64,000 nucleotides of DNA, taken from contig JANQSA010000047.1 in assembly GCA_028284285.1 (NCBI GenBank), forward strand, positions 62,001 to 126,000, given 5' to 3'. The notes below the pieces were generated by a model. That model ran no database searches. It was not told where the DNA came from and saw only the letters and a list, made by a program, of their open reading frames with translations. This document shows, one piece after another, positions 1 through 64,000 of the stretch (position 1 is the first letter of the stretch; the number at the start of each line of letters is the position of its first letter). The position numbers were made by a program, and so were the translations under genes. This DNA is from Croceivirga sp. (GTDB taxonomy: Bacteria; Bacteroidota; Bacteroidia; Flavobacteriales; Flavobacteriaceae).

Positions 1-323
1 ATAAAAATAACCGGTGCTAAAAGAAGAGTGCCAATGCCAAAAGCGATTTTCACAGTTTTTTCCCTATGAAGAAAATCAGATGCGATTGAATAATTGGCAG
101 CATAAAATCCGAGTGCACCGCAAAAGACTATGATAAAGTTGTTAAGGATATTCCCCTTATCCGAAAATACCTCAAGAAAGCCTAAACTATCATTTTCTAT
201 GGAGAAAACACTTCTGAAAAAGATCCAAACGACGAAAGACACCATAAAGGGCATGCATAACCAAATAACCAAGTGCCCCAGAATCGTTTTTGTTCTGTTC
301 ATCGTTTGGATTCTATATTCCAT
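1..323 (-). CDS. Membrane protein, probable LytS-type sensor kinase N-terminus (partial)
   Basis: The gene runs off the left edge, so only about 107 N-terminal residues are visible. They start at ATG 323 and hold three likely membrane segments (about residues 11-31, 52-72 and 83-107). Basic residues and the short stretch FYAANYSIASDFL resemble the N-terminal membrane part of LytS/YehU-type histidine kinases of Bacteroidota. No kinase domain is visible, so this is an inference. The start lies 9 bases after the stop of the lipoprotein gene at 333-848, so the two look co-transcribed. The promoter upstream of that lipoprotein carries a tandem-repeat site like those beside the LytTR regulator at 59-60 kb, which fits a LytS/LytTR system continuing leftwards. 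It could also be an unrelated membrane protein. Confidence 0.45.
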   Translation of the reverse strand, partial: MEYRIQTMNRTKTILGHLVIWLCMPFMVSFVVWIFFRSVFSIENDSLGFLEVFSDKGNILNNFIIVFCGALGFYAANYSIASDFLHREKTVKIAFGIGTLLLAPVIF

Positions 324-332
324 GAAAACTAT

Positions 333-848
333 TTAAAGCTTTTTTAGCCAGAGATCCATAGAAGATAGCAAATCGTGTTCAAATTCAGTTTCACTTCCTT
401 TTTTAACAAAGGTGTAGGTTATGGTTCCATTCGCATAATTATTGTAGGACTCATATTTGTGCGACAACTCCAAACTTTGGTCATCCATTTCTTCTATCTC
501 AAGATGTATTGAAGAACCCTCTGTTGGGTAAAGAAAAAGTGTTTGCCCTTCTTTAGTCCAATGGCCTTCTGCAGTTGCATTTTTAAATAGACCCTCCTCC
601 AATAACTGTAATTCATCCCCTAAAAAGGCTTCTAGCGTTTCAAGGCGCTGTGGAGTCCCGTTATCTGAATTGACTAGGGTAGCATCCAATCTGGAATAGT
701 CCCCTATAATTGAACTTTCGCTAATGGCTTGATCCGTGGGTAATTCTTCATTTTTTTCACAGGATACGAAAAATGTCACAGTAGCTACCAATACCATACT
801 GATAAAAGGTCGCAAAATTCTCTTTTTGTTTAGACTCGTTTTTTTCAT
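333..848 (-). CDS. Small lipoprotein, unknown function
   Basis: A 171-residue protein starting MKKTSLNKKR. A longer reading from 875 exists, but it would begin inside the predicted -7 box at 873-880, so ATG 848 is chosen. A basic N-terminus and hydrophobic segment end in the lipobox FVSC, so it should be lipid-anchored in the envelope. The mature part is acidic and carries a short pattern (GHWTKEGQTLFLYPTEG) that loosely recalls lipocalin-like domains; I do not assign it. It is the first gene of a minus-strand unit with the sensor-like membrane protein at 1-323, so it may be an accessory or output component of that system. Confidence 0.75.
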   Translation of the reverse strand: MKKTSLNKKRILRPFISMVLVATVTFFVSCEKNEELPTDQAISESSIIGDYSRLDATLVNSDNGTPQRLETLEAFLGDELQLLEEGLFKNATAEGHWTKEGQTLFLYPTEGSSIHLEIEEMDDQSLELSHKYESYNNYANGTITYTFVKKGSETEFEHDLLSSMDLWLKKL

Positions 849-872
849 GATCTTTAATTTTAATTGTTTTCC

Positions 873-938
873 CAAAATTCTGAGAATAGTTTTCCATTGA
901 AGAATACAATCTGTGAATCGGGAGATTGTGTCTGTGAA
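873..938 (-). promoter_or_regulatory. Tandem-repeat regulator site plus -7 box (LytTR-like)
   Basis: On the minus strand, TTCACAGA occurs twice (938-931 and 917-910), exactly 21 bp apart. A -7-like box GAATTTTG lies at 880-873 and begins 30 bp after the end of the second repeat. The three sites at 59930-60444 have the same spacing, orientation and TTCAC core. LytTR regulators are known to bind direct repeats about 21-22 bp apart; assignment to this family is inference. Transcription would begin near 866 and read into the lipoprotein gene. Confidence 0.55.
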
Positions 939-1116
939 ACAGGGAAGAAAAATCTAGCTACCTAAAATGGCGAGTTAATGGAACGGGTTGGAAAAAGGAG
1001 GCGGATCCCCAGGAAATGTTTGTTTTACAGGACCGCAAAAAAACGGGTAACGTCCGGTATAATCACCTCCTTTGCTTACATACCGGTCATAACTAGAGAA
1101 TCCGCACTAATTGTAT

Positions 1117-1638
1117 TTATTTCTCTTTTTTGGTGGTAATGACCACGGCTCCGTTGGGAGCATTATATTTTTCAATGGCTTGCTCATCTTTGAAAATCCT
1201 CATTTCTTTTATATTATCCGGGGATAATGTATTAAGGGCTTCTCTTGTTGAGACTTTACCATCTATGATAACCAAAGGAGCATTTTCACGGTAATCGGAT
1301 GTTGTGGAACCGATTACGGTTTTAGGATCCGTTGACTGGATTTTTCGTTTGGTTTTAACCAGGACAACTCCATTGGGGGCATTGTATTTTTCCATAGCCT
1401 GCTTGCCTTTAAGAATCTCTACCGATTCAATTTTACTTTGATCCAGTAAGTCCAATTCAAAATCAAATTTTTTTCCATCGACATAAATGTCAGGTTTTGC
1501 TTGTTCTGAAACCTCCTTTACCTTAATATGGACGTTTCCGGATTTTGGATCGTTACTGTGTTTTTGTTCGGTTTCCTGCGAATGGATAATAGCAGTAGAC
1601 AGTAACATTGCATAAAGGATCGGTAATACATTTTTCAT
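1117..1638 (-). CDS. Secreted protein with two TonB-plug-like repeats
   Basis: A 173-residue protein with a signal peptide ending near HSQ (residue 20). The mature part holds two similar units of about 50 residues: each has P-x-hydrophobic-V/I-DGK near its start and ends in EKYNAPNGVVLVKTK or EKYNAPNGAVVITTK. This resembles the end of the plug domain of SusC/TonB-dependent receptors (the SRAANGVVLITT region), but no barrel follows. The gene lies 42 bases after the anti-sigma gene in the same direction, so it is likely the third gene of that unit. The function of free plug-like proteins is unknown; a signalling partner for envelope proteins is possible. Confidence 0.7.
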   Translation of the reverse strand: MKNVLPILYAMLLSTAIIHSQETEQKHSNDPKSGNVHIKVKEVSEQAKPDIYVDGKKFDFELDLLDQSKIESVEILKGKQAMEKYNAPNGVVLVKTKRKIQSTDPKTVIGSTTSDYRENAPLVIIDGKVSTREALNTLSPDNIKEMRIFKDEQAIEKYNAPNGAVVITTKKEK

Positions 1639-1680
1639 GATTTTTAGTTTTCAATTGTTAAATAATGTGGGTAGTGTCCA

Positions 1681-2109
1681 CTATTCCAAATGTGTATAAA
1701 TAATGATTTGTTCATCTTCATAAATAATACTTTCCCTGGCTATTTCCTGTTCATAATCAACAAACATATTCAGGGCTTCATTTAGCAATACTTCTTTCTC
1801 CTTATAGCTGAGTTGTTTTTGTTCCCGGAAGCCAATGAAAAATGCAATTAGGAGTAGGACCGATGCTGCGGCCGATAGTATTTTAATTTTTAACCTGCGT
1901 TTCCTGGTGGTTCTATTTTGAAAAGAGTCCCATAATCTATCATTTAAATTCCGGGGCACTTCTATTTTGTTTTGGTTGATGAAAGCAGCCCATGCATCCA
2001 TCATGGATGGTGAATTCTCTGAATTATCGAACAAAACTTGTTCTTCCTGTAAAGTACTGGCGCCTTCTTTATATTTTTTGATCAGTCTTTCAATTGTTTT
2101 TTCTTTCAT
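1681..2109 (-). CDS. Probable anti-sigma factor, single-pass membrane protein
   Basis: A 142-residue protein with a cytoplasmic N-terminal part (about 1-75), one membrane segment (about 78-95, SAAASVLLLIAFFIGF) and a short periplasmic tail. The first residues, MKEKTIERLIKKYKEGAST, followed by acidic residues, resemble the start of anti-sigma regulators in Bacteroidota. Its ATG overlaps the 3' end of the ECF sigma gene by 20 bases, the usual arrangement for a sigma/anti-sigma pair. It lacks a recognisable FecR sensor domain, so its signal is not obvious. Confidence 0.7.
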   Translation of the reverse strand: MKEKTIERLIKKYKEGASTLQEEQVLFDNSENSPSMMDAWAAFINQNKIEVPRNLNDRLWDSFQNRTTRKRRLKIKILSAAASVLLLIAFFIGFREQKQLSYKEKEVLLNEALNMFVDYEQEIARESIIYEDEQIIIYTHLE

Positions 2110-2605
2110 AACAATATGTTTTTTCCAGTGCTTTGCCTATCTGTTTTCTTGCCCGTGATAACAATACCCGGACATGTTCTATTTTAAGCTGTGTGGCAGC
2201 GGCTATTTCAATAAGTTCATAGCCGTCCAGGTCTCTCATTATCAAAACTTCCTTTTGCCGTTCAGGCAGCTTTTTAAGTAATCTTCTTATAATAATATTC
2301 AGTTCTTTCCATTCCAATTGTTCCTGAATATTTTCTGATTCCAACACCTTGAACAGCAAAGTTGAGTCGGCCATTTTCATTTTTTTCTTCTTCAACAGAT
2401 CAATGCAATGATTACGGGCCGTTAAAAAAACAAAACCTTGGATGTTTGGATGTTGCCCGAGTTGTTTACGCTTGATCCATAGTTTGATCATTATTTCTTG
2501 AATGGCATCTTCGGTGTGTTCACTATTACCAAGTATGCGGGAAACCATGGGGTATAAGCGCTCCGATAATGAAAACACCTTACGTTTAAACTCTGTCTTG
2601 TTCAT
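2090..2605 (-). CDS. ECF-type RNA polymerase sigma factor
   Basis: A 171-residue sigma-70 family protein of normal ECF length. Region 2 is visible (about 10-75: NSEHTEDAIQEIMIKLW and FLTARNHCIDLLKKKK), as is region 4 (about 105-160: LPERQKEVLIMRDLDGYELIEIA followed by the helix with EHVRVLLSRARKQI). It directs RNA polymerase to a small set of promoters when released by its anti-sigma factor, here most likely the overlapping downstream gene. No operator or autoregulatory promoter was identified in the 216-base gap upstream. Confidence 0.9.
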   Translation of the reverse strand: MNKTEFKRKVFSLSERLYPMVSRILGNSEHTEDAIQEIMIKLWIKRKQLGQHPNIQGFVFLTARNHCIDLLKKKKMKMADSTLLFKVLESENIQEQLEWKELNIIIRRLLKKLPERQKEVLIMRDLDGYELIEIAAATQLKIEHVRVLLSRARKQIGKALEKTYCYERKNN

Positions 2606-2821
2606 CTATTTTAATAACGAAAAAACACCTGTTCCCATAACAAAAACAACGGATTTAGTGCTACAATTGAAGGTATTTGAAGACCACCCACATTTTACAG
2701 CAAAGGTATACCACCCAGCTTTGGAAAAAGAGGATGGGTATTCAAGTGGAGGAAAAAGGTGGAAACACCATTCTTTTGGGAAGATTGTGAGAGTACCTAA
2801 AGTAAGACGTTTAACTAACCG

Positions 2822-4216
2822 TTATTGCTTTCCCGTAACCAAAACCTGTTTCAATAGATCAATTGTGAGCCATCCACCTGTTATGCTATTTGTGAAGAAA
2901 ATAAAACCCATATCCATTTCCGGATAGTAGCGGTATATGGATACGAAATCCCTTGTGACCCCCGAGTGTCCATAGAAGTTACCCATATTGTCCACTCCTA
3001 ATTCAAATCCAAGTCCTCTAGAGGTCGTTTCATTTAAGGAAACTTGTGCTTCGAACATTTGGGCATAAGTTTCCCTGGACAACCCCACTTGGTTTCTTAT
3101 GGCTATGGCATACGCACTAAAGTCCCTGGCATTGGTCATTAAACTGAATGCCATCATCGGTTCCTGTATGAACCTCATTTTTGACGGTTTGCCCAGGTGA
3201 AGGCCATCGCTTGCATGCTCATCAACATATTCCGTTGTTTTGAAATAAAAATTGTTGAGTTTTAATGGATGTATCAATTCTTCTTTGAGAATAGTATCGA
3301 TATCTTTTTTAAGAAGATGTTCAACTACCTCTTTCAAATATTCGAATCCCTCCCCGGAGTATCCGTATTGCGTGCCTGGGGTAAATAGCAAGTTAAATTG
3401 TCCGTTAGCATCTCTTTCCGCCCAATTTGGAAAACCGGTTTGATGGCTGAGAACATGTCTTGTTGTTATCAACTTATACCTTTTATCATGGGCCACATCT
3501 TTATAGGAAAGGTATTTGTACAAGGGCCTGTCAAGATCGATCACGCCTTTTTCTACTAATCGCATAATCACGAAAGCAAATACAGGTTTGGTAATGGACC
3601 CTGCTTCGAAAAGCGTAGTGTTCTCAACAGGGGCTTTGGTGATTGGATTCTTCACCCCATAATGCTTTAGGTAGATAACTTTTCCTTCCTTCAGCAGGGC
3701 CAAAGAGGCACCGGGCACCTGATAGTAGTTTAGCTTTTTGGTAATGAAATCATCCAGAAATTTTGCCCTTTCGGCATCAAATTCGGGCAAAACCCCCTTT
3801 TCGGGAAGAGAACCTGAAATTCCTAAAGTATCAAGTGTAAGTGTAGGAACCTGAATTTGGTCCGTAGAATCAACTGTCACCTGTATTTTGGATTTTTCCT
3901 CATCAATCCGCACAAATTTTTGATCCCACTTGCGTTGCCAATGATATTTTGAGGCAGGTTCAATACCATATGGACCTGGTGCCAGGTTTGCTGAATAGTT
4001 ACCCATGGTATCCACCTCGGCAGACGCAATGAAAAACGGATTGTATTTAGATGAAATCTTTATCCATGCCGGAAATTTTTCAATCGTAGCATCCCTCCAC
4101 TCCAGTTTGCCTGTAACCTTAACAGATTTATGGTTTTCCTGGGCTTTCATAGTGGTATTTCCCAATATCAGACCTAATATCGCCCATGCGGAGGCTCTCA
4201 ACAACGATATTGTCAT
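2822..4216 (-). CDS. Class C beta-lactamase-like serine hydrolase
   Basis: A 464-residue exported protein; the signal peptide ends near residue 25 (KAQ). An N-terminal beta-sandwich-like part (about 30-130, a GKLEW...MGNYSANL pattern like carboxypeptidase regulatory domains) precedes a serine hydrolase domain. The domain has the nucleophile motif SITK at 207-210, the YSG motif at 286-288 and HSG near the C-terminus (GHSGVTRDF). This family includes beta-lactamases, D-Ala-D-Ala peptidases and esterases; the substrate cannot be told. A close relative with the same two domains lies at 15488-17545. It sits 22 bases after the BlaR1-like gene, so it may be part of the BlaI-controlled unit. Confidence 0.85.
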   Translation of the reverse strand: MTISLLRASAWAILGLILGNTTMKAQENHKSVKVTGKLEWRDATIEKFPAWIKISSKYNPFFIASAEVDTMGNYSANLAPGPYGIEPASKYHWQRKWDQKFVRIDEEKSKIQVTVDSTDQIQVPTLTLDTLGISGSLPEKGVLPEFDAERAKFLDDFITKKLNYYQVPGASLALLKEGKVIYLKHYGVKNPITKAPVENTTLFEAGSITKPVFAFVIMRLVEKGVIDLDRPLYKYLSYKDVAHDKRYKLITTRHVLSHQTGFPNWAERDANGQFNLLFTPGTQYGYSGEGFEYLKEVVEHLLKKDIDTILKEELIHPLKLNNFYFKTTEYVDEHASDGLHLGKPSKMRFIQEPMMAFSLMTNARDFSAYAIAIRNQVGLSRETYAQMFEAQVSLNETTSRGLGFELGVDNMGNFYGHSGVTRDFVSIYRYYPEMDMGFIFFTNSITGGWLTIDLLKQVLVTGKQ

Positions 4217-4238
4217 GTTCCCCGTACTTCGAATTGCC

Positions 4239-5483
4239 CTATGGATTGCTTGTGGTTATTACAACCGCGCCCGGTGCAGCCCTTGAACCATATTTTTCTA
4301 CAGCTTTCCTGGGACTAAGCTTGACCACGGTGCATTTTACTCCTGAAATATCCATGGCAGTGTCTTTTGTGACAAGTTCGTTGTTAAAGACAAAGTAGTC
4401 TACTTTACCCAGATAAGAAGCCTTCCCATTAACAGTAAAATTATTGTCTCCATGAACCACCCTTATATTTCCTCCTTTTAGATATATCTTATTATCTGCA
4501 CTGGACCAAGTCAAATTGTCCGCATAGAGGACACCCGGATTTTCCAAGAGTCTATCCTCCTGGGTTTGGACTGAAGGTATAGTATCCAGCAGTGCTGTTT
4601 CGTTAAAGGCGGTACAAACAAATAACAGTGCTGTGATGGGTATAAGTAGAAGAAAACGATAGGCCTTAGACTGTTTTTCCTGGAATCTTGACAACATAAT
4701 TAATCGGTTTTTAATGGTAAAATGATTGTTGAACGCACTGGCAAAACCAGCAATTTTATGTGGGAAGGTATGATCGAGCAGTTGATTGGCGTACATCTTA
4801 GAGTCTGCGCCACATTGCAGCACAAAGTCGTCGGCCAAGTACTCATGGTTAGTTTTGATTTTTCGTTTGAACAAATAAATAAAGGGATTGAACCAGAATA
4901 CCGCCTGTAATAGTTCCATAATCACAATGTCTATGGAGTGGTATTGGTATTTATGTGCTATTTCATGAACGATCAGTTCCTTACTGAATTTTCCGCTTTT
5001 GTACTCCTCACGATTCATGAATATGGACTGAAAAAAGGTAAATGGCGGAACTTTTTCATTAATTAGGGAGAGCAGGTGTCCTCTATAGTTCACCTTTTCC
5101 GAGGTACGCCACTTGAAAAACAGTGTTTTCAGATGGAGGGCAAATCGAAGTACCAAAACAAGCAGAACTGCGATATACACAATAAAAAGAAGAGACGAAA
5201 TGTCAAAAAGATCACCTTCAAATTGGGAAACTATTATACCATCGCCGGGAGGTATATAGTTGGATACTGGTAATGCTTCCAATAATTGCTTCCCCCTACC
5301 AGTTACATCCGGGGAAATCGTATCGATTGAAATATTGAGTAGGGGGACCAATAATGAAAATATCGGTGCAAACAAAAGAACCATTCTATTGGCCCTATGG
5401 TTAATAGAGCCCTTAAGGAATACCATGTATATGGCATAAAATACGGCCATACAAAGTGTGGATTCGATGATGTACTCAATCAT
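4239..5483 (-). CDS. BlaR1-like M56 metallopeptidase with TonB-plug-like tail
   Basis: A 414-residue membrane protein starting MIEYIIES at 5483. This start overlaps the blaI-like stop by 8 bases (ATGATTGA); a start at 5513 would only add residues lying inside the regulator. Membrane helices occupy about 1-125. The zinc peptidase motif HEIAH lies near 173-177, with the partner ENH-like NHEYLADDF near 220. BlaR1 proteins sense cell-wall antibiotics and destroy the BlaI repressor. Instead of a penicillin-binding sensor domain, the C-terminus ends in EKYGSRAAPGAVVITT, like a SusC plug. The ligand is therefore open. Confidence 0.85.
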   Translation of the reverse strand: MIEYIIESTLCMAVFYAIYMVFLKGSINHRANRMVLLFAPIFSLLVPLLNISIDTISPDVTGRGKQLLEALPVSNYIPPGDGIIVSQFEGDLFDISSLLFIVYIAVLLVLVLRFALHLKTLFFKWRTSEKVNYRGHLLSLINEKVPPFTFFQSIFMNREEYKSGKFSKELIVHEIAHKYQYHSIDIVIMELLQAVFWFNPFIYLFKRKIKTNHEYLADDFVLQCGADSKMYANQLLDHTFPHKIAGFASAFNNHFTIKNRLIMLSRFQEKQSKAYRFLLLIPITALLFVCTAFNETALLDTIPSVQTQEDRLLENPGVLYADNLTWSSADNKIYLKGGNIRVVHGDNNFTVNGKASYLGKVDYFVFNNELVTKDTAMDISGVKCTVVKLSPRKAVEKYGSRAAPGAVVITTSNP

Positions 5484-5850
5484 TGGATTTTGATTTAATT
5501 TTTTCATCCACAATGGTTCTCAACTTTTTTAAGTCTTCGTCGGAGATATCTATTTCCTTGGTAAAAAAAGATCCGAACTGTTCAATGGAATTATTGAAGA
5601 AGTTCTTGAGCAGGCCCTGCATGTGCTTTGAAAAATAATGCTCCTTGCTTATCAAGGGATAGTATTGCCTACTATTGCCATGTAGCTCATAACTGATAAA
5701 GCCCTTTTCGGTTAATTTTTTTAAAAAAGTATTGATTGTGGTAGTAGCGGGCCGGGGTTCCGGATATTCTTCTTTCAATTCCTTGAAAAAGGCCTTTTCA
5801 AGCCTCCAGATGTACTTCATCAGTTGTTCTTCCGACTTTGTTAATTGCAT
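5476..5850 (-). CDS. BlaI/MecI-type transcriptional repressor
   Basis: A 124-residue winged-helix repressor starting MQLTKSEEQLMKYIW at 5850. An in-frame extension to 5910 is rejected because it would cover the promoter and one likely operator. The sequence LTKSEEQLMKYIWRLEKAF and ATTTINTFLKKLTEKGF are typical of the BlaI/MecI DNA-binding domain; the C-terminal half is the dimerisation part. Such repressors are cleaved or released through a BlaR1 peptidase, which here is the next gene, overlapping by 8 bases. Two inverted repeats flank its promoter and suggest autoregulation. Confidence 0.9.
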   Translation of the reverse strand: MQLTKSEEQLMKYIWRLEKAFFKELKEEYPEPRPATTTINTFLKKLTEKGFISYELHGNSRQYYPLISKEHYFSKHMQGLLKNFFNNSIEQFGSFFTKEIDISDEDLKKLRTIVDEKIKSKSND

Positions 5851-5873
5851 TCTCTCTATATTATTAGTTTTTA

Positions 5874-5929
5874 CTCTAAAAACATAGAGCAAATATATAA
5901 AAAATTGCATAATACCATCAAGTGGTATT
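5874..5929 (-). promoter_or_regulatory. blaI-like promoter with two inverted repeats
   Basis: On the minus strand a TATATTTG box lies at 5897-5890 (matches TAnnTTTG). AATACCA and TGGTATT (5911-5917 and 5923-5929) form a perfect 7-bp inverted repeat upstream, over the -33 region. CTCTA and TAGAG (5874-5878 and 5885-5889) form a second repeat where transcription should start. Binding by the BlaI-type repressor would block both elements; this is inferred from position. Confidence 0.5.
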
Positions 5930-6308
5930 GTTTTTTCTCAAACCGTCTTGTAAATCAGCCGTTTTATGAGCCAAAAAAGCAAATTCAATTTTCACTTTGT
6001 GGAAAGTCCCACTTTTTATACCCATCTCTCTTACCTCCCCCAATATGGGTTTGGACAGCCAATTGATGGACCTATCCTTCCCTGGAGTAACGAATCGGAT
6101 GATTCTATCGAAATAGAGCTTCCGGGAAATTAACCCTTACTGCTGACAGAATCCCGCAAGAAGCGAGATGAAAGATTCCGGAGAACCGATACTATGGTTA
6201 TAGAAGCCGGAAGCAGAAAAAATAGTACGATTGATTATCTTGACCGAGATAAAAAAAAGGTCTCGATTCTTTTAAAAATCGAAAATAGCCTGAAGTTCAA
6301 AAAAAAGG
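5930..6308. other. Intergenic region without recognised gene
   Basis: Between the blaI-like promoter and the GIY-YIG gene I see no convincing coding sequence, RNA gene or terminator. A frame open from 6194 to 6472 overlaps the GIY-YIG gene and has no family resemblance. Confidence 0.5.
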
Positions 6309-6659
6309 ATGCCCGAGATACAATATCATGTTTACGTTATAGAGTTATCGAAAAGAGTGTTTACGGAGAACGCCAGGTTCCGGAACGCAAATCCTCAGTT
6401 CAATGGAGTGCTACAATGTCTCTATGTGGGTATGACAAGCAAGACGCCCGCAGAACGCTTCAAACAGCATAAGTCCGGTTACCGAAATAAAAAAGGCAAT
6501 AAGCTTTCGTCAAATATTGTTCAAAAGTACGGTATGTATTTAAGACCCAGCCTTTACAATCATATAGATCCTATGCCAACAAGGTTGGAAGCTCTTAAAA
6601 TGGAAGAAAAGCTGGCCTTGGAATTAAGGAGACAACGATATGCCGTATGGTTCAATTAG
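6309..6659 (+). CDS. GIY-YIG domain protein
   Basis: A 116-residue protein with the GIY-YIG nuclease fold signature: HVYVIEL near residues 7-13, LYVGMTSKTPAERFKQH near 38-54, and a later conserved asparagine region (SSNIVQKYG). The domain covers nearly the whole protein. Members range from repair nucleases to homing-type enzymes and uncharacterised small proteins, so the role here is unclear. It stands alone between the BlaI region and tRNA-Met. The start ATG at 6309 has no Shine-Dalgarno-like site, which is normal for this phylum. Confidence 0.65.
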   Translation: MPEIQYHVYVIELSKRVFTENARFRNANPQFNGVLQCLYVGMTSKTPAERFKQHKSGYRNKKGNKLSSNIVQKYGMYLRPSLYNHIDPMPTRLEALKMEEKLALELRRQRYAVWFN

Positions 6660-6804
6660 TACAAACAAGTAAACCTTTATCCTTAATAATCAAACTTGAA
6701 GAAGTGTAAATAAGGGATTATAAGAGAATTTCCTATTCCCATATCTTTCGAATAAATGAAACCTAAGAAAAATAGTGCCGGGTCCAGGAAGGTTAGGAGT
6801 TGTT

Positions 6805-6835
6805 GAAAAAAAAACCCCTTGTTGAACAAGGGGTT
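6805..6835 (-). terminator. Intrinsic terminator after tRNA-Met
   Basis: AACCCCTTG (6813-6821) pairs with CAAGGGGTT (6827-6835); on the minus strand the hairpin is followed by about nine T residues. It lies 5 bases after the tRNA 3' end. Confidence 0.85.
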
Positions 6836-6839
6836 AAAG

Positions 6840-6913
6840 TAGCGAGAGGGAGACTTGAACTCCCGACCTCAGGGTTATGAATCCTGCGCTCTAACCACCT
6901 GAGCTACCTCGCC
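6840..6913 (-). tRNA. tRNA-Met (anticodon CAT)
   Basis: Read on the minus strand, the 74-nt gene folds as a cloverleaf: acceptor GGCGAGG/TCTCGCT, D arm GCTCAGGTGGTTAGAGC, anticodon loop with CAT, T arm GGGAG TTCAAGT CTCCC, discriminator A. CCA is not encoded. The acceptor begins with a G paired to the 3' strand by wobble, which fits an elongator or ile2-type tRNA rather than initiator. A consensus promoter lies upstream and a terminator directly downstream. Confidence 0.93.
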
Positions 6914-6933
6914 ATGGTTTATTTAAGCGGGGG

Positions 6934-6965
6934 CAAATATAAAGGTTAATTTCCGCTCGTTCAAA
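6934..6965 (-). promoter_or_regulatory. Promoter of tRNA-Met
   Basis: On the minus strand TTTG (6965-6962), a 20-base spacer and TATATTTG (6941-6934) match the Bacteroidota housekeeping promoter. The box lies 20 bases upstream of the mature tRNA 5' end. Confidence 0.75.
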
Positions 6966-7045
6966 ATTCGTTATTATTTTATTATTTGGAATTAATTTTT
7001 TTATATTACCCAATTAAAAATGTTAATACGTAAAAGGCGTAGCGA

Positions 7046-7429
7046 ATGGGCGATAAAATCAAGTTTGAAATAGAGTTTGTGATTCAATCATCACCACAAT
7101 TACTCTACCAATATATTTCCACGCCCTCCGGGCTTTCCGAATGGTTTGCAGATAATGTAAACTCCAGGGGAGAGATTTTTACTTTTATTTGGGACGGAGC
7201 TGAGGAATCTGCGAAACTGTTAAAGCGGAAAAGTGATGATTTTGTCAGATTTGCCTGGGAAGAGAATGACGATTCCAGCTTTTTTGAAATGCGCATTATT
7301 GTAGATGAGATTACCAAAGATGTTTCGCTGTTCATATCTGATTTTGCCGAAGAAGACGAGATGGAAGAGGCAAAAATGCTGTGGCGCAATCAAATCGCTG
7401 ACTTAAAACAGGTATTGGGCTCTTCTTAG
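7046..7429 (+). CDS. START-like (SRPBCC/AHSA1) domain protein
   Basis: A 127-residue protein consisting of one START-like domain: FEIEFVIQSSPQLLYQYISTPSGLSEWFADNV is the typical first strand and helices, here read in parts, followed by WDG and a C-terminal helix ending in LKQVLGSS. Such helix-grip folds bind hydrophobic ligands or act as Hsp90 co-factors; the substrate is unknown. Bacteroidota often carry this small protein directly before a class IV aminotransferase and YqgE, as here. The next gene starts 51 bases downstream on the same strand. Confidence 0.75.
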   Translation: MGDKIKFEIEFVIQSSPQLLYQYISTPSGLSEWFADNVNSRGEIFTFIWDGAEESAKLLKRKSDDFVRFAWEENDDSSFFEMRIIVDEITKDVSLFISDFAEEDEMEEAKMLWRNQIADLKQVLGSS

Positions 7430-7480
7430 CCACAATGGGGATCTTACCGTATCTTTGGCCGTCAAAACGCAAACTTTTAT

Positions 7481-8329
7481 ATGGTCAATTATAGGGGGGA
7501 ACTGATTCCCGGCGATTCTAACTTTTTTAATCATACCAACCGGGGATTTCGGTTTGGAGATGCCCTTTTTGAAGAGATTAGGGTCATCCATGGCCTACCT
7601 GTTTTCTGGGAAGCGCACTATTTCAGGCTCATGGCCGCTATGCGTATTCTAAGGATGGAGATACCTATGGAATTCACCATGGAGTTTTTACAAGAGCAGT
7701 TGCTGAAAACGGTAGCAGCAAATGGCATGGACAAAAAACCGGCACTGTTAAGGATAACGGTGTTCCGGGAAGGCGGTACAGAGGTTAACAGCGTCTCAGC
7801 ACAAGTGTCTTACGTTATAGACGCCGTTGAACTACCCGGCCCATTTTATACAATGGGCTCAGCACCCTATGAGGTAGAACTTTTTAAAGACCATACCATA
7901 AATGCCGACATGCTTTCCAATCTGAGCACTTGCCATACCCTTTTACCCACCCTGGCCAGTATTTACGCCGTGGAAAATGGATATTCGGATTGTTTGCTGA
8001 TTAATGTCAATAAACAGGTGGTAGGTACAATTTACGGCAATCTTTTCCTGGTAAAGGATAATATGATAAAAACTCCGCCTTTACAAGACGGATGTACCAA
8101 TAGTGTCCTTAGAAAAAGACTTATTGAAATTGTAGAGGCCATGGCATCTATGGAATTGATGGAGGAATCTATCTCGCCTTTTGAATTGCAAAAAGCAGAC
8201 GAACTCTTTATGGTGAACATCAGACAGGGAATAGTGCCTATAACTCGGTACAGGAAAAAGGAATATCAGCAAAAAACGGCAGTAGCGGTATTGGGAAAAT
8301 TGAATGTGAGTGCCAGGTTGCTTAATTGA
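7481..8329 (+). CDS. Class IV aminotransferase-like protein, catalytic residues missing
   Basis: A 282-residue protein with the fold-type IV PLP enzyme layout (branched-chain aminotransferase / aminodeoxychorismate lyase family): NRGFRFGDALFEEIRV near 22-37 and FELQKADELFMVN near the C-terminus. The family's PLP-binding lysine should sit in a KT-x-x-x-x motif; here the equivalent stretch is SNLSTCHTLL, with Ser in place of Lys. The conserved Glu of the EG-x-x-x-N-(L/I)-F motif is Gly here (VGTIYGNLF). The frame is intact and full length, so it may be a pseudoenzyme or have another role. Its stop overlaps the convergent yqgE stop by 8 bases. Confidence 0.8.
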   Translation: MVNYRGELIPGDSNFFNHTNRGFRFGDALFEEIRVIHGLPVFWEAHYFRLMAAMRILRMEIPMEFTMEFLQEQLLKTVAANGMDKKPALLRITVFREGGTEVNSVSAQVSYVIDAVELPGPFYTMGSAPYEVELFKDHTINADMLSNLSTCHTLLPTLASIYAVENGYSDCLLINVNKQVVGTIYGNLFLVKDNMIKTPPLQDGCTNSVLRKRLIEIVEAMASMELMEESISPFELQKADELFMVNIRQGIVPITRYRKKEYQQKTAVAVLGKLNVSARLLN

Positions 8330-8882
8330 GAATGGGATTTTCCGGTGCGTTGGACCAGATGAGATAATCGCCCCCCAATTCAATCATTTTTTCTTTCCAG
8401 AAAGCAGAAGAAGACTTTTGTATAATATCACTTTGATATTCGTTGGTGGCTACTACCCAGGACTTTGACATGAGTTCCTGATCCAATTGCAAAGAAGCCC
8501 ATCCGGAATAACCCAAAAAGAAACGGATATCATTTTCCGTAATGGTTAGATCATTGATAAGTTCAATGGTTCGCTCAAAATTACCGCCCCAATAAATACC
8601 ATCGGAAATTTCTACACTACCTTCAATGAGATCAGGTACTTTGTGGATAAAATAAAGATTATCCTGCTCAACAGGCCCACCGTTAAACACCTTGAAGGAG
8701 ACCTTTATTTCAGACACCAGGTCGCAAATATCATATTCCAAAGGTTTGTTCAGGATAAAACCAACGGAGCCTTCTTCATTGTGTTCAGCCAGCAAGACTA
8801 CCGATCTGTTGAAGGAAACATCCCCTGTTAAAGCCGGTTCTGCAATTAATAATTTTCCTTTTTTAGGCTTTGAAACTACCAT
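8322..8882 (-). CDS. YqgE/AlgH family protein
   Basis: A 186-residue protein of the YqgE/AlgH family (usual length about 180-190). The conserved start GKLLIAEPAL, the central FILNKPL, the FNGGPV motif and FLGYSGWASLQLDQEL are all present. Members are cytosolic and widely conserved; a role in transcription or stress regulation has been proposed but the biochemical function is not settled. It is followed in the minus direction by the aminotransferase-like gene, convergently, and preceded by HU. Confidence 0.92.
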   Translation of the reverse strand: MVVSKPKKGKLLIAEPALTGDVSFNRSVVLLAEHNEEGSVGFILNKPLEYDICDLVSEIKVSFKVFNGGPVEQDNLYFIHKVPDLIEGSVEISDGIYWGGNFERTIELINDLTITENDIRFFLGYSGWASLQLDQELMSKSWVVATNEYQSDIIQKSSSAFWKEKMIELGGDYLIWSNAPENPILN

Positions 8883-8943
8883 TCAGCTTGTCAATTGCAA
8901 CTAAATGTAATGTTTTATGGTATAATATCAAAAATCACCTGAA

Positions 8944-8976
8944 ACAAAAAAGCACCTCAACAATGGCGAGGCGCTT
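8944..8976 (-). terminator. Intrinsic terminator after HU gene
   Basis: On the minus strand AAGCGCCTC (8976-8968) pairs with GAGGTGCTT (8958-8950) with one G-T wobble, followed by a run of T. It lies about 22 bases after the HU stop. Confidence 0.8.
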
Positions 8977-8998
8977 CCTTTCAATGAAAACATATTTT

Positions 8999-9271
8999 TT
9001 AGTTTACGGCATCGCTCAACTCAGATCCGGCCTTAAACTTTACAACATTTTTTGCGGCAATCTGGATAGTTTGTCCGGTTTGTGGATTTCTGCCTTCTCT
9101 TGCGTTTCTTTTGGAAACAGACCATGAGCCGAAACCTACTAGAGATACCCTATTACCTTTTTTTAGGGAACCTTCAACATTGCCCAAGAAAGATTCCAAT
9201 GCTTTTTTTGCAGCTGCCTTAGTGATTCCGGCGTCAGCGGCCATTGCATCGATTAATTCTGTTTTGTTCAT
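8999..9271 (-). CDS. HU family DNA-binding protein
   Basis: A 90-residue histone-like protein of exact HU length. It begins MNKTELIDAMA, has the GFGSWSV motif near 47-53 and the DNA-contacting arm RNAREGRNPQTG near 55-66. HU dimers bend and compact DNA and assist replication and recombination. The gene is monocistronic: it has its own promoter upstream (9316-9345) and an intrinsic terminator downstream. Confidence 0.95.
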   Translation of the reverse strand: MNKTELIDAMAADAGITKAAAKKALESFLGNVEGSLKKGNRVSLVGFGSWSVSKRNAREGRNPQTGQTIQIAAKNVVKFKAGSELSDAVN

Positions 9272-9315
9272 AATTGAATTAAATTAATTGTTGTTAAAAA
9301 AACTTTAATGCTGAA

Positions 9316-9345
9316 CAAATTTATACGGAATTGGCGTCGAACCAA
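9316..9345 (-). promoter_or_regulatory. Probable HU promoter
   Basis: On the minus strand TAAATTTG (9323-9316) fits the TAnnTTTG -7 box, with TTG at 9345-9343 about 20 bases upstream. It lies about 45 bases before the HU start codon. Confidence 0.5.
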
Positions 9346-9369
9346 GTAAAATCAAGGGAATTCGGGATT

Positions 9370-9400
9370 TTTGTTGATAACTTGGAGTGTTTGTTGATAA
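9370..9400. repeat. Two direct repeats resembling DnaA boxes
   Basis: TTTGTTGATAA occurs at 9370-9380 and again at 9390-9400, 20 bp apart. On the minus strand each contains TTATCAACA, one base from the E. coli DnaA box TTATCCACA. They lie between the HU promoter and the fmt stop. Binding is untested; a regulator site is equally possible. Confidence 0.4.
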
Positions 9401-9448
9401 AAGCCCCCCAATTTGCATTTTTTACCGCAGCTCAGTAATGGTGCAGCT

Positions 9449-10414
9449 TTAGAAGACATGGGCGTCTTTGTGTAGGGTTAAACCATTGATAACCTCCTCA
9501 ACCGCCATTTTTCGTCTTCCGGGCAATTGGATCTCAAGAAGCTCCAAAAAACCTGCTTTAACTGCAATTTTGAGACGCTTTTTGTCGGAAAACAGCTTAC
9601 CGGTTTCATGACGGTGGGAATGCGGTTCTTTTTTAACCTTGTAGATTTTAAGGATCACCTCTTCATTGCCATTTTTGAGTTGGGTCCAGGCAGTGGGATA
9701 GGGGCTTAGGCCTCTGATATGATCATATATTTTTTCCATGGGCTGGTTCCAATCTATCCTACATGTTTCACGATGGATTTTAGGCGCCATTTTTAAGCCG
9801 GTAGCTTGCGGTTGTTTTTGTGTTTTTACGGCTCCCGAGGCAATGGCTTGTACCGTTTGGAGAATGAGTTTGGCACCGAGTTCCATCAATCGGTCATGCA
9901 GTTCTCCGGCAGTTGCCGTTGGTGCAATAGGCGTTTTCTCCTGAAGTATAATTTCTCCGGTATCTATTTTTTCATCAATAAAAAAAGTAGTCACTCCGGT
10001 CTCTGCTTCACCATTTACGATAGCCCAATTGATAGGTGCCGCACCACGATATTGTGGGAGCAGGGAGGCATGTAGGTTAAACGTACCATATTCCGGCATT
10101 TCCCAAACCAACCGTGGCAACATCCGAAACGCCACTACAATTTGCAGGTTCGCATTTAGGGATTTTAGTTGTTTAAGAAAAGATTCCTCTTTGAGGTTGG
10201 CAGGCTGCAATACCGGCAACCCCATTTTTTCCGCATATTTTTTTACAGCAGACCCCGTTAGTTTCCTTCCCCTTCCTGCAGGTTTGTCCGGCGCTGTGAT
10301 CACCCCAACTACTGCATATCCTTCGTCCAGCAGTTTTTCCAGTCCGCGAATTGCGAATTCCGGAGTTCCCATATACACAATTCTAAGTTCTTTTTTGTTA
10401 TTCGCCAATACCAT
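9449..10414 (-). CDS. fmt: Methionyl-tRNA formyltransferase
   Basis: A 321-residue enzyme that formylates initiator Met-tRNA using 10-formyltetrahydrofolate. The N-terminal domain has MGTPEFAIRGLEKLL, the hydrolase/formyltransferase signature NLHASLLPQYRGAAPINWAI in parts (Asn-x-His, and the SLLP...GAAP loop), and D in the GVTTFFIDEKIDTGEI region. The C-terminal OB-like domain (about 205-315) contains GLSPYPTAW. ATG 10414 overlaps the recQ 3' end by 17 bases, suggesting translational coupling. Confidence 0.96.
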   Translation of the reverse strand: MVLANNKKELRIVYMGTPEFAIRGLEKLLDEGYAVVGVITAPDKPAGRGRKLTGSAVKKYAEKMGLPVLQPANLKEESFLKQLKSLNANLQIVVAFRMLPRLVWEMPEYGTFNLHASLLPQYRGAAPINWAIVNGEAETGVTTFFIDEKIDTGEIILQEKTPIAPTATAGELHDRLMELGAKLILQTVQAIASGAVKTQKQPQATGLKMAPKIHRETCRIDWNQPMEKIYDHIRGLSPYPTAWTQLKNGNEEVILKIYKVKKEPHSHRHETGKLFSDKKRLKIAVKAGFLELLEIQLPGRRKMAVEEVINGLTLHKDAHVF

Positions 10415-12296
10415 ATTTATTTTGTTCTCGTACGATTACTTTTCCATCTTCCAATAATACCCGGATGGCCTTTATCAAATCTTCCTCTTCCATGTTCAGG
10501 ATCTCCGTAATATCCCTTGAAGATTTATCCCCGGTGGCCAGGACCTCTAAAATTTGATCTTCCAGGCTACCTGAGGGAATGGCCTTGGTGTTTTGAGCAA
10601 TGCAAATATCGCATCGGCCACATGCTTTTGTACCCTTTTCCCCAAAATAACGCAACAAATACACCATCCGGCATAGTGTAGTATTATGGATATACCCCAA
10701 AAGCTGTTCCAGCTTGTCTTTTTTGGTGCGGTTGAGGAGTTCTACATGGGAAGCGATGGCGTTAATGGTAGCATGGTCTTCCCTCGGTACCAGAAACGTC
10801 AATCCAAGGTCTTCATTGGCTGTTGTAAAAACAGCAAGTCCATCCTGCTGTAATAGTTCCAGGGTCTGTAGCAGATAACTTTCGGATACTTTGGTTTTTT
10901 GGGAAATTCGAGAGAGGTTTATTTTAGTATCAAAATCAAACAGGCCTCCGTAGGTTCTTAGTAAGGCTTGTACTACTTTGACCCTTTTGGGGTGTTTCGC
11001 TAACCATTGGAACAAGGTCTCTTTTTGTACGGAGAGTTGTAGGGTCGCTTTGTATTGGGAGGATTGGGAGAGCGTTATTACACCATTCTGATCCAGTAAA
11101 CGCATACCTGCCCAGGCTTTTAGCATGGGAAGTGTATACGTAGCACAAAATCGATCAAAATTAAACCCAAACACCTCATGGCGGTGTTCTCCATAAGCGA
11201 TCTGAAAATAGTTGCATAGTTTTCGATACAGCAACTTCAAGAAAGCCATATCCGGCAATGTCTCCAGAAATTGGCGTTTTGCGTTTTGAACATCAGTAGG
11301 ATTAGTGAGCATTACGGCATTTGCCGGTTGCCCATCTCTTCCTGCCCTTCCGGCTTCTTGAAAATAGTTTTCAATACTCTCCGGGATTTGATAATGGATG
11401 ACCCACCTGACGTCAGGCTTGTCCACCCCCATACCAAAAGCATTGGTAGCCACCATGATCCGCACCTTATTTTGAAGCCATGCCTGTAGTTTTTCCTTTT
11501 TTTCACTTTGGGAAAGCCCTCCGTGAAAGTGGGTGGCGGTTTTCCCCCTGGCATTGAGAAAATTGCTTAAGCCTACAGTATCCCGGCGTCGTCTGACGTA
11601 TACGATAGCGCTATCATTTGATTTTGCCAATAATCGGTCCAATTGATAGCGCTTATCCTCTTTGAACTTAACCTGGAAAATTAGATTTTTTCTTAAAAAT
11701 GAATCCCGGAATACCTCCGCATCCTTCATATTAAGATTCTCCAGGATGTCCTTCTCTACCCGTGAGGTGGCGGTAGCCGTAAGTGCAATAAGGGGAACCC
11801 CTGTTTTCAATTCCCGCAAAACGGCACATTTTCGGTAGGCGGGTCTGAAATCATGTCCCCATTCCGAAATACAATGGGCTTCGTCTATGGCAATAAGATT
11901 TACATCCATTTGGCGTATGCGCTCCTGCACCAGGGATTGTTCCAACCGTTCTGGGGAAAGGTAGAGGAATTTAATACTACCGTAAATACAGTTGTCCAAA
12001 AGCACATCCAAATCCTTAAAGGATATTCCCGATGACAGGGCTACTGCTTGAATTCCCTTTTCTTTTAAAGTGTTTACCTGATCCTGGATCAATGCCACAA
12101 GGGGCGATACCACAATACATAAGCCCGATTTCGCCAGGGCGGGAATCTGATAACAAGCTGACTTACCTCCACCTGTTGGCATAAGAGCCATCACATCCCT
12201 GTTTTCTAAAATGGAGTGGATGATCTTTTCCTGGGAACCTCTAAAATTGTCGTGCCCCCAATACTCTTTTAAAATGGCCTTTGGCGATTGCTGCAC
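10398..12296 (-). CDS. recQ: ATP-dependent DNA helicase RecQ
   Basis: A 632-residue superfamily 2 helicase that unwinds DNA during recombination and repair. Motifs in order: FRGSQEKII (motif 0), MPTGGGKSACYQ (Walker A), IDEAHCISEWGHDFRPAY (DEAH plus aromatic-rich loop), TATATSRV (motif III), GRAGRDGQP (motif VI), and the zinc-binding cysteines C-x16-CGRC-x2-C near 547-575. The last about 60 residues resemble a winged-helix/HRDC-substitute rather than a clear HRDC domain. It is co-directional with fmt (17-base overlap) and follows the ATPase gene by 4 bases. Confidence 0.95.
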   Translation of the reverse strand: MQQSPKAILKEYWGHDNFRGSQEKIIHSILENRDVMALMPTGGGKSACYQIPALAKSGLCIVVSPLVALIQDQVNTLKEKGIQAVALSSGISFKDLDVLLDNCIYGSIKFLYLSPERLEQSLVQERIRQMDVNLIAIDEAHCISEWGHDFRPAYRKCAVLRELKTGVPLIALTATATSRVEKDILENLNMKDAEVFRDSFLRKNLIFQVKFKEDKRYQLDRLLAKSNDSAIVYVRRRRDTVGLSNFLNARGKTATHFHGGLSQSEKKEKLQAWLQNKVRIMVATNAFGMGVDKPDVRWVIHYQIPESIENYFQEAGRAGRDGQPANAVMLTNPTDVQNAKRQFLETLPDMAFLKLLYRKLCNYFQIAYGEHRHEVFGFNFDRFCATYTLPMLKAWAGMRLLDQNGVITLSQSSQYKATLQLSVQKETLFQWLAKHPKRVKVVQALLRTYGGLFDFDTKINLSRISQKTKVSESYLLQTLELLQQDGLAVFTTANEDLGLTFLVPREDHATINAIASHVELLNRTKKDKLEQLLGYIHNTTLCRMVYLLRYFGEKGTKACGRCDICIAQNTKAIPSGSLEDQILEVLATGDKSSRDITEILNMEEEDLIKAIRVLLEDGKVIVREQNKYGIGE

Positions 12297-12300
12297 AAAT

Positions 12301-12858
12301 CTAATTTATCATATCCAGGAGCAGGGTCGCCCGTTCCTGAACGGTTGTTTTGGGTAAAATGTGGATGGGATACTTAAATCTTTCATAAGTGGCTTTTAAA
12401 TACGTGTGCAATTCTTCAGCTTGCTCAAAACTTTCCATCCGTTCATTGTCGGAAACATAGATCTCCTTCCAGGGCGGCAGTATAAAAATTTGGTCGTACT
12501 TATGCTCCCTACAGGCCTTGACAAATTCACTGGGGTAGGTCTGGCCAAAATAATCCATATAAGCTAAAACATCAGGAATACCTCGATCAAAAAAGCAAAT
12601 GGACACGTTGAGGTTCAGGGAAGCCCGGAAATGTTCCCTACGCCCCTCCAGTAGTTTTTTGTTAAAACGAAACGGGTCATCCACAAAGGTGAGTGGATTT
12701 GTAGTGTGTGTTTTTGTTTCCTCTCCTTGCTTTGCCGCAAAAGTCATATCCCTTATAATTTCCGGAAAACAATGATACCCCTGGTTTTCCAAAGCCTTTA
12801 CTAAAAGGGTTTTTCCGGTGCCCGGGGCACCGGTGATCACTATCTTCTTTATGTTCAA
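12301..12858 (-). CDS. AAA_28-like small ATPase
   Basis: A 185-residue P-loop protein with Walker A GAPGTGKT at residues 9-16 and a likely Walker B/D region FFDRGIPDVLAY near 89-100. It resembles the small NadR-like/AAA_28 ATPases that often stand alone in Bacteroidota. The substrate is unknown; a nucleoside or cofactor kinase activity is possible. It lies immediately upstream of recQ on the same strand with a 4-base gap, so it is probably co-transcribed. Confidence 0.75.
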   Translation of the reverse strand: MNIKKIVITGAPGTGKTLLVKALENQGYHCFPEIIRDMTFAAKQGEETKTHTTNPLTFVDDPFRFNKKLLEGRREHFRASLNLNVSICFFDRGIPDVLAYMDYFGQTYPSEFVKACREHKYDQIFILPPWKEIYVSDNERMESFEQAEELHTYLKATYERFKYPIHILPKTTVQERATLLLDMIN

Positions 12859-12972
12859 TTTGAATTTTTAAACAAATTAAGGAATTGAAGTGATCTAAAC
12901 TTTTCATAATTGGCTAAAAAATTGTTGTTTTGCGGCCGTATTTTGTCTTTTTATCACTCCGTAGCGCTGCTA

Positions 12973-13032
12973 CCTGCCCGTCCGGTACAGGCGGGTGCAG
13001 ATCAAAAAGCCTGCCCGTTCCATTCAGGCGGG
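12973..13032. repeat. Two copies of a 23-bp palindromic element
   Basis: CCTGCCCG, 7 bases, CAGGCGGG occurs at 12973-12995 and 13010-13032 as direct copies with different 7-base loops. Each can fold into an 8-bp hairpin with one mismatch and one wobble. A third copy in the other orientation lies at 43744-43766. The GC content is well above the surroundings. This looks like a short REP-like interspersed repeat. Confidence 0.75.
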
Positions 13033-13146
13033 CCTTCATAAGACCACAAAACCCCTAATTTTCGCTTCAATTCAAAAAGTTTATACCACTTCATTATGGG
13101 AAACCTTAAAATTGCATACTTCCCTTTATATTTGTAAAAAGAATCT

Positions 13147-13434
13147 ATGGAAGAGCAAGATTCAGAAGAGTTTTACGAAAGATTGCGGGAACAGCTATGG
13201 GAGAATACAAATTGGCCTTCTAACTATTTGTACAAATTTATAGTTCCTACAGATAAAGGTAAAATTAATTTCATCAACAAAATCTTTGATAATACCGGTG
13301 CGGTTATTGAGTCCAAAAAATCCAAAAATGGGAATTATACCAGTATTTCCATAACCGTAAACCTTAAAGATCCGGATGAGGTAATTGCAAAATACAAGGA
13401 AGTCTCCGTGGTAGAAGGCGTTATTTCCCTGTAA
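13147..13434 (+). CDS. DUF493 family protein
   Basis: A 95-residue protein of the DUF493 (YbeD-like) family. YLYKFIVPTDKGKI and NGNYTSISITV are the typical first strand and central hairpin of its ACT-like ferredoxin fold. Function is unknown. A TATATTTG -7 box at 13127-13134 lies just upstream. It begins a plus-strand set with the DUF4290 gene and murA, a gene order I recall from other Flavobacteriia. Confidence 0.85.
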   Translation: MEEQDSEEFYERLREQLWENTNWPSNYLYKFIVPTDKGKINFINKIFDNTGAVIESKKSKNGNYTSISITVNLKDPDEVIAKYKEVSVVEGVISL

Positions 13435-13496
13435 GCATTACAACAATTACAATTTTCTTATTTTGCACAAGTTTAAATGTTATTAAAAACTACAGT

Positions 13497-14144
13497 TTGA
13501 ATTTAGTCGATAATCTTGAATACAACACAGAGCGCCCAAAATTGTTCATCCCGGAATACGGGCGTCATTTTCAAAAGATGGTAGATCATGCGGTTTCCAT
13601 TGAAGATAGGGAAGAACGCAATAAGGTGGCTAAAGCGATCATTAGCGTTATGGGCAACCTGCAACCTCATTTACGGGATGTGCCGGATTTTCAGCATAAG
13701 TTATGGGACCAACTATTTATTATGTCCGACTTTAAATTGGATGTAGATTCTCCATTTCCCATTACCTCCAAAGAAGTGCTTCAACAACGACCTGAACCTC
13801 TGGACTACCCTCAGAATCATCCAAAATACCGGTTCTATGGCAACAACATTAAAAGAATGATTGATGTTGCGGTAAATTGGGAAAAGGGCGATATGCGGGA
13901 TGGACTGGAGTATGCCATTGCCAATCATATGAAGAAATGCTATCTCAACTGGAATAAGGATTCTGTTGAAGATAGTGTGATCTTTGATCATTTAAAAGAA
14001 TTGAGTGATGGTGCAATTGATTTGGCCCCTGATGGCGAAAGTCTTACAGACAGTGGCCAATTTTTGAAGCACAAAACCCAAAAGTCCAATCGGAACGGAG
14101 GTAAAAAAGGACAAAGAAGCCACCGTAGCAAAAAAAGGCATTAA
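13497..14144 (+). CDS. DUF4290 family protein
   Basis: A 215-residue protein of the DUF4290 family, which is essentially restricted to Bacteroidota. LEYNTERPKLFIPEYGR near the start and HLRDVPDFQHKLWDQLF in the middle are family hallmarks. The last 30 residues are very basic (KKGQRSHRSKKRH), which suggests nucleic-acid contact. The start is TTG at 13497; no in-frame ATG lies upstream. Function is unknown. murA follows after 16 bases. Confidence 0.85.
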   Translation: MNLVDNLEYNTERPKLFIPEYGRHFQKMVDHAVSIEDREERNKVAKAIISVMGNLQPHLRDVPDFQHKLWDQLFIMSDFKLDVDSPFPITSKEVLQQRPEPLDYPQNHPKYRFYGNNIKRMIDVAVNWEKGDMRDGLEYAIANHMKKCYLNWNKDSVEDSVIFDHLKELSDGAIDLAPDGESLTDSGQFLKHKTQKSNRNGGKKGQRSHRSKKRH

Positions 14145-14160
14145 ATCTTGCTGTAGTTAG

Positions 14161-15468
14161 ATGGGTACATTTAGAATAGAAGGCGGAAAGCCACTACATG
14201 GAGAGATTACCCCTCAAGGAGCAAAGAATGAAGCATTGCAAATTCTTTGTGCCGTACTCCTGACTCCCGAAGAGGTTACCCTACATAACATTCCCGATAT
14301 TGTAGATGTAAACAAGCTCATTTTCCTTTTGGAAGACCTTGGTGTCAAAATCCAGAAGCGCGGAAAAGGTTCCTATACTTTTAAAGCTGATGATGTTAAC
14401 CTTGAGTACTTGCAATCCGAACCATTTAAACGGGACGGAAGAGGACTAAGAGGTTCCATTATGTTGGTGGGCCCTTTGCTGGGGCGATTTGGAAAAGGCT
14501 ATATTCCCAAACCGGGTGGCGATAAGATAGGGAGAAGACGATTGGACACCCATTTTGATGGCTTTATAAAGTTAGGTGCAAAATTCCGCTATAACCGGGA
14601 GGAATACTTTTACGGTGTGGAGGCGAAACAACTTGTCGGCACCTACCTGCTTTTGGATGAAGCTTCGGTAACCGGAACAGCAAACATTGTAATGGCAGCG
14701 GTACTGGCCCAAGGTACCACGACCATTTACAATGCTGCTTGCGAACCCTATTTGCAACAATTGTGCAAAATGTTGGTGCGTATGGGCGCTAAGATCTCCG
14801 GGATTGGCTCCAATCTATTAACCATTGAAGGTGTGGAAAGCCTGGGGGGTACCCAACATACCATGCTTCCGGACATGATAGAAATAGGAAGTTGGATAGG
14901 TCTGGCGGCTATGACCCGTAGCGAATTAACCATAAAAAATGTGAGTTGGGAGCACCTGGGGCAAATCCCCAGGGCTTTTAACAGGTTAGGCATCCAATTT
15001 GAGTTAAAAGGCGATGATATTTATATTCCCAAACACGAAAAAGGGTATGAGATACAGCACTTTATTGATGGTTCAATAATGACCATTGCCGATGCTCCCT
15101 GGCCTGGGCTTACTCCGGACCTTTTAAGTATTCTTTTGGTCGTGGCGACCCAAGCCAAAGGGGAGGTGGTGATCCATCAAAAGATGTTTGAGAGCAGACT
15201 GTTCTTTGTGGACAAGCTATTGGATATGGGCGCAAAAATAATTCTCTGTGACCCCCATCGCGCTACGGTTATCGGACACAATTTTACATCAACCTTAAAG
15301 GCTACCACTATGACCTCACCGGATATCCGTGCCGGGGTTTCCTTGTTGATAGCGGCACTTTCCGCCAAAGGGACATCTACCATACACAATATTGAACAGA
15401 TAGACCGGGGGTATGAGAACATTGATGAACGCCTCCGGGCAGTTGGGGCAAATATCGTCAGGGTTTAA
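14161..15468 (+). CDS. murA: UDP-N-acetylglucosamine 1-carboxyvinyltransferase
   Basis: A 435-residue cytosolic enzyme that transfers enolpyruvate from PEP to UDP-GlcNAc, the first committed step of peptidoglycan synthesis. Family motifs are present: GAKNEALQ at 20-27, the RGLRGSIMLVGPLLGRFG loop near 94-111, and IRAGVSLLIAAL near the C-terminus. The loop residue that is Cys115 in E. coli is Asp here (PGGDKIG, D121). Asp at this site is known to keep activity while preventing covalent attack by fosfomycin. The gene closes the DUF493-DUF4290-murA set. Confidence 0.96.
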   Translation: MGTFRIEGGKPLHGEITPQGAKNEALQILCAVLLTPEEVTLHNIPDIVDVNKLIFLLEDLGVKIQKRGKGSYTFKADDVNLEYLQSEPFKRDGRGLRGSIMLVGPLLGRFGKGYIPKPGGDKIGRRRLDTHFDGFIKLGAKFRYNREEYFYGVEAKQLVGTYLLLDEASVTGTANIVMAAVLAQGTTTIYNAACEPYLQQLCKMLVRMGAKISGIGSNLLTIEGVESLGGTQHTMLPDMIEIGSWIGLAAMTRSELTIKNVSWEHLGQIPRAFNRLGIQFELKGDDIYIPKHEKGYEIQHFIDGSIMTIADAPWPGLTPDLLSILLVVATQAKGEVVIHQKMFESRLFFVDKLLDMGAKIILCDPHRATVIGHNFTSTLKATTMTSPDIRAGVSLLIAALSAKGTSTIHNIEQIDRGYENIDERLRAVGANIVRV

Positions 15469-15487
15469 GGCATAATGACCCCTTTCC

Positions 15488-17545
15488 TTATGGGTTCTCT
15501 GCTTGTTTCCCCGTAATTAAAAATTCGTTCAGTGAAGCATGGAGACGGTCGCCGTTATTGCTGTTCGTAAATATCACAAAACCTGCCTCTAGCTCAGAAT
15601 ACATTTTGAACTGGCATTTGAAATCTCCATTGTTACCACCATGGCCAAATGTGGGACCAAATGGGGTCTCTTCCATGTGGATGCCCAGGCCAAAAAAGTC
15701 CTCCCAACCTTCTCTAACCTCATCATCATCTTCCTGTGGGATCCGGGTCTCTTTAGTGAACATCTTGGCATAGGTTTCAGCTTGCATTCCTTTTCTGTAG
15801 AGAAGTCCCAGGGCGAACCGGGTAAAGGACTGGGCTTCGGTATGCATGCTCCAGGCCATTCCGGCGGCGTTCGGGAGCTGTGCTCTTGTAGGGAACTGCC
15901 CGTAGTGCCCATTGGCCACAACTTGCTGCAAGTACTCATTTTTAGAAAAATAGGTGTTTTCCAATGCCAGAGGCTGTAATACCTCTTCTTCCAAAATGGT
16001 TTGAATGTCTTTTCCGGTAATTTCAACCACTACACGTTTTAAATACTCAAATCCCTCTCCGGAATAGCCATAGTCCGTGCCAGGGGTAAACTTGATATCA
16101 ATCTTGCCATCTTCGTTCATCGATCTCCAGTTCGGAAAACCGGTTTTATGAGATAACACATGCCTGGCCGTGATGAGTTTATACCGCTCATCATGTGCGA
16201 TATCCTCAAACGGAAGGTAGGTGTATAAAGGTTGATTCAGGTCAAGTATCCCTTGTTCTGCCAGTCGGCAGACAGCAAAGCCAAAAACGGGTTTGGTAAC
16301 AGAAGCAGCTTCAAATAATGTTTTCTCGTTTACACGTTCTTGTGTGTAGGCATTTTTTACACCATACGTTTTGTGGTAAACTACTTTTCCGTCCTTAATG
16401 AGGGCCAGGGAAACCCCGGGAATTACGTAATACTCCTGATAACGGCTAATGAAATTGTCCAATACTTCGGGATGCTTAGGATCAAAATCCATCAGTATTC
16501 CCTTGTCCGGTATAAGATCCAGAGGCTTAAGTGTGTGTAGTTCAAGATCAGGAACAACTGGGGTGGTATTGGCATTGACGGTTAGCGCTGCACCACTTCT
16601 GTTGAGGTCAATCCGGTGGTCGTTTCTAAGGTGCCAAAAGGGTTTTATCATAAAATTGCCTTCCGGTAGTGTGGTGGTATAGCTTCCGGTACTGTCTACC
16701 TGGGCAATTGTCCATAAAGCAGCATTTTCCGTAGAGATGAACTTAACCCTGCTGGTCATTTTGGTGATAGCGGTGTCCTTCCATTTTACCTTTCCCTTCA
16801 CTGTAGTGGTAGATGTTTCTGCTTTCAAAGGGATAACATCCCCCAAGCGCACGGGGGATTGGCTTTTTCCACCGTCCATACCCCAGGAAATGAATTTTCC
16901 CGTTCCTGTATCATTAGCATCCTTATCGATGATTACGTGGTCTATGCCAATAGACTTGCCTATTTCCAAATCATCTCCCAGGACTACCTTTACTTCGTAT
17001 AAGGTAGTACGACCCAATCGGGTGGTGGCAATGGTGATCTGATCCCAGGTAAGATCTTTTGCAAGGGGATCCCAGCTTGTTGTGGTATCCGCTGTGTCTT
17101 TTAAATTGGAAGCAAATTGGAAAAGATTTACCCCCGAGCCGTTTGGGGAATGCTTTCTATCCACATAAAGGTTATAGGTGTCCTGGGTATTCCAATCCAC
17201 CTCATCTGAGCTGTCCACCACATGGTCTTCATCATTTACAGTAATTAAAAAGTACAGGGACTGTTCTTTGAGATCATAGCCTACCTGAAAAAAAGCGCTA
17301 AAATCATCAGGTTGGGGTGCATCAGCATAGGGGGTCACGGCTATCGGGTAATAAGTCAGATGAGCAGGCCAGTCATCGGAATTACCGTCTACTGTGATAT
17401 TCGTCACCGGATAGGCATACGCCACCGCTCCATTGGAAAATGGCAGGGCTGTTAAGGTGTTGGCACTAAGGATTATCGGAAAAAAAAGAAAAGCAAAAAC
17501 CACAAGGAGTCTCCCTATGCCTTTTGGGTGGGTGAGTGATGTCAT
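15488..17545 (-). CDS. Serine hydrolase with N-terminal CBM9-like domain
   Basis: A 685-residue exported protein; the signal peptide ends near residue 28. Residues about 45-240 look like a carbohydrate-binding family 9-type domain (ITVDGNSDDW, then YDLKEQSLYFLITVNDEDH). A short regulatory-like beta domain follows (about 245-340), then the class C beta-lactamase-like domain with SVTK at 415-418, YSG at 494-496 and GHGG near 650. From residue about 245 on it is a paralogue of the 464-residue protein at 2822-4216. The added domain suggests it is targeted to a glycan or the wall. No close partner gene. Confidence 0.85.
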   Translation of the reverse strand: MTSLTHPKGIGRLLVVFAFLFFPIILSANTLTALPFSNGAVAYAYPVTNITVDGNSDDWPAHLTYYPIAVTPYADAPQPDDFSAFFQVGYDLKEQSLYFLITVNDEDHVVDSSDEVDWNTQDTYNLYVDRKHSPNGSGVNLFQFASNLKDTADTTTSWDPLAKDLTWDQITIATTRLGRTTLYEVKVVLGDDLEIGKSIGIDHVIIDKDANDTGTGKFISWGMDGGKSQSPVRLGDVIPLKAETSTTTVKGKVKWKDTAITKMTSRVKFISTENAALWTIAQVDSTGSYTTTLPEGNFMIKPFWHLRNDHRIDLNRSGAALTVNANTTPVVPDLELHTLKPLDLIPDKGILMDFDPKHPEVLDNFISRYQEYYVIPGVSLALIKDGKVVYHKTYGVKNAYTQERVNEKTLFEAASVTKPVFGFAVCRLAEQGILDLNQPLYTYLPFEDIAHDERYKLITARHVLSHKTGFPNWRSMNEDGKIDIKFTPGTDYGYSGEGFEYLKRVVVEITGKDIQTILEEEVLQPLALENTYFSKNEYLQQVVANGHYGQFPTRAQLPNAAGMAWSMHTEAQSFTRFALGLLYRKGMQAETYAKMFTKETRIPQEDDDEVREGWEDFFGLGIHMEETPFGPTFGHGGNNGDFKCQFKMYSELEAGFVIFTNSNNGDRLHASLNEFLITGKQAENP

Positions 17546-17665
17546 TGGATTGAATTAGCAATTAAAAAACCTTTTTCATTGCTAAAGACAACCCAAAATT
17601 CAAATCGTTACAGCTAGATAGTATTTTTTTTAACCTCTTTAACTAGATAGGTGGAGAATCATTTT

Positions 17666-18082
17666 TCAATTCCTTGCAATTACTTCAACTACGCTTATTC
17701 CAAATATCAAGGTCCACAACAGGGTACGACTCCAGTTTTTTACAACTAATTTTCGGATAACGGGCTGCACTTCCACGGAACCTTCCAAAGCGCGGTGTAA
17801 GGGAACAAAGATCATAAAGGTCAGGATCCACGTCAAAAGTATGAGCAGGAATTTAAGCAAATGGAACCCGCTGAATTCAAAAATCAACTGTACGCCTCCT
17901 GTGATCAATTGTCCCAACATGAGGGGTAGTACAATTAGAGTGACCAAAGCGGTGTACTTTTTGTGCCATTGCAGCAAGGGTTGAGTAGGATAATAGTGGA
18001 AACCCGGATAGACGACAAGTTGGACCATCCATATCAGCACGCAACATCCCGTATCAAAAATCAGTGCGAACAGTTCCAGCAT
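17666..18082 (-). CDS. Four-helix membrane protein, unknown function
   Basis: A 138-residue protein with four predicted membrane helices (about 5-27, 45-69, 75-97, 112-135). I do not recognise a family with confidence; WMVQLVVYPGF in the first helix recalls small integral proteins of the DUF1772/anthrone-oxygenase type. Its start overlaps the stop of the BLUF gene by one base (TAATG), so it should be translated together with the photoreceptor and could be its membrane partner. Confidence 0.7.
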   Translation of the reverse strand: MLELFALIFDTGCCVLIWMVQLVVYPGFHYYPTQPLLQWHKKYTALVTLIVLPLMLGQLITGGVQLIFEFSGFHLLKFLLILLTWILTFMIFVPLHRALEGSVEVQPVIRKLVVKNWSRTLLWTLIFGISVVEVIARN

Positions 18083-18507
18083 TAATAGGCAAAAAGAATA
18101 TCCTTTACATTGGAGAAAAACTCTAAAGTAGCGCTGCTCTTTTTGCTAAAAACATTGGATTTGCTCAAAAATTTATCAATTTGCCGCAACTTGTGATGTG
18201 CCGAAAGGCCATTTTGCCCATAATCATGGAAGGCCATACTCCATTCATTAAAGAGACGTACCTCAGAGTCTTCATTTTCAATCAGGACTACATCATGATG
18301 TCTTGGATCATGGCGTATTTTTTTAAAAAGTTGTTCTACTTCCTGCTTTTCCCCTTCCAAAAGCTGTAGAAAATGCGAATTATGATACAACAGGCATCCT
18401 GTGATGCCATGTTCGGTATTGTATTCCTTTGCGTTGCTCAGCATACTGTAAATTTCGGGCAACTCAAAAGAATCACTGGCTACCGAACGGTAAACAAGCG
18501 AATGCAT
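18082..18507 (-). CDS. BLUF-domain blue-light photoreceptor
   Basis: A 141-residue protein consisting of a single FAD-binding BLUF domain plus a short helical tail. The photocycle residues keep exactly the spacing of AppA: Tyr6, Asn30, Gln48, Trp89 and Met91. Surrounding motifs fit too (LVYRS, ITGCLLY, FLQLLEGE, DPRH). Stand-alone BLUF proteins sense blue light and signal through a partner, here perhaps the overlapping membrane protein. A photolyase operon lies 4 kb away. No promoter signal stands out upstream. Confidence 0.93.
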   Translation of the reverse strand: MHSLVYRSVASDSFELPEIYSMLSNAKEYNTEHGITGCLLYHNSHFLQLLEGEKQEVEQLFKKIRHDPRHHDVVLIENEDSEVRLFNEWSMAFHDYGQNGLSAHHKLRQIDKFLSKSNVFSKKSSATLEFFSNVKDILFAY

Positions 18508-18577
18508 AAAAATATTTATTGGTTAAGGTGATTTAAATATAGTAAACTCTCTAAAACCATCCGCATTTTCCTTCGAT

Positions 18578-18967
18578 TCACGTAACATCTTTAACGCACC
18601 ATACCCAGAAAAGGAGTAAAGGGTGAATCACAATTAACCGTAACCATCCCACCCAACCGGGAACACAAAGGCTGTTTTCCACGCAACTGCCTAATTGAAT
18701 GAAGTGGATATGAGAAGGAATAAAAAGGACCAAGAGCGCCAAAATACCGTAGGAGGCAGGAATGCGATACTTTTTGAAAAAAAGCAAGCCTCCAAAAATG
18801 ATTTCCAGGATACCGGATACACCGTTAATGGTTTTCGGCCAGGGCAAATACTCGGGTATTAGGGGAAAATAGAAGCCCGGATCCCTAAAATGATTGATGC
18901 CTGCTACCAGGAAGAAAACGGCTAACATATAGCGCAGTATCCGCTTTAGCTTATAATTTCCAGGCAT
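18578..18967 (-). CDS. DoxX-like small membrane protein
   Basis: A 129-residue protein with four membrane helices. FFLVAGINHFRDPGFYFPLIPEYLPWP and GILEIIFGGLLFF, read in parts, are the signature of the DoxX/MauE-like family found in Bacteroidota. Some relatives work in thiol or quinone redox chemistry; function here is unknown. Its start overlaps the gene at 18951-19331 by 17 bases, so it is the last gene of the pirin unit. Confidence 0.75.
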   Translation of the reverse strand: MPGNYKLKRILRYMLAVFFLVAGINHFRDPGFYFPLIPEYLPWPKTINGVSGILEIIFGGLLFFKKYRIPASYGILALLVLFIPSHIHFIQLGSCVENSLCVPGWVGWLRLIVIHPLLLFWVWCVKDVT

Positions 18968-19331
18968 GTTCCAGGTGTACTTTTCTTAAGATAAGTGCAA
19001 AGGGAATCCACCAGATAAAGTCATTGGTAATCAAGGTGTAAAAGAAGCCGAAGGGAACCGATCCCTCCAAATAGTTGATCAAAAATCCAACGGGGCCAAA
19101 CAATTTACCCAGGGCACCAACCGCAATTATGGGCCAATGCTTTATGGGGTTATAGGAAGCCCACCAATAGCCCAGCCCATACACGCCAATAACCATCCCC
19201 ATCCCTTGCCATACCATTGGATGATTAAGGGGTTGCATTCCTACAAGCTCAAAAAAATGGTTAGGAAAAAGTACTACCCAGCCACCCCAAAGAATGTTGT
19301 AAATGGCGGCAAGTTGTAATGTCAACCTCAT
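18951..19331 (-). CDS. Four-helix membrane protein, unknown function
   Basis: A 126-residue protein with four hydrophobic helices (about 5-25, 42-60, 66-86, 97-115), rich in Trp and Gly. I recall no characterised family. It is tightly packed: its start overlaps the pirin stop by 4 bases (ATGA) and its end overlaps the DoxX-like start by 17 bases, so the three genes form one operon. A membrane role linked to pirin or redox stress is a guess. Confidence 0.7.
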   Translation of the reverse strand: MRLTLQLAAIYNILWGGWVVLFPNHFFELVGMQPLNHPMVWQGMGMVIGVYGLGYWWASYNPIKHWPIIAVGALGKLFGPVGFLINYLEGSVPFGFFYTLITNDFIWWIPFALILRKVHLEHAWKL

Positions 19332-20329
19332 CGTTCTTCCAGCCGCCCGTCAGGATATTGGGCAAAACGCCCCTTTTCTTTTTCATGCACATTGTCGGGG
19401 TAGGGCCAGGGCCAACCGCCAAACCGGGTTAAGCGGTATTCTTCAAATGCTTGTTGAATTTCCTCTTGTGTATTCATCACAAATGGCCCCTGTTGTACCA
19501 CAGGTTCATTAATTGGTCTTCCCTGAAGTAATAAAAATTGGGCATTTTTCTTTCCTACAGTGATTACAACTTCTTGAAGAGGGTCCAAATCCAAACCGAA
19601 GTTGACGTTAATTTTACGTGTGCCGATATGAATTTCATCGCCGCTAAAGAAATACAGTGTTCTATTCATCCCGGTGGTCGCTTTGGGCAGGACAAATTCG
19701 CTATCGGCCTTTATTTGAATATTCCAGATAGCCACAGCGTTCTCTGGGTTCGCCGCCCAGGAGTCCGGTGCAGGTGCAGCAGCTACCGTATTCTTATAGT
19801 CGCCTGCTATTATCTTAACAATGGCATTATCTTCTTGGATTACCGGAATATCCTCATGCCATAACATTTTGAAATGGGGAGCGACCCGCTTACTGTCTTT
19901 GGGTAGGTTTAACCATATCTGAAAGAGCTCCAGGGTATTGGGAACATCGGTGTGAAGTAATGGAAACATTTCCGAATGTTGTACCCCATTACCGGCCGTC
20001 ATCCACTGTACGTCCCCCTGGCCAAAGCGTCCGGCAGCTCCCAGGGAATCCGAATGATCACAAAAACCTTGGTTTACAATGGTAATGGTCTCAAAGCCTC
20101 TATGCGGATGGTAGGGGAATCCGGGAACGGTATGCCCGTGATACATGCGCCAACCATCTTTTATAACAAAATCATTACCCAGGTTTCTTCCTTCCAGTAG
20201 CGTTGAATGGGGTCCCATGTTGTCTTGCCCTTCGGGATAGTGATCCAAATGGTACACACAAAACAGGAAAGGATCCTGTGTACGCCATGGAAAACCAAGC
20301 GGAAAGCTATTCAGGATCGGTTCATTCAT
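19328..20329 (-). CDS. Pirin family protein
   Basis: A 333-residue bicupin of the pirin family. The N-terminal cupin has the metal ligands in PYHPHRGFETIT (two His) and GNGVQHSEMF (His and Glu). Pirins are iron-binding cytosolic proteins; some have quercetinase activity and others act as redox-sensitive regulators. A TAACTTTG box on the minus strand (20351-20344) is a likely -7 element, about 15 bases from the start. It leads the three-gene unit with two small membrane proteins. Confidence 0.9.
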   Translation of the reverse strand: MNEPILNSFPLGFPWRTQDPFLFCVYHLDHYPEGQDNMGPHSTLLEGRNLGNDFVIKDGWRMYHGHTVPGFPYHPHRGFETITIVNQGFCDHSDSLGAAGRFGQGDVQWMTAGNGVQHSEMFPLLHTDVPNTLELFQIWLNLPKDSKRVAPHFKMLWHEDIPVIQEDNAIVKIIAGDYKNTVAAAPAPDSWAANPENAVAIWNIQIKADSEFVLPKATTGMNRTLYFFSGDEIHIGTRKINVNFGLDLDPLQEVVITVGKKNAQFLLLQGRPINEPVVQQGPFVMNTQEEIQQAFEEYRLTRFGGWPWPYPDNVHEKEKGRFAQYPDGRLEER

Positions 20330-20474
20330 TGTTGTACTTTTTTCAAAGTTAACCTTTGTAGTATGAATTACAGGGTAACTAGCGGGAGATATCGGTAGCT
20401 CCTATCTTAAATTATGTTAAAAGGCTGTAGGGTTTTAAAATTGTTCTCGTCCTAGTAAGCGTAATCGTCTTTTA

Positions 20475-21749
20475 ATGCTAAAAAGAATACCACTAGCCCT
20501 CCTGCTTATTACCGCTTTCGCTTATTCTCAAAGCAACGTGGATCAATTGGAGTTTTCAGGCTTAAAAAGAACCAAAGAGCGCTTCCTACGAAGATTGATC
20601 AAAGTAAAGCCCAATACCCCCTTAGATACCGTAAAAATTGCAGAAGACATTGAACGGTTGAAACGCCTTCCGGGAATTGCAAGTGCTTTGTACACCACAA
20701 AGCAAGAGGGGGGAAGGACTATAGTTACTTATGATATTGTAGAAAACTTTACGATTATTCCGGGATTGCGAATTTCGAATGACGTCAACGGAGATTTTGC
20801 GTTTCGACTTTCCGCCTTTGAATTTAATTTTTTGGGGAACAATCAACTGATAGGGGGCTTTTACGCACGAAATGTTTTTGACTCTTACGGATTTTTTTAT
20901 GAACATCCGTTTCTGTTCAGCGATAAAATGGGAATAGGATTCAGTTACCAGGACCAGACCACGCAAGAACCTGTTTTTTTTGATGCCGGGGAGAAAGATT
21001 ATCGTTTTAACAGTAGATTTTTTGAAGGTAACCTCCTTTTTTTCTTCGATTTTAACAACGAGGCCGAAATTGGAGCCAGTTTTATAGATGAATCGTATGC
21101 TTTTATTGGAGACGACCCCCTTCCAGGTGCACCTTTAACCCTGAATGCCGACAAAGTAGCCTACCGCTTGTTCTACCGCTATGTAAATGTGGACATTGAT
21201 TATCAGTACATAGATGGGGTAAGTAGTGAGTTTACCGGGCAATACTTCACCTTTGTCAACGGATCCCGGGAATCGCAAACCTTTCTGGGCGATTTTCTTG
21301 CCCTACGCAACGATTTCATTTATTACAAAAAGATTAAGGAAAACGGCAATTGGGCAAGCCGGTTACGATTAGCTGCTGCTATTGGGAACGAAGACTCCCC
21401 ATTTGCACCCTTTACGTTAGACAATCAGTTGAATATCAGGGGAGTGGGGAATACTGTGGACAGAGGAATAGCCTCGGTAGTATTCAATACCGAGTATCGG
21501 CATACCTTTTATGAAAAAGGGTGGTTTGCCGTACAAGGGAATGCTTTCCTGGATGCGGGTAGCTGGCAGAAACCGGGAGAAGACTTCGCTGAGCTGTTCT
21601 CCGGTAGGAACCTAAGGGTTTTTCCCGGCTTGGGATTTCGTTTGATACACAAGCGTATCTTCAACGCAGTTTTTAGATTGGACTATGGCTTCGGGGTTGC
21701 CGAAGACGGTTCAAATGGTATCGTTTTTGGCATCGGGCAGTATTTTTAA
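20475..21749 (+). CDS. BamA/Omp85-like outer membrane protein with one POTRA
   Basis: A 424-residue protein with a signal peptide ending near YSQ (residue 19). A single POTRA-like segment (about 22-90: VDQLEFSGLKRTKERFLRRLI, read in parts, then AEDIERLKRLPGI) is followed by a beta-barrel rich in alternating aromatic residues, ending in a C-terminal FGIGQYF typical of Omp85 barrels. BamA proper has five POTRAs and about 800-900 residues, so this is a short paralogue. It may export a surface protein or lipid; no partner gene is adjacent. Confidence 0.8.
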   Translation: MLKRIPLALLLITAFAYSQSNVDQLEFSGLKRTKERFLRRLIKVKPNTPLDTVKIAEDIERLKRLPGIASALYTTKQEGGRTIVTYDIVENFTIIPGLRISNDVNGDFAFRLSAFEFNFLGNNQLIGGFYARNVFDSYGFFYEHPFLFSDKMGIGFSYQDQTTQEPVFFDAGEKDYRFNSRFFEGNLLFFFDFNNEAEIGASFIDESYAFIGDDPLPGAPLTLNADKVAYRLFYRYVNVDIDYQYIDGVSSEFTGQYFTFVNGSRESQTFLGDFLALRNDFIYYKKIKENGNWASRLRLAAAIGNEDSPFAPFTLDNQLNIRGVGNTVDRGIASVVFNTEYRHTFYEKGWFAVQGNAFLDAGSWQKPGEDFAELFSGRNLRVFPGLGFRLIHKRIFNAVFRLDYGFGVAEDGSNGIVFGIGQYF

Positions 21750-21897
21750 GGTACGGGCCTACTTTCCCTTAATGTGCCTACTGACAATATGCTGAATGAC
21801 TATCCCTTACAACAGATACATGCTGCGTATTTCCAGAACAAGGAAACGACGGTTTATATTCCCCTTCTTCCAAAACACCCCAAAAAGCCTTTCCCCC

Positions 21898-22065
21898 TTA
21901 TTTTGAAATGGCTTCTATTTGCTTTTGGATCTTATCCGCTTCCGCATATTTTTCGTCGCTTGCCGAGCGATTGATCTTAGAAAGGTCAAAGGCTTCTTTC
22001 ATTAGCTTTTCATACCGTTCCTGCAACTTTTCTACTTCTGATTTTTTCTTAAATAATCCGAACAT
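21898..22065 (-). CDS. Lacal_2735-type small protein
   Basis: A 55-residue protein starting MFGLFKKKSEVEKLQERY, rich in Lys and Glu and probably all helical. ASDEKYAEADKIQKQIE near the end matches the small Lacal_2735 family common in Flavobacteriaceae, as I recall it. Function is unknown; the N-terminal MFGLFKKK may touch the membrane. It stands about 130 bases after the photolyase stop on the same strand and could be read from that operon. Confidence 0.75.
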   Translation of the reverse strand: MFGLFKKKSEVEKLQERYEKLMKEAFDLSKINRSASDEKYAEADKIQKQIEAISK

Positions 22066-22194
22066 AGCAATGGTTTCTTTTGTTTTAACATTCTCTTTTT
22101 AATGGTGGGCCATCAATCGTAGCCTCATATTTTTTATCCCCTTATTTTTTCACTTTTCGAGCTTTGGTCTACTTTTGTAAGAATCAAAAAAGCA

Positions 22195-23508
22195 TCAACC
22201 TACCGCTTCTTTGTAAACTTTTAAACAGCGTTCCCTGGCCAGCTTATGGTCTACTATTTTCTGGGGATAGGTGAGTTCCTGAAACTCGGGAACCCAGGTA
22301 GTTATGTATGTTTTGTCCTTGTCAAATTTTTCTACTTGTGTCATGGGATTAAAGATCCTAAAATAGGGGGCAGCATCTACTCCGCTTCCGGCTGCCCATT
22401 GCCAGTTGCCCACATTACTGGCCATCTCATAGTCTAACAGTTTTTCGGCAAAATACGCTTCTCCCCAACGCCAGTCTATTAAAAGGTGTTTGCAGAGAAA
22501 ACTGGCCACCAACATGCGCACCCTGTTGTGCATGTACCCTGTTTGGTTGAGTTCCCGCATGCCCGCGTCTACCAGTGCATAACCCGTTTTCCCACTTTTC
22601 CATTTTTCAAATTCCTCCTCGTTGTTACGCCACATGATCCTATCGTACTTTGGTTTGAATGCTGTGTTGACCGTGTGTGGAAAATGCCATAGGATCTGCA
22701 TAAAAAATTCCCGCCAGATCAACTCATTCCAAAAAGTTTCCTTTTTTGAGGCAATGGCCTTTTTAACCATTTGCCGTATGGACACTGTCCCAAATCTGAG
22801 GTGGGGGCCCAGGCGCGAAGTACCTTGTTCTTTTCCGGGAAAATTTCGTGTGGCCTCATAATGCTGCACGAGATCGGAAGACACAGTGTACTCTGGCACC
22901 TTTATTTGAGATGTCTTAAACCCTATGTCAGCAAGGGAGCGATTGGGTAAGCTGGAATGCTGTACCAAATTGTCAAAGTAAGAAGGGATATCGTGGTGTA
23001 CCAGATGGATTGAAGGATTGAAGGTTTGCTTCCATTTTTTCATGAAGGGAGTGTAGACCACGTACGGGGCTCCATCGTCTTTCAACACCTCGTCTTTTTC
23101 AAAGATTACCTGGTCTTTAAATGTTTTAAATGCAATCCCATGCTCTCCGAGCCATTGAGCTATTGAGGCATCCCGTTTTCTGGCGTATGGTTCGTAATCA
23201 TGGTTGGCATAAACCGCGTCAATGGGATATTCCTCTATAAGTTTTTGGAAAACTTCTTCGGGAGCTCCGTGATAAATAGCTAAACTGCGTTTTGCCGTAT
23301 CCTCCAGAACCCTGCGCATATTTTGAAGGGAACTATGGATAAAACAGACTCTCGCATCATCTTTGGGTAAGGTATCCAGAATTTCGGTATCAAAAATGAA
23401 GATGGGAAGCACCGGGTACTCCCCCTTAAGTGCATGATACAGCCCTACATTATCCTCTAAACGCAGATCCCTTCGAAACCAAAATATGTTGATGGTATCC
23501 TGCATCAA
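22195..23508 (-). CDS. Cryptochrome/DNA photolyase
   Basis: A 437-residue enzyme of the class I photolyase/cryptochrome family (usual length 430-480). The N-terminal antenna domain begins INIFWFRRDLRLEDN. The FAD domain carries TSRLGPHLRFGTVSIR, WNELIWREFFMQI, GYMHNRVRMLVASFL and YEMASNVGNWQWAAGSGVD (read in parts), including the conserved Asn and Trp that face FAD and the lesion. It should repair UV pyrimidine dimers with light. It is the third gene of an SRPBCC-SDR-photolyase operon; its start overlaps the SDR stop by 4 bases. Confidence 0.95.
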   Translation of the reverse strand: MMQDTINIFWFRRDLRLEDNVGLYHALKGEYPVLPIFIFDTEILDTLPKDDARVCFIHSSLQNMRRVLEDTAKRSLAIYHGAPEEVFQKLIEEYPIDAVYANHDYEPYARKRDASIAQWLGEHGIAFKTFKDQVIFEKDEVLKDDGAPYVVYTPFMKKWKQTFNPSIHLVHHDIPSYFDNLVQHSSLPNRSLADIGFKTSQIKVPEYTVSSDLVQHYEATRNFPGKEQGTSRLGPHLRFGTVSIRQMVKKAIASKKETFWNELIWREFFMQILWHFPHTVNTAFKPKYDRIMWRNNEEEFEKWKSGKTGYALVDAGMRELNQTGYMHNRVRMLVASFLCKHLLIDWRWGEAYFAEKLLDYEMASNVGNWQWAAGSGVDAAPYFRIFNPMTQVEKFDKDKTYITTWVPEFQELTYPQKIVDHKLARERCLKVYKEAVG

Positions 23509-24197
23509 TTCACGTTCAATGTGGACAAGCCCCCATCCACCCCGATGATTTGACCTGTAATCCAGCTGCTCTGATCTCCGAGTAGAAAAGCGGCTAAATC
23601 TGCAATATCCTCAGGATGTCCGTAGCGTTTTAGGGGATGTCGTTCCGCCATCATTTCACGTTTTTTATCATTGTTCAATAAACGTCCGGCCAATGGGGTA
23701 TCCACAAGGGAGGGTGCTATGCAGTTTACCCGAATTTTAGGTGCGTATTCGGCTGCCAGGGATTTGGTAAAACCTTCAAGTGCTCCCTTGGCGGCAGCAA
23801 CACTGGTGTGAAAAGGCATCCCGGTTTGTACGGCAACAGTACTGAAAAAAACGATACTGGCACCCTCTGCCAAATGGGGCATCACCGTTTTTAAAACCGT
23901 TACCATTCCAAAGAAATTGAGCTCCATATCCTGTCGGAAGGTCTCCGGGGAAAGCATTTTAAACGGTTTTAAGTTGATGCTTCCGGGTAAGTACACGAAC
24001 CCATCCAAATTTTCGGGGATTTTAGTACTATCCAGGGTTTGGGTATTTACATCAAACGCCAGGTGGGTAACCGCTAAATCTTCCAGTTTTTCATTCGTCC
24101 TGGAAGCTACGTATACCGTATTTTCTTCACTTAGGTTTTTGGCCAGTGCATAGCCTATACCATGGGAACCCCCGATTAACAAAATGTTTTTAGCCAT
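23505..24197 (-). CDS. SDR-family protein lacking the catalytic tyrosine
   Basis: A 230-residue Rossmann-fold protein with the nucleotide-binding GGSHGIG near 9-15 and the C-terminal IIGVDGGLS. In active short-chain dehydrogenases a Ser, a Tyr 13 residues later and a Lys 4 after that form the active site. Here those positions are Thr120, Val133 and Lys137, so the tyrosine acid/base is missing. It may bind NAD(P) without the usual redox role. It lies between the SRPBCC gene (5-base gap) and photolyase (4-base overlap), an arrangement I recall around photolyases in marine Flavobacteriia. Confidence 0.85.
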   Translation of the reverse strand: MAKNILLIGGSHGIGYALAKNLSEENTVYVASRTNEKLEDLAVTHLAFDVNTQTLDSTKIPENLDGFVYLPGSINLKPFKMLSPETFRQDMELNFFGMVTVLKTVMPHLAEGASIVFFSTVAVQTGMPFHTSVAAAKGALEGFTKSLAAEYAPKIRVNCIAPSLVDTPLAGRLLNNDKKREMMAERHPLKRYGHPEDIADLAAFLLGDQSSWITGQIIGVDGGLSTLNVN

Positions 24198-24202
24198 ATC
24201 TT

Positions 24203-24694
24203 TTAATTAATAATCAATGCGTTCTGATAGCCGTTAAGTTTTCCAAATAATTGTTCCAATTTCGCTTCGCGAAAAGCAAAAATTTGTTGTAATTGCTTCT
24301 TCACCAAAATGGATTGCATCAATTGACCCAGGACTCCAAAAGGAATTTTGTAATCGATTAAGTCTTCCATTTCCACTCCACCTTCAATCTCCTTGATAAA
24401 ATGCTTGTGGTGCCATAAGGCATATGGGCCAAAACGTTGCTCGTCTACAAAATATTCCCCTGGCTTGAGATGGGTGATTTCAGAAACCCATGTGGTGGAG
24501 AATCCGGGAAAAGGCGTAACCTTATATTGGATAATTTGCCCTTGGAACATGGGCCTGTCCGCCCCGCTTATAATCTTAAAACCCATATGTTCCGGTGTAA
24601 TTACTTTTAGGTTTTTAGGATCAGATAAAAAACTCCAGGCCTGGTCTTTGGAAATCGGTAAGGCTTGCTTCGCTTTGAGCTGGTACAACTTCAT
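24203..24694 (-). CDS. SRPBCC ligand-binding protein
   Basis: A 163-residue helix-grip (SRPBCC) protein of the type annotated as 'cell division inhibitor' or polyketide cyclase-like. Typical features are the start YQLKAKQALPISKDQAWSFL (read in parts), NLKVITPEHMGFKI, FVDEQRFGPYALWHHKHFI and DLIDYKIPFGVLG. It binds a hydrophobic ligand of unknown identity. First gene of the photolyase operon, behind a TACTTTTG -7 box and a 30-bp inverted repeat, so probably light- or stress-regulated. Confidence 0.85.
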   Translation of the reverse strand: MKLYQLKAKQALPISKDQAWSFLSDPKNLKVITPEHMGFKIISGADRPMFQGQIIQYKVTPFPGFSTTWVSEITHLKPGEYFVDEQRFGPYALWHHKHFIKEIEGGVEMEDLIDYKIPFGVLGQLMQSILVKKQLQQIFAFREAKLEQLFGKLNGYQNALIIN

Positions 24695-24707
24695 GTACTT
24701 TTTTTAA

Positions 24708-24755
24708 CAAAAGTATTAGGATAATTGTTTAATTAAAAATAAAATTAGTTAAACA
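24708..24755 (-). promoter_or_regulatory. Photolyase-operon promoter with large inverted repeat
   Basis: TGTTTAATTAA (24726-24736) and TTAGTTAAACA (24745-24755) form an 11-bp inverted repeat with one mismatch and an 8-base spacer. On the minus strand a TACTTTTG -7 box lies at 24715-24708, so the repeat covers the -33 region. A MerR-type light-responsive regulator (LitR/CarH-like) is a plausible binder from what is known of photolyase regulation, but no such gene is in the window. Confidence 0.6.
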
Positions 24756-24864
24756 AAAATAAATTTTATGAGTCCACTCCTTCTTTTCATAATTTATCGG
24801 GAAACCGTTGCTTTCATCCGAAAATATGGGGCTGGTGCAGTAGGATTCGTAATTTGTTAAGGAA

Positions 24865-25989
24865 ATGAAGATAAACCGGTATTTTTTTTCCCTGCTTACA
24901 TGCTCGATATCAATTGCTGGTATAGGGCAATCGGATATTAGTGCTGTGGGAGCATTACCGGAACAAGTTATTGAAACTTCGGGACTAATCCACTATAAAG
25001 GAAGGCTGATTACACACAATGATTCCGGAGGCAACCCGGAATTGTATGAGTTAGATCCGGAAACCCTGGAGATAACAAGAGTGATTCAGATCACAAATGC
25101 CGAAAACACAGACTGGGAAGATATTACCCAGGATGAAACGTTTATTTACATTGGGGATTTTGGAAATAATTCCGGAAATCGGCGGGATTTGGTGGTGTAT
25201 AAAGTTCCTAAATCGGAATATGACAGGGGTACCACAGTACAGGCGGAACGCATTACGTTCGTTTACGAAGATCAGACCACATTTGATGCCACGGAAAATA
25301 GTGATTTTGATGCTGAAGCCTTGTTTACACTGGATGATCATCTAGTGATACTCACCAAACAATGGCAAAGCCAGGGTACCGTAGCCTACAGGCTCCCTAA
25401 GCTTTCAGGGGCATTTTTGGCGGAACGCCTGGATGATTACCCCATCGGTGGGTTGGTTACGGCGGCTACATTTAATTCCGCTAACAGCACGCTCTATCTT
25501 GTGGGATACTCCAACTTTTTAGTTCCTTTTTTTGTCCAGGTAAAAAGTGTTACCGGGAATACAATTTTTGGAGGGGAAATAATCAAAACTAACCTGGAAA
25601 TAGGGTCTGCACAGGTGGAGGCTATTACCCAATTCGGTAATGGAGCATTTTACATCAGTTCAGAGAATTTTTCCAATCCCCTGGTAAATTCTACCTCAAG
25701 GGTATTTGTTTTCGGTCTTGACGAAAATGAACCTGAAGAACCGGAACCAGAGAAAGAGCTAATCGTTTTTAAGTCTCCTGGTGCTGATCTGCTAAATTAT
25801 CGGCTCAACACAGAGCGCGTTCTTTTTGGAAGAGGAATTTTTAACAGTGTTGGGCAAATGGTTACCTACACACCTCTTGAAGAGATTACTTCAAAACCGA
25901 TTGACCTGTCCGGTTTGCCCCAGGCACTGTATTACCTTGTATTTTTTTATTCTGACGGAATTATTTATGCTCCCTTTTTCAAAGACTGA
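24865..25989 (+). CDS. Secreted beta-propeller-like protein with T9SS-like tail
   Basis: A 374-residue protein with a signal peptide (residues 1-22). The middle part (about 28-285) has repeating beta-strand motifs (HNDSGGNPELYELD, NTDWEDITQDETFIYIGDFGNN) like phytase- or SdiA-type propellers with acidic loops. After an EPEEPEPE linker, the last 75 residues resemble a type A sorting domain of the type IX secretion system, with VFKSPGADLLNYRL, NSVGQMV and IDLSGLPQALYYL, though it is divergent. It is likely exported to the surface; substrate unknown. Confidence 0.65.
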   Translation: MKINRYFFSLLTCSISIAGIGQSDISAVGALPEQVIETSGLIHYKGRLITHNDSGGNPELYELDPETLEITRVIQITNAENTDWEDITQDETFIYIGDFGNNSGNRRDLVVYKVPKSEYDRGTTVQAERITFVYEDQTTFDATENSDFDAEALFTLDDHLVILTKQWQSQGTVAYRLPKLSGAFLAERLDDYPIGGLVTAATFNSANSTLYLVGYSNFLVPFFVQVKSVTGNTIFGGEIIKTNLEIGSAQVEAITQFGNGAFYISSENFSNPLVNSTSRVFVFGLDENEPEEPEPEKELIVFKSPGADLLNYRLNTERVLFGRGIFNSVGQMVTYTPLEEITSKPIDLSGLPQALYYLVFFYSDGIIYAPFFKD

Positions 25990-26078
25990 CCGGTGTATTT
26001 AAGGATTCATTAACAACAGCAACCTAACAATATGGCTAGTTTTGCTGCACTAATTGATTCCTAAAACACTAAAACACA

Positions 26079-26927
26079 ATGAAAAAACTATCACTATTAG
26101 CTTGTGTTGCACTATTGTCATTTTCAGTAGGTGCACAAATGCAAACCCCACAGCCTAGCCCTGAGGGTGAGTTGGAACAAATGGTTGGATTGACCGAAGT
26201 GGAGGTAGAGTACTCCAGGCCTTCCATGAAAGGAAGGACTATTTTTGGGGATTTGGTCCCTTATGACAAGCTTTGGAGAACCGGAGCGAATAAAAACACG
26301 ATCATTACGTTTGATGATGATGTCACGGTGGAGGGGAAAGCACTGGAGGCCGGATCTTATGCCATTTTCACCAGGCCCGGCGAGGCAGTTTGGGAGGTGA
26401 TTTTTTATTCCGATACGGAGAATTGGGGAGTTCCACGGGAATGGGATGCTTCCAAAGTTGCCGCTACGGTGAAAACGGAGGTATATCCTATAGAAATGCC
26501 GATAGAAACCTTTACCATTAGTATTGATGACCTTCACAATAATGGGGCGACGCTCGGGATGATGTGGGAGAAAAGCTATGTTGGGGTCAAATTTGAGGTA
26601 CCCACTGCAGAAAAGGCCACAAAGAGCATTGAAGCGGTTATGGCGGGACCTAGCGCAGGCGACTACTATTCTGCAGCTTCCTATTATCTGGATGCAGAAA
26701 AAGATTTGGAAAAGGCCAAAGAGTGGATAGGCAAAGCGGTAGCTATGGATACAGAAGGAAGAATGTTCTGGGTGATGCGGAAACAATCCCTTATTCACGC
26801 AAAACTGGGAGATACCAAAGGCGCTATTGAAGCCGCTAAAAAATCGTTGGCTGCTGCGGAAAAGGCCGGTAATGCCGACTATGTAAAATTGAATAAGGAT
26901 TCATTGAAAGAGTGGGGTGCACTTTAA
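26079..26927 (+). CDS. DUF2911 domain protein with TPR-like tail
   Basis: A 282-residue secreted protein with a signal peptide ending near GAQ (20). It has the DUF2911 signature: VEVEYSRPSMKGRTIFGDLVPYDKLWRTGAN (read in parts), then SYAIFTRPGEAVWEVIFY and WGVPREWDASKVA. The C-terminal 90 residues are helical and resemble one or two TPR units. Function is unknown; the family is common in Bacteroidota periplasm. A TAGTTTTG -7 box lies at 26037-26044, and an intrinsic terminator follows the stop. Confidence 0.85.
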   Translation: MKKLSLLACVALLSFSVGAQMQTPQPSPEGELEQMVGLTEVEVEYSRPSMKGRTIFGDLVPYDKLWRTGANKNTIITFDDDVTVEGKALEAGSYAIFTRPGEAVWEVIFYSDTENWGVPREWDASKVAATVKTEVYPIEMPIETFTISIDDLHNNGATLGMMWEKSYVGVKFEVPTAEKATKSIEAVMAGPSAGDYYSAASYYLDAEKDLEKAKEWIGKAVAMDTEGRMFWVMRKQSLIHAKLGDTKGAIEAAKKSLAAAEKAGNADYVKLNKDSLKEWGAL

Positions 26928-26960
26928 GTAATCTCACTTTACCGAACGAACGATTAATAG

Positions 26961-26988
26961 CCCTGGTGAAAATTCGCCAGGGTTTTTT
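26961..26988 (+). terminator. Intrinsic terminator after DUF2911 gene
   Basis: CCCTGG (26961-26966) pairs with CCAGGG (26977-26982), followed by six T. It overlaps the last bases of the convergent symporter gene. Confidence 0.8.
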
Positions 26989-28690
26989 ATGTTTTCACGG
27001 GGGGCCTTCCAAGCATATGATCCAGTCCTTCGAGCAGAAGCGCCAGTACCATGACCAGAATACAGCCAAAGGCATTTAACCATAAGTAAGACATCCAATC
27101 CTGGCTCCACCCCATAATCACTACAATTTGGGTGATGATCGCAGCAATGAATACGGCGTTACCTTTGACCATTTTGAAAAAGAAAGCCAGTAGAAATACT
27201 CCCAAAACATTTCCATAAAAAATGGATCCGATAATATTGACGAGTTGTATGAGGTTGTCAAAAAGGTTCGCAACACAAGCAATGATGATAGCGATGATTC
27301 CCCATAGCAGGGTGAACCCTTTGGTCGCCCAAACATAGTGCTTTTGGGTAAAATCCCCTTTTTTATTTCGCTTATACAAATCCAGGGCGCTTATGGTACC
27401 CAATGCATTAAGCTCGGAAGCTGTGGACGACATGGCAGCGGAAAGAATAACGGCCAGTAGCAATCCAATAAGTCCGCGAGGTAGATTGTTCAAAATAAAA
27501 TGGATGAACACATAATCTTTATCGTTGGTTTCCACGCTTGAATCCGCCGTACTGATCACGTTGCGTGCCGTTTCCCGATTATTGAGCTCCCTGGTGTTGA
27601 CATTTTTTAGATTGATTTTGGCTTGTTCTATGGCATTGTAGTCTTTGAGCTTCAGAGCGGCAACAAAGTCGTTTTGCACCATGCGTTTTTCTTTTTCTAT
27701 ATCCCTATGGCCTTGTTCCAAGATCGCATAGTCCTCAGCATAGGGAGATGACTTCACCGCTTCGTTAGCCGCCGGATTAAAATGTAAAGGAGAAGGATTG
27801 TACTGATAGAAAACAAATACCATAACGCCTACAAGCAAAATAAAAAACTGCATGGGGATTTTGAAAACACCATTAAATACCAAACCTAATTGTTGTTCGC
27901 GTATGGATTTTCCCGAAAGGTAACGCTGTACCTGGCTTTGATCGGTTCCAAAGTAGGCCAGAGCCAAAAAGAATCCGCCGGTAATACCGCTCCAAAAGGT
28001 ATATCGGTTTTTAGTGTCAAGATCAAAATTCAAGATTTCCAGCTTTTCGTTCGCTCCTGCTATCTTTAAGGCCTCTCCCAAAGAAATATCGGTGGGGAGG
28101 CTGCCGAGAATAAAGAAAAATGCGAAAAACATTCCCACCATAATGACAAACATTTGTTGTTTTTGGGTGATGTTTACCGCTCTTGTACCTCCGGAAACCG
28201 TATATAATATAACAAGTATCCCTATGATGATATTCAAAGTCTGAAGATTCCAACCCAATACCGCCGACAGGATAATAGACGGGGCAAAAATGGTAATGCC
28301 GGCCGCTAAACCTCTTTGAATCAAAAATAAAATGGCAGTGAGCGTCCTGGTTTTTAAATCAAACCTTTTCTCGAGCATTTCATAGGCCGTATACACCTTC
28401 AGTTTATGATATATAGGAATGAAAACCGCACATATAACGATCATGGCCAGAGGAAGCCCAAAATAGAACTGCACAAAGCCCATCCCGTCATGAAAAGCCT
28501 GCCCCGGAGTAGACAAAAATGTGATAGCACTTGCTTGTGTAGCCATTACCGAGAGCCCGATAGTCCACCATTTGGTAGTGCCCCCTTTTACATAATCCTC
28601 CACACTTTTACTGCTTCCGGCTTTCCAGGCCCCGAAGCCAACTATAAATACAAGGGTGCCTCCCAGCACGATCCAATCAAGAACATCCAT
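26987..28690 (-). CDS. Sodium:solute symporter (SSS family)
   Basis: A 567-residue membrane protein with about 13-14 helices. SSS hallmarks are MATQASAITFLSTPGQAFHDG near 50-70, GGTRAVNITQKQQM near 170-183 and AMSSTASELNALGTISALDLY near 405-425. A long hydrophilic, charged stretch (about 300-385) between helices is larger than in typical SSS members. It should import a small organic solute with Na+. The gene follows a 39-residue membrane protein (3-base gap) and the PIG-L deacetylase, so a deacetylated amino sugar is a reasonable but unproven cargo. Confidence 0.9.
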   Translation of the reverse strand: MDVLDWIVLGGTLVFIVGFGAWKAGSSKSVEDYVKGGTTKWWTIGLSVMATQASAITFLSTPGQAFHDGMGFVQFYFGLPLAMIVICAVFIPIYHKLKVYTAYEMLEKRFDLKTRTLTAILFLIQRGLAAGITIFAPSIILSAVLGWNLQTLNIIIGILVILYTVSGGTRAVNITQKQQMFVIMVGMFFAFFFILGSLPTDISLGEALKIAGANEKLEILNFDLDTKNRYTFWSGITGGFFLALAYFGTDQSQVQRYLSGKSIREQQLGLVFNGVFKIPMQFFILLVGVMVFVFYQYNPSPLHFNPAANEAVKSSPYAEDYAILEQGHRDIEKEKRMVQNDFVAALKLKDYNAIEQAKINLKNVNTRELNNRETARNVISTADSSVETNDKDYVFIHFILNNLPRGLIGLLLAVILSAAMSSTASELNALGTISALDLYKRNKKGDFTQKHYVWATKGFTLLWGIIAIIIACVANLFDNLIQLVNIIGSIFYGNVLGVFLLAFFFKMVKGNAVFIAAIITQIVVIMGWSQDWMSYLWLNAFGCILVMVLALLLEGLDHMLGRPPVKT

Positions 28691-28693
28691 AGC

Positions 28694-28813
28694 TTAGATG
28701 TAAGCTAACATTAGGTAGGCAAAATAAAGGATATAAATTGCATTTAAGACTAATACAACGGTATACTCCTTCTTCCAGATGAACTTTTCTCGAAAACTAT
28801 CCTTTGACCTCAT
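28694..28813 (-). CDS. Small single-pass membrane protein
   Basis: A 39-residue protein: a basic N-terminus (MRSKDSFREKFIWKKEY) and one membrane helix (VVLVLNAIYILYFAYLML). Its ATG lies 17 bases inside the 3' end of the PIG-L gene and its stop is 3 bases before the symporter start, the packing expected of a real gene. It may be a small subunit of the symporter. Longer starts upstream would lie further within PIG-L and are less likely. Confidence 0.6.
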   Translation of the reverse strand: MRSKDSFREKFIWKKEYTVVLVLNAIYILYFAYLMLAYI

Positions 28814-31331
28814 CTTGTTTTTTATCATTTCCCTTTCCCAGAGAAAGCATATTAGCAAATAGCTTATACGCCCCTGTAACACCTGCTGGTAGCTCCCTAA
28901 AAAAACTTAAGCCGGTGTAGATATAATATCCATTGCCATAAGGTGCCACCAGTAAACTTCCTTGTTTTGGTGTTTCGCCTTCATCATTCATGGTAAGGAT
29001 GGGAGTGAATTCCTGGCTCCACTCGCTGGGAAAATAGAGTCCCCTTTCCTGAACCCAACCATCAAAGTCCTCAGGCCCAATTTCGTTTGGAAAACGAACC
29101 AGTTCATGTTCTTTCGCCAGAATCCTCACCTTAGCCTTTTCATCCGTTACCCTGTCCCTGGATATCGTAAGCGGATAGGGCGCAATGTTTGCGAATTGAG
29201 AACGCCATCTGTTTGCGGTATTGTATTGTACAATCATGTTTCCGCCTTTTTTTACATACTCCAGCAAATAAGGTTGTTTAAACTGTAGCTCTTCAATAAC
29301 ATTGTAAGCCCGTATACCCAAAACAATTCCATCGTATTTATCCAAAGAACCTTCCTCAATGGAAGCTACATCAATAGTCTCCACCTTGTACCCGATCTGG
29401 GTTAGACTCTCGGGAACTTTATCTCCGGCTCCGACAATGTAGCCAATGTATTCCCCCACTTTTTTGATATCCATACGCACTACTTTGGCGCTGGAAGGCA
29501 ATAAAATAGACTGTTTGGGAATGTGATCATAGGTTATTTCCACTAATTCCTGGCCAAAAGTCTCGCCATTAACAGTTAAAATAGGGTGTATGTTACCAAT
29601 ACTTTCCGAATTAGGAGGCAATACTTCAAACGCAATGTTTTGGACAGCTCCTTTATTTTTGATATCGAAGTTGATCGCAACTGGATGGGTTTCCCAACCC
29701 ACCGGAAGCTGTAATCTTGCAATACCTTTGATGTTATCTTCTCCGGCTCTAACGGCTAAATTGATAGTGATAGGATCTGAAGTATTGAACAAAAAGACGT
29801 CTTCCGAAAAACCAGCGGTGACTTTAGGCAATACGACAAAGGGCTCATATAACTCACCCTCATCCGGCTTGGAATACCGATGTACCACAGGTTTGAAGAA
29901 TTCCAGGGACACCCCTTCAACAGTTAAACTGAATTGAACCTGAATCGCACTTGGAGTTTTCGGTTTTCCAATCATCTGTTGATCGGCCACCGTATACATT
30001 CCCAAGGTTCCGGCTTCGTTCAGCCAATAGGGAGTGGTGTAGGCCTTGTTCCCGGGCACAGTAAAATCCAGGGCCAAATTCTGCTTTGAATTTTCCGTGA
30101 GCGGTGTATTTGGCAACAAAGACGCCTCAGTATCCGGTATTGCGATGGAGTTTAGACGGATATCTGCCGTACTTCGGTTTACTACTTCCACATCCAAAGA
30201 CACTTTTTCACCGGGCGTAGCCGAAGCCGATTTTGCACTGGCTTCGAGATAAATCCCCCCGCAAGCAAGAATGATTTTTTTTAAGTGTTCAGATTTCACC
30301 TTTTTCCAATGGGCATCACCAATGGTTTGAAGTAGCTCATAGGCACGGGTCAGATCAGGAATATGGGTAGAAGGGTCCTGGAAATTAAAATTCCGCTCAA
30401 CCGAATAGAGAATATCACCTACAGCTGCCCCCCCTTGAACTCTTGACCACGAAGTATCAATCCCGTCAAAAATGTTACCAGGATCTTGCGGCATATCTCC
30501 TTTCAAAAGTTCTAAGTATTCCGGCTGGCTCCCTCTTACCAGAAGCCGACCAAAGCCCTGACATTTGTGTTGGCTACTGGCTATGCTGGCGATCTCATTG
30601 TTAGAGAGGCCCAAATTGGGATAATACACGCCAATATCAAATTCTAAAAGTCGGGACTTATCTGCCTTATCAAAGTTTTCTCTACTACCGTAAAACCACC
30701 ACGAAGTATTAAAAAACAAGCGCTTGGGTTGCCAAAGATTGGTGGAGGAAAGTTGACTCGGGAAGGCGTTGGTGTCATTTGTTAAATCAAAAGCCTCATG
30801 ACTTAACATGGCAGAAGCGGTATGGTGACCATGCGTGGTTCCCGGACTCCTGTGATCAAATCGGTTGATGATCACATCGGGCTTCAGGTTTCGGATAACC
30901 CATATCATATCGCTTAACACCGCATCTTTGTCCCATATTTGCAGTGTTTCATCAGGATGTTTGGAATACCCAAAATCATTTGCACGGGAAAAGCGCTGTT
31001 CTCCGCCATCTGTCCTTCGGGCAGCCAGTAATTCCTGCGTACGGAGGACACCCAAAAGCTCTCGCAGTTCAGGGCCTATGAGGTTTTGTCCGCCATCCCC
31101 CCTGGTAAGGGAAAGATAGACTGTCCTGGCCTTTACTTCATTGGAAAGATAAGAGATCATTCTGGTATTTTCATCGTCGGGATGCGCAGCAACATACAAT
31201 GCCGTTCCTAAAAAATTCAGTTTTTGAAGCTCATGGTGGATTTCAGCGGAAGTGTATCTTTTTGGTTGTTGTGCGCTGGAAGAAAAGTGGATAAATAGCG
31301 AAATCACACAACAAGCCCATAAAATTCGCAT
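28797..31331 (-). CDS. PIG-L family deacetylase, long secreted form
   Basis: An 844-residue protein; start MRILWACC at 31331 gives a clean signal peptide (a start 8 codons earlier is possible). The N-terminal PIG-L domain has AHPDDENTR (metal-binding AHPDD), RGDGGQN and the HHTASAM region with metal-binding His. Such enzymes remove N-acetyl groups from amino sugars with zinc. The C-terminal two thirds (about 370-840) are beta-sandwich-like, plus a GATase-like part near YIVGAGDKVPESL and DGIVLGIRAYN. It is in one unit with a small membrane protein and an SSS symporter. Confidence 0.85.
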   Translation of the reverse strand: MRILWACCVISLFIHFSSSAQQPKRYTSAEIHHELQKLNFLGTALYVAAHPDDENTRMISYLSNEVKARTVYLSLTRGDGGQNLIGPELRELLGVLRTQELLAARRTDGGEQRFSRANDFGYSKHPDETLQIWDKDAVLSDMIWVIRNLKPDVIINRFDHRSPGTTHGHHTASAMLSHEAFDLTNDTNAFPSQLSSTNLWQPKRLFFNTSWWFYGSRENFDKADKSRLLEFDIGVYYPNLGLSNNEIASIASSQHKCQGFGRLLVRGSQPEYLELLKGDMPQDPGNIFDGIDTSWSRVQGGAAVGDILYSVERNFNFQDPSTHIPDLTRAYELLQTIGDAHWKKVKSEHLKKIILACGGIYLEASAKSASATPGEKVSLDVEVVNRSTADIRLNSIAIPDTEASLLPNTPLTENSKQNLALDFTVPGNKAYTTPYWLNEAGTLGMYTVADQQMIGKPKTPSAIQVQFSLTVEGVSLEFFKPVVHRYSKPDEGELYEPFVVLPKVTAGFSEDVFLFNTSDPITINLAVRAGEDNIKGIARLQLPVGWETHPVAINFDIKNKGAVQNIAFEVLPPNSESIGNIHPILTVNGETFGQELVEITYDHIPKQSILLPSSAKVVRMDIKKVGEYIGYIVGAGDKVPESLTQIGYKVETIDVASIEEGSLDKYDGIVLGIRAYNVIEELQFKQPYLLEYVKKGGNMIVQYNTANRWRSQFANIAPYPLTISRDRVTDEKAKVRILAKEHELVRFPNEIGPEDFDGWVQERGLYFPSEWSQEFTPILTMNDEGETPKQGSLLVAPYGNGYYIYTGLSFFRELPAGVTGAYKLFANMLSLGKGNDKKQDEVKG

Positions 31332-31516
31332 AGTTGGAAAATTAGTCAAAATCAAAGATAGAAGAATTGTAAGCTATGCTTTTCTTTTTAGAACTTCTTT
31401 AACAGCCAAAGTGGTACACTCCGGATCTTCGTTGTGGGCTAGCTGTTTTTATGATAAGTACCTCGCCTTTCTGCAGTAAAAGATGGTTCGGATAAGCAAG
31501 CGGTTCTCCCATCGCT

Positions 31517-32479
31517 CTAAAGCTGTAGGCTATCGCGCAAACGAACAAATTTGTTGGAATTCTGTCTCCAGTACGGTGTTTTTAATGTGTTTAGTTTGGT
31601 CCCCCTGGAGGTCATGAGTTTGGCACCCGGACCATAACCGCTTTTGAACTCTTCTTCCCAACTTTCAATTTGATACGGAAACTCCGAATTGAAATGGATA
31701 GTCAATTTCCGTGGAGTATCCTGGTATTCCAGGGTATAGGAAGTAGATTTACCCTCAACGGTTAGGGTAGCATTTGCAGTGTACGATTGAACCGGCGCAT
31801 GTTGTACTCTAAAATATTCCAGTGAAGGAATAATAGCGATTTTGCCTTGGGGTAGCCCATCCGGGTCAATTCGGATCTTATTCCATAGCTCATTTTCCAA
31901 ATGCGTTTTTTCCAGGGTGAGCTGTTCATCCGCTTCCCCTTCAAAATAGCTATGGGAAGTAAACTCAAACTCTTTTCGATTGTTCAGTTGGGAATATACA
32001 TGACCACACCATTCCTGAACAGACAGACTGGTCTTTATAGCATGTTGGTTATCGTGAACCGGATAAAAGGTGCTACCCATAATTGAGTAGGGATAAATTC
32101 CGGTAAGATATTTTTTCGTTGCATTTAGCTTCAGCACGGGGACGTTTTCGGGATGCTTGTTATCCGCTTTTACCTGCACATCAGGAAGAAAAGGTTCAGT
32201 AACATAAATGAGAACCGCTTTACCTTCCCGTATTTCTCCATACCGGGCCTGCTCTAATTTGTAGGAAGTAATTTCTGCATCACCGGCATACCAATAGTAT
32301 TTAAATTCTTCTGACAAGGGTTTTTTGGCGCTGTCTTCTGTGCCTGGAGTGGATTCCGTTGTGGCGGACAGGGCAAGGGTTTCGGAAGTGCTGTCCTTGT
32401 TTTGAATACAGCCGTTCAAAAGGAGTACTGCAACAAGAAGGATACTATTAATTCCCCAAAATTGTAAGCGGTTTTTCAT
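31517..32479 (-). CDS. Lipoprotein, unknown function
   Basis: A 320-residue lipoprotein with the lipobox LLNGC (Cys24) and a Ser/Thr-rich linker. The mature part (FKYYWYAGDAEITSYKLEQARYGEIREG, read in parts, and QEWCGHVYSQL) is a conserved flavobacterial family often found next to maf, and as I recall sometimes annotated wrongly as septum inhibitor Maf for that reason. No enzyme motif is visible. True maf lies 36 bases upstream on the same strand. A TAATTTTG box (about 32496-32503, minus strand) may be its own promoter. Confidence 0.75.
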   Translation of the reverse strand: MKNRLQFWGINSILLVAVLLLNGCIQNKDSTSETLALSATTESTPGTEDSAKKPLSEEFKYYWYAGDAEITSYKLEQARYGEIREGKAVLIYVTEPFLPDVQVKADNKHPENVPVLKLNATKKYLTGIYPYSIMGSTFYPVHDNQHAIKTSLSVQEWCGHVYSQLNNRKEFEFTSHSYFEGEADEQLTLEKTHLENELWNKIRIDPDGLPQGKIAIIPSLEYFRVQHAPVQSYTANATLTVEGKSTSYTLEYQDTPRKLTIHFNSEFPYQIESWEEEFKSGYGPGAKLMTSRGTKLNTLKTPYWRQNSNKFVRLRDSLQL

Positions 32480-32515
32480 AATGCTTCGATTTTATCCAAA
32501 ATTAGCCAACACTCC

Positions 32516-33115
32516 CTAAGGAACCATATTCATTAACGTTTTGTAAACCAAATGGGAGGGTAAACCTACTACATTATTGTAGGAGCCCCTAATTTCCTCA
32601 ATGGCTACGGCACCTAACCATTCCTGGATGCCATAAGCGCCGGCCTTATCAAAAGGATGGTAATTTGCAATGTAGTAGTCAATTTCCGTTGCGGTAAGCG
32701 CTCTGAATTTTACCTTTGTTATGCTATGAACTATTAGCTGGTCGTGAATTGTAGTAAAACACACCGAAGTGATTACTTCGTGCCAATCCCCGGATAACTT
32801 TTGAAGCATGTCCCGGGCCGCTTTAGCGTCTACTGCCTTGGCCAGAGAGGTATCCTTATGCCAAACTACCGTATCCGAGGTGATTAAAATTTCGTTGGAC
32901 TTCAAACTGCTTCGCAAGCCGGATGCCTTTAAGGCTGAGAGATAATCCGAGATTTCCGCTGCTTTGAGTTGTGAAGGATATACTTCATCCACATGGGGTA
33001 AGCGAACTTCAAAATCTACGCCCAGGGTTTCCATAAATTTTTTCCGTCTGGGTGAGCCGGATGCGAGTACAATCTTGTGATTGCGTAGTTTTTTGGCAAG
33101 GGGGTTTTCAATCAT
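32516..33115 (-). CDS. maf: Maf-like nucleotide pyrophosphatase
   Basis: A 199-residue Maf/HAM1-like house-cleaning pyrophosphatase that hydrolyses modified or surplus nucleoside triphosphates. The signature ASGSPRRKKFMETLGVDF is at about 18-35; ITSDTVVW and the KAAEISDYL helix region follow. Start MIENPLAKKL at 33115 overlaps the phosphatase stop by 8 bases (ATGATTGA), the same junction as in the blaI/blaR1-like pair. A start at 33148 is less likely. Confidence 0.92.
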   Translation of the reverse strand: MIENPLAKKLRNHKIVLASGSPRRKKFMETLGVDFEVRLPHVDEVYPSQLKAAEISDYLSALKASGLRSSLKSNEILITSDTVVWHKDTSLAKAVDAKAARDMLQKLSGDWHEVITSVCFTTIHDQLIVHSITKVKFRALTATEIDYYIANYHPFDKAGAYGIQEWLGAVAIEEIRGSYNNVVGLPSHLVYKTLMNMVP

Positions 33116-33635
33116 TTTTTGCGCTAAAGTTGGTATTCCAATCCCCACGTACTTTTAAAACCTGTTCAATGATGTCCCGTGCACACCCCTCTCCGCCTTT
33201 TCTATGGCTAACGTAATCACAAATTGCTTTTACTTCAGCCACGGCATCTTGGGGACAGCTGGCCAGCGCTACTTTCCGCATGGGAGGGATATCCGGAAGA
33301 TCATCTCCCATATACAGTACATTTTTAGGAGCAATTTGATGCATATCCAAATATTCCAGAAGTGGTTTTTCTTTGTGATGCGCCCCCAAATAAATATGGG
33401 AAACCCCTAGCCCCAGGAGACGGTCTCGTACTCCTTCATTACTGCCTCCCGTGATGATACAAATGTTGTACCCTTTTAAGAGTGCGGTTTTTAACGCGTA
33501 ACCGTCTTTAACATTCATTTTTCGGAGCATTTCTCCATTGGTGGTTACCAAAACAGAACCATCGGTTAAAACACCATCTACATCAAAAATAAAGGTGTTG
33601 ATGTCTTTGAGGTATTCCTTATAATTTTTCTTCAT
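33108..33635 (-). CDS. KdsC-like HAD phosphatase
   Basis: A 175-residue HAD hydrolase of the KDO-8-phosphate phosphatase type (cap-less class C0). Motifs: FDVDGVLTDGS at 17-27 (nucleophile Asp and acid/base Asp), IITGGSN near 59-65, HHKEKPLLEY with the Lys, and MGDDLPDIPPM. It would make KDO for lipopolysaccharide inner core. Start is 17 bases inside the upstream DUF2520 gene and the stop overlaps maf, so the three genes are coupled. Confidence 0.9.
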   Translation of the reverse strand: MKKNYKEYLKDINTFIFDVDGVLTDGSVLVTTNGEMLRKMNVKDGYALKTALLKGYNICIITGGSNEGVRDRLLGLGVSHIYLGAHHKEKPLLEYLDMHQIAPKNVLYMGDDLPDIPPMRKVALASCPQDAVAEVKAICDYVSHRKGGEGCARDIIEQVLKVRGDWNTNFSAKND

Positions 33636-34386
33636 ACATTTTTTGAATTGAATTGCTCATCGCCTGGTAAATTTTACGGTGCTCGGGATCCTGCAACATG
33701 TCCAGATGCCGCTGCAAGGTTATCAAATCCTTTCGTCTGGCCGGCCCTGTTTGGGCATTTTTTGGAGGTAAAAATCGTATTTTATCCGCTGTTTCCGCAA
33801 TTAGGGGATGTAACATCTCAAAAGTAACACCCTCTGAATTGCAGATTTCCTCGGCGATTTGATAAAGATGATTGGTAAAATTGTTAGCAAATACAGCCGC
33901 TAAGTGCAAACTTCTGCGCTGCGGCGTAGTGATACGATATACGTTGTTGGAAAGGGAACTTGCCAGCCTCCCCAGTAGTTCATAGTCCCTTTCATTTTCG
34001 GCTTCCAAACAAATAGGGAGCGACGTAAAGTTGAGGGATTTGTTCTCTGTAAAGGTTTGGAGCGGATAGAAAACAGATTTCCTGTTGCTTTGCAATAGGT
34101 CTAAGGACAGGCTTCCCGATGTATGTGCCACGAGCCCTTTTTTTGTTTTAAGCAGTGCCGATACTTCAGCAATCGCAGCATCACTTACCGCAATTAAGTA
34201 CAGATCTGCATCCATGATTTCTTCCGGAAATACTGTGGTTGCTACCCGGGCTTCAAACTTCTTGATCGCGGAAGTATTTCGGCCAAACACCTGAATTACC
34301 CTTGCCTCCGAAGAGGAAAAACAAAATTGGAACAGGTGGTGCGCTACATTACCGGTTCCCAGGATTACAATTGAAAGCATAGCCAA
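33619..34386 (-). CDS. DUF2520 Rossmann-fold protein
   Basis: A 255-residue protein with an NAD(P)-binding start (VILGTGNVAHHL) and a C-terminal helical domain starting near 120 (HLAAVFANNFTNHLYQIAEEI), the DUF2520 layout related to 6-phosphogluconate/ketopantoate-type dehydrogenases. The substrate is unknown. ATG 34386 is used; the ATG two codons later is equally possible. First gene of the DUF2520-kdsC-maf unit. Confidence 0.85.
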   Translation of the reverse strand: MAMLSIVILGTGNVAHHLFQFCFSSSEARVIQVFGRNTSAIKKFEARVATTVFPEEIMDADLYLIAVSDAAIAEVSALLKTKKGLVAHTSGSLSLDLLQSNRKSVFYPLQTFTENKSLNFTSLPICLEAENERDYELLGRLASSLSNNVYRITTPQRRSLHLAAVFANNFTNHLYQIAEEICNSEGVTFEMLHPLIAETADKIRFLPPKNAQTGPARRKDLITLQRHLDMLQDPEHRKIYQAMSNSIQKMYEEKL

Positions 34387-34513
34387 AGGTAAAAACTTCC
34401 ATAGTGTCCTTTTACAATAGAATTAACAAAGTTGTTCAACTTTTTACTCAGGAGATTATCCATGGAAATAACTTAAAACACCGTAATTTTGCAAGCCAAA
34501 AGGCCAGGGGCTT

Positions 34514-37500
34514 ATGATGGATCTACTAAAGAAAACGTTGTTTTCTACCAAATTGATGGCAGTACTTTTTTTGGTTTTTGCCGCGGCTATGGGCATTGGT
34601 ACCTTTGTTGAAAGCAGGTACAGTACGGAAACCGCCAGGATTTACATCTACAATGCGACATGGTTTGAAGCTATAATGGTCTTTTTTGTGATCAATTTTA
34701 TCGGTAATATTTTCAGGTATCGATTATTGCAATGGAAGAAATGGCCGGTATTGGTATTGCACATTTCCTGGATCTTAATCATAGTAGGCGCTTTTGTAAC
34801 CCGATACATAAGCTTTGAAGGGATGATGCCTATCCGGGAAGGCAACTCGGAAAATGTTTTTTATTCGGACAAAACCTATCTGACGGCTTACGTGGATGGT
34901 ACCATTAATGGAGAGACCCGCCGTAAAATGCTGGAGGATGATATTCTGGTGACCCCCGAAGGGAAAAGAAGTAGTTTACCATGGCGTGATGATTTCAATG
35001 GTATTCCCTTTAGCATAGCCTATGTAGATTTTATTGAAGGTGCTAAAGAGGGATTGATACCGGATGAAACCGGTAAGGAATACTTAAAAATTGTAGAAGC
35101 CGGCGATGGCGAGCGGCACGAGCATTTTTTGGAAAGCGGAAAAGTAGCGAGCATTCATAATGTCTTGTTTGCGGTAAATAGAGAAACCAAAGGGGCTATA
35201 AACATTTTTACCGACCAGGGAACGTATCAAATTAAATCGCCATTTGAGGGAGGGTTTATGCGTATGGCCGATCAATTCCAGGGTACCGTTACTACGGATA
35301 GTCTTCAACCTTTACAACTACGTTCACTGTATACCATGGCCGGGATGCAATTTGTGTTTCCCGAGCCTGTGATCAAAGGAAGTTACGGTGTGGTCAAAGT
35401 GCCTGAAGATCAGATTACCGAGCAGACACAGGACGCCCTGGTAGTAGCGGTTACCGTAAATGAGCAAACCGTAGAAAAAAGAATTCTGGGGAGTAAGGGT
35501 CCTTCGAATTTTTCAGATAAGTTTTCTTTGGGAGGGCTGGAGTTTTCACTTCGATATGGCTCCAAAGTACATGAACTTCCTTTCCGGGTCCGGCTTAACG
35601 ACTTTATTGCGGAAAAGTATCCCGGAACAGAGACCAGTTACAGTTCCTTTATGAGTAAAATTACGGTAGAAGACCAACGTTCTTTTGATTATGATATTTA
35701 TATGAACCATGTTCTGGATCATCGGGGGTATCGGTTTTTTCAGGCTAGTTTTGATCGTGATGAAAAAGGTACCGTACTTTCCGTCAATCATGATCAATGG
35801 GGTACCTGGATCACCTACATTGGTTACTTTCTACTGTATTTTGGACTTTTGGGCATTATGTTCTTTGGCAGAACGCGGTTTAAAGAACTGGCTGTCGCCC
35901 TGGAGAAGGTAAAGCGCAAAAAAGCTACGCTGGCTACAATTTTTCTGTTGTTACTTAGCCTTAGCGGTTTTAGCCAGCAGGAGAGCCATGAGCATAACAG
36001 ATTACCAACACCGGAAGAAGTAGATTCGGTACTTCAAGCCACTACGGTAGCCAAAGCTCATGCGGATAAGTTTGGCGCTTTGGTGATCCAGGATGGGGGA
36101 GGACGTATGAAACCAGTACATACCTTTTCATCCGAATTATTGCGTAAACTTAGCGGAAAAGACAAGTACAACGATTTGTCCGCAAATCAGGTATTATTGG
36201 CTATGATGTTGAATCCATCCGTATGGTTCAATGTGGAGTTCATTAATTTGGCGAAGACAGAGAATGACAGTATCCGTAAGATCATTGGAGTACCCAAAGG
36301 TCAAAAATATGTAAAGGCCACGGATTTTTTTGATGCCACGGGAATGTACAAACTAAAGCCGTATTTACAGGAGGCCACTTCAACCACAAATCCCAATCAA
36401 TTTCAAAAAGACTTTACCAAAGCCCATGAACGTTTCAGCTTGCTTAACATGGCACTTAGCGGTCAGGTATTAAAGATCTTTCCACTGTTGAATGATGAGA
36501 ATAATAAGTGGATCTCTGCCGTGGAGTTCCGTTCGGGGCAATTTCAGGTACAGGACTCGCTGTATGCCAATTTTATGGCGAATGGATTGCCGTATTACTT
36601 AAATACACTGCAAAATGCCATTACAACCGGAGACTATGCGCCATCAGATAAACTTCTTGAAGCCTTTAAGCAAAACCAAAAAAACCATGGTATAGAAGTG
36701 CTTCCAAAGGAAGAAAAAGTAAAAACGGAAATTATTTACAACAAGCTGGATATTTTTAATCGTTTGTTCAAATATTACGGCTTTATAGGCCTACTGCTAT
36801 TTCTGGTTTTAGTATTCCGGATTTTCAAGGATCGTGAAATATGGAAGGCGGCGGCCTACTTTCTAAAAGGGGTAATTATTCTTCTGTTTGTCTGGCATAC
36901 GGCAGGTTTGGTGTTGCGTTGGTATATCTCAGGCCATGCCCCCTGGAGCGACGCTTACGAGAGTATTTTGTATGTTTCCTGGGCTACTTTAGCTATGGGA
37001 CTTGCCTTCGGAAGGAAAAGTGAACTTACTATAGCGGCAAGTACTTTTGTCGCCTCCATGCTATTGTGGATCGCTCACCAAAGCTGGGTGGATCCGGCTA
37101 TTGCCAACCTGGTTCCGGTACTGGACAGCTATTGGTTAATGATCCATGTTGCGGTAATTGTGGGTAGTTATGGGCCTTTAACCGTAGGAATGATTTTAGG
37201 GGTAACCGCTTTGTTGTTGATTATATTGACCACGCAAAAGAACAAGGCACGCATGGAGCTTAATCTTAAAGAACTTACCATAATTAATGAGCTCTCACTC
37301 ACGGTTGGACTCATCATGCTTACCATAGGGAATTTCCTGGGCGGGCAGTGGGCCAATGAGAGTTGGGGTCGCTATTGGGGATGGGACCCTAAAGAAACCT
37401 GGGCGTTGGTCTCTATTATGATCTATGCTTTTGTCTTACATATGCGTTTGGTACCCGGTTTAAGGGGAAGGTGGACCTTTAATTTTATGAGTGTTGTAGC

Positions 37501-37681
37501 TTTTGGAGCAATTATGATGACGTATTTTGGGGTGAATTTCTATTTGGTAGGATTGCACAGCTACGCACAGTCCGGTGCGGCTGCCATTACTCCGGATTAT
37601 GTGAAATACATTGTTTTAGGGGTCCTTCTCCTGGGAGGAATCAGTTATTGGCGGTATCGCGCAAATTATCTTTCCAACTAA
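34514..37681 (+). CDS. ccsBA: Cytochrome c biogenesis protein CcsBA (fused)
   Basis: A 1055-residue fusion of ResB/CcsB (N-terminal) and CcsA/CcmF-like (C-terminal) parts, which exports haem and attaches it to apocytochromes c outside the membrane. The N-terminal part has four helices and a large periplasmic loop (about 110-430). A second loop of about 270 residues (about 490-745) precedes the CcsA part, whose haem-handling WWD motif is WGRYWGWDPKETWALV near 955-970. A TAATTTTG -7 box at 34484-34491 lies upstream, with an inverted repeat AAAGTTG-TT-CAACTTT at 34428-34443. Confidence 0.93.
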   Translation: MMDLLKKTLFSTKLMAVLFLVFAAAMGIGTFVESRYSTETARIYIYNATWFEAIMVFFVINFIGNIFRYRLLQWKKWPVLVLHISWILIIVGAFVTRYISFEGMMPIREGNSENVFYSDKTYLTAYVDGTINGETRRKMLEDDILVTPEGKRSSLPWRDDFNGIPFSIAYVDFIEGAKEGLIPDETGKEYLKIVEAGDGERHEHFLESGKVASIHNVLFAVNRETKGAINIFTDQGTYQIKSPFEGGFMRMADQFQGTVTTDSLQPLQLRSLYTMAGMQFVFPEPVIKGSYGVVKVPEDQITEQTQDALVVAVTVNEQTVEKRILGSKGPSNFSDKFSLGGLEFSLRYGSKVHELPFRVRLNDFIAEKYPGTETSYSSFMSKITVEDQRSFDYDIYMNHVLDHRGYRFFQASFDRDEKGTVLSVNHDQWGTWITYIGYFLLYFGLLGIMFFGRTRFKELAVALEKVKRKKATLATIFLLLLSLSGFSQQESHEHNRLPTPEEVDSVLQATTVAKAHADKFGALVIQDGGGRMKPVHTFSSELLRKLSGKDKYNDLSANQVLLAMMLNPSVWFNVEFINLAKTENDSIRKIIGVPKGQKYVKATDFFDATGMYKLKPYLQEATSTTNPNQFQKDFTKAHERFSLLNMALSGQVLKIFPLLNDENNKWISAVEFRSGQFQVQDSLYANFMANGLPYYLNTLQNAITTGDYAPSDKLLEAFKQNQKNHGIEVLPKEEKVKTEIIYNKLDIFNRLFKYYGFIGLLLFLVLVFRIFKDREIWKAAAYFLKGVIILLFVWHTAGLVLRWYISGHAPWSDAYESILYVSWATLAMGLAFGRKSELTIAASTFVASMLLWIAHQSWVDPAIANLVPVLDSYWLMIHVAVIVGSYGPLTVGMILGVTALLLIILTTQKNKARMELNLKELTIINELSLTVGLIMLTIGNFLGGQWANESWGRYWGWDPKETWALVSIMIYAFVLHMRLVPGLRGRWTFNFMSVVAFGAIMMTYFGVNFYLVGLHSYAQSGAAAITPDYVKYIVLGVLLLGGISYWRYRANYLSN

Positions 37682-37871
37682 TTACGCCATTTTTTTGCTT
37701 TATCTGTAAATACGCTTTGTTGGTAAACATTTTTTTGCCACTTTTGCACCCGCAAAGATTACGAATTATGTACGATCTGGCGTTTTTGGCCCTGGGCCGA
37801 ATCAAGTAACCGAAGGGGAGTCTCCGGAGCTTAGCTAGTACTCTTATATATCAACGCCTAATTACGTAATC

Positions 37872-39278
37872 ATGTCTTCACAAACACTTTCTATAAAAAA
37901 ACTATTTCATTATTTCTGGATTGCGATTTCCGGAAAAGAAACGGAATTTACCACCGGTAGTATCCGTAAGGCCATATTTATGCTCTCCATTCCTATGATT
38001 TTGGAGATGCTGATGGAAAGCATATTTGCATTGGTAGACATTGCCTATGTCTCTCAGGTAAGTGTTAATGCCGTGGCGACCATAGGCTTAACGGAATCCG
38101 TGATCACTTTGGTGTATGCTGTTGCCATAGGTTTAAGTATGGCGGCCACTGCAGTGGTGGCCAGAAGGGTAGGGGAAAAGGATCTGCAAGGTGCCCGGGA
38201 AGCTGCAGTGCAAGCTATCTTTTTGGGAATACTGGTGGCAGTGATAGTAGGTATTGTGGGGTTTCTTTATAACAAGGAAATTTTAGCGTTGATGGGAGCA
38301 GAACCGGATTTGATTGCAGAAGGCCACGGCTATACAAAATGGCTTATTGGCGGCAATATTACCATAATGCTCTTATTTCTTATTAATGCTATTTTCAGAG
38401 GAGCTGGCGATGCCAGTATTGCTATGTGGACCCTGGTACTTTCCAATGGTCTAAACATTATCCTGGATCCCATATTTATTTTTGGTTGGGGTCCAATTCC
38501 CGAATATGGAGTTATGGGTGCGGCCATTGCTACGAATATAGGCCGTGGCACAGCAGTACTTTTTCAACTGGGGATTTTGTTCTTTGGATGGGGTAAAATT
38601 AAGTTGTTGTGGGCAGATGTAGTGCTCAACATACAAGTAATGCTCAACCTCGTCCGGGTATCTGTGGGCGGGATTGCACAATTCCTTATCGGAACATCCA
38701 GCTGGGTATTTCTCATGCGCATTATGAGCGAGTTTGGCAGTGAAGTACTTGCGGGCTATACCATAGCGATTCGGGTAATGATGTTTACTTTAATGCCCTC
38801 CTGGGGAATGAGTAACGCAGCCGCTACATTAGTTGGACAGAACCTTGGTGCAAAACAACCGGAGCGTGCGGAGACCTCAGTTTGGAAAACGGGGAAGTAC
38901 AATGCGTTTTTTATGGGCTTTGTGTCCTTGATCTATCTCCTTTTTGCCAAACAAATCGTAGGATGGTTCAACGCCACCCCTGCAGTAGTTGAAAACGGGG
39001 GGCTTTGTCTACAGATCATTGCTGCCGGATATGTCTTTTATGCCTATGGAATGGTAGTGACACAAGCATTTAACGGATCAGGGGATACACAAACTCCGAC
39101 AAAAATCAATCTGATCTCATTTTGGACCTATCAACTTCCTGTTGCGTATTTGCTGGCTCTTGTACTGGATTTTGGGGCGATAGGGGTGTTTGTAGCGATC
39201 ACTACTGCTGAGGTGCTACTGGCGATTATTGCTATAATCTGGTTTAGGAAGGGTAACTGGAAGGCTGTAAAAGTCTAA
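37872..39278 (+). CDS. MATE family efflux transporter
   Basis: A 468-residue inner-membrane protein with 12 helices and the internal duplication typical of MATE pumps: an N-lobe start IRKAIFMLSIPMILEMLMES, read in parts, and later NAIFRGAGDAS and FNGSGDTQTPTKI at equivalent places in the two halves. It would export cationic drugs or toxic metabolites using Na+ or H+. The 190 bases upstream are non-coding apart from a 13-codon frame at 37768-37809 that may be a leader. Confidence 0.92.
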   Translation: MSSQTLSIKKLFHYFWIAISGKETEFTTGSIRKAIFMLSIPMILEMLMESIFALVDIAYVSQVSVNAVATIGLTESVITLVYAVAIGLSMAATAVVARRVGEKDLQGAREAAVQAIFLGILVAVIVGIVGFLYNKEILALMGAEPDLIAEGHGYTKWLIGGNITIMLLFLINAIFRGAGDASIAMWTLVLSNGLNIILDPIFIFGWGPIPEYGVMGAAIATNIGRGTAVLFQLGILFFGWGKIKLLWADVVLNIQVMLNLVRVSVGGIAQFLIGTSSWVFLMRIMSEFGSEVLAGYTIAIRVMMFTLMPSWGMSNAAATLVGQNLGAKQPERAETSVWKTGKYNAFFMGFVSLIYLLFAKQIVGWFNATPAVVENGGLCLQIIAAGYVFYAYGMVVTQAFNGSGDTQTPTKINLISFWTYQLPVAYLLALVLDFGAIGVFVAITTAEVLLAIIAIIWFRKGNWKAVKV

Positions 39279-39316
39279 GCAATGCACCTTATTTTGTTAT
39301 TTTCGTTAAAAATACA

Positions 39317-40492
39317 ATGCAGATGAGCAAGCCGTTAGGAACAAATACAATTTGTACTCATGTAGGCGAGGTAAAGGACAAGCAGTTCAAAGGAGCTATA
39401 TCCCCTTTGTACATGAGTACCTCTTATGCTTATGAAGAGGTGGAGCGTAAGCGATATCCAAGATATTTTAACACCCCCAATCAGGAAGGCGTAGCCCAAA
39501 AAATAGCGGCATTGGAGCACGCAGAGGACGCTTTGATCTTTGGTAGTGGTATGGCTGCCATTAGTCACGCTCTAATGAGCTTCCTACGGGAGGGGGACCA
39601 TATAGTTTTGCAGCAAAACTTGTATGGGGGGACCTATAATTTTGTAACCACACAGCTGGAAAAATATGGTATTTCGTATTCCTTTACTACCGGTTGCCGG
39701 GTCCAAGATTTTGAGCGTGAAATCCTGGACAATACCAAAGTAATTTATATAGAAACCCCCTCTAATCCGCTGTTAACTATCACAGATTTGAACGCAGTAG
39801 CCGGAATATCTCACCAATATGGGATAGTGAGTATGATAGATAATACTTTCGCAAGTCCTATTAATCAAAATCCTCTGGATTTTGGTATTGATATTACCAT
39901 CCATAGCGCTACAAAATACATGGGAGGCCATTCGGACATTTGTGCCGGTGCTGTAGCTTCAACAAAAGAATACATTCAACAAATTTGGGACACGGCAATT
40001 TGCTTTGGAGGCAGTTTGAGTGACCACACGGTTTGGTTATTAGAAAGAAGCCTTAAAACCATGGGACTGAGAGTGCATGCACAGAATACCAATGCTTTAG
40101 AAATGGCCGGGTTTTTGGCTAAACACAGTGCTGTGGAAAATGTCTATTATCCGGGATTGGAAAGCCATTCCGGGCATGAATTGGCAAAAGAACAAATGAA
40201 AGCGTTTGGCGGAATGTTGTCTTTTGAGCTAAAAGAACGATATAATGCCGATGTTTTTATGAGGTCTCTACAACTAATAAAACCGGCAATGAGTTTAGCA
40301 GGAATAGAAAGCACCATGGTATCTCCCGTAAAAACATCCCACGCCCTTATGCCCGAAGAAGAACGTGAAAGGCAGGGAATACGGGATGGGCTTATCCGTT
40401 TTTCCGTGGGAATTGAAGAATGCCAGGACTTAATTGGGGATATTGAACAAGCTCTTTTATCCGCAAAATCACACTCAGTTGTAAGCCTATGA
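39317..40492 (+). CDS. Trans-sulfuration PLP enzyme (cystathionine lyase/synthase family)
   Basis: A 391-residue fold-type I PLP enzyme. FGSGMAAISHALM near 73-85 and the PLP-lysine motif HSATKYMGGHSD near 195-206 are clear. Family members interconvert cystathionine, homocysteine and cysteine or act as methionine gamma-lyases; the exact activity cannot be set from sequence alone. Its stop overlaps the bshB1 start by 4 bases (ATGA), which suggests a link between cysteine supply and bacillithiol. Confidence 0.88.
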   Translation: MQMSKPLGTNTICTHVGEVKDKQFKGAISPLYMSTSYAYEEVERKRYPRYFNTPNQEGVAQKIAALEHAEDALIFGSGMAAISHALMSFLREGDHIVLQQNLYGGTYNFVTTQLEKYGISYSFTTGCRVQDFEREILDNTKVIYIETPSNPLLTITDLNAVAGISHQYGIVSMIDNTFASPINQNPLDFGIDITIHSATKYMGGHSDICAGAVASTKEYIQQIWDTAICFGGSLSDHTVWLLERSLKTMGLRVHAQNTNALEMAGFLAKHSAVENVYYPGLESHSGHELAKEQMKAFGGMLSFELKERYNADVFMRSLQLIKPAMSLAGIESTMVSPVKTSHALMPEEERERQGIRDGLIRFSVGIEECQDLIGDIEQALLSAKSHSVVSL

Positions 40493-41211
40493 AGCTCGAT
40501 ATTTTAGTTTTTGGGTCGCACCCGGATGACGCAGAGTTAGGTGCAGGTGCTACCATTGCAAAGGCGGTAGCCGCCGGAAAAAAAGTAGGAATTGTGGACC
40601 TGACACGAGGAGAACTCGGCACCAGGGGATCTGCCAATATACGAGATAAAGAGGCCGCGAAAGCTGCTGAAATATTGGGTGTGCAGTTAAGACAGAATCT
40701 TGAGTTTGCGGATGGATTTTTTGCCAACGATAGGACCCACCAATTGGAGGTGATTAAGATGATTAGGTACTACAAGCCTGAAATTGTACTGTGTAATGCG
40801 GTAGAAGACCGGCATATTGATCATTCCAGAGGGGCCAAATTAGTTAGTGATTCTTGCTTTTTAAGTGGTTTGGTAAAAATAGACACTAAAATGGACGGGG
40901 AGGAACAATGGCAAGAGCCATGGCGTCCGAAAAATGTGTACCATTACATTCAATGGAAAAATCTTGAACCGGATTTTGTGGTAGACGTGTCGGATTTCAT
41001 TGAAAAGAAAACAGCCGCCATACTAGCATACGCATCGCAGTTCTACGATCCAAAGAGTGAAGAACCGGAAACTCCGATTAGCAGCAAAAACTTTATTGAC
41101 AGTGTTAATTATCGTGCCAGGGATTTGGGCAGACTTGTTGGCGTAGACTATGCAGAAGGGTTTACCGTAGAACGACTTCTGGCCGTGCGAAACCTTGAGG
41201 ATCTTATCTAG
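40489..41211 (+). CDS. bshB1: Bacillithiol biosynthesis deacetylase BshB1
   Basis: A 240-residue PIG-L/LmbE deacetylase of BshB1 length. The metal site is in FGSHPDDAELGAG near 8-20 and EDRHIDHSRGA near 105-115; RGELGTRGS and the C-terminal DYAEGF are typical of BshB1. It removes the acetyl group from N-acetylglucosaminyl-malate, the second step of bacillithiol synthesis. Translationally coupled to the PLP enzyme upstream. The stop shares a CTAG with the convergent kinase gene. Confidence 0.93.
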   Translation: MKLDILVFGSHPDDAELGAGATIAKAVAAGKKVGIVDLTRGELGTRGSANIRDKEAAKAAEILGVQLRQNLEFADGFFANDRTHQLEVIKMIRYYKPEIVLCNAVEDRHIDHSRGAKLVSDSCFLSGLVKIDTKMDGEEQWQEPWRPKNVYHYIQWKNLEPDFVVDVSDFIEKKTAAILAYASQFYDPKSEEPETPISSKNFIDSVNYRARDLGRLVGVDYAEGFTVERLLAVRNLEDLI

Positions 41212-43298
41212 CTGGCCTTCTGATAGGTCTTGGTTACTTTGGGAATAGTAAAAAAGAAAGTGGAACCCTTTTTCGGAGTGCTTTCCACCCAGATTTCCCC
41301 TTTGTTTTTAGCGACCATTTCTTTGCAGAGAGAAAGTCCCAGTCCGGTTCCTTTTTCATCATTGGTCCCATATGTAGTGCGGTTGGAGTTTTCCGCAAAA
41401 AGGACCTCTAGTGTTTTTTCATCCATACCTATCCCGGTATCCCGAACCCGGATTTTCCAATGATAGTTTTCCTCTTCAGCTTCTATTGTAATTAAACCGT
41501 TTTCGTGGGTGAATTTTATACTGTTACTGATTAAGTTTCGAATTACCACATCAATTTGATTTTTATCTGCATAGGCCAGTGTATTTTCCGGAATGCGATG
41601 GATAATCTTAATGGATTTGTTTTTAGCCATTTCGGATAGTAAGTTAATGTTGCTTTCTACCAATTTATTCAGACTTACCATTTTGGGCCTTGAAACAGTC
41701 CCGTTGAGTTGCGCATATCCCCAGGATAAAAGGTTATTTAGGGTAAAAAGGATATGGTCTACATCGGATTTCAGTTTGGGTATGAATTCGGAGAAATCTT
41801 CTTTGACAATTTCACCCGATGAAAATAATTTGAGGATACCCTGTAATGCTCCTATGGGGCCGCGTAGATCGTGGCCTATGATAGAAAAAAGCTTGTCCTT
41901 TGTTTTGTTAATCGCGTTTAATTCCGCTTCGCGATCTTTCAAACTACTGGTGTTTTTTTGTAGTTCCTTATTAAGGCGTCTTAATTTCTTATGATTGAAA
42001 TATAAGGGTATGGAAACCCCTAATACCAGCAACAGGAATATCAGGGCGATATTGATGTAGTTACGTTGTTTGGCCAGGGCTCTTTCGTTCTCGGAAATTA
42101 GTTCAGTTTTTTGCTTATCATAGTTAAGCTTTGTCTTTAGCAGGGTGAGGGTCTTTTTGTTCTCATCTTTATAGAGGGAATCCGAAAGGGTTTGAAAGAT
42201 CTCAAGATAGTGTAGTGCTTTTTCAAAGTCATTGCGATTTTTGTAGATTTTGTACAACGTTTCAGCGCAATCTCTCCGGCCTTCAAGCGATTTTATTTTT
42301 TTGGAAACCCGGAACCCTTCCAGTGCATATTGGGTGGAGATATCGTTTTCCCCCAGACCGAAATAGGCGTTTGCTAATCCGTTTAATAGGTCAATTCTAC
42401 TCCGGTCATCTTCCAGGTTTTTATGCAGGAGATTACTTTGTTCAAACCAATGCAAGGCCCACTTGTACTTCTTTTGGGTCAAATAGATCTCTCCTTTTAC
42501 CCCATAAGCAAAAGCCAACCAGTCGTAGATTTCATGTTTTTCAAAAATCTTTATGCTTAGGTTTACCTTCTCCATGGCTTTTTCCTGGTGACCCATATGG
42601 GAATACAGCCAGGCAATATTACTAAAGGTTTCCGCCATGTACATTTCGTTGCCTATTTCTTCGTTCAGTGCTTCCACCTCTTTATAAAAATCCAGGGCTT
42701 CCTCATACTCTTTTTGTGAGGCGTACAAACTTGCAATGTTTTCATTGATAATAGAAAGCATCAATTTGTCCTTAGTTCCCCTGGCAATATCAATACCTCT
42801 GAGGTAACTTTTTAAAGCTTCGGCATAATTTCCCAAATAAGAATATTGAGCGCCGAGATCGTTTAATATGCCTGCTTTGATCTTCTTTTTGTTTAACGAA
42901 TCGGCCAGCAGAAAGGATTGTTGATAGTACCGGATGGACTTTTCGGTTTCCCCCTTATCAGAAAAATAATCCCCGATATTCCCAAGAGCCCTGCACTCTC
43001 CAAGAGTGTATTTTGCCGTTTTGCTCAAGGAAAGCGCTCTGTTGGAAAGCTCATATAAACTGTCCAGTTTAACAAAACGATAGGCTGTTCCAAGTTCTAT
43101 CAGGAGATTAACGTACTGCTGATTTTGGGGTACATTCTTCCCTAATTTTTCCAGGCTTTTTAGCTTGTAGGAAAGGCTGTCCCGGATGTCCTGTTGGTTA
43201 AAAGCGGCATGAGTTGGAAATACAACCCACAAAGTGATGAGGAGATAAAATATACTCCGGTAAATATAGGATACCAAGTAGGGGGTATTTTTGGGCAT
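41208..43298 (-). CDS. TPR-containing sensor histidine kinase
   Basis: A 696-residue kinase: a signal-like N-terminal helix (about 10-32), a periplasmic run of about seven TPR units (about 55-375), one membrane helix (about 413-433), a coiled coil, then HisKA with FSIIGHDLRGPIGAL (phospho-His near 475) and a HATPase domain (N box NLISNSIKFTHENG, G boxes RDTGIGMDEKT and KGTGLGLSLCKEM). No receiver domain is fused and no regulator gene is adjacent. A TTCACAAC element and a TAAGTTTA box lie upstream on the minus strand, see findings. Confidence 0.93.
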   Translation of the reverse strand: MPKNTPYLVSYIYRSIFYLLITLWVVFPTHAAFNQQDIRDSLSYKLKSLEKLGKNVPQNQQYVNLLIELGTAYRFVKLDSLYELSNRALSLSKTAKYTLGECRALGNIGDYFSDKGETEKSIRYYQQSFLLADSLNKKKIKAGILNDLGAQYSYLGNYAEALKSYLRGIDIARGTKDKLMLSIINENIASLYASQKEYEEALDFYKEVEALNEEIGNEMYMAETFSNIAWLYSHMGHQEKAMEKVNLSIKIFEKHEIYDWLAFAYGVKGEIYLTQKKYKWALHWFEQSNLLHKNLEDDRSRIDLLNGLANAYFGLGENDISTQYALEGFRVSKKIKSLEGRRDCAETLYKIYKNRNDFEKALHYLEIFQTLSDSLYKDENKKTLTLLKTKLNYDKQKTELISENERALAKQRNYINIALIFLLLVLGVSIPLYFNHKKLRRLNKELQKNTSSLKDREAELNAINKTKDKLFSIIGHDLRGPIGALQGILKLFSSGEIVKEDFSEFIPKLKSDVDHILFTLNNLLSWGYAQLNGTVSRPKMVSLNKLVESNINLLSEMAKNKSIKIIHRIPENTLAYADKNQIDVVIRNLISNSIKFTHENGLITIEAEEENYHWKIRVRDTGIGMDEKTLEVLFAENSNRTTYGTNDEKGTGLGLSLCKEMVAKNKGEIWVESTPKKGSTFFFTIPKVTKTYQKAS

Positions 43299-43514
43299 AG
43301 ACCTATATGATTATCAGGTAAACTTATTGGATGTAATGAAGAGAAACCAATTAATGTTGTGAAGCTCCTGTTTTTGTGTGTTTCAGGGATGAAAGTTCGC
43401 ATTTTATCGACGTTTTGATCTGTTCTTTTCCAATAATGCGATACGTTTGAATTTAAACTATGCTACATTGGAGGATATATTAATGGGTTTTAGAAGGAAA
43501 GTGTCGATTTTATT

Positions 43515-43546
43515 TTTGAACTATAGCTGAAAAAAAATTACCTTTG
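43515..43546 (+). promoter_or_regulatory. Promoter of tRNA-His
   Basis: TTTG (43515-43518), a 20-base spacer and TACCTTTG (43539-43546) fit the Bacteroidota housekeeping consensus with the same spacing as the tRNA-Met promoter. Confidence 0.8.
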
Positions 43547-43560
43547 CATCCGCTTAAAAC

Positions 43561-43635
43561 GGTGGTTGTAGCTCAGCTGGTTAGAGCGCCGGATTGTGGT
43601 TCCGGAGGTCGCCGGTTCGAACCCGGTCTTCCACC
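43561..43635 (+). tRNA. tRNA-His (anticodon GTG), acceptor stem with two mismatches
   Basis: The gene includes the extra G(-1) typical of tRNA-His, D arm GCTCAGCTGGTTAGAGC, anticodon stem CCGGA/TCCGG with GTG in the loop, and T arm GCCGG TTCGAAC CCGGT. CCA is not encoded. The acceptor strands GTGGTTG and CTTCCAC leave two adjacent T-T oppositions at positions 5-68 and 6-67. A promoter precedes and a terminator follows. Confidence 0.93.
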
Positions 43636-43652
43636 CAAAAAAGTGAAATGAG

Positions 43653-43681
43653 GTCCCACCTGTTCAAGGTGGGACTTTTTG
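43653..43681 (+). terminator. Intrinsic terminator after tRNA-His
   Basis: GTCCCACCT (43653-43661) pairs with AGGTGGGAC (43667-43675), followed by six T. Confidence 0.85.
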
Positions 43682-43736
43682 TTTCCTGAGGGTTCAAGAG
43701 TAGGGTGAGAAGCCTGTGCCGAGTGGCGTCGAGGTA

Positions 43737-43778
43737 AACCCGGCCCGCCTGCCTACTGCGGGCAGGTCTTCCACCCAA
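43737..43778 (+). repeat. Duplicate of tRNA-His 3' end split by a 23-bp palindromic element
   Basis: AACCCGG (43737-43743) and TCTTCCACCCAA (43767-43778) are identical to the contiguous 3' end of tRNA-His (43620-43638). Between them lies CCCGCCTG, 7 bases, CGGGCAGG (43744-43766), the reverse complement of the element found twice at 12973-13032. It looks like insertion of a REP-like unit into a tRNA-tail copy. Confidence 0.75.
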
Positions 43779-43827
43779 TAGGAAAGGCCCCATTTATCGA
43801 ATAGGGCTAGCAGAATAAATAAACCTC

Positions 43828-45384
43828 CTATTTTGCCATTTTATCTACGGTGACCTTATTGGGACGGTTGGCCAATTCCCAAGCGGTATGAAAAATTAAT
43901 CTTGTCCTGTTCTGGAGAAGATCATAGTTTATTTTGTCGGGAGTATCACCTGGCTGGTGATAATCCTCATGAGTTCCGTTAAAATAAAAGATGATAGGAA
44001 TGTTATTCTTGGCGAAATTGTAGTGGTCGCTTCTGTAATAAAACCGATTAGGGTCATTCTCATCATTATAAGTGTAATCCAGTTCTAACTGCGTATACTT
44101 GGTATTAACCTCCTCCGAAAGCTCATGTAATTCCGAACTTAATTTATCCGAGCCAATCAAATACACATAATTGCGATGGCCGGTTCGTTTAGGATCTATC
44201 CTTCCGATCATATCAATATTGAGATTAGCCACTGTACTTTCCAACGGGAAAACCGGGGCATAATCCGTATAGTATTTTGATCCTAATAATCCTTTTTCCT
44301 CTCCGGTAACATGTAAAAAAACTATGGTGCGCTGAGGTCCGTTTCCCGCCTCCGATGCTTTTTTAAAGGCTTCAGCAATTTCCAACATGGCTACGGTTCC
44401 GGACCCGTCGTCATCCGCTCCGTTGTTAATTCTCCCATCTGCAGTTACGCCAATATGATCGAGGTGCGATGAAATCACTACGTATTCATTGGCCTTTGTA
44501 GTACCTTTTAAAACCGCTATAACGTTTTCCGAGGCAATTTTTTCATTGGCACTTTTTATTTCCAGTTGTACCCTTGCCTCCAGGGTTTCAGCACTATTCT
44601 TTTGGGCAATCTCGGGGAATAATCCCTTTGCCGATTTTTCATTCAACAGGATTAAAAAGTCGTTGGCGTTTTCAGCAGCCAACTGCATCCTTCCACTACT
44701 GTTGGTCCTCATAAAATCAAAATAGCGCTTATATCGCCCGAAGTTGCCGGGATCGTAATACAATATTCCCCTTGCTCCCTTTTTAACCGCCAATTCTCTT
44801 TTCTTCCCCAGCGCTTCGGACATATTACTCCAAATGGATTTTTCATTGGTGCCGGATAAAACATAGGTTCCATCCTCATTCCTGGGTTCTCCTGACTTTA
44901 TAAGCACAATTTTTCCGGTAATATCCCTGGTGTAATCCGAATAGTCTTCGGTTTCAATGCCGTAACCTAAAAAGACCACTTCATCAAACTGCCCTTCAAC
45001 TTCGGAGAAGGTAATAATGTCTTCCCCTACAGGATAGCTCGTATCTCCAAAAGTTACCGTGCCCATCGGTACCTTGTCGACTTCCAAAGGGACTTCTTGA
45101 AAATAATCCCCATTACCTTTTGCGGCAGGAACCTCAAGGTTCTCATAGTATTCTTTGAGATAGGCCACCGCCTTTTTTTGCCCGGGCGCCCCGGTGTCTC
45201 TTCCTTCAAAATCATCCGAAGCATAGATATATAAATGTGTTTTTAGCTCCTCTTCGGTAATAGTGGATGCGAATACTTCAGGATTGGAAGGGGATTCTTG
45301 TGGTTCGGGTGAATCCGTAACCGACTTTTGGGAGGAATTACATGAAAAGGCGAGCGCAACAAGTATTAGGGATAATTTTTTCAT
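43828..45384 (-). CDS. M28 family metallopeptidase lipoprotein
   Basis: A 518-residue lipoprotein (lipobox AFSC, Cys15) with a Pro/Ser-rich linker, a PA-like inserted domain (about 110-260) and an M28 zinc peptidase domain. Zinc and catalytic motifs: SSHLDHIG, NGADDDGSGT, TGEEKGLLGS, LNIDMIGR and a C-terminal HQPGDT with the last His ligand. It should be an aminopeptidase acting on peptides outside the cytoplasm. It stands alone between tRNA-His and the AraC gene; collagen-derived peptides could link it to the hydroxyproline operon next door, but that is speculation. Confidence 0.9.
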   Translation of the reverse strand: MKKLSLILVALAFSCNSSQKSVTDSPEPQESPSNPEVFASTITEEELKTHLYIYASDDFEGRDTGAPGQKKAVAYLKEYYENLEVPAAKGNGDYFQEVPLEVDKVPMGTVTFGDTSYPVGEDIITFSEVEGQFDEVVFLGYGIETEDYSDYTRDITGKIVLIKSGEPRNEDGTYVLSGTNEKSIWSNMSEALGKKRELAVKKGARGILYYDPGNFGRYKRYFDFMRTNSSGRMQLAAENANDFLILLNEKSAKGLFPEIAQKNSAETLEARVQLEIKSANEKIASENVIAVLKGTTKANEYVVISSHLDHIGVTADGRINNGADDDGSGTVAMLEIAEAFKKASEAGNGPQRTIVFLHVTGEEKGLLGSKYYTDYAPVFPLESTVANLNIDMIGRIDPKRTGHRNYVYLIGSDKLSSELHELSEEVNTKYTQLELDYTYNDENDPNRFYYRSDHYNFAKNNIPIIFYFNGTHEDYHQPGDTPDKINYDLLQNRTRLIFHTAWELANRPNKVTVDKMAK

Positions 45385-45425
45385 TTTAGGACGATATTCG
45401 TATGATCAAAAATAAGGATTGCATC

Positions 45426-46277
45426 TTAGAAATTACGAGAGAGTTTATTTCGATAATTGCTGGGATTCATTTGATTGATAGCCTTGAATTGACGATTAAA
45501 ATTAGATAGGGTGTTGTAACCGGATTGGGTCGAGACCTCTAAAATGGACACTTCAGGTTGTTCTCGAAATAGTTCACAGGCGTGTTGAATTCTTATTTCT
45601 GCTAAAAATTGAAAGAATGTTTTATTGGTTCGTTGCTTAAAAAACCGACAGAAGGCATTTTTACTCATATGGATTTTATCTGCAACCTGTTCCAATTTAA
45701 TTTCAGTTTGAAAATTTTGCATGACGTAATCAAACACTATTTGCAAACGTTCTCCCTGGTTCTTATTGATTTTGAGGACGTAGGGACTTTTAACTAGGGG
45801 TACTTTGTTTACTTGCGTTAGTAATTCCAAAAGTTCAAGAAGTTTAATAAAAAGTTGAAATTTGTTTTCGTTCTTCAATTCTGCAAAAAGTCTTCTTATC
45901 ACCTGCGTCTCTTTACCCACCTTAAATCCATACGGCAAGTACTCCCAAAGCGGAAGTAAATTCTCCATTTCCTGATTTTCAAAGAAGGTATCACCAAAAG
46001 ACTTTTTGGTAAAAAAAATAGAAATCATATGGGATTCCCTATTGTCCAAAGGACTGAGGAATAAATGAGGCAAGTTGGAACCTATGGCAATAAAGTCCCC
46101 CGGTTTAAACGTAGAAATCGTATTGCCAATCACTAATTTTCCTTTGCCGGATAGTACGTAACTCAGTTGAATTTCTTCATGTTGGTGCAGTCTATCATAA
46201 AAACGGGCAGCCTTGTCAATTTGTAGAATGATATTCTCTTTAGGCTTTTTCGGAATTTTAAACGGATATACCTTCAT
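45426..46277 (-). CDS. AraC-family regulator of the hydroxyproline operon (inferred)
   Basis: A 283-residue protein with an N-terminal cupin sensor (about 25-110: HQHEEIQLSYVLSGKGKLVIG, read in parts, and FKPGDFIAIGSNLPHLF) and a C-terminal double helix-turn-helix (about 185-280: LEQVADKIHMSKNAFCRFFK and VSTQSGYNTLSNFNRQFKAINQMNPSNYR, read in parts). It is divergent from the hydroxyproline catabolic genes, 124 bases away, which suggests it is their activator with hydroxyproline or an intermediate as effector. Confidence 0.88.
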   Translation of the reverse strand: MKVYPFKIPKKPKENIILQIDKAARFYDRLHQHEEIQLSYVLSGKGKLVIGNTISTFKPGDFIAIGSNLPHLFLSPLDNRESHMISIFFTKKSFGDTFFENQEMENLLPLWEYLPYGFKVGKETQVIRRLFAELKNENKFQLFIKLLELLELLTQVNKVPLVKSPYVLKINKNQGERLQIVFDYVMQNFQTEIKLEQVADKIHMSKNAFCRFFKQRTNKTFFQFLAEIRIQHACELFREQPEVSILEVSTQSGYNTLSNFNRQFKAINQMNPSNYRNKLSRNF

Positions 46278-46336
46278 TTAGGCTTAAAAATACAATAGAA
46301 ATTGATTTATGGTTAATATAAAGGTGGTATTGGGTA

Positions 46337-46379
46337 ACTTTTAAAAGGTACAAATACAAAATCCCTAGTACTTTTAAAG
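46337..46379 (+). promoter_or_regulatory. Candidate operator and promoter of hydroxyproline operon
   Basis: ACTTTTAAA occurs at 46337 and 46370, 33 bp apart; the first lies in the perfect palindrome CTTTTAAAAG (46338-46347). TACTTTTA at 46369-46376 may be the -7 box. AraC proteins often bind direct repeats next to the promoter; binding here is inferred. Confidence 0.4.
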
Positions 46380-46400
46380 CGAAATTAAAAGATAAGTTTT

Positions 46401-47297
46401 ATGGATTGGAAAGGGGTTATGCCTGCGGTAACCACAAAATTCACTACTACTGATGAATTGGATCTTAAAATGTTCTCAACCAACCTCCAAGCACAGATGG
46501 ATGCAGGAGTGAACGCCATCATTTTAGGGGGAAGTCTTGGAGAGGCCAGCACTTTGACCAATAGTGAAAAAAAGACGCTTGTAGAGCATGCCGTTGGTTT
46601 TGTAGATGACAAAGTACCCATTGTGATGAACATTGCTGAGCGTTCAACCGGCAGTGCAATAGCTTTAGCAAAAAATGCTACGGATTGGGGGGCAAAAGGA
46701 CTTATGTTACTTCCTCCTATGCAGTACAAAGCAACGGATTACGAAGTAATTACGTATTTTAAGGAAATTGCAAAAAGCACAGATTTACCCATTATGATTT
46801 ACAACAATCCGGTGGATTATAAAATCGAAGTTACTTTGGAAATGTTCGATGACTTGCTGAAATTGGATAATATTTTAGCGGTAAAGGAGTCCACAAGGGA
46901 TATTACAAATATTACCCGCATACGAAATACATTTGGCAATCGATTGAAAATATTGTGCGGAGTAGATACCCTGGCACTGGAAAGCCTTCTGATGGGAGCA
47001 GAGGGTTGGGTAGCGGGATTGGTATGTGCCTTCCCAAAGGAGACAGTGGCAATTTATAACCTGGCAATAAGCGGCAGATGGGAAGAAGCCAAAGCGTTAT
47101 ACCGTTGGTTTTTGCCCCTGCTGGAACTTGATATTAACCCGCAGTTGGTACAAAATATAAAGTTAGCCGAAAAAGCTACGGGGTTGGGGACAGAATATGT
47201 ACGCCCTCCGCGCTTACCGTTACAGGGAGAAGAACGGGAGAGGGTTTTGCAAATAATCGAAAAAGGGATCGAAACGCGTCCGAAGCTACCAGTTTAG
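46401..47297 (+). CDS. DHDPS-family deaminase, probable pyrroline-4-hydroxy-2-carboxylate deaminase
   Basis: A 298-residue (beta/alpha)8 lyase of the dihydrodipicolinate synthase family. Schiff-base Lys162 lies in ILAVKEST and the catalytic Tyr134 in MIYNNP; GGSLGEAST replaces the usual GTTGE loop. Given its neighbours (hydroxyproline epimerase, D-amino acid oxidoreductase, aldehyde dehydrogenase) it should convert 1-pyrroline-4-hydroxy-2-carboxylate to 2-oxoglutarate semialdehyde plus ammonia. First gene of the operon; the aldehyde dehydrogenase follows after 8 bases. Confidence 0.88.
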   Translation: MDWKGVMPAVTTKFTTTDELDLKMFSTNLQAQMDAGVNAIILGGSLGEASTLTNSEKKTLVEHAVGFVDDKVPIVMNIAERSTGSAIALAKNATDWGAKGLMLLPPMQYKATDYEVITYFKEIAKSTDLPIMIYNNPVDYKIEVTLEMFDDLLKLDNILAVKESTRDITNITRIRNTFGNRLKILCGVDTLALESLLMGAEGWVAGLVCAFPKETVAIYNLAISGRWEEAKALYRWFLPLLELDINPQLVQNIKLAEKATGLGTEYVRPPRLPLQGEERERVLQIIEKGIETRPKLPV

Positions 47298-47305
47298 TAA
47301 TAATC

Positions 47306-48889
47306 ATGATCACAGGAAAAAATCTAATCGGGAATCAACACTCCGCAAGGGGAAATACCGTATTTACCACCTTCGATCCTCAGTTAAATGAGGAAAATGA
47401 GTGGAAATTCGTAGAGGCATCAGAGGAAGAAATAGATGCCGCAGTAGAATTGGCCATGGAGGCTTTTTCGGAATTTAGTACCGCATCCGGATCGGTAAAA
47501 GCAGCTTTTCTTCGCGAAATAGCTCTTCAAATTGAAGGACTCGGTGATGAACTTATCGCAGTTTACTGCAAAGAATCCGGCCTGACTGAAGGTAGAGCAA
47601 AGGGAGAACGAGGGCGTACCTGCTTTCAATTGCGAAGCTTTGCAGATTTGGTAGAGGAAGGTTCCTGGGTGAATGCCACAATTGACACGGCTCTGCCCGA
47701 TAGGGATCCTATCCCCAAACCGGATATAAGGAAAATGGCTATTCCCATTGGCCCGATTGTGGTTTTTGGGGCGAGTAATTTTCCTCTGGCCTATTCTACT
47801 GCAGGGGGGGATACGGCGAGTGCCCTTGCCGCTGGCTGCCCTGTTATCGTAAAGAGCCATCCGATGCATGCAGCCACAAGCGAACTGGTGGCTTTCGCCG
47901 TGCGTAAGGCTGCGAAACAAACCGGTATGCCCGAAGGTGTTTTCTCTCACCTGAACAGCAGTGGTATTGAAGTAGGGCAAGCACTTGTAAAACACCCTGG
48001 TATTAAAGGGGTTGGGTTCACAGGGAGTAGAATAGGAGGACGGGCGCTATTTGACATTGCCGCACAACGTCGGGAACCTATACCGGTTTTTGCCGAAATG
48101 GGAAGCATAAACCCTGTGGTATTGCTGCCGGAGGCGCTTGAAAAAAATGCTACTACCTGGGCCAGGAAATATGCCGCTTCCATTACGTTAGGAACTGGTC
48201 AGTTTTGTACCAATCCCGGATTGCTGTTGGCTATTAAAAGTGAGGAACTAAAAGAATTTATGAATGTACTATCCGAGGTATTGGAAGCAACTTCCCCCGG
48301 TTGTATGCTTCATCCCCGCATTCACGAAAAATACACGTCTCTTAAATCCGAAATGATAGCAGGAAAGGAAGTGGAAACAATAGCAGATCTCAGGGACAGG
48401 GTGGCGCCAAATTACGCACAGCAATCTGCAGTGACGGTTTCGGGAAACGTCTTCTTATCCCATCCAAAATTGCACCAGGAAGTGTTTGGTCCTTTTTCTA
48501 TGGTCGTAGTGTGTGACAATGCAGCAGAACTGGAGAGGGTAATTTCCAGTTTGGAAGGACAACTTACCGGCACGCTGATTGCCGAAAAAGACGAAATAAA
48601 GCGGTATCCCAATATTTTGCAAAATCTAAAAAATAAGGTGGGCCGATTGATTTTCAACGGGGTGCCCACGGGGGTAGAGGTTTGCCCTTCCATGCAGCAT
48701 GGCGGACCCTATCCCGCATCTACGGATAGCCGGTTTGGTGCAGTAGGAATTCATGCCATCCAACGTTGGGTGCGTCCGATGAGTTATCAAAACTGGCCCG
48801 ATGCGATGCTTCCGGAGGCTTTAAAGAATGCCAATCCTTTAGGGATTTCAAGACTGGTCAATGGAAAGTTGACCTCAGAACCTTTGTAA
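47306..48889 (+). CDS. Aldehyde dehydrogenase, probable 2-oxoglutarate semialdehyde dehydrogenase
   Basis: A 527-residue NAD(P)-dependent dehydrogenase of the long subgroup that carries 2-oxoglutarate semialdehyde dehydrogenases. FGASNFPLAY near 154-163, GFTGSRIGG near 237-245, catalytic Glu264 (EMGSINP) and Cys301 (GQFCTNPG) are present. It would oxidise 2-oxoglutarate semialdehyde to 2-oxoglutarate, the last step of hydroxyproline catabolism. The epimerase gene follows after 6 bases. Confidence 0.9.
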   Translation: MITGKNLIGNQHSARGNTVFTTFDPQLNEENEWKFVEASEEEIDAAVELAMEAFSEFSTASGSVKAAFLREIALQIEGLGDELIAVYCKESGLTEGRAKGERGRTCFQLRSFADLVEEGSWVNATIDTALPDRDPIPKPDIRKMAIPIGPIVVFGASNFPLAYSTAGGDTASALAAGCPVIVKSHPMHAATSELVAFAVRKAAKQTGMPEGVFSHLNSSGIEVGQALVKHPGIKGVGFTGSRIGGRALFDIAAQRREPIPVFAEMGSINPVVLLPEALEKNATTWARKYAASITLGTGQFCTNPGLLLAIKSEELKEFMNVLSEVLEATSPGCMLHPRIHEKYTSLKSEMIAGKEVETIADLRDRVAPNYAQQSAVTVSGNVFLSHPKLHQEVFGPFSMVVVCDNAAELERVISSLEGQLTGTLIAEKDEIKRYPNILQNLKNKVGRLIFNGVPTGVEVCPSMQHGGPYPASTDSRFGAVGIHAIQRWVRPMSYQNWPDAMLPEALKNANPLGISRLVNGKLTSEPL

Positions 48890-48895
48890 ATTTTT

Positions 48896-49909
48896 ATGCC
48901 AAAACATACATTTCAGTGTATTGATGCCCATACGTGTGGCAATCCGGTTAGATTGGTCAAAAAAGGCGGGCCGGAACTGGTAGGAAGTTCTATGCATGAG
49001 AAACGACTCCACTTTTTAAAGGAGTATGACTGGATAAGAACCGGACTGATGTTTGAGCCAAGAGGTCATGATATGATGAGTGGCAGCATCTTGTATCCGC
49101 CGCATGACCCTAAAAATGACTGCGCGGTACTATTTATAGAAACAAGTGGTTGTTTGCCCATGTGCGGGCACGGAACCATAGGTACCGTAACCATTGCCCT
49201 GGAAGAAGGCCTTCTTGAACCCAAAACCCCGGGAAAACTGCATATTGAGGCGCCTGCGGGCTTGGTCATTGCGGAGTATTACCAAAACAACATGGGAAAA
49301 GTAGAGTGGGTAGAACTTACCAATGTAAAAAGCTATTTGGCAGCAAAAGACCTGGATATAGATTGTCCCGGGTTCGGACTATTGCGTTTTGACGTAGCCT
49401 ATGGTGGAAATTTTTATGCCATTATTGAAAAACAGGCGAACTATGATGATCTTCGGGACTTTTCTGCCGGCGAATTAATCAGGCTTTCCCGGGACATACG
49501 AAGGCAGATAAACGGGAAATACCCTAATCACTTTGTACACCCTGAAAACACGTCCATCCGGGACGTTTCGCATATTCTGTGGACAGGAGCACCTTTGCAT
49601 CACGGGTCTTCCGCTCGTAATGCGGTTTTTTACGGAGACAAGGCCATTGATCGCTCTCCCTGTGGTACGGGAACATCTGCCCGTATGGCCCAGCTATTTA
49701 CCAGGGGAAGGTTGAAAGTAGGGGAAACTTTTATTCATGAAAGTATTATCGGCTCAAAATTCACCGGATATATTGAAAAGCAAACCATCCTGGGTAACGA
49801 AAAAGCAATTGTCCCTAAGATAAGAGGATGGGCTAAGATTTATGGTACAAATACCATCACTATTGACACGGAGGACGACCCGTATGCTTTAGGTTTTCAA
49901 GTAGTATGA
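48896..49909 (+). CDS. 4-hydroxyproline epimerase
   Basis: A 337-residue proline racemase-family enzyme. The two catalytic cysteines are Cys90 (PMCGHGTIG) and Cys256 (SPCGTGTSA); a Cys/Cys pair separates 4-hydroxyproline and proline epimerases from the Cys/Thr dehydratases. It turns trans-4-hydroxy-L-proline into cis-4-hydroxy-D-proline. The operon context favours hydroxyproline over proline. The D-amino acid oxidoreductase starts one base after its stop. Confidence 0.93.
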   Translation: MPKHTFQCIDAHTCGNPVRLVKKGGPELVGSSMHEKRLHFLKEYDWIRTGLMFEPRGHDMMSGSILYPPHDPKNDCAVLFIETSGCLPMCGHGTIGTVTIALEEGLLEPKTPGKLHIEAPAGLVIAEYYQNNMGKVEWVELTNVKSYLAAKDLDIDCPGFGLLRFDVAYGGNFYAIIEKQANYDDLRDFSAGELIRLSRDIRRQINGKYPNHFVHPENTSIRDVSHILWTGAPLHHGSSARNAVFYGDKAIDRSPCGTGTSARMAQLFTRGRLKVGETFIHESIIGSKFTGYIEKQTILGNEKAIVPKIRGWAKIYGTNTITIDTEDDPYALGFQVV

Positions 49910-49910
49910 G

Positions 49911-51161
49911 ATGAGAAAGAAAGTAGTGATCGTTGGGGGTGGAATTATTGGTTTGTGTTGTGCGTACTACCTGAACGAAGAAGGGCATGAGGTAGTTGTA
50001 ATTGATAAATCCAATATACAATCGGGAGCTTCTTTTGTCAATGCCGGGTATTTGGTTCCAAGCCATATTATTCCACTGGCAGCACCTGGAATGATTAACC
50101 AGGGTATCCGCTATATGTTCAATACCAGCAGTGCTTTTTACATGAAACCAAGAATGGAGCCTGATTTTTTGAAATGGGCCTGGTATTTTAAAAAATCAAG
50201 CACTGCTGCCAAAGTGAAAAAAGCCATTCCGGTGATTAAAGATATCAACCTGTTAAGTAAAGAGCTGTACTTCGCGATCAAAGCTTCCGGTGATTTAGGC
50301 GATTTCCATCTCGAAAAACAAGGGCTTTTAATGGTCTACCAAACCACCAAATATGAGGAGGCAGAAGCTAAAACAGCAGAGAGGGTCAGGGCTTTTGGGC
50401 TGGAGGTCCGCCATTTGGATTCTGAGGCAATCAAAGCATTACAACCCGATAGGGAATTACACGCTTTGGGCGCTTACCATTACTTGTGCGATGCGCATAC
50501 CACACCGGGAGAATTTATGAACGGGATGACTGCCTTTTTATCCAAAGCGGGGGTACAAATTCATCGAAATGAAACCGTAAAGAGTTTCACTGTTTTAAAT
50601 AACAGAATAACGGGAATAGTTACGGATAAAGGGAACTTTGATACTGATGAAGTAATTCTTGCAGCAGGATCCTGGTCTGCCGGGTTGGCAAAAAAACTAG
50701 CTGTACCATTGCCGCTTCAAGCAGGAAAAGGATATTGTATTGATATTGAGGAATCCACCGGGATACGCATGCCCACACTGCTCTGTGAGGCAAAGATTGC
50801 GGTTACCCCCATGAGTGGATGTACTCGTTTTGCCGGTACCATGGAGTTTTCCGGCATAAATAGTACTATACGTAGGGAACGAGTAGCGGCAATAATCAAA
50901 GGGGTAGAACAGTATTACAAAGGATTTCGTATTCCCGAGCAGTATAGAGAGCGTGCAAAATATGGGCTTCGACCGGTTTCACCGGATGGCTTACCTTATA
51001 TTGGTAGGGTGAGTACCCTAAAAAACCTATTACTGGCTACAGGTCATGCCATGATGGGTTGGAGTTTAGGCCCTGTGACCGGAAAACTGATCAGCGAGTT
51101 GGTTTCTGAAAAAAAGCTGTCTTTGGATATTTCCCCCTTTCATCCGGAACGGAAATTTTAA
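49911..51161 (+). CDS. FAD-dependent D-amino acid oxidoreductase
   Basis: A 416-residue DAO-family flavoprotein: the dinucleotide site VVIVGGGIIGLCCAYYL at the start, FVNAGYLVPSH near 42-52, and the C-terminal GLRPVSPDGLPYIGR and ATGHAMMGWSLGP motifs. In this context it should oxidise cis-4-hydroxy-D-proline to 1-pyrroline-4-hydroxy-2-carboxylate, feeding the deaminase at the operon start. It is like DadA in length and motifs. Last gene of the operon; no transporter follows. Confidence 0.92.
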   Translation: MRKKVVIVGGGIIGLCCAYYLNEEGHEVVVIDKSNIQSGASFVNAGYLVPSHIIPLAAPGMINQGIRYMFNTSSAFYMKPRMEPDFLKWAWYFKKSSTAAKVKKAIPVIKDINLLSKELYFAIKASGDLGDFHLEKQGLLMVYQTTKYEEAEAKTAERVRAFGLEVRHLDSEAIKALQPDRELHALGAYHYLCDAHTTPGEFMNGMTAFLSKAGVQIHRNETVKSFTVLNNRITGIVTDKGNFDTDEVILAAGSWSAGLAKKLAVPLPLQAGKGYCIDIEESTGIRMPTLLCEAKIAVTPMSGCTRFAGTMEFSGINSTIRRERVAAIIKGVEQYYKGFRIPEQYRERAKYGLRPVSPDGLPYIGRVSTLKNLLLATGHAMMGWSLGPVTGKLISELVSEKKLSLDISPFHPERKF

Positions 51162-51231
51162 GTTAGCGGTAAACTTTTAGGAATTTCGATATTTGGCACT
51201 GCATTTGTTTCTCCAATGTTTCGGAAGCCCT

Positions 51232-51239
51232 TAATTTTG
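51232..51239 (+). promoter_or_regulatory. -7 box directly before start codon
   Basis: TAATTTTG ends 4 bases before ATG 51244. Transcription would begin about at the start codon, so the mRNA may be leaderless. Confidence 0.5.
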
Positions 51240-51243
51240 CAAT

Positions 51244-52176
51244 ATGATCAAAAAATACTTCGTCCAATTATTCTTTTTCTTTTTCCTGGTATTTGAAGCG
51301 ACCGGCCAGGAAATAGAAAGATTTACCACCAGCGACTTTTACTTGAGGGGGAATGTCAAGAGCTGCCAGGTAATTACGGATTACGGCAAGGAAGTTTTTG
51401 AGTTTGATCAATTGGGAAGGTTATTACAGGTAACAACGGAATACAATGAGAATGACAGGGATGTTACCTCCTATAAGTATGGCAATGGGGAGCTCATTGA
51501 AAAGCGTTCGGAAAGTTATAAGGACAATGCTTTGGATGTATCCAGTTCCATGGCCTATTTCTATAGTGTGGATAGCACGGATCATAAAATGATCAAGGAA
51601 GAGATTATCTCTTATGATAAGGAGTTTTTAGAAACTCAGAGATACCATTTTGATGATAAAAACCAATTAGAGCGGATTGTAGTTTCTCATCAAAATGCAG
51701 TAGACGAGATCACTATAACAAAAGCCAGTTATAAAAACGAAGTTACCACAACCTATTTTGAGAACGGAATAATCCAGAAATCAATTCGGGAATCGGTAGG
51801 CAAGTCCACTGGAGGTAAGAGTCCAAAAATAACACTGACAAAGGTATATCTGGATGGTGAGCCAAACAAGGCCACAGAGGAACGCTATGATACCCAAAAT
51901 AAATTGGTTTCCCGGGAGATGTTTATGTATGATGCCGCTCAAACTCAATTTGTAACACAGGAAAAAAACACTTACAGTTACAGTGCGGAAGGCTTTTTGT
52001 CTAAAGAAATCATTAAACGCGGAAATGCAGTATCTGAAAAGCAGTACATCTACCAGTTTGATGATGCACCTGTGAAAAACTGGGTTAAAAAAATTACCAC
52101 ACCAGATAATACCTACACCACCAGAAAAATAGAATATTATCCTGCAGAAAGCACGTCAGAAAATCCCCCTGAATAG
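51244..52176 (+). CDS. Secreted YD-repeat-like protein, unknown function
   Basis: A 310-residue protein with a signal peptide ending near ATGQ (residue 22). The mature part is made of short beta-rich repeats with Tyr/Phe-Asp and Gly (FEFDQLGRLLQV, YHFDDKNQLERIV, YSYSAEGFLSKE, YDTQNKLVSRE) similar in style to RHS/YD or MORN-like repeats. No catalytic motif. Probably on the outer surface or in the periplasm. Confidence 0.65.
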   Translation: MIKKYFVQLFFFFFLVFEATGQEIERFTTSDFYLRGNVKSCQVITDYGKEVFEFDQLGRLLQVTTEYNENDRDVTSYKYGNGELIEKRSESYKDNALDVSSSMAYFYSVDSTDHKMIKEEIISYDKEFLETQRYHFDDKNQLERIVVSHQNAVDEITITKASYKNEVTTTYFENGIIQKSIRESVGKSTGGKSPKITLTKVYLDGEPNKATEERYDTQNKLVSREMFMYDAAQTQFVTQEKNTYSYSAEGFLSKEIIKRGNAVSEKQYIYQFDDAPVKNWVKKITTPDNTYTTRKIEYYPAESTSENPPE

Positions 52177-52179
52177 AAA

Positions 52180-52827
52180 TTAGTTCCCTAGCTTCAAAAG
52201 AATATCCGGTTGTATCTCATGACCTCCCTGGAATGTAATAACCTCGAGGGAAGTACTAAAGAGTTCATGTGCTCTTTGGATTTCGGTTTGCAGGCGTTCT
52301 TCACTCAAATAAGGATCCGTGTTTCCGTAAACCAGAAACACTTTAGTTTGGCACGCCGTCAGGAACATAAGATCATCTTTAGTAAGCTCTTTGGGGATGC
52401 CCCCGGCGTAAAGAATTAACTTTTTGCAGCAGAGTTTTTTTCGTACCAACCAACGTAAGGCAATGGAAACCCCTTGTGAAAACCCAAATACGATAGCATT
52501 TCCTTCCCTTTCAATTTCTTCTGACGCCCAAACTTTGTCCACATAATCCAAAACATTCCCGGTTTCCAGAAGCGTATCCTCTTTGGTAAGCCAACTTGCA
52601 CCTACATGTTTAAACTCCCCGTTAAGATAGTATTTGGAAGGGGCTTGTGGCGCTATAACATAGTTTTCCTTCGGGTTCAGATGCTGGAAGTATTTCAAAA
52701 AGTACCTGCTTAAATAGCCCATACCATGAAATACCATCCATACATTTTTGGTGGTGGAAGAAAGCCCATTAAGCGTCTCATATGAGTTAGTACTTAGGTA
52801 GCGTACTTTTTTGATATTATTTTCCAT
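52180..52827 (-). CDS. Alpha/beta-hydrolase (carboxylesterase/phospholipase type)
   Basis: A 215-residue alpha/beta hydrolase. The nucleophile elbow is GFSQG, the oxyanion region is WMVFHGMG, and the late His lies in QGGHEI. It resembles small acyl-protein thioesterase/carboxylesterases. Start MENNIKKVRY at 52827; an extension to 52905 would run across both divergent promoters and into the thioesterase gene. A TATTTTTG box (52839-52832) lies only 4 bases from the start. Confidence 0.85.
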   Translation of the reverse strand: MENNIKKVRYLSTNSYETLNGLSSTTKNVWMVFHGMGYLSRYFLKYFQHLNPKENYVIAPQAPSKYYLNGEFKHVGASWLTKEDTLLETGNVLDYVDKVWASEEIEREGNAIVFGFSQGVSIALRWLVRKKLCCKKLILYAGGIPKELTKDDLMFLTACQTKVFLVYGNTDPYLSEERLQTEIQRAHELFSTSLEVITFQGGHEIQPDILLKLGN

Positions 52828-52831
52828 GGCG

Positions 52832-52839
52832 CAAAAATA
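52832..52839 (-). promoter_or_regulatory. -7 box directly before esterase start
   Basis: On the minus strand TATTTTTG is followed after 4 bases by ATG 52827, again suggesting a leaderless mRNA. Confidence 0.5.
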
Positions 52840-52886
52840 ACGGTAAAAACGAGAGGCTGTAATGCGTACTTTTACCAAAAAAATTA

Positions 52887-53309
52887 ATGCAGGATCACAA
52901 AACAAAAATTTTGGCGGTATGTAACCAAATACGCAAGGGGACGTTAATGGAAACTCTGGATATTGAATACGTTGATGTGGGTGAGAATTATTTAACCGCC
53001 AGAATGCCCGTCGGCCCTAAGGTTTTTCAGCCGGATGGTGTACTCCATGGTGGAGCTACAGTTGCCCTCGCGGAAAGCGTGGGAAGCGCTGCTTCCTATG
53101 TATTTTTAGACGGTAATAAGTTTTATGTTCGTGGAATTGAGATTGCCGCCAATCATGTCAAAAGCATACGGGAAGGATTTGTTTATGCCACGGCTTCCAT
53201 TGTACATAAAGGGAGAACCACACAGCTATGGGAAATAAAAGTGAATAATGAGGCAGGGGATCTTGTCTCAAACTGTAAATTGACCACCATTGCACTCCCC
53301 AAAGAATAA
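52887..53309 (+). CDS. Hotdog thioesterase, probable DHNA-CoA thioesterase
   Basis: A 140-residue PaaI/YdiI-type hotdog thioesterase. The signature VLHGGATVALAESVGS near 51-66 holds the catalytic Glu, and FYVRGIEIAANHVKSI, read in parts, follows. Standing before menF and menD, and overlapping menF by 20 bases, it most likely releases 1,4-dihydroxy-2-naphthoate from its CoA ester in menaquinone synthesis (MenI role). A general acyl-CoA thioesterase is the alternative. Confidence 0.85.
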   Translation: MQDHKTKILAVCNQIRKGTLMETLDIEYVDVGENYLTARMPVGPKVFQPDGVLHGGATVALAESVGSAASYVFLDGNKFYVRGIEIAANHVKSIREGFVYATASIVHKGRTTQLWEIKVNNEAGDLVSNCKLTTIALPKE

Positions 53310-54345
53310 TGCCCCTTTTGACAAGTCGAGGAGATGGCTGAAAAATGGGTTGCCTTTTGTCATGTACAGGTGGCCCAAAGGAGATACGCTTCATGCCGTT
53401 TATCAAGAGAAGGATACCCTGCAATTTCTAAGTGATTATCAACAACGTGGTTTTCTTTTTGCCCCTTTTGATGAAAGCAACAACATAGTAGTTTTACAGC
53501 CAGATGAAATTGAAGCATATTCCTGGGAAAAATCGGAGCCGGGTGATAGTGAAATAAAAAGCTTACCGGATACAGGAAAAGAACTTCATTTAAATCTTTT
53601 AGGGCAGGGGATCTCGGAGATTCATTCCGGCAGATTAAAAAAAGTGGTTTTGTCCAGAAAGGTTACGGTCCCTTACACCAAAGAAGTTTTTCAAATTTTC
53701 CATGCGCTATTGTCAAAATATCCCAATGCTTTGGTCTATTTTTTTCATCACCCCAAACTAGGAACCTGGCTGGGTGCCACTCCTGAGCGATTTGTAGAAT
53801 TTAAAGATGGGGTAGTGCAGACAACAGCCTTGGCGGGAACCCTTCCGTATCAAGAAGGATCGTCCCCTCCCTGGACCGACAAGGAATATGAAGAGCAACA
53901 GATGGTCACAGATTTTCTCGAAAAAACATTGTTTCGGTATACAAAGCACCTGGAAATAATCGGACCTGTTTCCGCCAGATCGGGAAAGTTATGGCACTTA
54001 AAAACGGAAGTTAAGGCAAAAGAAGTGGATTTTTCAACCTTGGGTGAAATCATCAAAGCTTTGCATCCCACGCCGGCAGTATGTGGATTGCCAAAAAGCA
54101 GGGCAAAGGCATTTATTCTGGAAAACGAAAATTACGATCGGGAATATTATACCGGCTTTTTGGGGGCGCTTAACCTGCAGGGGAGTTCGAGTATACAGCT
54201 GTATGTGAATTTAAGATGTATGAAACTGGAAAATGAGAGGGCACATGTTTTCGTTGGAGGAGGGGTAACCAAGGCTTCGGAAAAGGAAAAAGAATGGCGG
54301 GAGACCCAATATAAAAGTCGTACCATGTTGGACGTATTGTCGTAG
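53290..54345 (+). CDS. menF: Isochorismate synthase
   Basis: A 351-residue chorismate-utilising enzyme that makes isochorismate for menaquinone. The C-terminal catalytic part holds LKKVVLSRKV, the WLGATPERF loop, TTALAGTL, HPTPAVCGLPK and FVGGGVTKASEKEKEWRET with Mg2+-binding Glu residues. It is shorter than E. coli MenF (431), with a reduced N-terminal part, as is usual in Bacteroidota. Start ATG 53290 lies inside the thioesterase gene. Confidence 0.93.
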   Translation: MHSPKNNAPFDKSRRWLKNGLPFVMYRWPKGDTLHAVYQEKDTLQFLSDYQQRGFLFAPFDESNNIVVLQPDEIEAYSWEKSEPGDSEIKSLPDTGKELHLNLLGQGISEIHSGRLKKVVLSRKVTVPYTKEVFQIFHALLSKYPNALVYFFHHPKLGTWLGATPERFVEFKDGVVQTTALAGTLPYQEGSSPPWTDKEYEEQQMVTDFLEKTLFRYTKHLEIIGPVSARSGKLWHLKTEVKAKEVDFSTLGEIIKALHPTPAVCGLPKSRAKAFILENENYDREYYTGFLGALNLQGSSSIQLYVNLRCMKLENERAHVFVGGGVTKASEKEKEWRETQYKSRTMLDVLS

Positions 54346-54372
54346 AGGTTGGTTTTTGAAATCTCGCCGTTG

Positions 54373-54380
54373 TACTTTTG
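54373..54380 (+). promoter_or_regulatory. -7 box directly before menD start
   Basis: TACTTTTG ends 6 bases before ATG 54387. It overlaps an in-frame TTG at 54378, which argues against that codon as the start and for a very short or absent leader. Confidence 0.55.
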
Positions 54381-54386
54381 CAATTC

Positions 54387-56141
54387 ATGAAATACTCATC
54401 TATACCATCCGCAAGGAATGTGGTGTTATCCTGTAAGGCAAATGGGATCAAACACATTGTTATTTCACCTGGTTCCCGTAATGCCCCGCTAACCCTTGGT
54501 TTTACAAACGATTCATTTTTTAACTGTTTTAGTATCGTAGACGAACGCAGTGCCGCTTTTTTTGCCATGGGGATAGCGCAACAATTGGGTACGCCTGTTG
54601 CCGTGGTATGTACCTCAGGAAGTGCATTGTTAAACTATCATCCGGCGGTAGCAGAAGCATTTTACAGCGATATTCCTTTGGTGGTTATCTCTGCAGATCG
54701 GCCACCTTACAAGATAGATATAGGAGATGGGCAAACTATACGTCAGGATTTTGTTTTTGAACGGCATATTGGATATTCCGCTAATTTAAAATTGGATGTT
54801 TCCCATGCCGTAACTAAGATTGAAGCATTTAACCCGTTTCTTTTGGAGACTGCTCAGGAAGAAGTGGAACGCTTTAACCAGGAGGAAGTGGAACGCGCTT
54901 TACACCTTGCGCGCACCAAAAAATTACCTGTTCATGTCAATGTTCCGTTTGAAGAACCTTTGTACGGACTTGTAGACTCTATTTCGCAGTATAATGAGGT
55001 TTCTACGAAGACGGTTGCTCCGGAAAAGTTAGCTCCGGAATTGCTTTCTGAAGCACGCGCTATTTGGGCGAAATCAAAAAGGAAAATGGTACTTGTAGGA
55101 GTGAACCCTCCCAATAGGATTGCACAGGAATATCTTGAAATCCTTGCGAAAGATCCATCCACATTGGTTTTTACGGAGACCACTTCAAATCTGCATCATC
55201 CAAATTTCTTCCCTAGTGTAGACAGCATTATTTTTCCAATTGAAAAAAGCGAAGATTCTCATTCGCTGTTCCGTTCCTTACAACCCGATATTCTGCTTAC
55301 TATTGGCGGTCTGGTAGTTTCCAAAAAAGTGAAGGCATTTTTGCGTTCGTATAAGCCAAAACAGCACTGGCATGTACATGAAGAAAAAGCATATGACACC
55401 TATTTTGCCCTTTCCGAACATTTTAAGACCAGTGCCAATGTCTTTTTGGAGGCATTGCTTTTGAATACCGTCCCATCAAAAAGTGAGTATCGCACTTTTT
55501 GGGAGACGCGTAAAAAGGATTATGAGCAGAAACGGGCCATATATTTGAACCAAATCCCATTTTCAGATTTTAAGGCTTTTGACAGGATACTCGCTACGAT
55601 TCCTCCAGGCTATCAACTTCAACTTTCCAACAGTTCCACAGTGCGATACGCCCAGCTATTTGATATGGAGAAAAGTATTACCGTGTATTGCAATAGAGGG
55701 ACCAGTGGGATAGATGGAAGTACATCTACGGCTATTGGAGCCGCGTATCTCTACAAAAATCCGACGGTGTTAATAACCGGGGATTTGAGTTTTTTCTATG
55801 ACAGCAATGCGCTATGGAATGATTACATTCGAAATGATTTTCGTGTAGTACTGGTTAACAATTCCGGCGGAGGTATCTTTAGGATATTACCGGGTTTCGA
55901 CGGTTCGGAAAGGTTTTCCCGCTTTTTTGAAACCACCCATGGCCTTACTGCCGAACATATGTGTCAACAATTTGGATTCCAATATACTTCCGCAGAAGAT
56001 GAGAAGGGATTGGAACGCTCACTGCAAGACTTTTATAGCTCGTCGGATAGGCCCAAAGTATTGGAGATTTTTACTCCCAGAGAAGTGAATAACAAAATTT
56101 TGCTTGATTATTTTGATTTCATATCTTCGGACTATCGATAA
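54387..56141 (+). CDS. menD: 2-succinyl-5-enolpyruvyl-6-hydroxy-3-cyclohexene-1-carboxylate synthase
   Basis: A 584-residue ThDP enzyme joining isochorismate and 2-oxoglutarate. The start MKYSSIPSARNVV is chosen because an upstream TTG overlaps a -7 box. VISPGSRNAPLT near 27-38, ERSAAFFAMG with the ThDP-activating Glu, TSGSALLNY, and the C-terminal ThDP/Mg motif GDLSFFYDSNAL...VLVNNSGGGIF are present. Follows menF by 41 bases. Confidence 0.95.
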   Translation: MKYSSIPSARNVVLSCKANGIKHIVISPGSRNAPLTLGFTNDSFFNCFSIVDERSAAFFAMGIAQQLGTPVAVVCTSGSALLNYHPAVAEAFYSDIPLVVISADRPPYKIDIGDGQTIRQDFVFERHIGYSANLKLDVSHAVTKIEAFNPFLLETAQEEVERFNQEEVERALHLARTKKLPVHVNVPFEEPLYGLVDSISQYNEVSTKTVAPEKLAPELLSEARAIWAKSKRKMVLVGVNPPNRIAQEYLEILAKDPSTLVFTETTSNLHHPNFFPSVDSIIFPIEKSEDSHSLFRSLQPDILLTIGGLVVSKKVKAFLRSYKPKQHWHVHEEKAYDTYFALSEHFKTSANVFLEALLLNTVPSKSEYRTFWETRKKDYEQKRAIYLNQIPFSDFKAFDRILATIPPGYQLQLSNSSTVRYAQLFDMEKSITVYCNRGTSGIDGSTSTAIGAAYLYKNPTVLITGDLSFFYDSNALWNDYIRNDFRVVLVNNSGGGIFRILPGFDGSERFSRFFETTHGLTAEHMCQQFGFQYTSAEDEKGLERSLQDFYSSSDRPKVLEIFTPREVNNKILLDYFDFISSDYR

Positions 56142-56164
56142 TTTCTAAAAGAGCACTAACAATC

Positions 56165-56506
56165 ATGAGTAAAAGAGACGAATTAATTGAAAAGTATGCA
56201 GCGGACATCAAAGAAAAGTTTGGGGAAACCCCGGACATGGATTTTCTCACCAAAGTTGCTATTGGTTTAGGACCTGCAATCTATAATCTTGATGCTTCAA
56301 AGGTTTCCGGAAGTGATGATAAGGAACTGGAAACGGTGAAGAACAATTTCCTAATTAAAAAACTGGGGCTTTCTGATGGTCCAGAGTTGATGGATGCCAT
56401 TAATACCGTGATTGACAAATATGGCAGAGGAGACAAAAATAAGCACAGAGCGGTGATTTATTACCAGTTGGCCAGGCATTTTGGCAAAGAGGCTGTGTAC
56501 AACTAA
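56165..56506 (+). CDS. DUF2853 family protein
   Basis: A 113-residue all-helical protein of the DUF2853 family; ELIEKYAADIKEKFGETPDMDFL (read in parts) and GLGPAIYNLDAS near 37-48 are typical. Function unknown. It sits right behind menD, where I recall it in other Flavobacteriia, and is followed by an intrinsic terminator, so it ends the menF-menD unit. Confidence 0.85.
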   Translation: MSKRDELIEKYAADIKEKFGETPDMDFLTKVAIGLGPAIYNLDASKVSGSDDKELETVKNNFLIKKLGLSDGPELMDAINTVIDKYGRGDKNKHRAVIYYQLARHFGKEAVYN

Positions 56507-56527
56507 TTGCAGTTAATACTGAATATA

Positions 56528-56560
56528 AAAACCGTGCATAAGCGCGGTTTTTTTGTTTTT
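56528..56560 (+). terminator. Intrinsic terminator after DUF2853 gene
   Basis: AAAACCGTGC (56528-56537) pairs with GCGCGGTTTT (56542-56551) with one G-T wobble, and seven T start at 56548. Confidence 0.85.
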
Positions 56561-56572
56561 AACAGTACTTGA

Positions 56573-57430
56573 ATGATTAAGATCGGAGACTTCAACGAGC
56601 TGGAGGTGCTGAGAAGTACCAGTGTAGGGGTGTTTTTAGGGGATTCAGAGGGGACAGAGATTTTGCTGCCTAACAAATATGTTCCCGAATCCCTGAAGCT
56701 ACATCAAAAGCTGGAGGTATTTTGCTATTTAGATCATCAGGAAAGACCCGTTGCTACCACGGTTACACCATTAATTAAAAGGGATGGTTTTGCCTATTTG
56801 CAATGTGTTGCTTCAAATGAGGTTGGGGCATTTGTGGACTGGGGATTGGAAAAACAGTTGTTTGTCCCTTTCCGGGAGCAGCAGCAACGAATGATAGTTG
56901 GGAAGAAATACGTGGTGCATTGTTACCTGGATACAAAAAGCTTTAGGTTAGCAGCTACCTCCAGGATCAAAAAATACCTTACCGATTTTGACAATAGCAT
57001 TGTAGAAAATGAAGAAATAGCGCTTTTGATTTTCAGAAAAACGAATCTTGGATGGGAGGTGGTCATCAATTCCAGGTTTCTGGGGTTACTCTATTTTGAG
57101 GACGTTTTCAAAACAATACAAGTGGGCGATACCATAACAGGATATCTCAAAAAGATACGGGATGATGGTAAACTGGATGTAACACTTCAGCCGGTCGGAG
57201 CCAAAATGCTGGATAAAACGTCATCTTATGTATACCATAGGCTGGTGGAGGCCGGAGGCTTTCTTCCCCTGCATGATAAGTCTTCTCCGGAGGAGATCAA
57301 ATCCCAACTGGAATTGAGCAAAAAAGCATTTAAAAAAGCTATCGGAGTATTATACAAACAGCGCAAAATAGCCTTGAAATCGGAGGGTATTTTGTTGATA
57401 GAAGATACTTCATCAAAACAGCGCCCTTAA
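56573..57430 (+). CDS. CvfB-like S1 RNA-binding protein
   Basis: A 285-residue protein of the CvfB/YitL family: tandem S1-like OB folds followed by a C-terminal winged helix. VGVFLGDSEGTEILLPNKYVP (read in parts), EVGAFVDWGLEKQLFVPF and KIRDDGKLDVTLQP mark the S1 repeats; the C-terminal LSKKAFKKAIGVLYKQRKI is the winged helix. Members bind RNA and affect translation of selected mRNAs. Separated from the men genes by the terminator upstream. Confidence 0.88.
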   Translation: MIKIGDFNELEVLRSTSVGVFLGDSEGTEILLPNKYVPESLKLHQKLEVFCYLDHQERPVATTVTPLIKRDGFAYLQCVASNEVGAFVDWGLEKQLFVPFREQQQRMIVGKKYVVHCYLDTKSFRLAATSRIKKYLTDFDNSIVENEEIALLIFRKTNLGWEVVINSRFLGLLYFEDVFKTIQVGDTITGYLKKIRDDGKLDVTLQPVGAKMLDKTSSYVYHRLVEAGGFLPLHDKSSPEEIKSQLELSKKAFKKAIGVLYKQRKIALKSEGILLIEDTSSKQRP

Positions 57431-57545
57431 ACGTCTTTTATCATTACTGTTTTTTTCTTGGATCAAATAAATTACATTTGCAATTAGATTTACGTTAACT
57501 TGCTGATTTTTATAACTTTACTATAACTATTTAATTTCCAACAGT

Positions 57546-58136
57546 ATGCCATTCATAGAAGAAAATGATTTGTTGGACCTACACAAGGACATCGAAAAGT
57601 CCCAAATAATAAATGAGCGACTACTTGATCAAATAAAGTTTAAGAATAAGGATCTTAGAAAATTAAAGATTCAAAGAAACCTCTTTATTGGAATTACTGC
57701 ACTGCTGTTGGTAAGTGCCTTGGCTATTACGTCGTTTACCGCAGGAGTTAGTACTTCTAACAGCAACCAAAATGTATTATTTTCCATTGATAGCCTGGAG
57801 GCAATTAAAGCCAGAATGGATAATCTTAAACGACAAAATCAGGAACTTAGCCTGGTGAAGGAATTCTATTTGGCGAAACAGTTTTTGGAAAAAGAAAAGA
57901 TTTATTCCGTTCAGGTAAAATCCTTTGTAGATAATAATACTACCCTCGCATCGGAAGCGCTTACCAACACATTATTTGTTAAAACAAATCCATATTACGC
58001 CTATTCTTTGGGCACCTTTGAAACCCTGGAGGAGGCACAGTCTTTTAGGCAACAGTTGGTGAGTTTGGGTTTTGAGGATGCTTTTGTGGCCTCTTACCAG
58101 GATGGCAAGCGCTTAAAAATTGAATCTCCCAACTAA
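57546..58136 (+). CDS. Membrane-anchored coiled-coil protein with SPOR-like end
   Basis: A 196-residue protein: an N-terminal cytoplasmic coiled coil (about 8-40), one membrane helix (about 48-70), a second coiled coil (about 82-115), and a C-terminal part (about 118-196) with the pattern IYSVQVKSF...YAYSLGTFETLEEAQSFRQQLVSLGF, read in parts, like a SPOR domain. SPOR domains bind denuded peptidoglycan at division sites. A TACATTTG box lies at 57473-57480. The menA start codon follows its stop directly. Confidence 0.7.
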   Translation: MPFIEENDLLDLHKDIEKSQIINERLLDQIKFKNKDLRKLKIQRNLFIGITALLLVSALAITSFTAGVSTSNSNQNVLFSIDSLEAIKARMDNLKRQNQELSLVKEFYLAKQFLEKEKIYSVQVKSFVDNNTTLASEALTNTLFVKTNPYYAYSLGTFETLEEAQSFRQQLVSLGFEDAFVASYQDGKRLKIESPN

Positions 58137-59045
58137 TTGAATACACTGAAGACCTGGTTGAGTGCCGCCAGATTACGAACACTGCCCTTGTCTGTATCGG
58201 GGATAATAGTGGGTATTGCCCTGGCCAATCACGCGGGTTATCATAATCCTTTTATTGTTCTTTTTTGTTTACTGGTTACCATAGGATTCCAGGTGACTTC
58301 CAATTTTGCCAACGACTATGGAGATGGCACCAAGGGAACGGATAATGCGGATAGGGTAGGACCGGTACGTGCCTTACAAAGCGGTGCGTTAACGGCTTCT
58401 GCACTTAAAAAAGGAATTGTGATCAGCGCAAGTATAAGTATGCTCCTGTCCATTATCTTGTTAAGTTACACTTTTGGAATAACCCGATTTCCACTATTTC
58501 TGTTGTTTATGGTCCTGGGACTACTAAGTGTATGGGCTGCTATAAAGTATACCGTTGGAAGTAACCCGTATGGTTATATTGGCCTGGGAGATGTATTTGT
58601 GTTTCTCTTTTTTGGACTTTTATCCGTACTGGGAACCAAATTTTTACTGGCAGAGCACCTTACCCCATGGGATATGTTGCCGGCAATAGCCATTGGCCTA
58701 TTGTGCATAGGAGTGCTCAATTTAAACAACTTACGGGATGTACACTCTGATAAAAAACATGGAAAAAACACCTTGATTGTTAAGATGGGGTTTAAAAACG
58801 GTAAACGCTATCATGGAGTTCTTTTGCTCCTTAGCATGTTGAGTTTTGTGATATATAGTATGAGCCAAATGCCATCCCTGATAGCAAACGCTTATTTACT
58901 GGTTTACGTACCGGTTTTTTTCCATTTACGGAAAGTAATCCGTACCAAAACACCTTCTGATTTGGACCCGGAGCTTAAGAAGCTTGCGATCTCTACTTTT
59001 CTTCTTTCCCTGGGCTTCTATTTCTCGATTAATTATTTTTTGTAA
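58137..59045 (+). CDS. menA: 1,4-dihydroxy-2-naphthoate polyprenyltransferase
   Basis: A 302-residue membrane prenyltransferase of the UbiA family that attaches the isoprenoid tail to DHNA. The Mg-diphosphate motifs are NFANDYGDGTKGTD near 57-70 and NLRDVHSDKKHGK near 198-210; eight to nine helices. Start is TTG at 58137, immediately after the previous stop. Confidence 0.93.
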   Translation: MNTLKTWLSAARLRTLPLSVSGIIVGIALANHAGYHNPFIVLFCLLVTIGFQVTSNFANDYGDGTKGTDNADRVGPVRALQSGALTASALKKGIVISASISMLLSIILLSYTFGITRFPLFLLFMVLGLLSVWAAIKYTVGSNPYGYIGLGDVFVFLFFGLLSVLGTKFLLAEHLTPWDMLPAIAIGLLCIGVLNLNNLRDVHSDKKHGKNTLIVKMGFKNGKRYHGVLLLLSMLSFVIYSMSQMPSLIANAYLLVYVPVFFHLRKVIRTKTPSDLDPELKKLAISTFLLSLGFYFSINYFL

Positions 59046-59080
59046 TTTTGATTGTTAAAAATTTCTAAACAGCAAACGTT

Positions 59081-59836
59081 TTGGAACACCCCATCAAAAT
59101 TCTCATCGTTGAGGACAACGTCATCATTGCTGATGATATGCAGTCTATGTTGGAGGAGATTGGTTACGAAGTAGTTGACAATGTCATTGTTTATGAACAA
59201 GCGATCGAGGTGCTCAAAAACCACCATGTAGACCTGGTGCTCATAGACATTATCCTGGCCTCGGACAAAACGGGGATAGACCTGGGAAAACATATCCGTC
59301 AGAACTACAATATCCCCTTTATATTTGTCACCTCCAATTCGGACAAAGCCACTGTAGAAAATGCAAAAACGGTAAAACCGGACGGCTACCTGGTAAAACC
59401 TTTTGAGCAACAAGACCTGTATACCTCTATCGAAATTGCACTGTCTAATTTCAACTATTCGAAGAAAAGTGGAAGTACGGATATCACGCAAACCGGAGCC
59501 GAAAGTTTTACTTCAAATTCTGTATTAAAAGATTCTATCTTCGTTAAGAAACAGCATTTGTATTACAGAATTCAATTTGGTGACATACAGTTCATCAAAG
59601 CGGATAACGTATATCTGGAAGTAAATACGGTGGATAAAAAGTTTTTAGTGCGTTCTCCCCTAAAGGACTATTTGGAAAAATTACCAAAAGACAAATTCTA
59701 TCGTGCGCACAAATCCTATATAGTTAATGTCGATCATATAGATGCTATCAATTCGAAGGATATCATGATCAACAACACCCTTATCCCTATTTCTAAAGAC
59801 TTCAAGGAATTCATAATTTCATCCATGAATTCTTAA
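59081..59836 (+). CDS. LytTR-type response regulator
   Basis: A 251-residue regulator: receiver domain (1-120) with acidic Glu11/Asp12, phospho-Asp56 (LVLIDIIL), Thr84 and Lys106 (YLVKPF), a linker, and a LytTR DNA-binding domain (about 150-250: KADNVYLEVNT, FYRAHKSYIVNVDHI). Start is TTG 59081; a TAATTTTG box overlapping the menA stop (59043-59050) may be its promoter. The kinase at 60505 is the likely partner. The gene ends at a terminator, followed by three tandem sites that I infer it binds. Confidence 0.93.
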   Translation: MEHPIKILIVEDNVIIADDMQSMLEEIGYEVVDNVIVYEQAIEVLKNHHVDLVLIDIILASDKTGIDLGKHIRQNYNIPFIFVTSNSDKATVENAKTVKPDGYLVKPFEQQDLYTSIEIALSNFNYSKKSGSTDITQTGAESFTSNSVLKDSIFVKKQHLYYRIQFGDIQFIKADNVYLEVNTVDKKFLVRSPLKDYLEKLPKDKFYRAHKSYIVNVDHIDAINSKDIMINNTLIPISKDFKEFIISSMNS

Positions 59837-59868
59837 CGCAGAGGATTTGTTAAACACAAAATAGTTTT

Positions 59869-59894
59869 AGCGCCATATATATAGGCGCTTTTTT
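59869..59894 (+). terminator. Intrinsic terminator after LytTR regulator
   Basis: AGCGCC (59869-59874) pairs with GGCGCT (59884-59889) around an AT-only loop, followed by six T. It separates the regulator gene from the promoter array downstream. Confidence 0.8.
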
Positions 59895-59929
59895 GTTTGC
59901 GAATGTTTCTATGCCGTATTCCTGGCTAA

Positions 59930-59995
59930 TTCACCACAAGTTCAGATAGGTTCACAACATTAGTTTTAGTGTACAAATCGGGCGAACTACTTTTA
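59930..59995 (+). promoter_or_regulatory. Array promoter A: 21-bp-spaced repeats plus -7 box
   Basis: TTCACCAC (59930-59937) and TTCACAAC (59951-59958) are direct repeats 21 bp apart. A TACTTTTA box begins at 59988, 30 bp after the end of the second repeat. No TTTG -33 element stands at the usual distance, so activation by a bound regulator is likely. First of three identical arrangements. Confidence 0.65.
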
Positions 59996-60001
59996 GCATG
60001 T

Positions 60002-60086
60002 AATACAAAATTAAAGGGTAATTTTTTCATTTTCATATAGTGTTCTCGTGAAAGGGTCTTCTCATAAAGGAAGGCCCTTTGTTTTT
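60002..60086 (+). ncRNA. Predicted small RNA A
   Basis: The start is set about 7 bases after the -7 box of promoter A; the end is an intrinsic terminator: AAAGGGTCTTC (60051-60061) pairs with GAAGGCCCTTT (60070-60080) over 11 bp with one wobble, then GTTTTT. The RNA of about 85 nt has an AU-rich 5' half and no convincing reading frame. Promoter and terminator are direct observations; the RNA and its function are inference. Confidence 0.5.
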
Positions 60087-60162
60087 GTACCAATTGGCGT
60101 ATTCTTTCCATGAAATGCACAAAACCACGATAAAATGCAATTGTGCATCGGTTAAGAGCACT

Positions 60163-60228
60163 TTCACAACAAAAAAAAGGGGTTTCACAACAAAACAGGA
60201 AGTGACGTTTTCTTTCCTCCTATTTTTG
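60163..60228 (+). promoter_or_regulatory. Array promoter B: 21-bp-spaced repeats plus -7 box
   Basis: TTCACAAC occurs at 60163-60170 and 60184-60191, 21 bp apart. TATTTTTG begins at 60221, again 30 bp after the second repeat. This is the most regular copy: the two repeats are identical over eight bases and flanked by A on their 3' sides. Confidence 0.7.
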
Positions 60229-60234
60229 AAACAG

Positions 60235-60312
60235 ACAATGTAGAGACCCCAAATCTTAGCATTCCTTATAATGTCAAGAAAGACTGTACGAAAGTAGTGT
60301 GCGGTCTTTTTT
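60235..60312 (+). ncRNA. Predicted small RNA B
   Basis: The start is set about 7 bases after the -7 box of promoter B; the end is an intrinsic terminator: AAAGACTGTAC (60279-60289) pairs with GTGCGGTCTTT (60299-60309) over 11 bp with two wobbles, followed by a T run to 60312. The RNA of about 78 nt has a C-rich stretch (GAGACCCC, 60243-60250) near its 5' end that could be an unpaired seed. A frame of eight codons (60271-60297) ends within the hairpin and is probably chance. Confidence 0.5.
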
Positions 60313-60378
60313 CTTGATATTTTCAAAATTCATCAAAATTAATTCTATGGTTAAGCGCTTCAAGTGTTTTGAAGGGGT

Positions 60379-60444
60379 TTCACCACGTATGCTATTGGAT
60401 TGACAACAAAAATTAAATGGGCAACTGGGATCGTAGTAATTTTG
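60379..60444 (+). promoter_or_regulatory. Array promoter C: 21-bp-spaced repeats plus -7 box, driving the kinase
   Basis: TTCACCAC (60379-60386) and TTGACAAC (60400-60407) are 21 bp apart, and TAATTTTG begins at 60437, 30 bp after the second. Transcription from about 60451 would give the kinase mRNA a leader of about 54 bases. Three of eight positions differ between its two repeats, so it may be the weakest site. Confidence 0.65.
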
Positions 60445-60504
60445 TGACAAAAGGAGTAACGGTTGCCCTTTCTAAGGGATTGGACTAATACGCTATTGGA
60501 AATT

Positions 60505-62466
60505 ATGTTTTCAACACAAAAAAAATTGCTGCTACTATTTTTGTTCCTTTTTGGAGGCCTGAGTACTGCCATTCCCCAACCTACTCAGGAAAAAGATCCG
60601 TTTACCACTTTTCAAGAAACAAATGGGGCGACAAACAAGCTGAATTTTTTCTTTGCTACTCCTAACAGGTATAAAAAAAGTTCTGCCTATGATTGGCTGG
60701 AAGCGGTAAAAGTATATCTCAGTACAGCAGAGAAATCAAAAGATACGTTCGGGATTAAAGCCTACAGATTGATGCAGGCGCAATTATATAATGATATTTC
60801 GGATCATTATAAAAGTATTGCCATTGCCAATGAGCTCTATCAGGAGGTAGACAGTTTGGAAAGTACCGAGTTAAAACTGATCCTGCAATTACTGGATCAG
60901 AATTATGGCAGGCTTCAAATGTATGATAAACAGATAGAGGTTCGCGAACAAATGCAAGAACTTGGGATAACGGAAAGCGTTCCTTTTTATGACATATATG
61001 CCAATATGGGGCTTTATCGGAAAGCTATGGAGCAGTATATCCTGGCGGTTAAACCCACAATTCCGGACAATGACCATTTGGCGCTAGCCAAACATCACAA
61101 CACCGTGGGATACTACCTGTACCTGGATAAATCTCCGGAGACGGCTACCAATGAATTTAAAAAAGCCCTGGGTTTTCTAGAGGTATATATCAATGACATC
61201 TCCAGGCAAAAATCGGAAAAGGATATCTTTGAAAGTGAGGCTTTAAAAGCAGAAATTGAGGGGAACATTGGGAAATGCCATGTACAATTAAAGGAATACC
61301 AGGAGGCCCTACCCCTGTTAACCAGCAGTCTTTCTGTACTGGAAGAATTTAATCATGGGAGGTATAAAAATCAGATTGTAGATAATACCCTTAATCTTGC
61401 GGAGACACATTTGATATTGGACAATAACCAAACGGCAAAGCAATTATTGGATAAGCGATTTGAGGATATTGAGATCAGGCAGGAAATAAAGCGAAACAAA
61501 CTACTGGCAGCTTACTTTGATAAAGAGGAAAACTTCAGAAGTAGTTCGGGCTTTTACAAAAGGAATGAATACATTATGGATTCGCTAAAAGCAAATGAGC
61601 GGTCCATTTTACAGCAACAACTTGTTGCTATTGTGGGTACTTCGGATTTGGAAAATTCCCGTAGGCTTATCAATGAACAAAAACTGGCTAATGAAAGGAT
61701 TCGGAATGAGATACAAGCCAAGGACGAGCGCATTAATTTGGTTATTATTTCATTGATTTTTACGTTGCTGGGGTTTATGGGGCTGGTATATGCCTATCTT
61801 AAGAGTATTAAAAACCAACGACTCATTGCCGAACAGAAGTATATTATAGAAAACTCCCTTAAAGAGAAGGATTCACTTTTGAAGGAAATTCACCACCGCG
61901 TAAAAAATAACCTTCAGATGGTATCCAGTTTATTGAGTTTGCAAACGCGAAATACAAAAAGCAAAGCAGCAATTGTAGCCCTTGAAGAAGGAAAAAGCCG
62001 GGTGAAGGCAATGGCGCTCATTCACCAGAAATTGTACCAGAATGAAGACTTGTCCGTTATTGAAATGCAAGGCTATATAGAGAGTCTTATTAACAGTGTC
62101 CAATCCGTTTACAAAAAAGGAGGGCATAACATCAGTATCACCGTAGATGCCGAAGGAACAGAACTGGATATCGATCGGGCTATTCCTTTTGGACTTATAC
62201 TTAATGAGTTGGTATCCAATACTTTCAAATACGCTTTTCCGGAAAGTGATGAAAATGGAAAAATTTATATTCATTTAAGAAAGAACGGCGACAAGGGATA
62301 TTTCGAGTATTCAGACAATGGTGTAGGTCTTCCGGTAGATACGGATGAACGTACCAGTAATTCTATGGGACTACGACTTATAAACCGATTGGTAAACCAG
62401 TTGCAGTCCAAATTGAATATTGACCGGGGTAGTGAAGGCGTTCGCTTCTGGTTTAATTTTAGCTAA
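60505..62466 (+). CDS. TPR sensor histidine kinase (HisKA_2 type)
   Basis: A 653-residue kinase. Signal peptide (about 1-28), periplasmic helical region with TPR-like repeats (about 50-370), one membrane helix (about 412-432), then HisKA_2 with KEIHHRVKNNLQM (His463/464) and a HATPase domain (NELVSNTFKYAFP, SDNGVGLP, SMGLRLINRLV). ATG 60505 gives a clean signal peptide; an earlier start at 60463 would remove it. Likely partner of the LytTR regulator upstream, and under control of array promoter C, so autoregulated. Confidence 0.93.
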   Translation: MFSTQKKLLLLFLFLFGGLSTAIPQPTQEKDPFTTFQETNGATNKLNFFFATPNRYKKSSAYDWLEAVKVYLSTAEKSKDTFGIKAYRLMQAQLYNDISDHYKSIAIANELYQEVDSLESTELKLILQLLDQNYGRLQMYDKQIEVREQMQELGITESVPFYDIYANMGLYRKAMEQYILAVKPTIPDNDHLALAKHHNTVGYYLYLDKSPETATNEFKKALGFLEVYINDISRQKSEKDIFESEALKAEIEGNIGKCHVQLKEYQEALPLLTSSLSVLEEFNHGRYKNQIVDNTLNLAETHLILDNNQTAKQLLDKRFEDIEIRQEIKRNKLLAAYFDKEENFRSSSGFYKRNEYIMDSLKANERSILQQQLVAIVGTSDLENSRRLINEQKLANERIRNEIQAKDERINLVIISLIFTLLGFMGLVYAYLKSIKNQRLIAEQKYIIENSLKEKDSLLKEIHHRVKNNLQMVSSLLSLQTRNTKSKAAIVALEEGKSRVKAMALIHQKLYQNEDLSVIEMQGYIESLINSVQSVYKKGGHNISITVDAEGTELDIDRAIPFGLILNELVSNTFKYAFPESDENGKIYIHLRKNGDKGYFEYSDNGVGLPVDTDERTSNSMGLRLINRLVNQLQSKLNIDRGSEGVRFWFNFS

Positions 62467-62526
62467 AAAAACTACTGTCTTTCCCCACCATTTGTGTACT
62501 ACTTATTTCACTAAAGCGAATAGCTG

Positions 62527-62534
62527 TATTTTTG
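62527..62534 (+). promoter_or_regulatory. -7 box directly before menC start
   Basis: TATTTTTG ends 7 bases before ATG 62542, predicting a leaderless or nearly leaderless menC mRNA and its own promoter after the kinase gene. Confidence 0.5.
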
Positions 62535-62541
62535 TCAATGC

Positions 62542-63594
62542 ATGACGGCAAAGTACGTAAAACACATTCTTCAATTTAAACGGGCCAGTGGAACTTCCAG
62601 GGGGGTAATGACCCAAAAAGAAACCTGGTTTATCCTGATTCAAGACAGTGAGAACTATGGAATAGGGGAGTGTGGATTGCTTCGCGGGTTAAGCATAGAC
62701 GACAGAGAGGACTATGAACAGCAACTGCAGTGGACCTGTGAAAACATCCATCTGGGAAAAGAAGAACTACTGTTGGCTTTGGCTGATTTTCCTTCTATTC
62801 GCTTTGGGGTAGAGCAAGCTTTTCTTTCCCTTAAAGCACGGCATCCTTTTGCACTTTTCCCGTCAAAATTTACAGCTGAGGAAGCCCCAATAGCCATAAA
62901 CGGGTTGATTTGGATGGGAGAAGAACGCTTTATGATGGAACAGATAGCGGAAAAGCTGGAGCAGGGATTTCGTTGTATAAAGATGAAAATTGGGGCGATT
63001 GATTTTTCGGTTGAGCTCAAGCTCTTAAAAAGTATACGAGAGCGGTTTCCTGAGGATGAGTTAGAGCTGCGGGTAGATGCCAATGGGGCTTTTTCCTCCT
63101 CGGAAGTACTGCAAGTACTGGAACAACTATCAGAACTTGGGATCCATTCCATAGAGCAACCCATACGGCAAAAACAGGGGAAGCAAATGGCCGATCTGTG
63201 TTTAAAGACACCACTACCCATTGCTTTGGACGAAGAATTGATAGGAGTCCATGAGATATCTGAAAAGAAGAAATTACTACAAACCATTCGTCCCCAATAC
63301 ATAATTCTTAAGCCTAGTTTAATTGGAGGCTACCGAGCCAGCATGGAATGGATAAGGTTAGCTGAGACCATGGAAATAGGTTGGTGGGTGACCAGTGCCC
63401 TGGAAAGTAATATTGGTCTTAATGCAATTGCCCAATGGACGTATACTTTAAACAATAGCATGCCCCAGGGTTTGGGTACGGGAAGTCTTTTCACAAATAA
63501 TTTTAAAAGCCCATTGGAAGTAGAAGGGGGAAATTTATTTTATCGAAAACACCTATCTTGGCAGGCAAATTTAATGGAGCAACTATGTATATAG
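62542..63594 (+). CDS. menC: o-Succinylbenzoate synthase
   Basis: A 350-residue enolase-superfamily enzyme that dehydrates SHCHC to o-succinylbenzoate. Catalytic residues are in place: Lys147-x-Lys149 (IKMKIG), metal ligands Asp179 (RVDANG), Glu205 (IEQPI) and Asp230 (ALDEE), and Lys257 (ILKPSLIGG). The menaquinone context makes OSB synthase more likely than dipeptide epimerase. Its stop overlaps the CPBP gene start by 10 bases. Confidence 0.92.
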   Translation: MTAKYVKHILQFKRASGTSRGVMTQKETWFILIQDSENYGIGECGLLRGLSIDDREDYEQQLQWTCENIHLGKEELLLALADFPSIRFGVEQAFLSLKARHPFALFPSKFTAEEAPIAINGLIWMGEERFMMEQIAEKLEQGFRCIKMKIGAIDFSVELKLLKSIRERFPEDELELRVDANGAFSSSEVLQVLEQLSELGIHSIEQPIRQKQGKQMADLCLKTPLPIALDEELIGVHEISEKKKLLQTIRPQYIILKPSLIGGYRASMEWIRLAETMEIGWWVTSALESNIGLNAIAQWTYTLNNSMPQGLGTGSLFTNNFKSPLEVEGGNLFYRKHLSWQANLMEQLCI

Positions 63595-64000
63595 AGCAAG
63601 GGTACCGGGGCGATATTGGCTTATGGAAATTTTTTGTGATCCCTACCTTATTTATTGGATGGATAGCTCTTAACGCCGTATTGATGTATATGTCTCCCAT
63701 GGATACCACTACGGTGATGGAGAATTTGATTGACCAGTATGGATCCTCATTGTTACTTATTTTGTTGTTGGTACCGTTTGCCGCCGGCCTTTTCTTAATA
63801 TTCCTATGGACTTATTTAGTACATCCGCAGCCACTTACCGCGCTGACGACCTCTCGAAAAAAAGTGGATTGGAGCCGTGTTTTTTTCGCATTCTGTTTAT
63901 GGGGGGGGATTACCATTGTGTTTACGGCGGTAGAGATCTTTAGTTCTCCGGACAATTATGTCTTTAATTTTGATTGGAATAAATTCTTGATATTGGCTGC
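63585..64000 (+). CDS. CPBP-like membrane protein (partial)
   Basis: The gene runs off the right edge; 138 residues are visible from ATG 63585, overlapping the menC end by 10 bases. It starts MYIEQGYRGDIGLWKFFV, has helices at about 16-38, 57-80 and 104-120, and resembles the N-terminal part of CPBP-type intramembrane proteases that I recall next to menC in Flavobacteriia. The catalytic motifs would lie beyond the window, so the family is inferred. Confidence 0.6.
   Translation, partial: MYIEQGYRGDIGLWKFFVIPTLFIGWIALNAVLMYMSPMDTTTVMENLIDQYGSSLLLILLLVPFAAGLFLIFLWTYLVHPQPLTALTTSRKKVDWSRVFFAFCLWGGITIVFTAVEIFSSPDNYVFNFDWNKFLILA

Follow-up and report, generated by a model that had tools for sequence, protein, structure and literature searches.

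VirR, the regulator of the VirSR/VR-RNA system of Clostridium perfringens, belongs to the LytTR class. The section of PMC2838878 dealing with its binding sites describes two direct repeats on the same face of the DNA, at a fixed distance from the promoter, in the control of VR-RNA. In the agr system of Staphylococcus aureus, AgrA binds to a pair of direct repeats immediately 5' of neighbouring promoters, those of RNAIII and of the sensor operon (PMC4227749). The passages of PMC13114119 that concern spy place this gene under the control of CpxAR and BaeSR in E. coli and together with sigma/anti-sigma genes in Phocaeicola vulgatus. Finally, Rfp18 of Flavobacterium psychrophilum is described in the corresponding part of PMC9723704 as a small RNA conserved in its genus, with a third stem-loop serving as pairing region.

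We have analysed a locus of comparable layout in a 64-kb stretch of Croceivirga DNA, referred to here as the window. As in agr (AgrA, P2/P3, RNAIII), a LytTR regulator is accompanied by two direct repeats near promoters, and a sensor-gene promoter is combined with promoters for regulatory RNAs, predicted here at LytTR-type sites. In contrast to agr, the ORF list of the gap between regulator and kinase genes contains no agrB/agrD-like peptide gene (the outer neighbours are a UbiA-family and a MenC-like gene), the kinase is of the HisKA_2 type, the promoters are tandem rather than divergent, and the RNAs, found in Flavobacteriaceae, are ∼85 nt long and multi-copy. With VirSR/VR-RNA, as far as the cited section describes it, the locus shares a repeat pair at a fixed promoter distance and control of a regulatory RNA, predicted in our case, whereas VirR boxes lie 7–8 nt apart and 13 nt separate the 8-mers here; phylum, promoter type, RNA and kinase all differ. 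A Spy-like periplasmic gene in the putative regulon of a possibly stress-type regulator recalls the CpxAR/BaeSR-spy and P. vulgatus systems in the passages cited, although the site here is a LytTR-type repeat and the Spy-like assignment is weak. Rfp18 and the predicted RNA termed sRNA1 below are both conserved flavobacterial small RNAs, set apart by the description of Rfp18 given above. The circuit would be agr- or VirSR-like in logic, with differences in the peptide genes, the class of kinase, the type of promoter and the RNAs. LytTR systems acting through small RNAs are already known in kind; the one proposed here would add an RNA family without an Rfam match.

To our knowledge, small RNAs have been little charted in the Bacteroidota, and circuits in which a response regulator acts via small RNAs are mainly known outside this phylum. 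In the open full-text literature on LytTR proteins and small RNAs in Bacteroidetes/Flavobacteriaceae we found no description of this circuit, nor is it described in the matching part of the sole paper retrieved, a comparative study of F. columnare.

Candidate repeat-pair promoters between regulator and kinase

The gene order at the locus is UbiA-family gene, LytTR response regulator, a gap of 668 bp, HisKA_2 kinase and MenC-like gene (Table 1). That a LytTR gene adjoins the repeat array, as the initial annotation had it, is confirmed by Pfam matches to Response_reg (1e-21) and LytTR (3.2e-18), both above cut-off, and this combination of receiver and LytTR domain places the protein in the class of LytTR response regulators. 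Of 282 related loci, the 80 that match best have regulators 87–96% identical. The kinase matches HisKA_2 (3.8e-26) and HATPase_c (1.5e-8), and a TPR_12 match at 1.5e-6 reaches 28.7 bits, under the cut-off of 30.1. Between the regulator stop at 59836 and the kinase ATG at 60505 there are ORFs of 40–97 aa alone, mostly on the opposite strand, none of which is gene-like in our judgement, in agreement with the earlier claim that no gene accounts for the repeats in the gap.

Table 1. Coordinates of genes and predicted elements in the window
Feature	Position	Strand	Description
UbiA-family gene	58137-59045		menA by context
LytTR response regulator	59081..59836	+	TTG start; receiver and LytTR DNA-binding domain
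Site 1, direct repeat pair TTCACCAC-N13-TTCACAAC	59930..59958	+	repeats start at 59930/59951
Promoter 1, -7 box TACTTTTA	59988..59995	+	predicted start ∼60000
Predicted sRNA1	60000..60088	+	21-nt core 60025-60045; terminator ∼60051-60086
Site 2, direct repeat pair TTCACAAC-N13-TTCACAAC	60163..60191	+	repeats start at 60163/60184
Promoter 2, -7 box TATTTTTG	60221..60228	+	predicted start ∼60233
Predicted sRNA2	60233..60315	+	CCCCAAATCTTA at 60247-60258 conserved; terminator ∼60280-60312
Site 3, direct repeat pair TTCACCAC-N13-TTGACAAC	60379..60407	+	repeats start at 60379/60400
Promoter 3, -7 box TAATTTTG	60437..60444	+	predicted start ∼60449; 56-nt leader to kinase ATG
Sensor kinase	60505..62466	+	HisKA_2, HATPase, TPR-like N-terminal part
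MenC-like gene	62542-63594		3' neighbour of kinase

The window contains three TTSACMAC-N13-TTSACMAC pairs, all of them in this gap and none elsewhere on either strand. In 60 sequences of 64 kb simulated with a first-order Markov model, neither a pair nor a pair-plus-box unit occurred. When start-to-start spacings from 9 to 60 were scanned, pairs were observed at 21 alone, and the 21-bp spacing reported in the initial annotation is exact in all three pairs (59930, 60163, 60379). The placement of a box 30 bp downstream in that annotation is right in all three cases when the count runs from the final base of the second repeat, 29 nt lying between. The boxes fit TAnnTTTR and match the flavobacterial promoter element TAnnTTTG, situated at -12 to -5 according to the promoter description in PMC9723704. 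Because the box is placed at these positions, starts are predicted near 60000, 60233 and 60449, in each case two bases upstream of those proposed earlier (60002, 60235, 60451), and by arithmetic from these predicted starts the repeat centres fall near -66 and -45.

Conservation of the spacing in relatives, a check named by the initial annotation itself, is observed throughout, as at least one full-geometry site is present in all 91 gaps between response regulator (RR) and kinase, representing 82 distinct RR loci since nine contigs occur twice. At least two sites are found in 84 of these gaps and three in 15. At a threshold of 12 of 16, this amounts to 190 sites in 50,960 gap positions, whereas 191,181 positions upstream contained 0 and the gaps read on the reverse strand likewise 0. 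LytTR response regulators are characterised by binding to two direct repeats that lie some two helical turns from each other, 5' of the promoter. Direct repeats of the matching type are present and kept in relatives, binding by the regulator being predicted from the sequence. Sites also occur at loci with more diverged regulators. Six of seven loci with a regulator 68–75% identical carry at least two sites, and 11 of the 16 sites in all are followed within 160 nt by a terminator-like hairpin, as called by a loose detector that also fires in 36 of 168 control windows of 110 nt, the RNA sequences being different. Because sites and hairpins are kept there with other RNAs, the site-plus-short-RNA design appears to be older than any single RNA sequence.

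Predicted small RNAs and their copies

Promoters 1 and 2 are each followed by a predicted RNA of ∼85 nt, sRNA1 and sRNA2, ending in a hairpin with a T-run. The earlier proposal that the kinase and two short transcripts are co-regulated is thereby supported and given more definite form, the transcripts now being predicted small RNAs with terminators and conserved sequence. The features of an intrinsic-terminator small RNA, namely an own promoter, a Rho-independent terminator and a conserved stem, are all present at the sequence level. Rfam returned no match at gathering score for window positions 59000-61000, GibS reaching 21.8 of 115 bits and RsaE 19.3 of 79.

Of the 91 RR loci (82 distinct), 85 carry the exact 21-nt core of sRNA1, TTTCATTTTCATATAGTGTTC, the exceptions being L027, L028, L029, L031, L053 and L099. 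The genomic match of sRNA1 in the profile search scores 84.8 bits, the fold has a z-score of -4.16, and in the minimum-energy fold of the own-genome copy the 5' part is partly paired. An alignment (A1) of 66 distinct copies was selected by the exact 21-nt core, and invariance within the core is therefore a selection effect. In this alignment 97.8% of terminator-stem cells are paired, with 43 double-change cells versus a shuffled mean of 9.5. Counting from the first base of the core, a terminator-like hairpin is reached in no more than 110 nt in 85/85 RR-locus copies versus 36/168 control windows of 110 nt, as judged with a loose detector.

For sRNA2, 22 candidates were collected by seed and 18 aligned (A2; L045, L075, L082 and L098 left out); the fold z-score is -3.81 and the stem covaries. 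By eye, most Allomuricauda/Flagellimonas loci are without sRNA2. The sRNA2 model (R2), run on 59 chosen loci, and the sRNA1 model (R1) match identical RNAs in G066 (L234) and G113 (L237), in which the sRNA2 element is joined to the TATAGTGTTC stretch of sRNA1. As these RNAs combine elements of both, their sequences indicate that sRNA1 and sRNA2 are probably paralogues.

Up to six matches per genome at E≤0.001 were obtained with R1 in 299 family genomes. In the own genome these are the window copy, one at C61:194223 beside menB (NCBIfam) and a third, weak match within a prophage-like region. We assembled a set of 112 distinct copies, of which RR loci supplied 75 and loci fetched via the RNA itself 37. 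A promoter is present at the 29-nt gap in 109 of the 112; the remaining gap lengths between 20 and 38 each score in five copies at most. In the corresponding control of repeat spacing, 109 copies score at 21 and 58, 31 and 32 at 18, 19 and 24, respectively, a result less sharp than that for the gap because the repeats hold internal near-repeats. All 41 core matches in 34 scanned loci have the promoter (38 after removal of overlaps between L104 and L143 and between L110 and L137; L115 and L147 contain no core match). The copies in L102, L138 and L145 adjoin a regulator gene, and a serine hydrolase gene and menB are both neighbours in 6 of 32 fetched copy loci, plus the own C61 copy. The core carries a 2-nt deletion in G145, and lower-scoring relatives of sRNA1 are found in G090, G298, G066 and G113.

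The 49 of 299 family genomes with strong sRNA1 matches (E<1e-8) are, without exception, those that also encode close regulator orthologues (E≤1e-115), a coincidence obtained with thresholds set after the lists had been seen and inflated because all genomes come from one family with shared ancestry. Nine more genomes encode a regulator 58–75% identical and have no strong sRNA1 match; they include the seven (68–75%) whose DNA downstream of the regulator is described above. Among 196 genomes of the order, own family included, matches at E<1e-8 belong to family f1 alone, with none outside it. In total 73 family genomes have a match at E≤0.001; 24 of these, at 1e-8 or worse, were treated as mostly chance, G286 alone among them having an RR match. 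G152, which has no close orthologue of the regulator, was kept apart from these on account of a 49-bit sRNA1-like match (1.4e-7; L233:874-953).

In viral_contigs there was no exact match to the sRNA1 core; the 15-mer AGTGTTCTCGTNAAA occurs there in at least 120 stretches, with no sRNA1 relative at E≤0.1 among the 80 loci listed. The weak own-genome copy, L225:10945-11023 (G000:C13:66444-66522, + strand), is an sRNA1-like stretch of 44.4 bits with TAATTTTTTCAT, AGTGTTCTCGT and a terminator. It is located at a gene end in the prophage-like region, for which PHROGs indicates a DNA methyltransferase and a tail fiber, and no promoter site was seen at it. This stretch is possibly a phage mimic or sponge.

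Further sites and candidate targets

A further perfect repeat pair, the fourth in the own genome, is accompanied by box TAAATTAG and lies upstream of a gene for a 58-residue protein, single-pass and membrane-type by eye, followed by that for a small secreted-type protein. Of 11 genus genomes, 10 pass the site score for the orthologous pair, the eleventh (L187) having a poor first repeat, while a box-to-ATG distance of 19–20 nt and a similar small ORF are observed in all 11; the first repeat is TTCACCTA in seven. Secreted-protein orthologues match DUF4890 in 9/11 and LTXXQ in 3/11 at E≤0.01, the own protein matches both Pfam families below cut-off, and a search of solved structures returned no relative, the best hit being an unrelated chain at E 0.21. 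The secreted protein is thus weakly indicated to be Spy/LTXXQ-like. Because this Spy-like unit lies under the same site type, and because spy is under stress control elsewhere in the passages of PMC13114119 noted above, a role of the circuit in envelope stress is suggested, at a probability that we place slightly short of even.

Other occurrences of the repeats were also observed. In L160, L170, L172 and L182 (G004, G005, G007, G009) the pair TTAACAAC-N13-TTCACAAC precedes a gene whose product begins MNIAVVGTGYVGLVTGT and looks by eye like UDP-glucose dehydrogenase, the box being missing at the usual place. Repeat pairs without a matching box lie 5' of apparently related small genes in L158 and L165 (G002, G009). 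A full-geometry site (TTTACAAC/TTCACCAC, box TATGTTAG) at L114:1351 (G000:C61:187350, + strand) faces an opposite-strand gene resembling, by eye, that of a primary sigma factor; with no long co-oriented ORF close downstream, it perhaps specifies another short RNA.

Start regions of the type ATGAAAATGAAAA show complementarity to the sRNA1 core. A long antisense target was sought with the 22-nt core complement at up to three mismatches and rejected, as this pattern occurs in the own genome at just a single place apart from the two intact copies. A looser 16-nt scan of the own genome gave 31 matches (29 minus the two copies) versus 11 for the reversed pattern; loci were available for 28 of the 29, and about five (L197, L202, L213, L214, L215) lie by eye at likely start codons. 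One of these is the start region of porG (NCBIfam T9SS_PorG), upstream of an uppS-like gene (L213:1512 region, G000:C54:114082), in which ∼50 nt are imperfectly complementary to sRNA1 in the own genome. The predicted duplex, at -41.5 kcal/mol, is conspicuous among 76 background start regions, a ranking biased because porG had been preselected by pattern; with longer stretches it reaches -48.2. Across 80 genomes the median core-duplex energies were -15.6 in 53 carriers, -12.9 in seven with a diverged regulator and -13.0 in 20 non-carriers, and the pairing is outstanding in some genus members only (G000 -29.4, G005 -25.4), fading outside the genus. On this test porG was rejected as a family-wide target and remains a genus-level candidate. 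No conserved mRNA target was found in one genome searched by pattern and for one candidate gene in 80 genomes.

Proposed circuit and alternatives

Taken together, the sequence comparisons make it quite probable that the locus encodes a LytTR two-component system which is autoregulated and has small RNAs among its main outputs. Judging from their domains, the kinase would relay a signal to the regulator, which in its phosphorylated form would bind as a dimer to the 21-bp-spaced repeats upstream of Bacteroidota-type promoters and activate them. Promoters 1 and 2 would then give rise to the two terminator-ended RNAs of ∼85 nt, predicted to work in trans via their conserved 5' part, whereas promoter 3 would drive the kinase mRNA in a feedback loop, as the position of site 3 upstream of the kinase gene implies. 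The tandem array may have originated from a duplicated promoter and small-RNA cassette, more cassettes having been dispersed, for example beside menB.

An alternative is that sRNA1 and sRNA2 are aborted leaders, promoters 1 and 2 being extra kinase promoters whose transcripts end at intrinsic terminators in a form of attenuation. All three promoters are directed at the kinase and, by eye, site 2 seems to serve it directly in most Allomuricauda/Flagellimonas loci, from which sRNA2 is missing. However, 37 distinct sRNA1 copies come from RNA-fetched loci and, although at least two of these (L138, L145) are still beside a regulator gene, other, unlinked copies, such as that convergent with menB, keep promoter, core and hairpin, and conservation of the core exceeds what a terminator needs; we consider attenuation very improbable. 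The repeats could also be bound not by the adjacent regulator, whose binding is itself a prediction, but by a different one such as a LytTR paralogue. A first look at the own genome with the regulator as query gave 67 candidates, and the repeat sequences have drifted in some of the genomes with multiple copies (TTCACATC, TACACATC). The occurrence of at least one site in 91/91 RR-to-kinase gaps and the coincidence of the regulator with strong sRNA1 matches in 49 genomes speak against this possibility, which appears improbable.

In having a long core that is conserved, and in occurring as several nearly identical copies in a genome, the RNAs described here resemble protein-sequestering RNAs, and they might titrate a protein instead of base-pairing with mRNAs. 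The lack of a conserved mRNA target is consistent with titration but was obtained in a narrow search, made by pattern in a single genome and across 80 genomes for one candidate gene, and we regard this mode of action as unlikely, though deserving of serious attention. The autoregulated LytTR system with small-RNA outputs is thus the reading that we retain. A more far-reaching version, tentative and rather doubtful as a whole, would see in it an envelope-stress pathway of Flavobacteriaceae, in which a LytTR system takes the role of enterobacterial sigma-E or Cpx; sibling RNAs with a near-invariant 5' core, cassette-amplified and even imitated within a prophage, would act on the start codons of outer-membrane or secretion genes to repress them, the Spy-like operon being switched on at the same time.

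The combination of a candidate regulator, a site of fixed geometry and a conserved RNA family makes the circuit directly testable in cultured Croceivirga, Flagellimonas and Eudoraea. It suggests that cassettes of site and RNA duplicate and disperse as units, and would provide a handle on the role of a conserved small RNA in marine flavobacteria.
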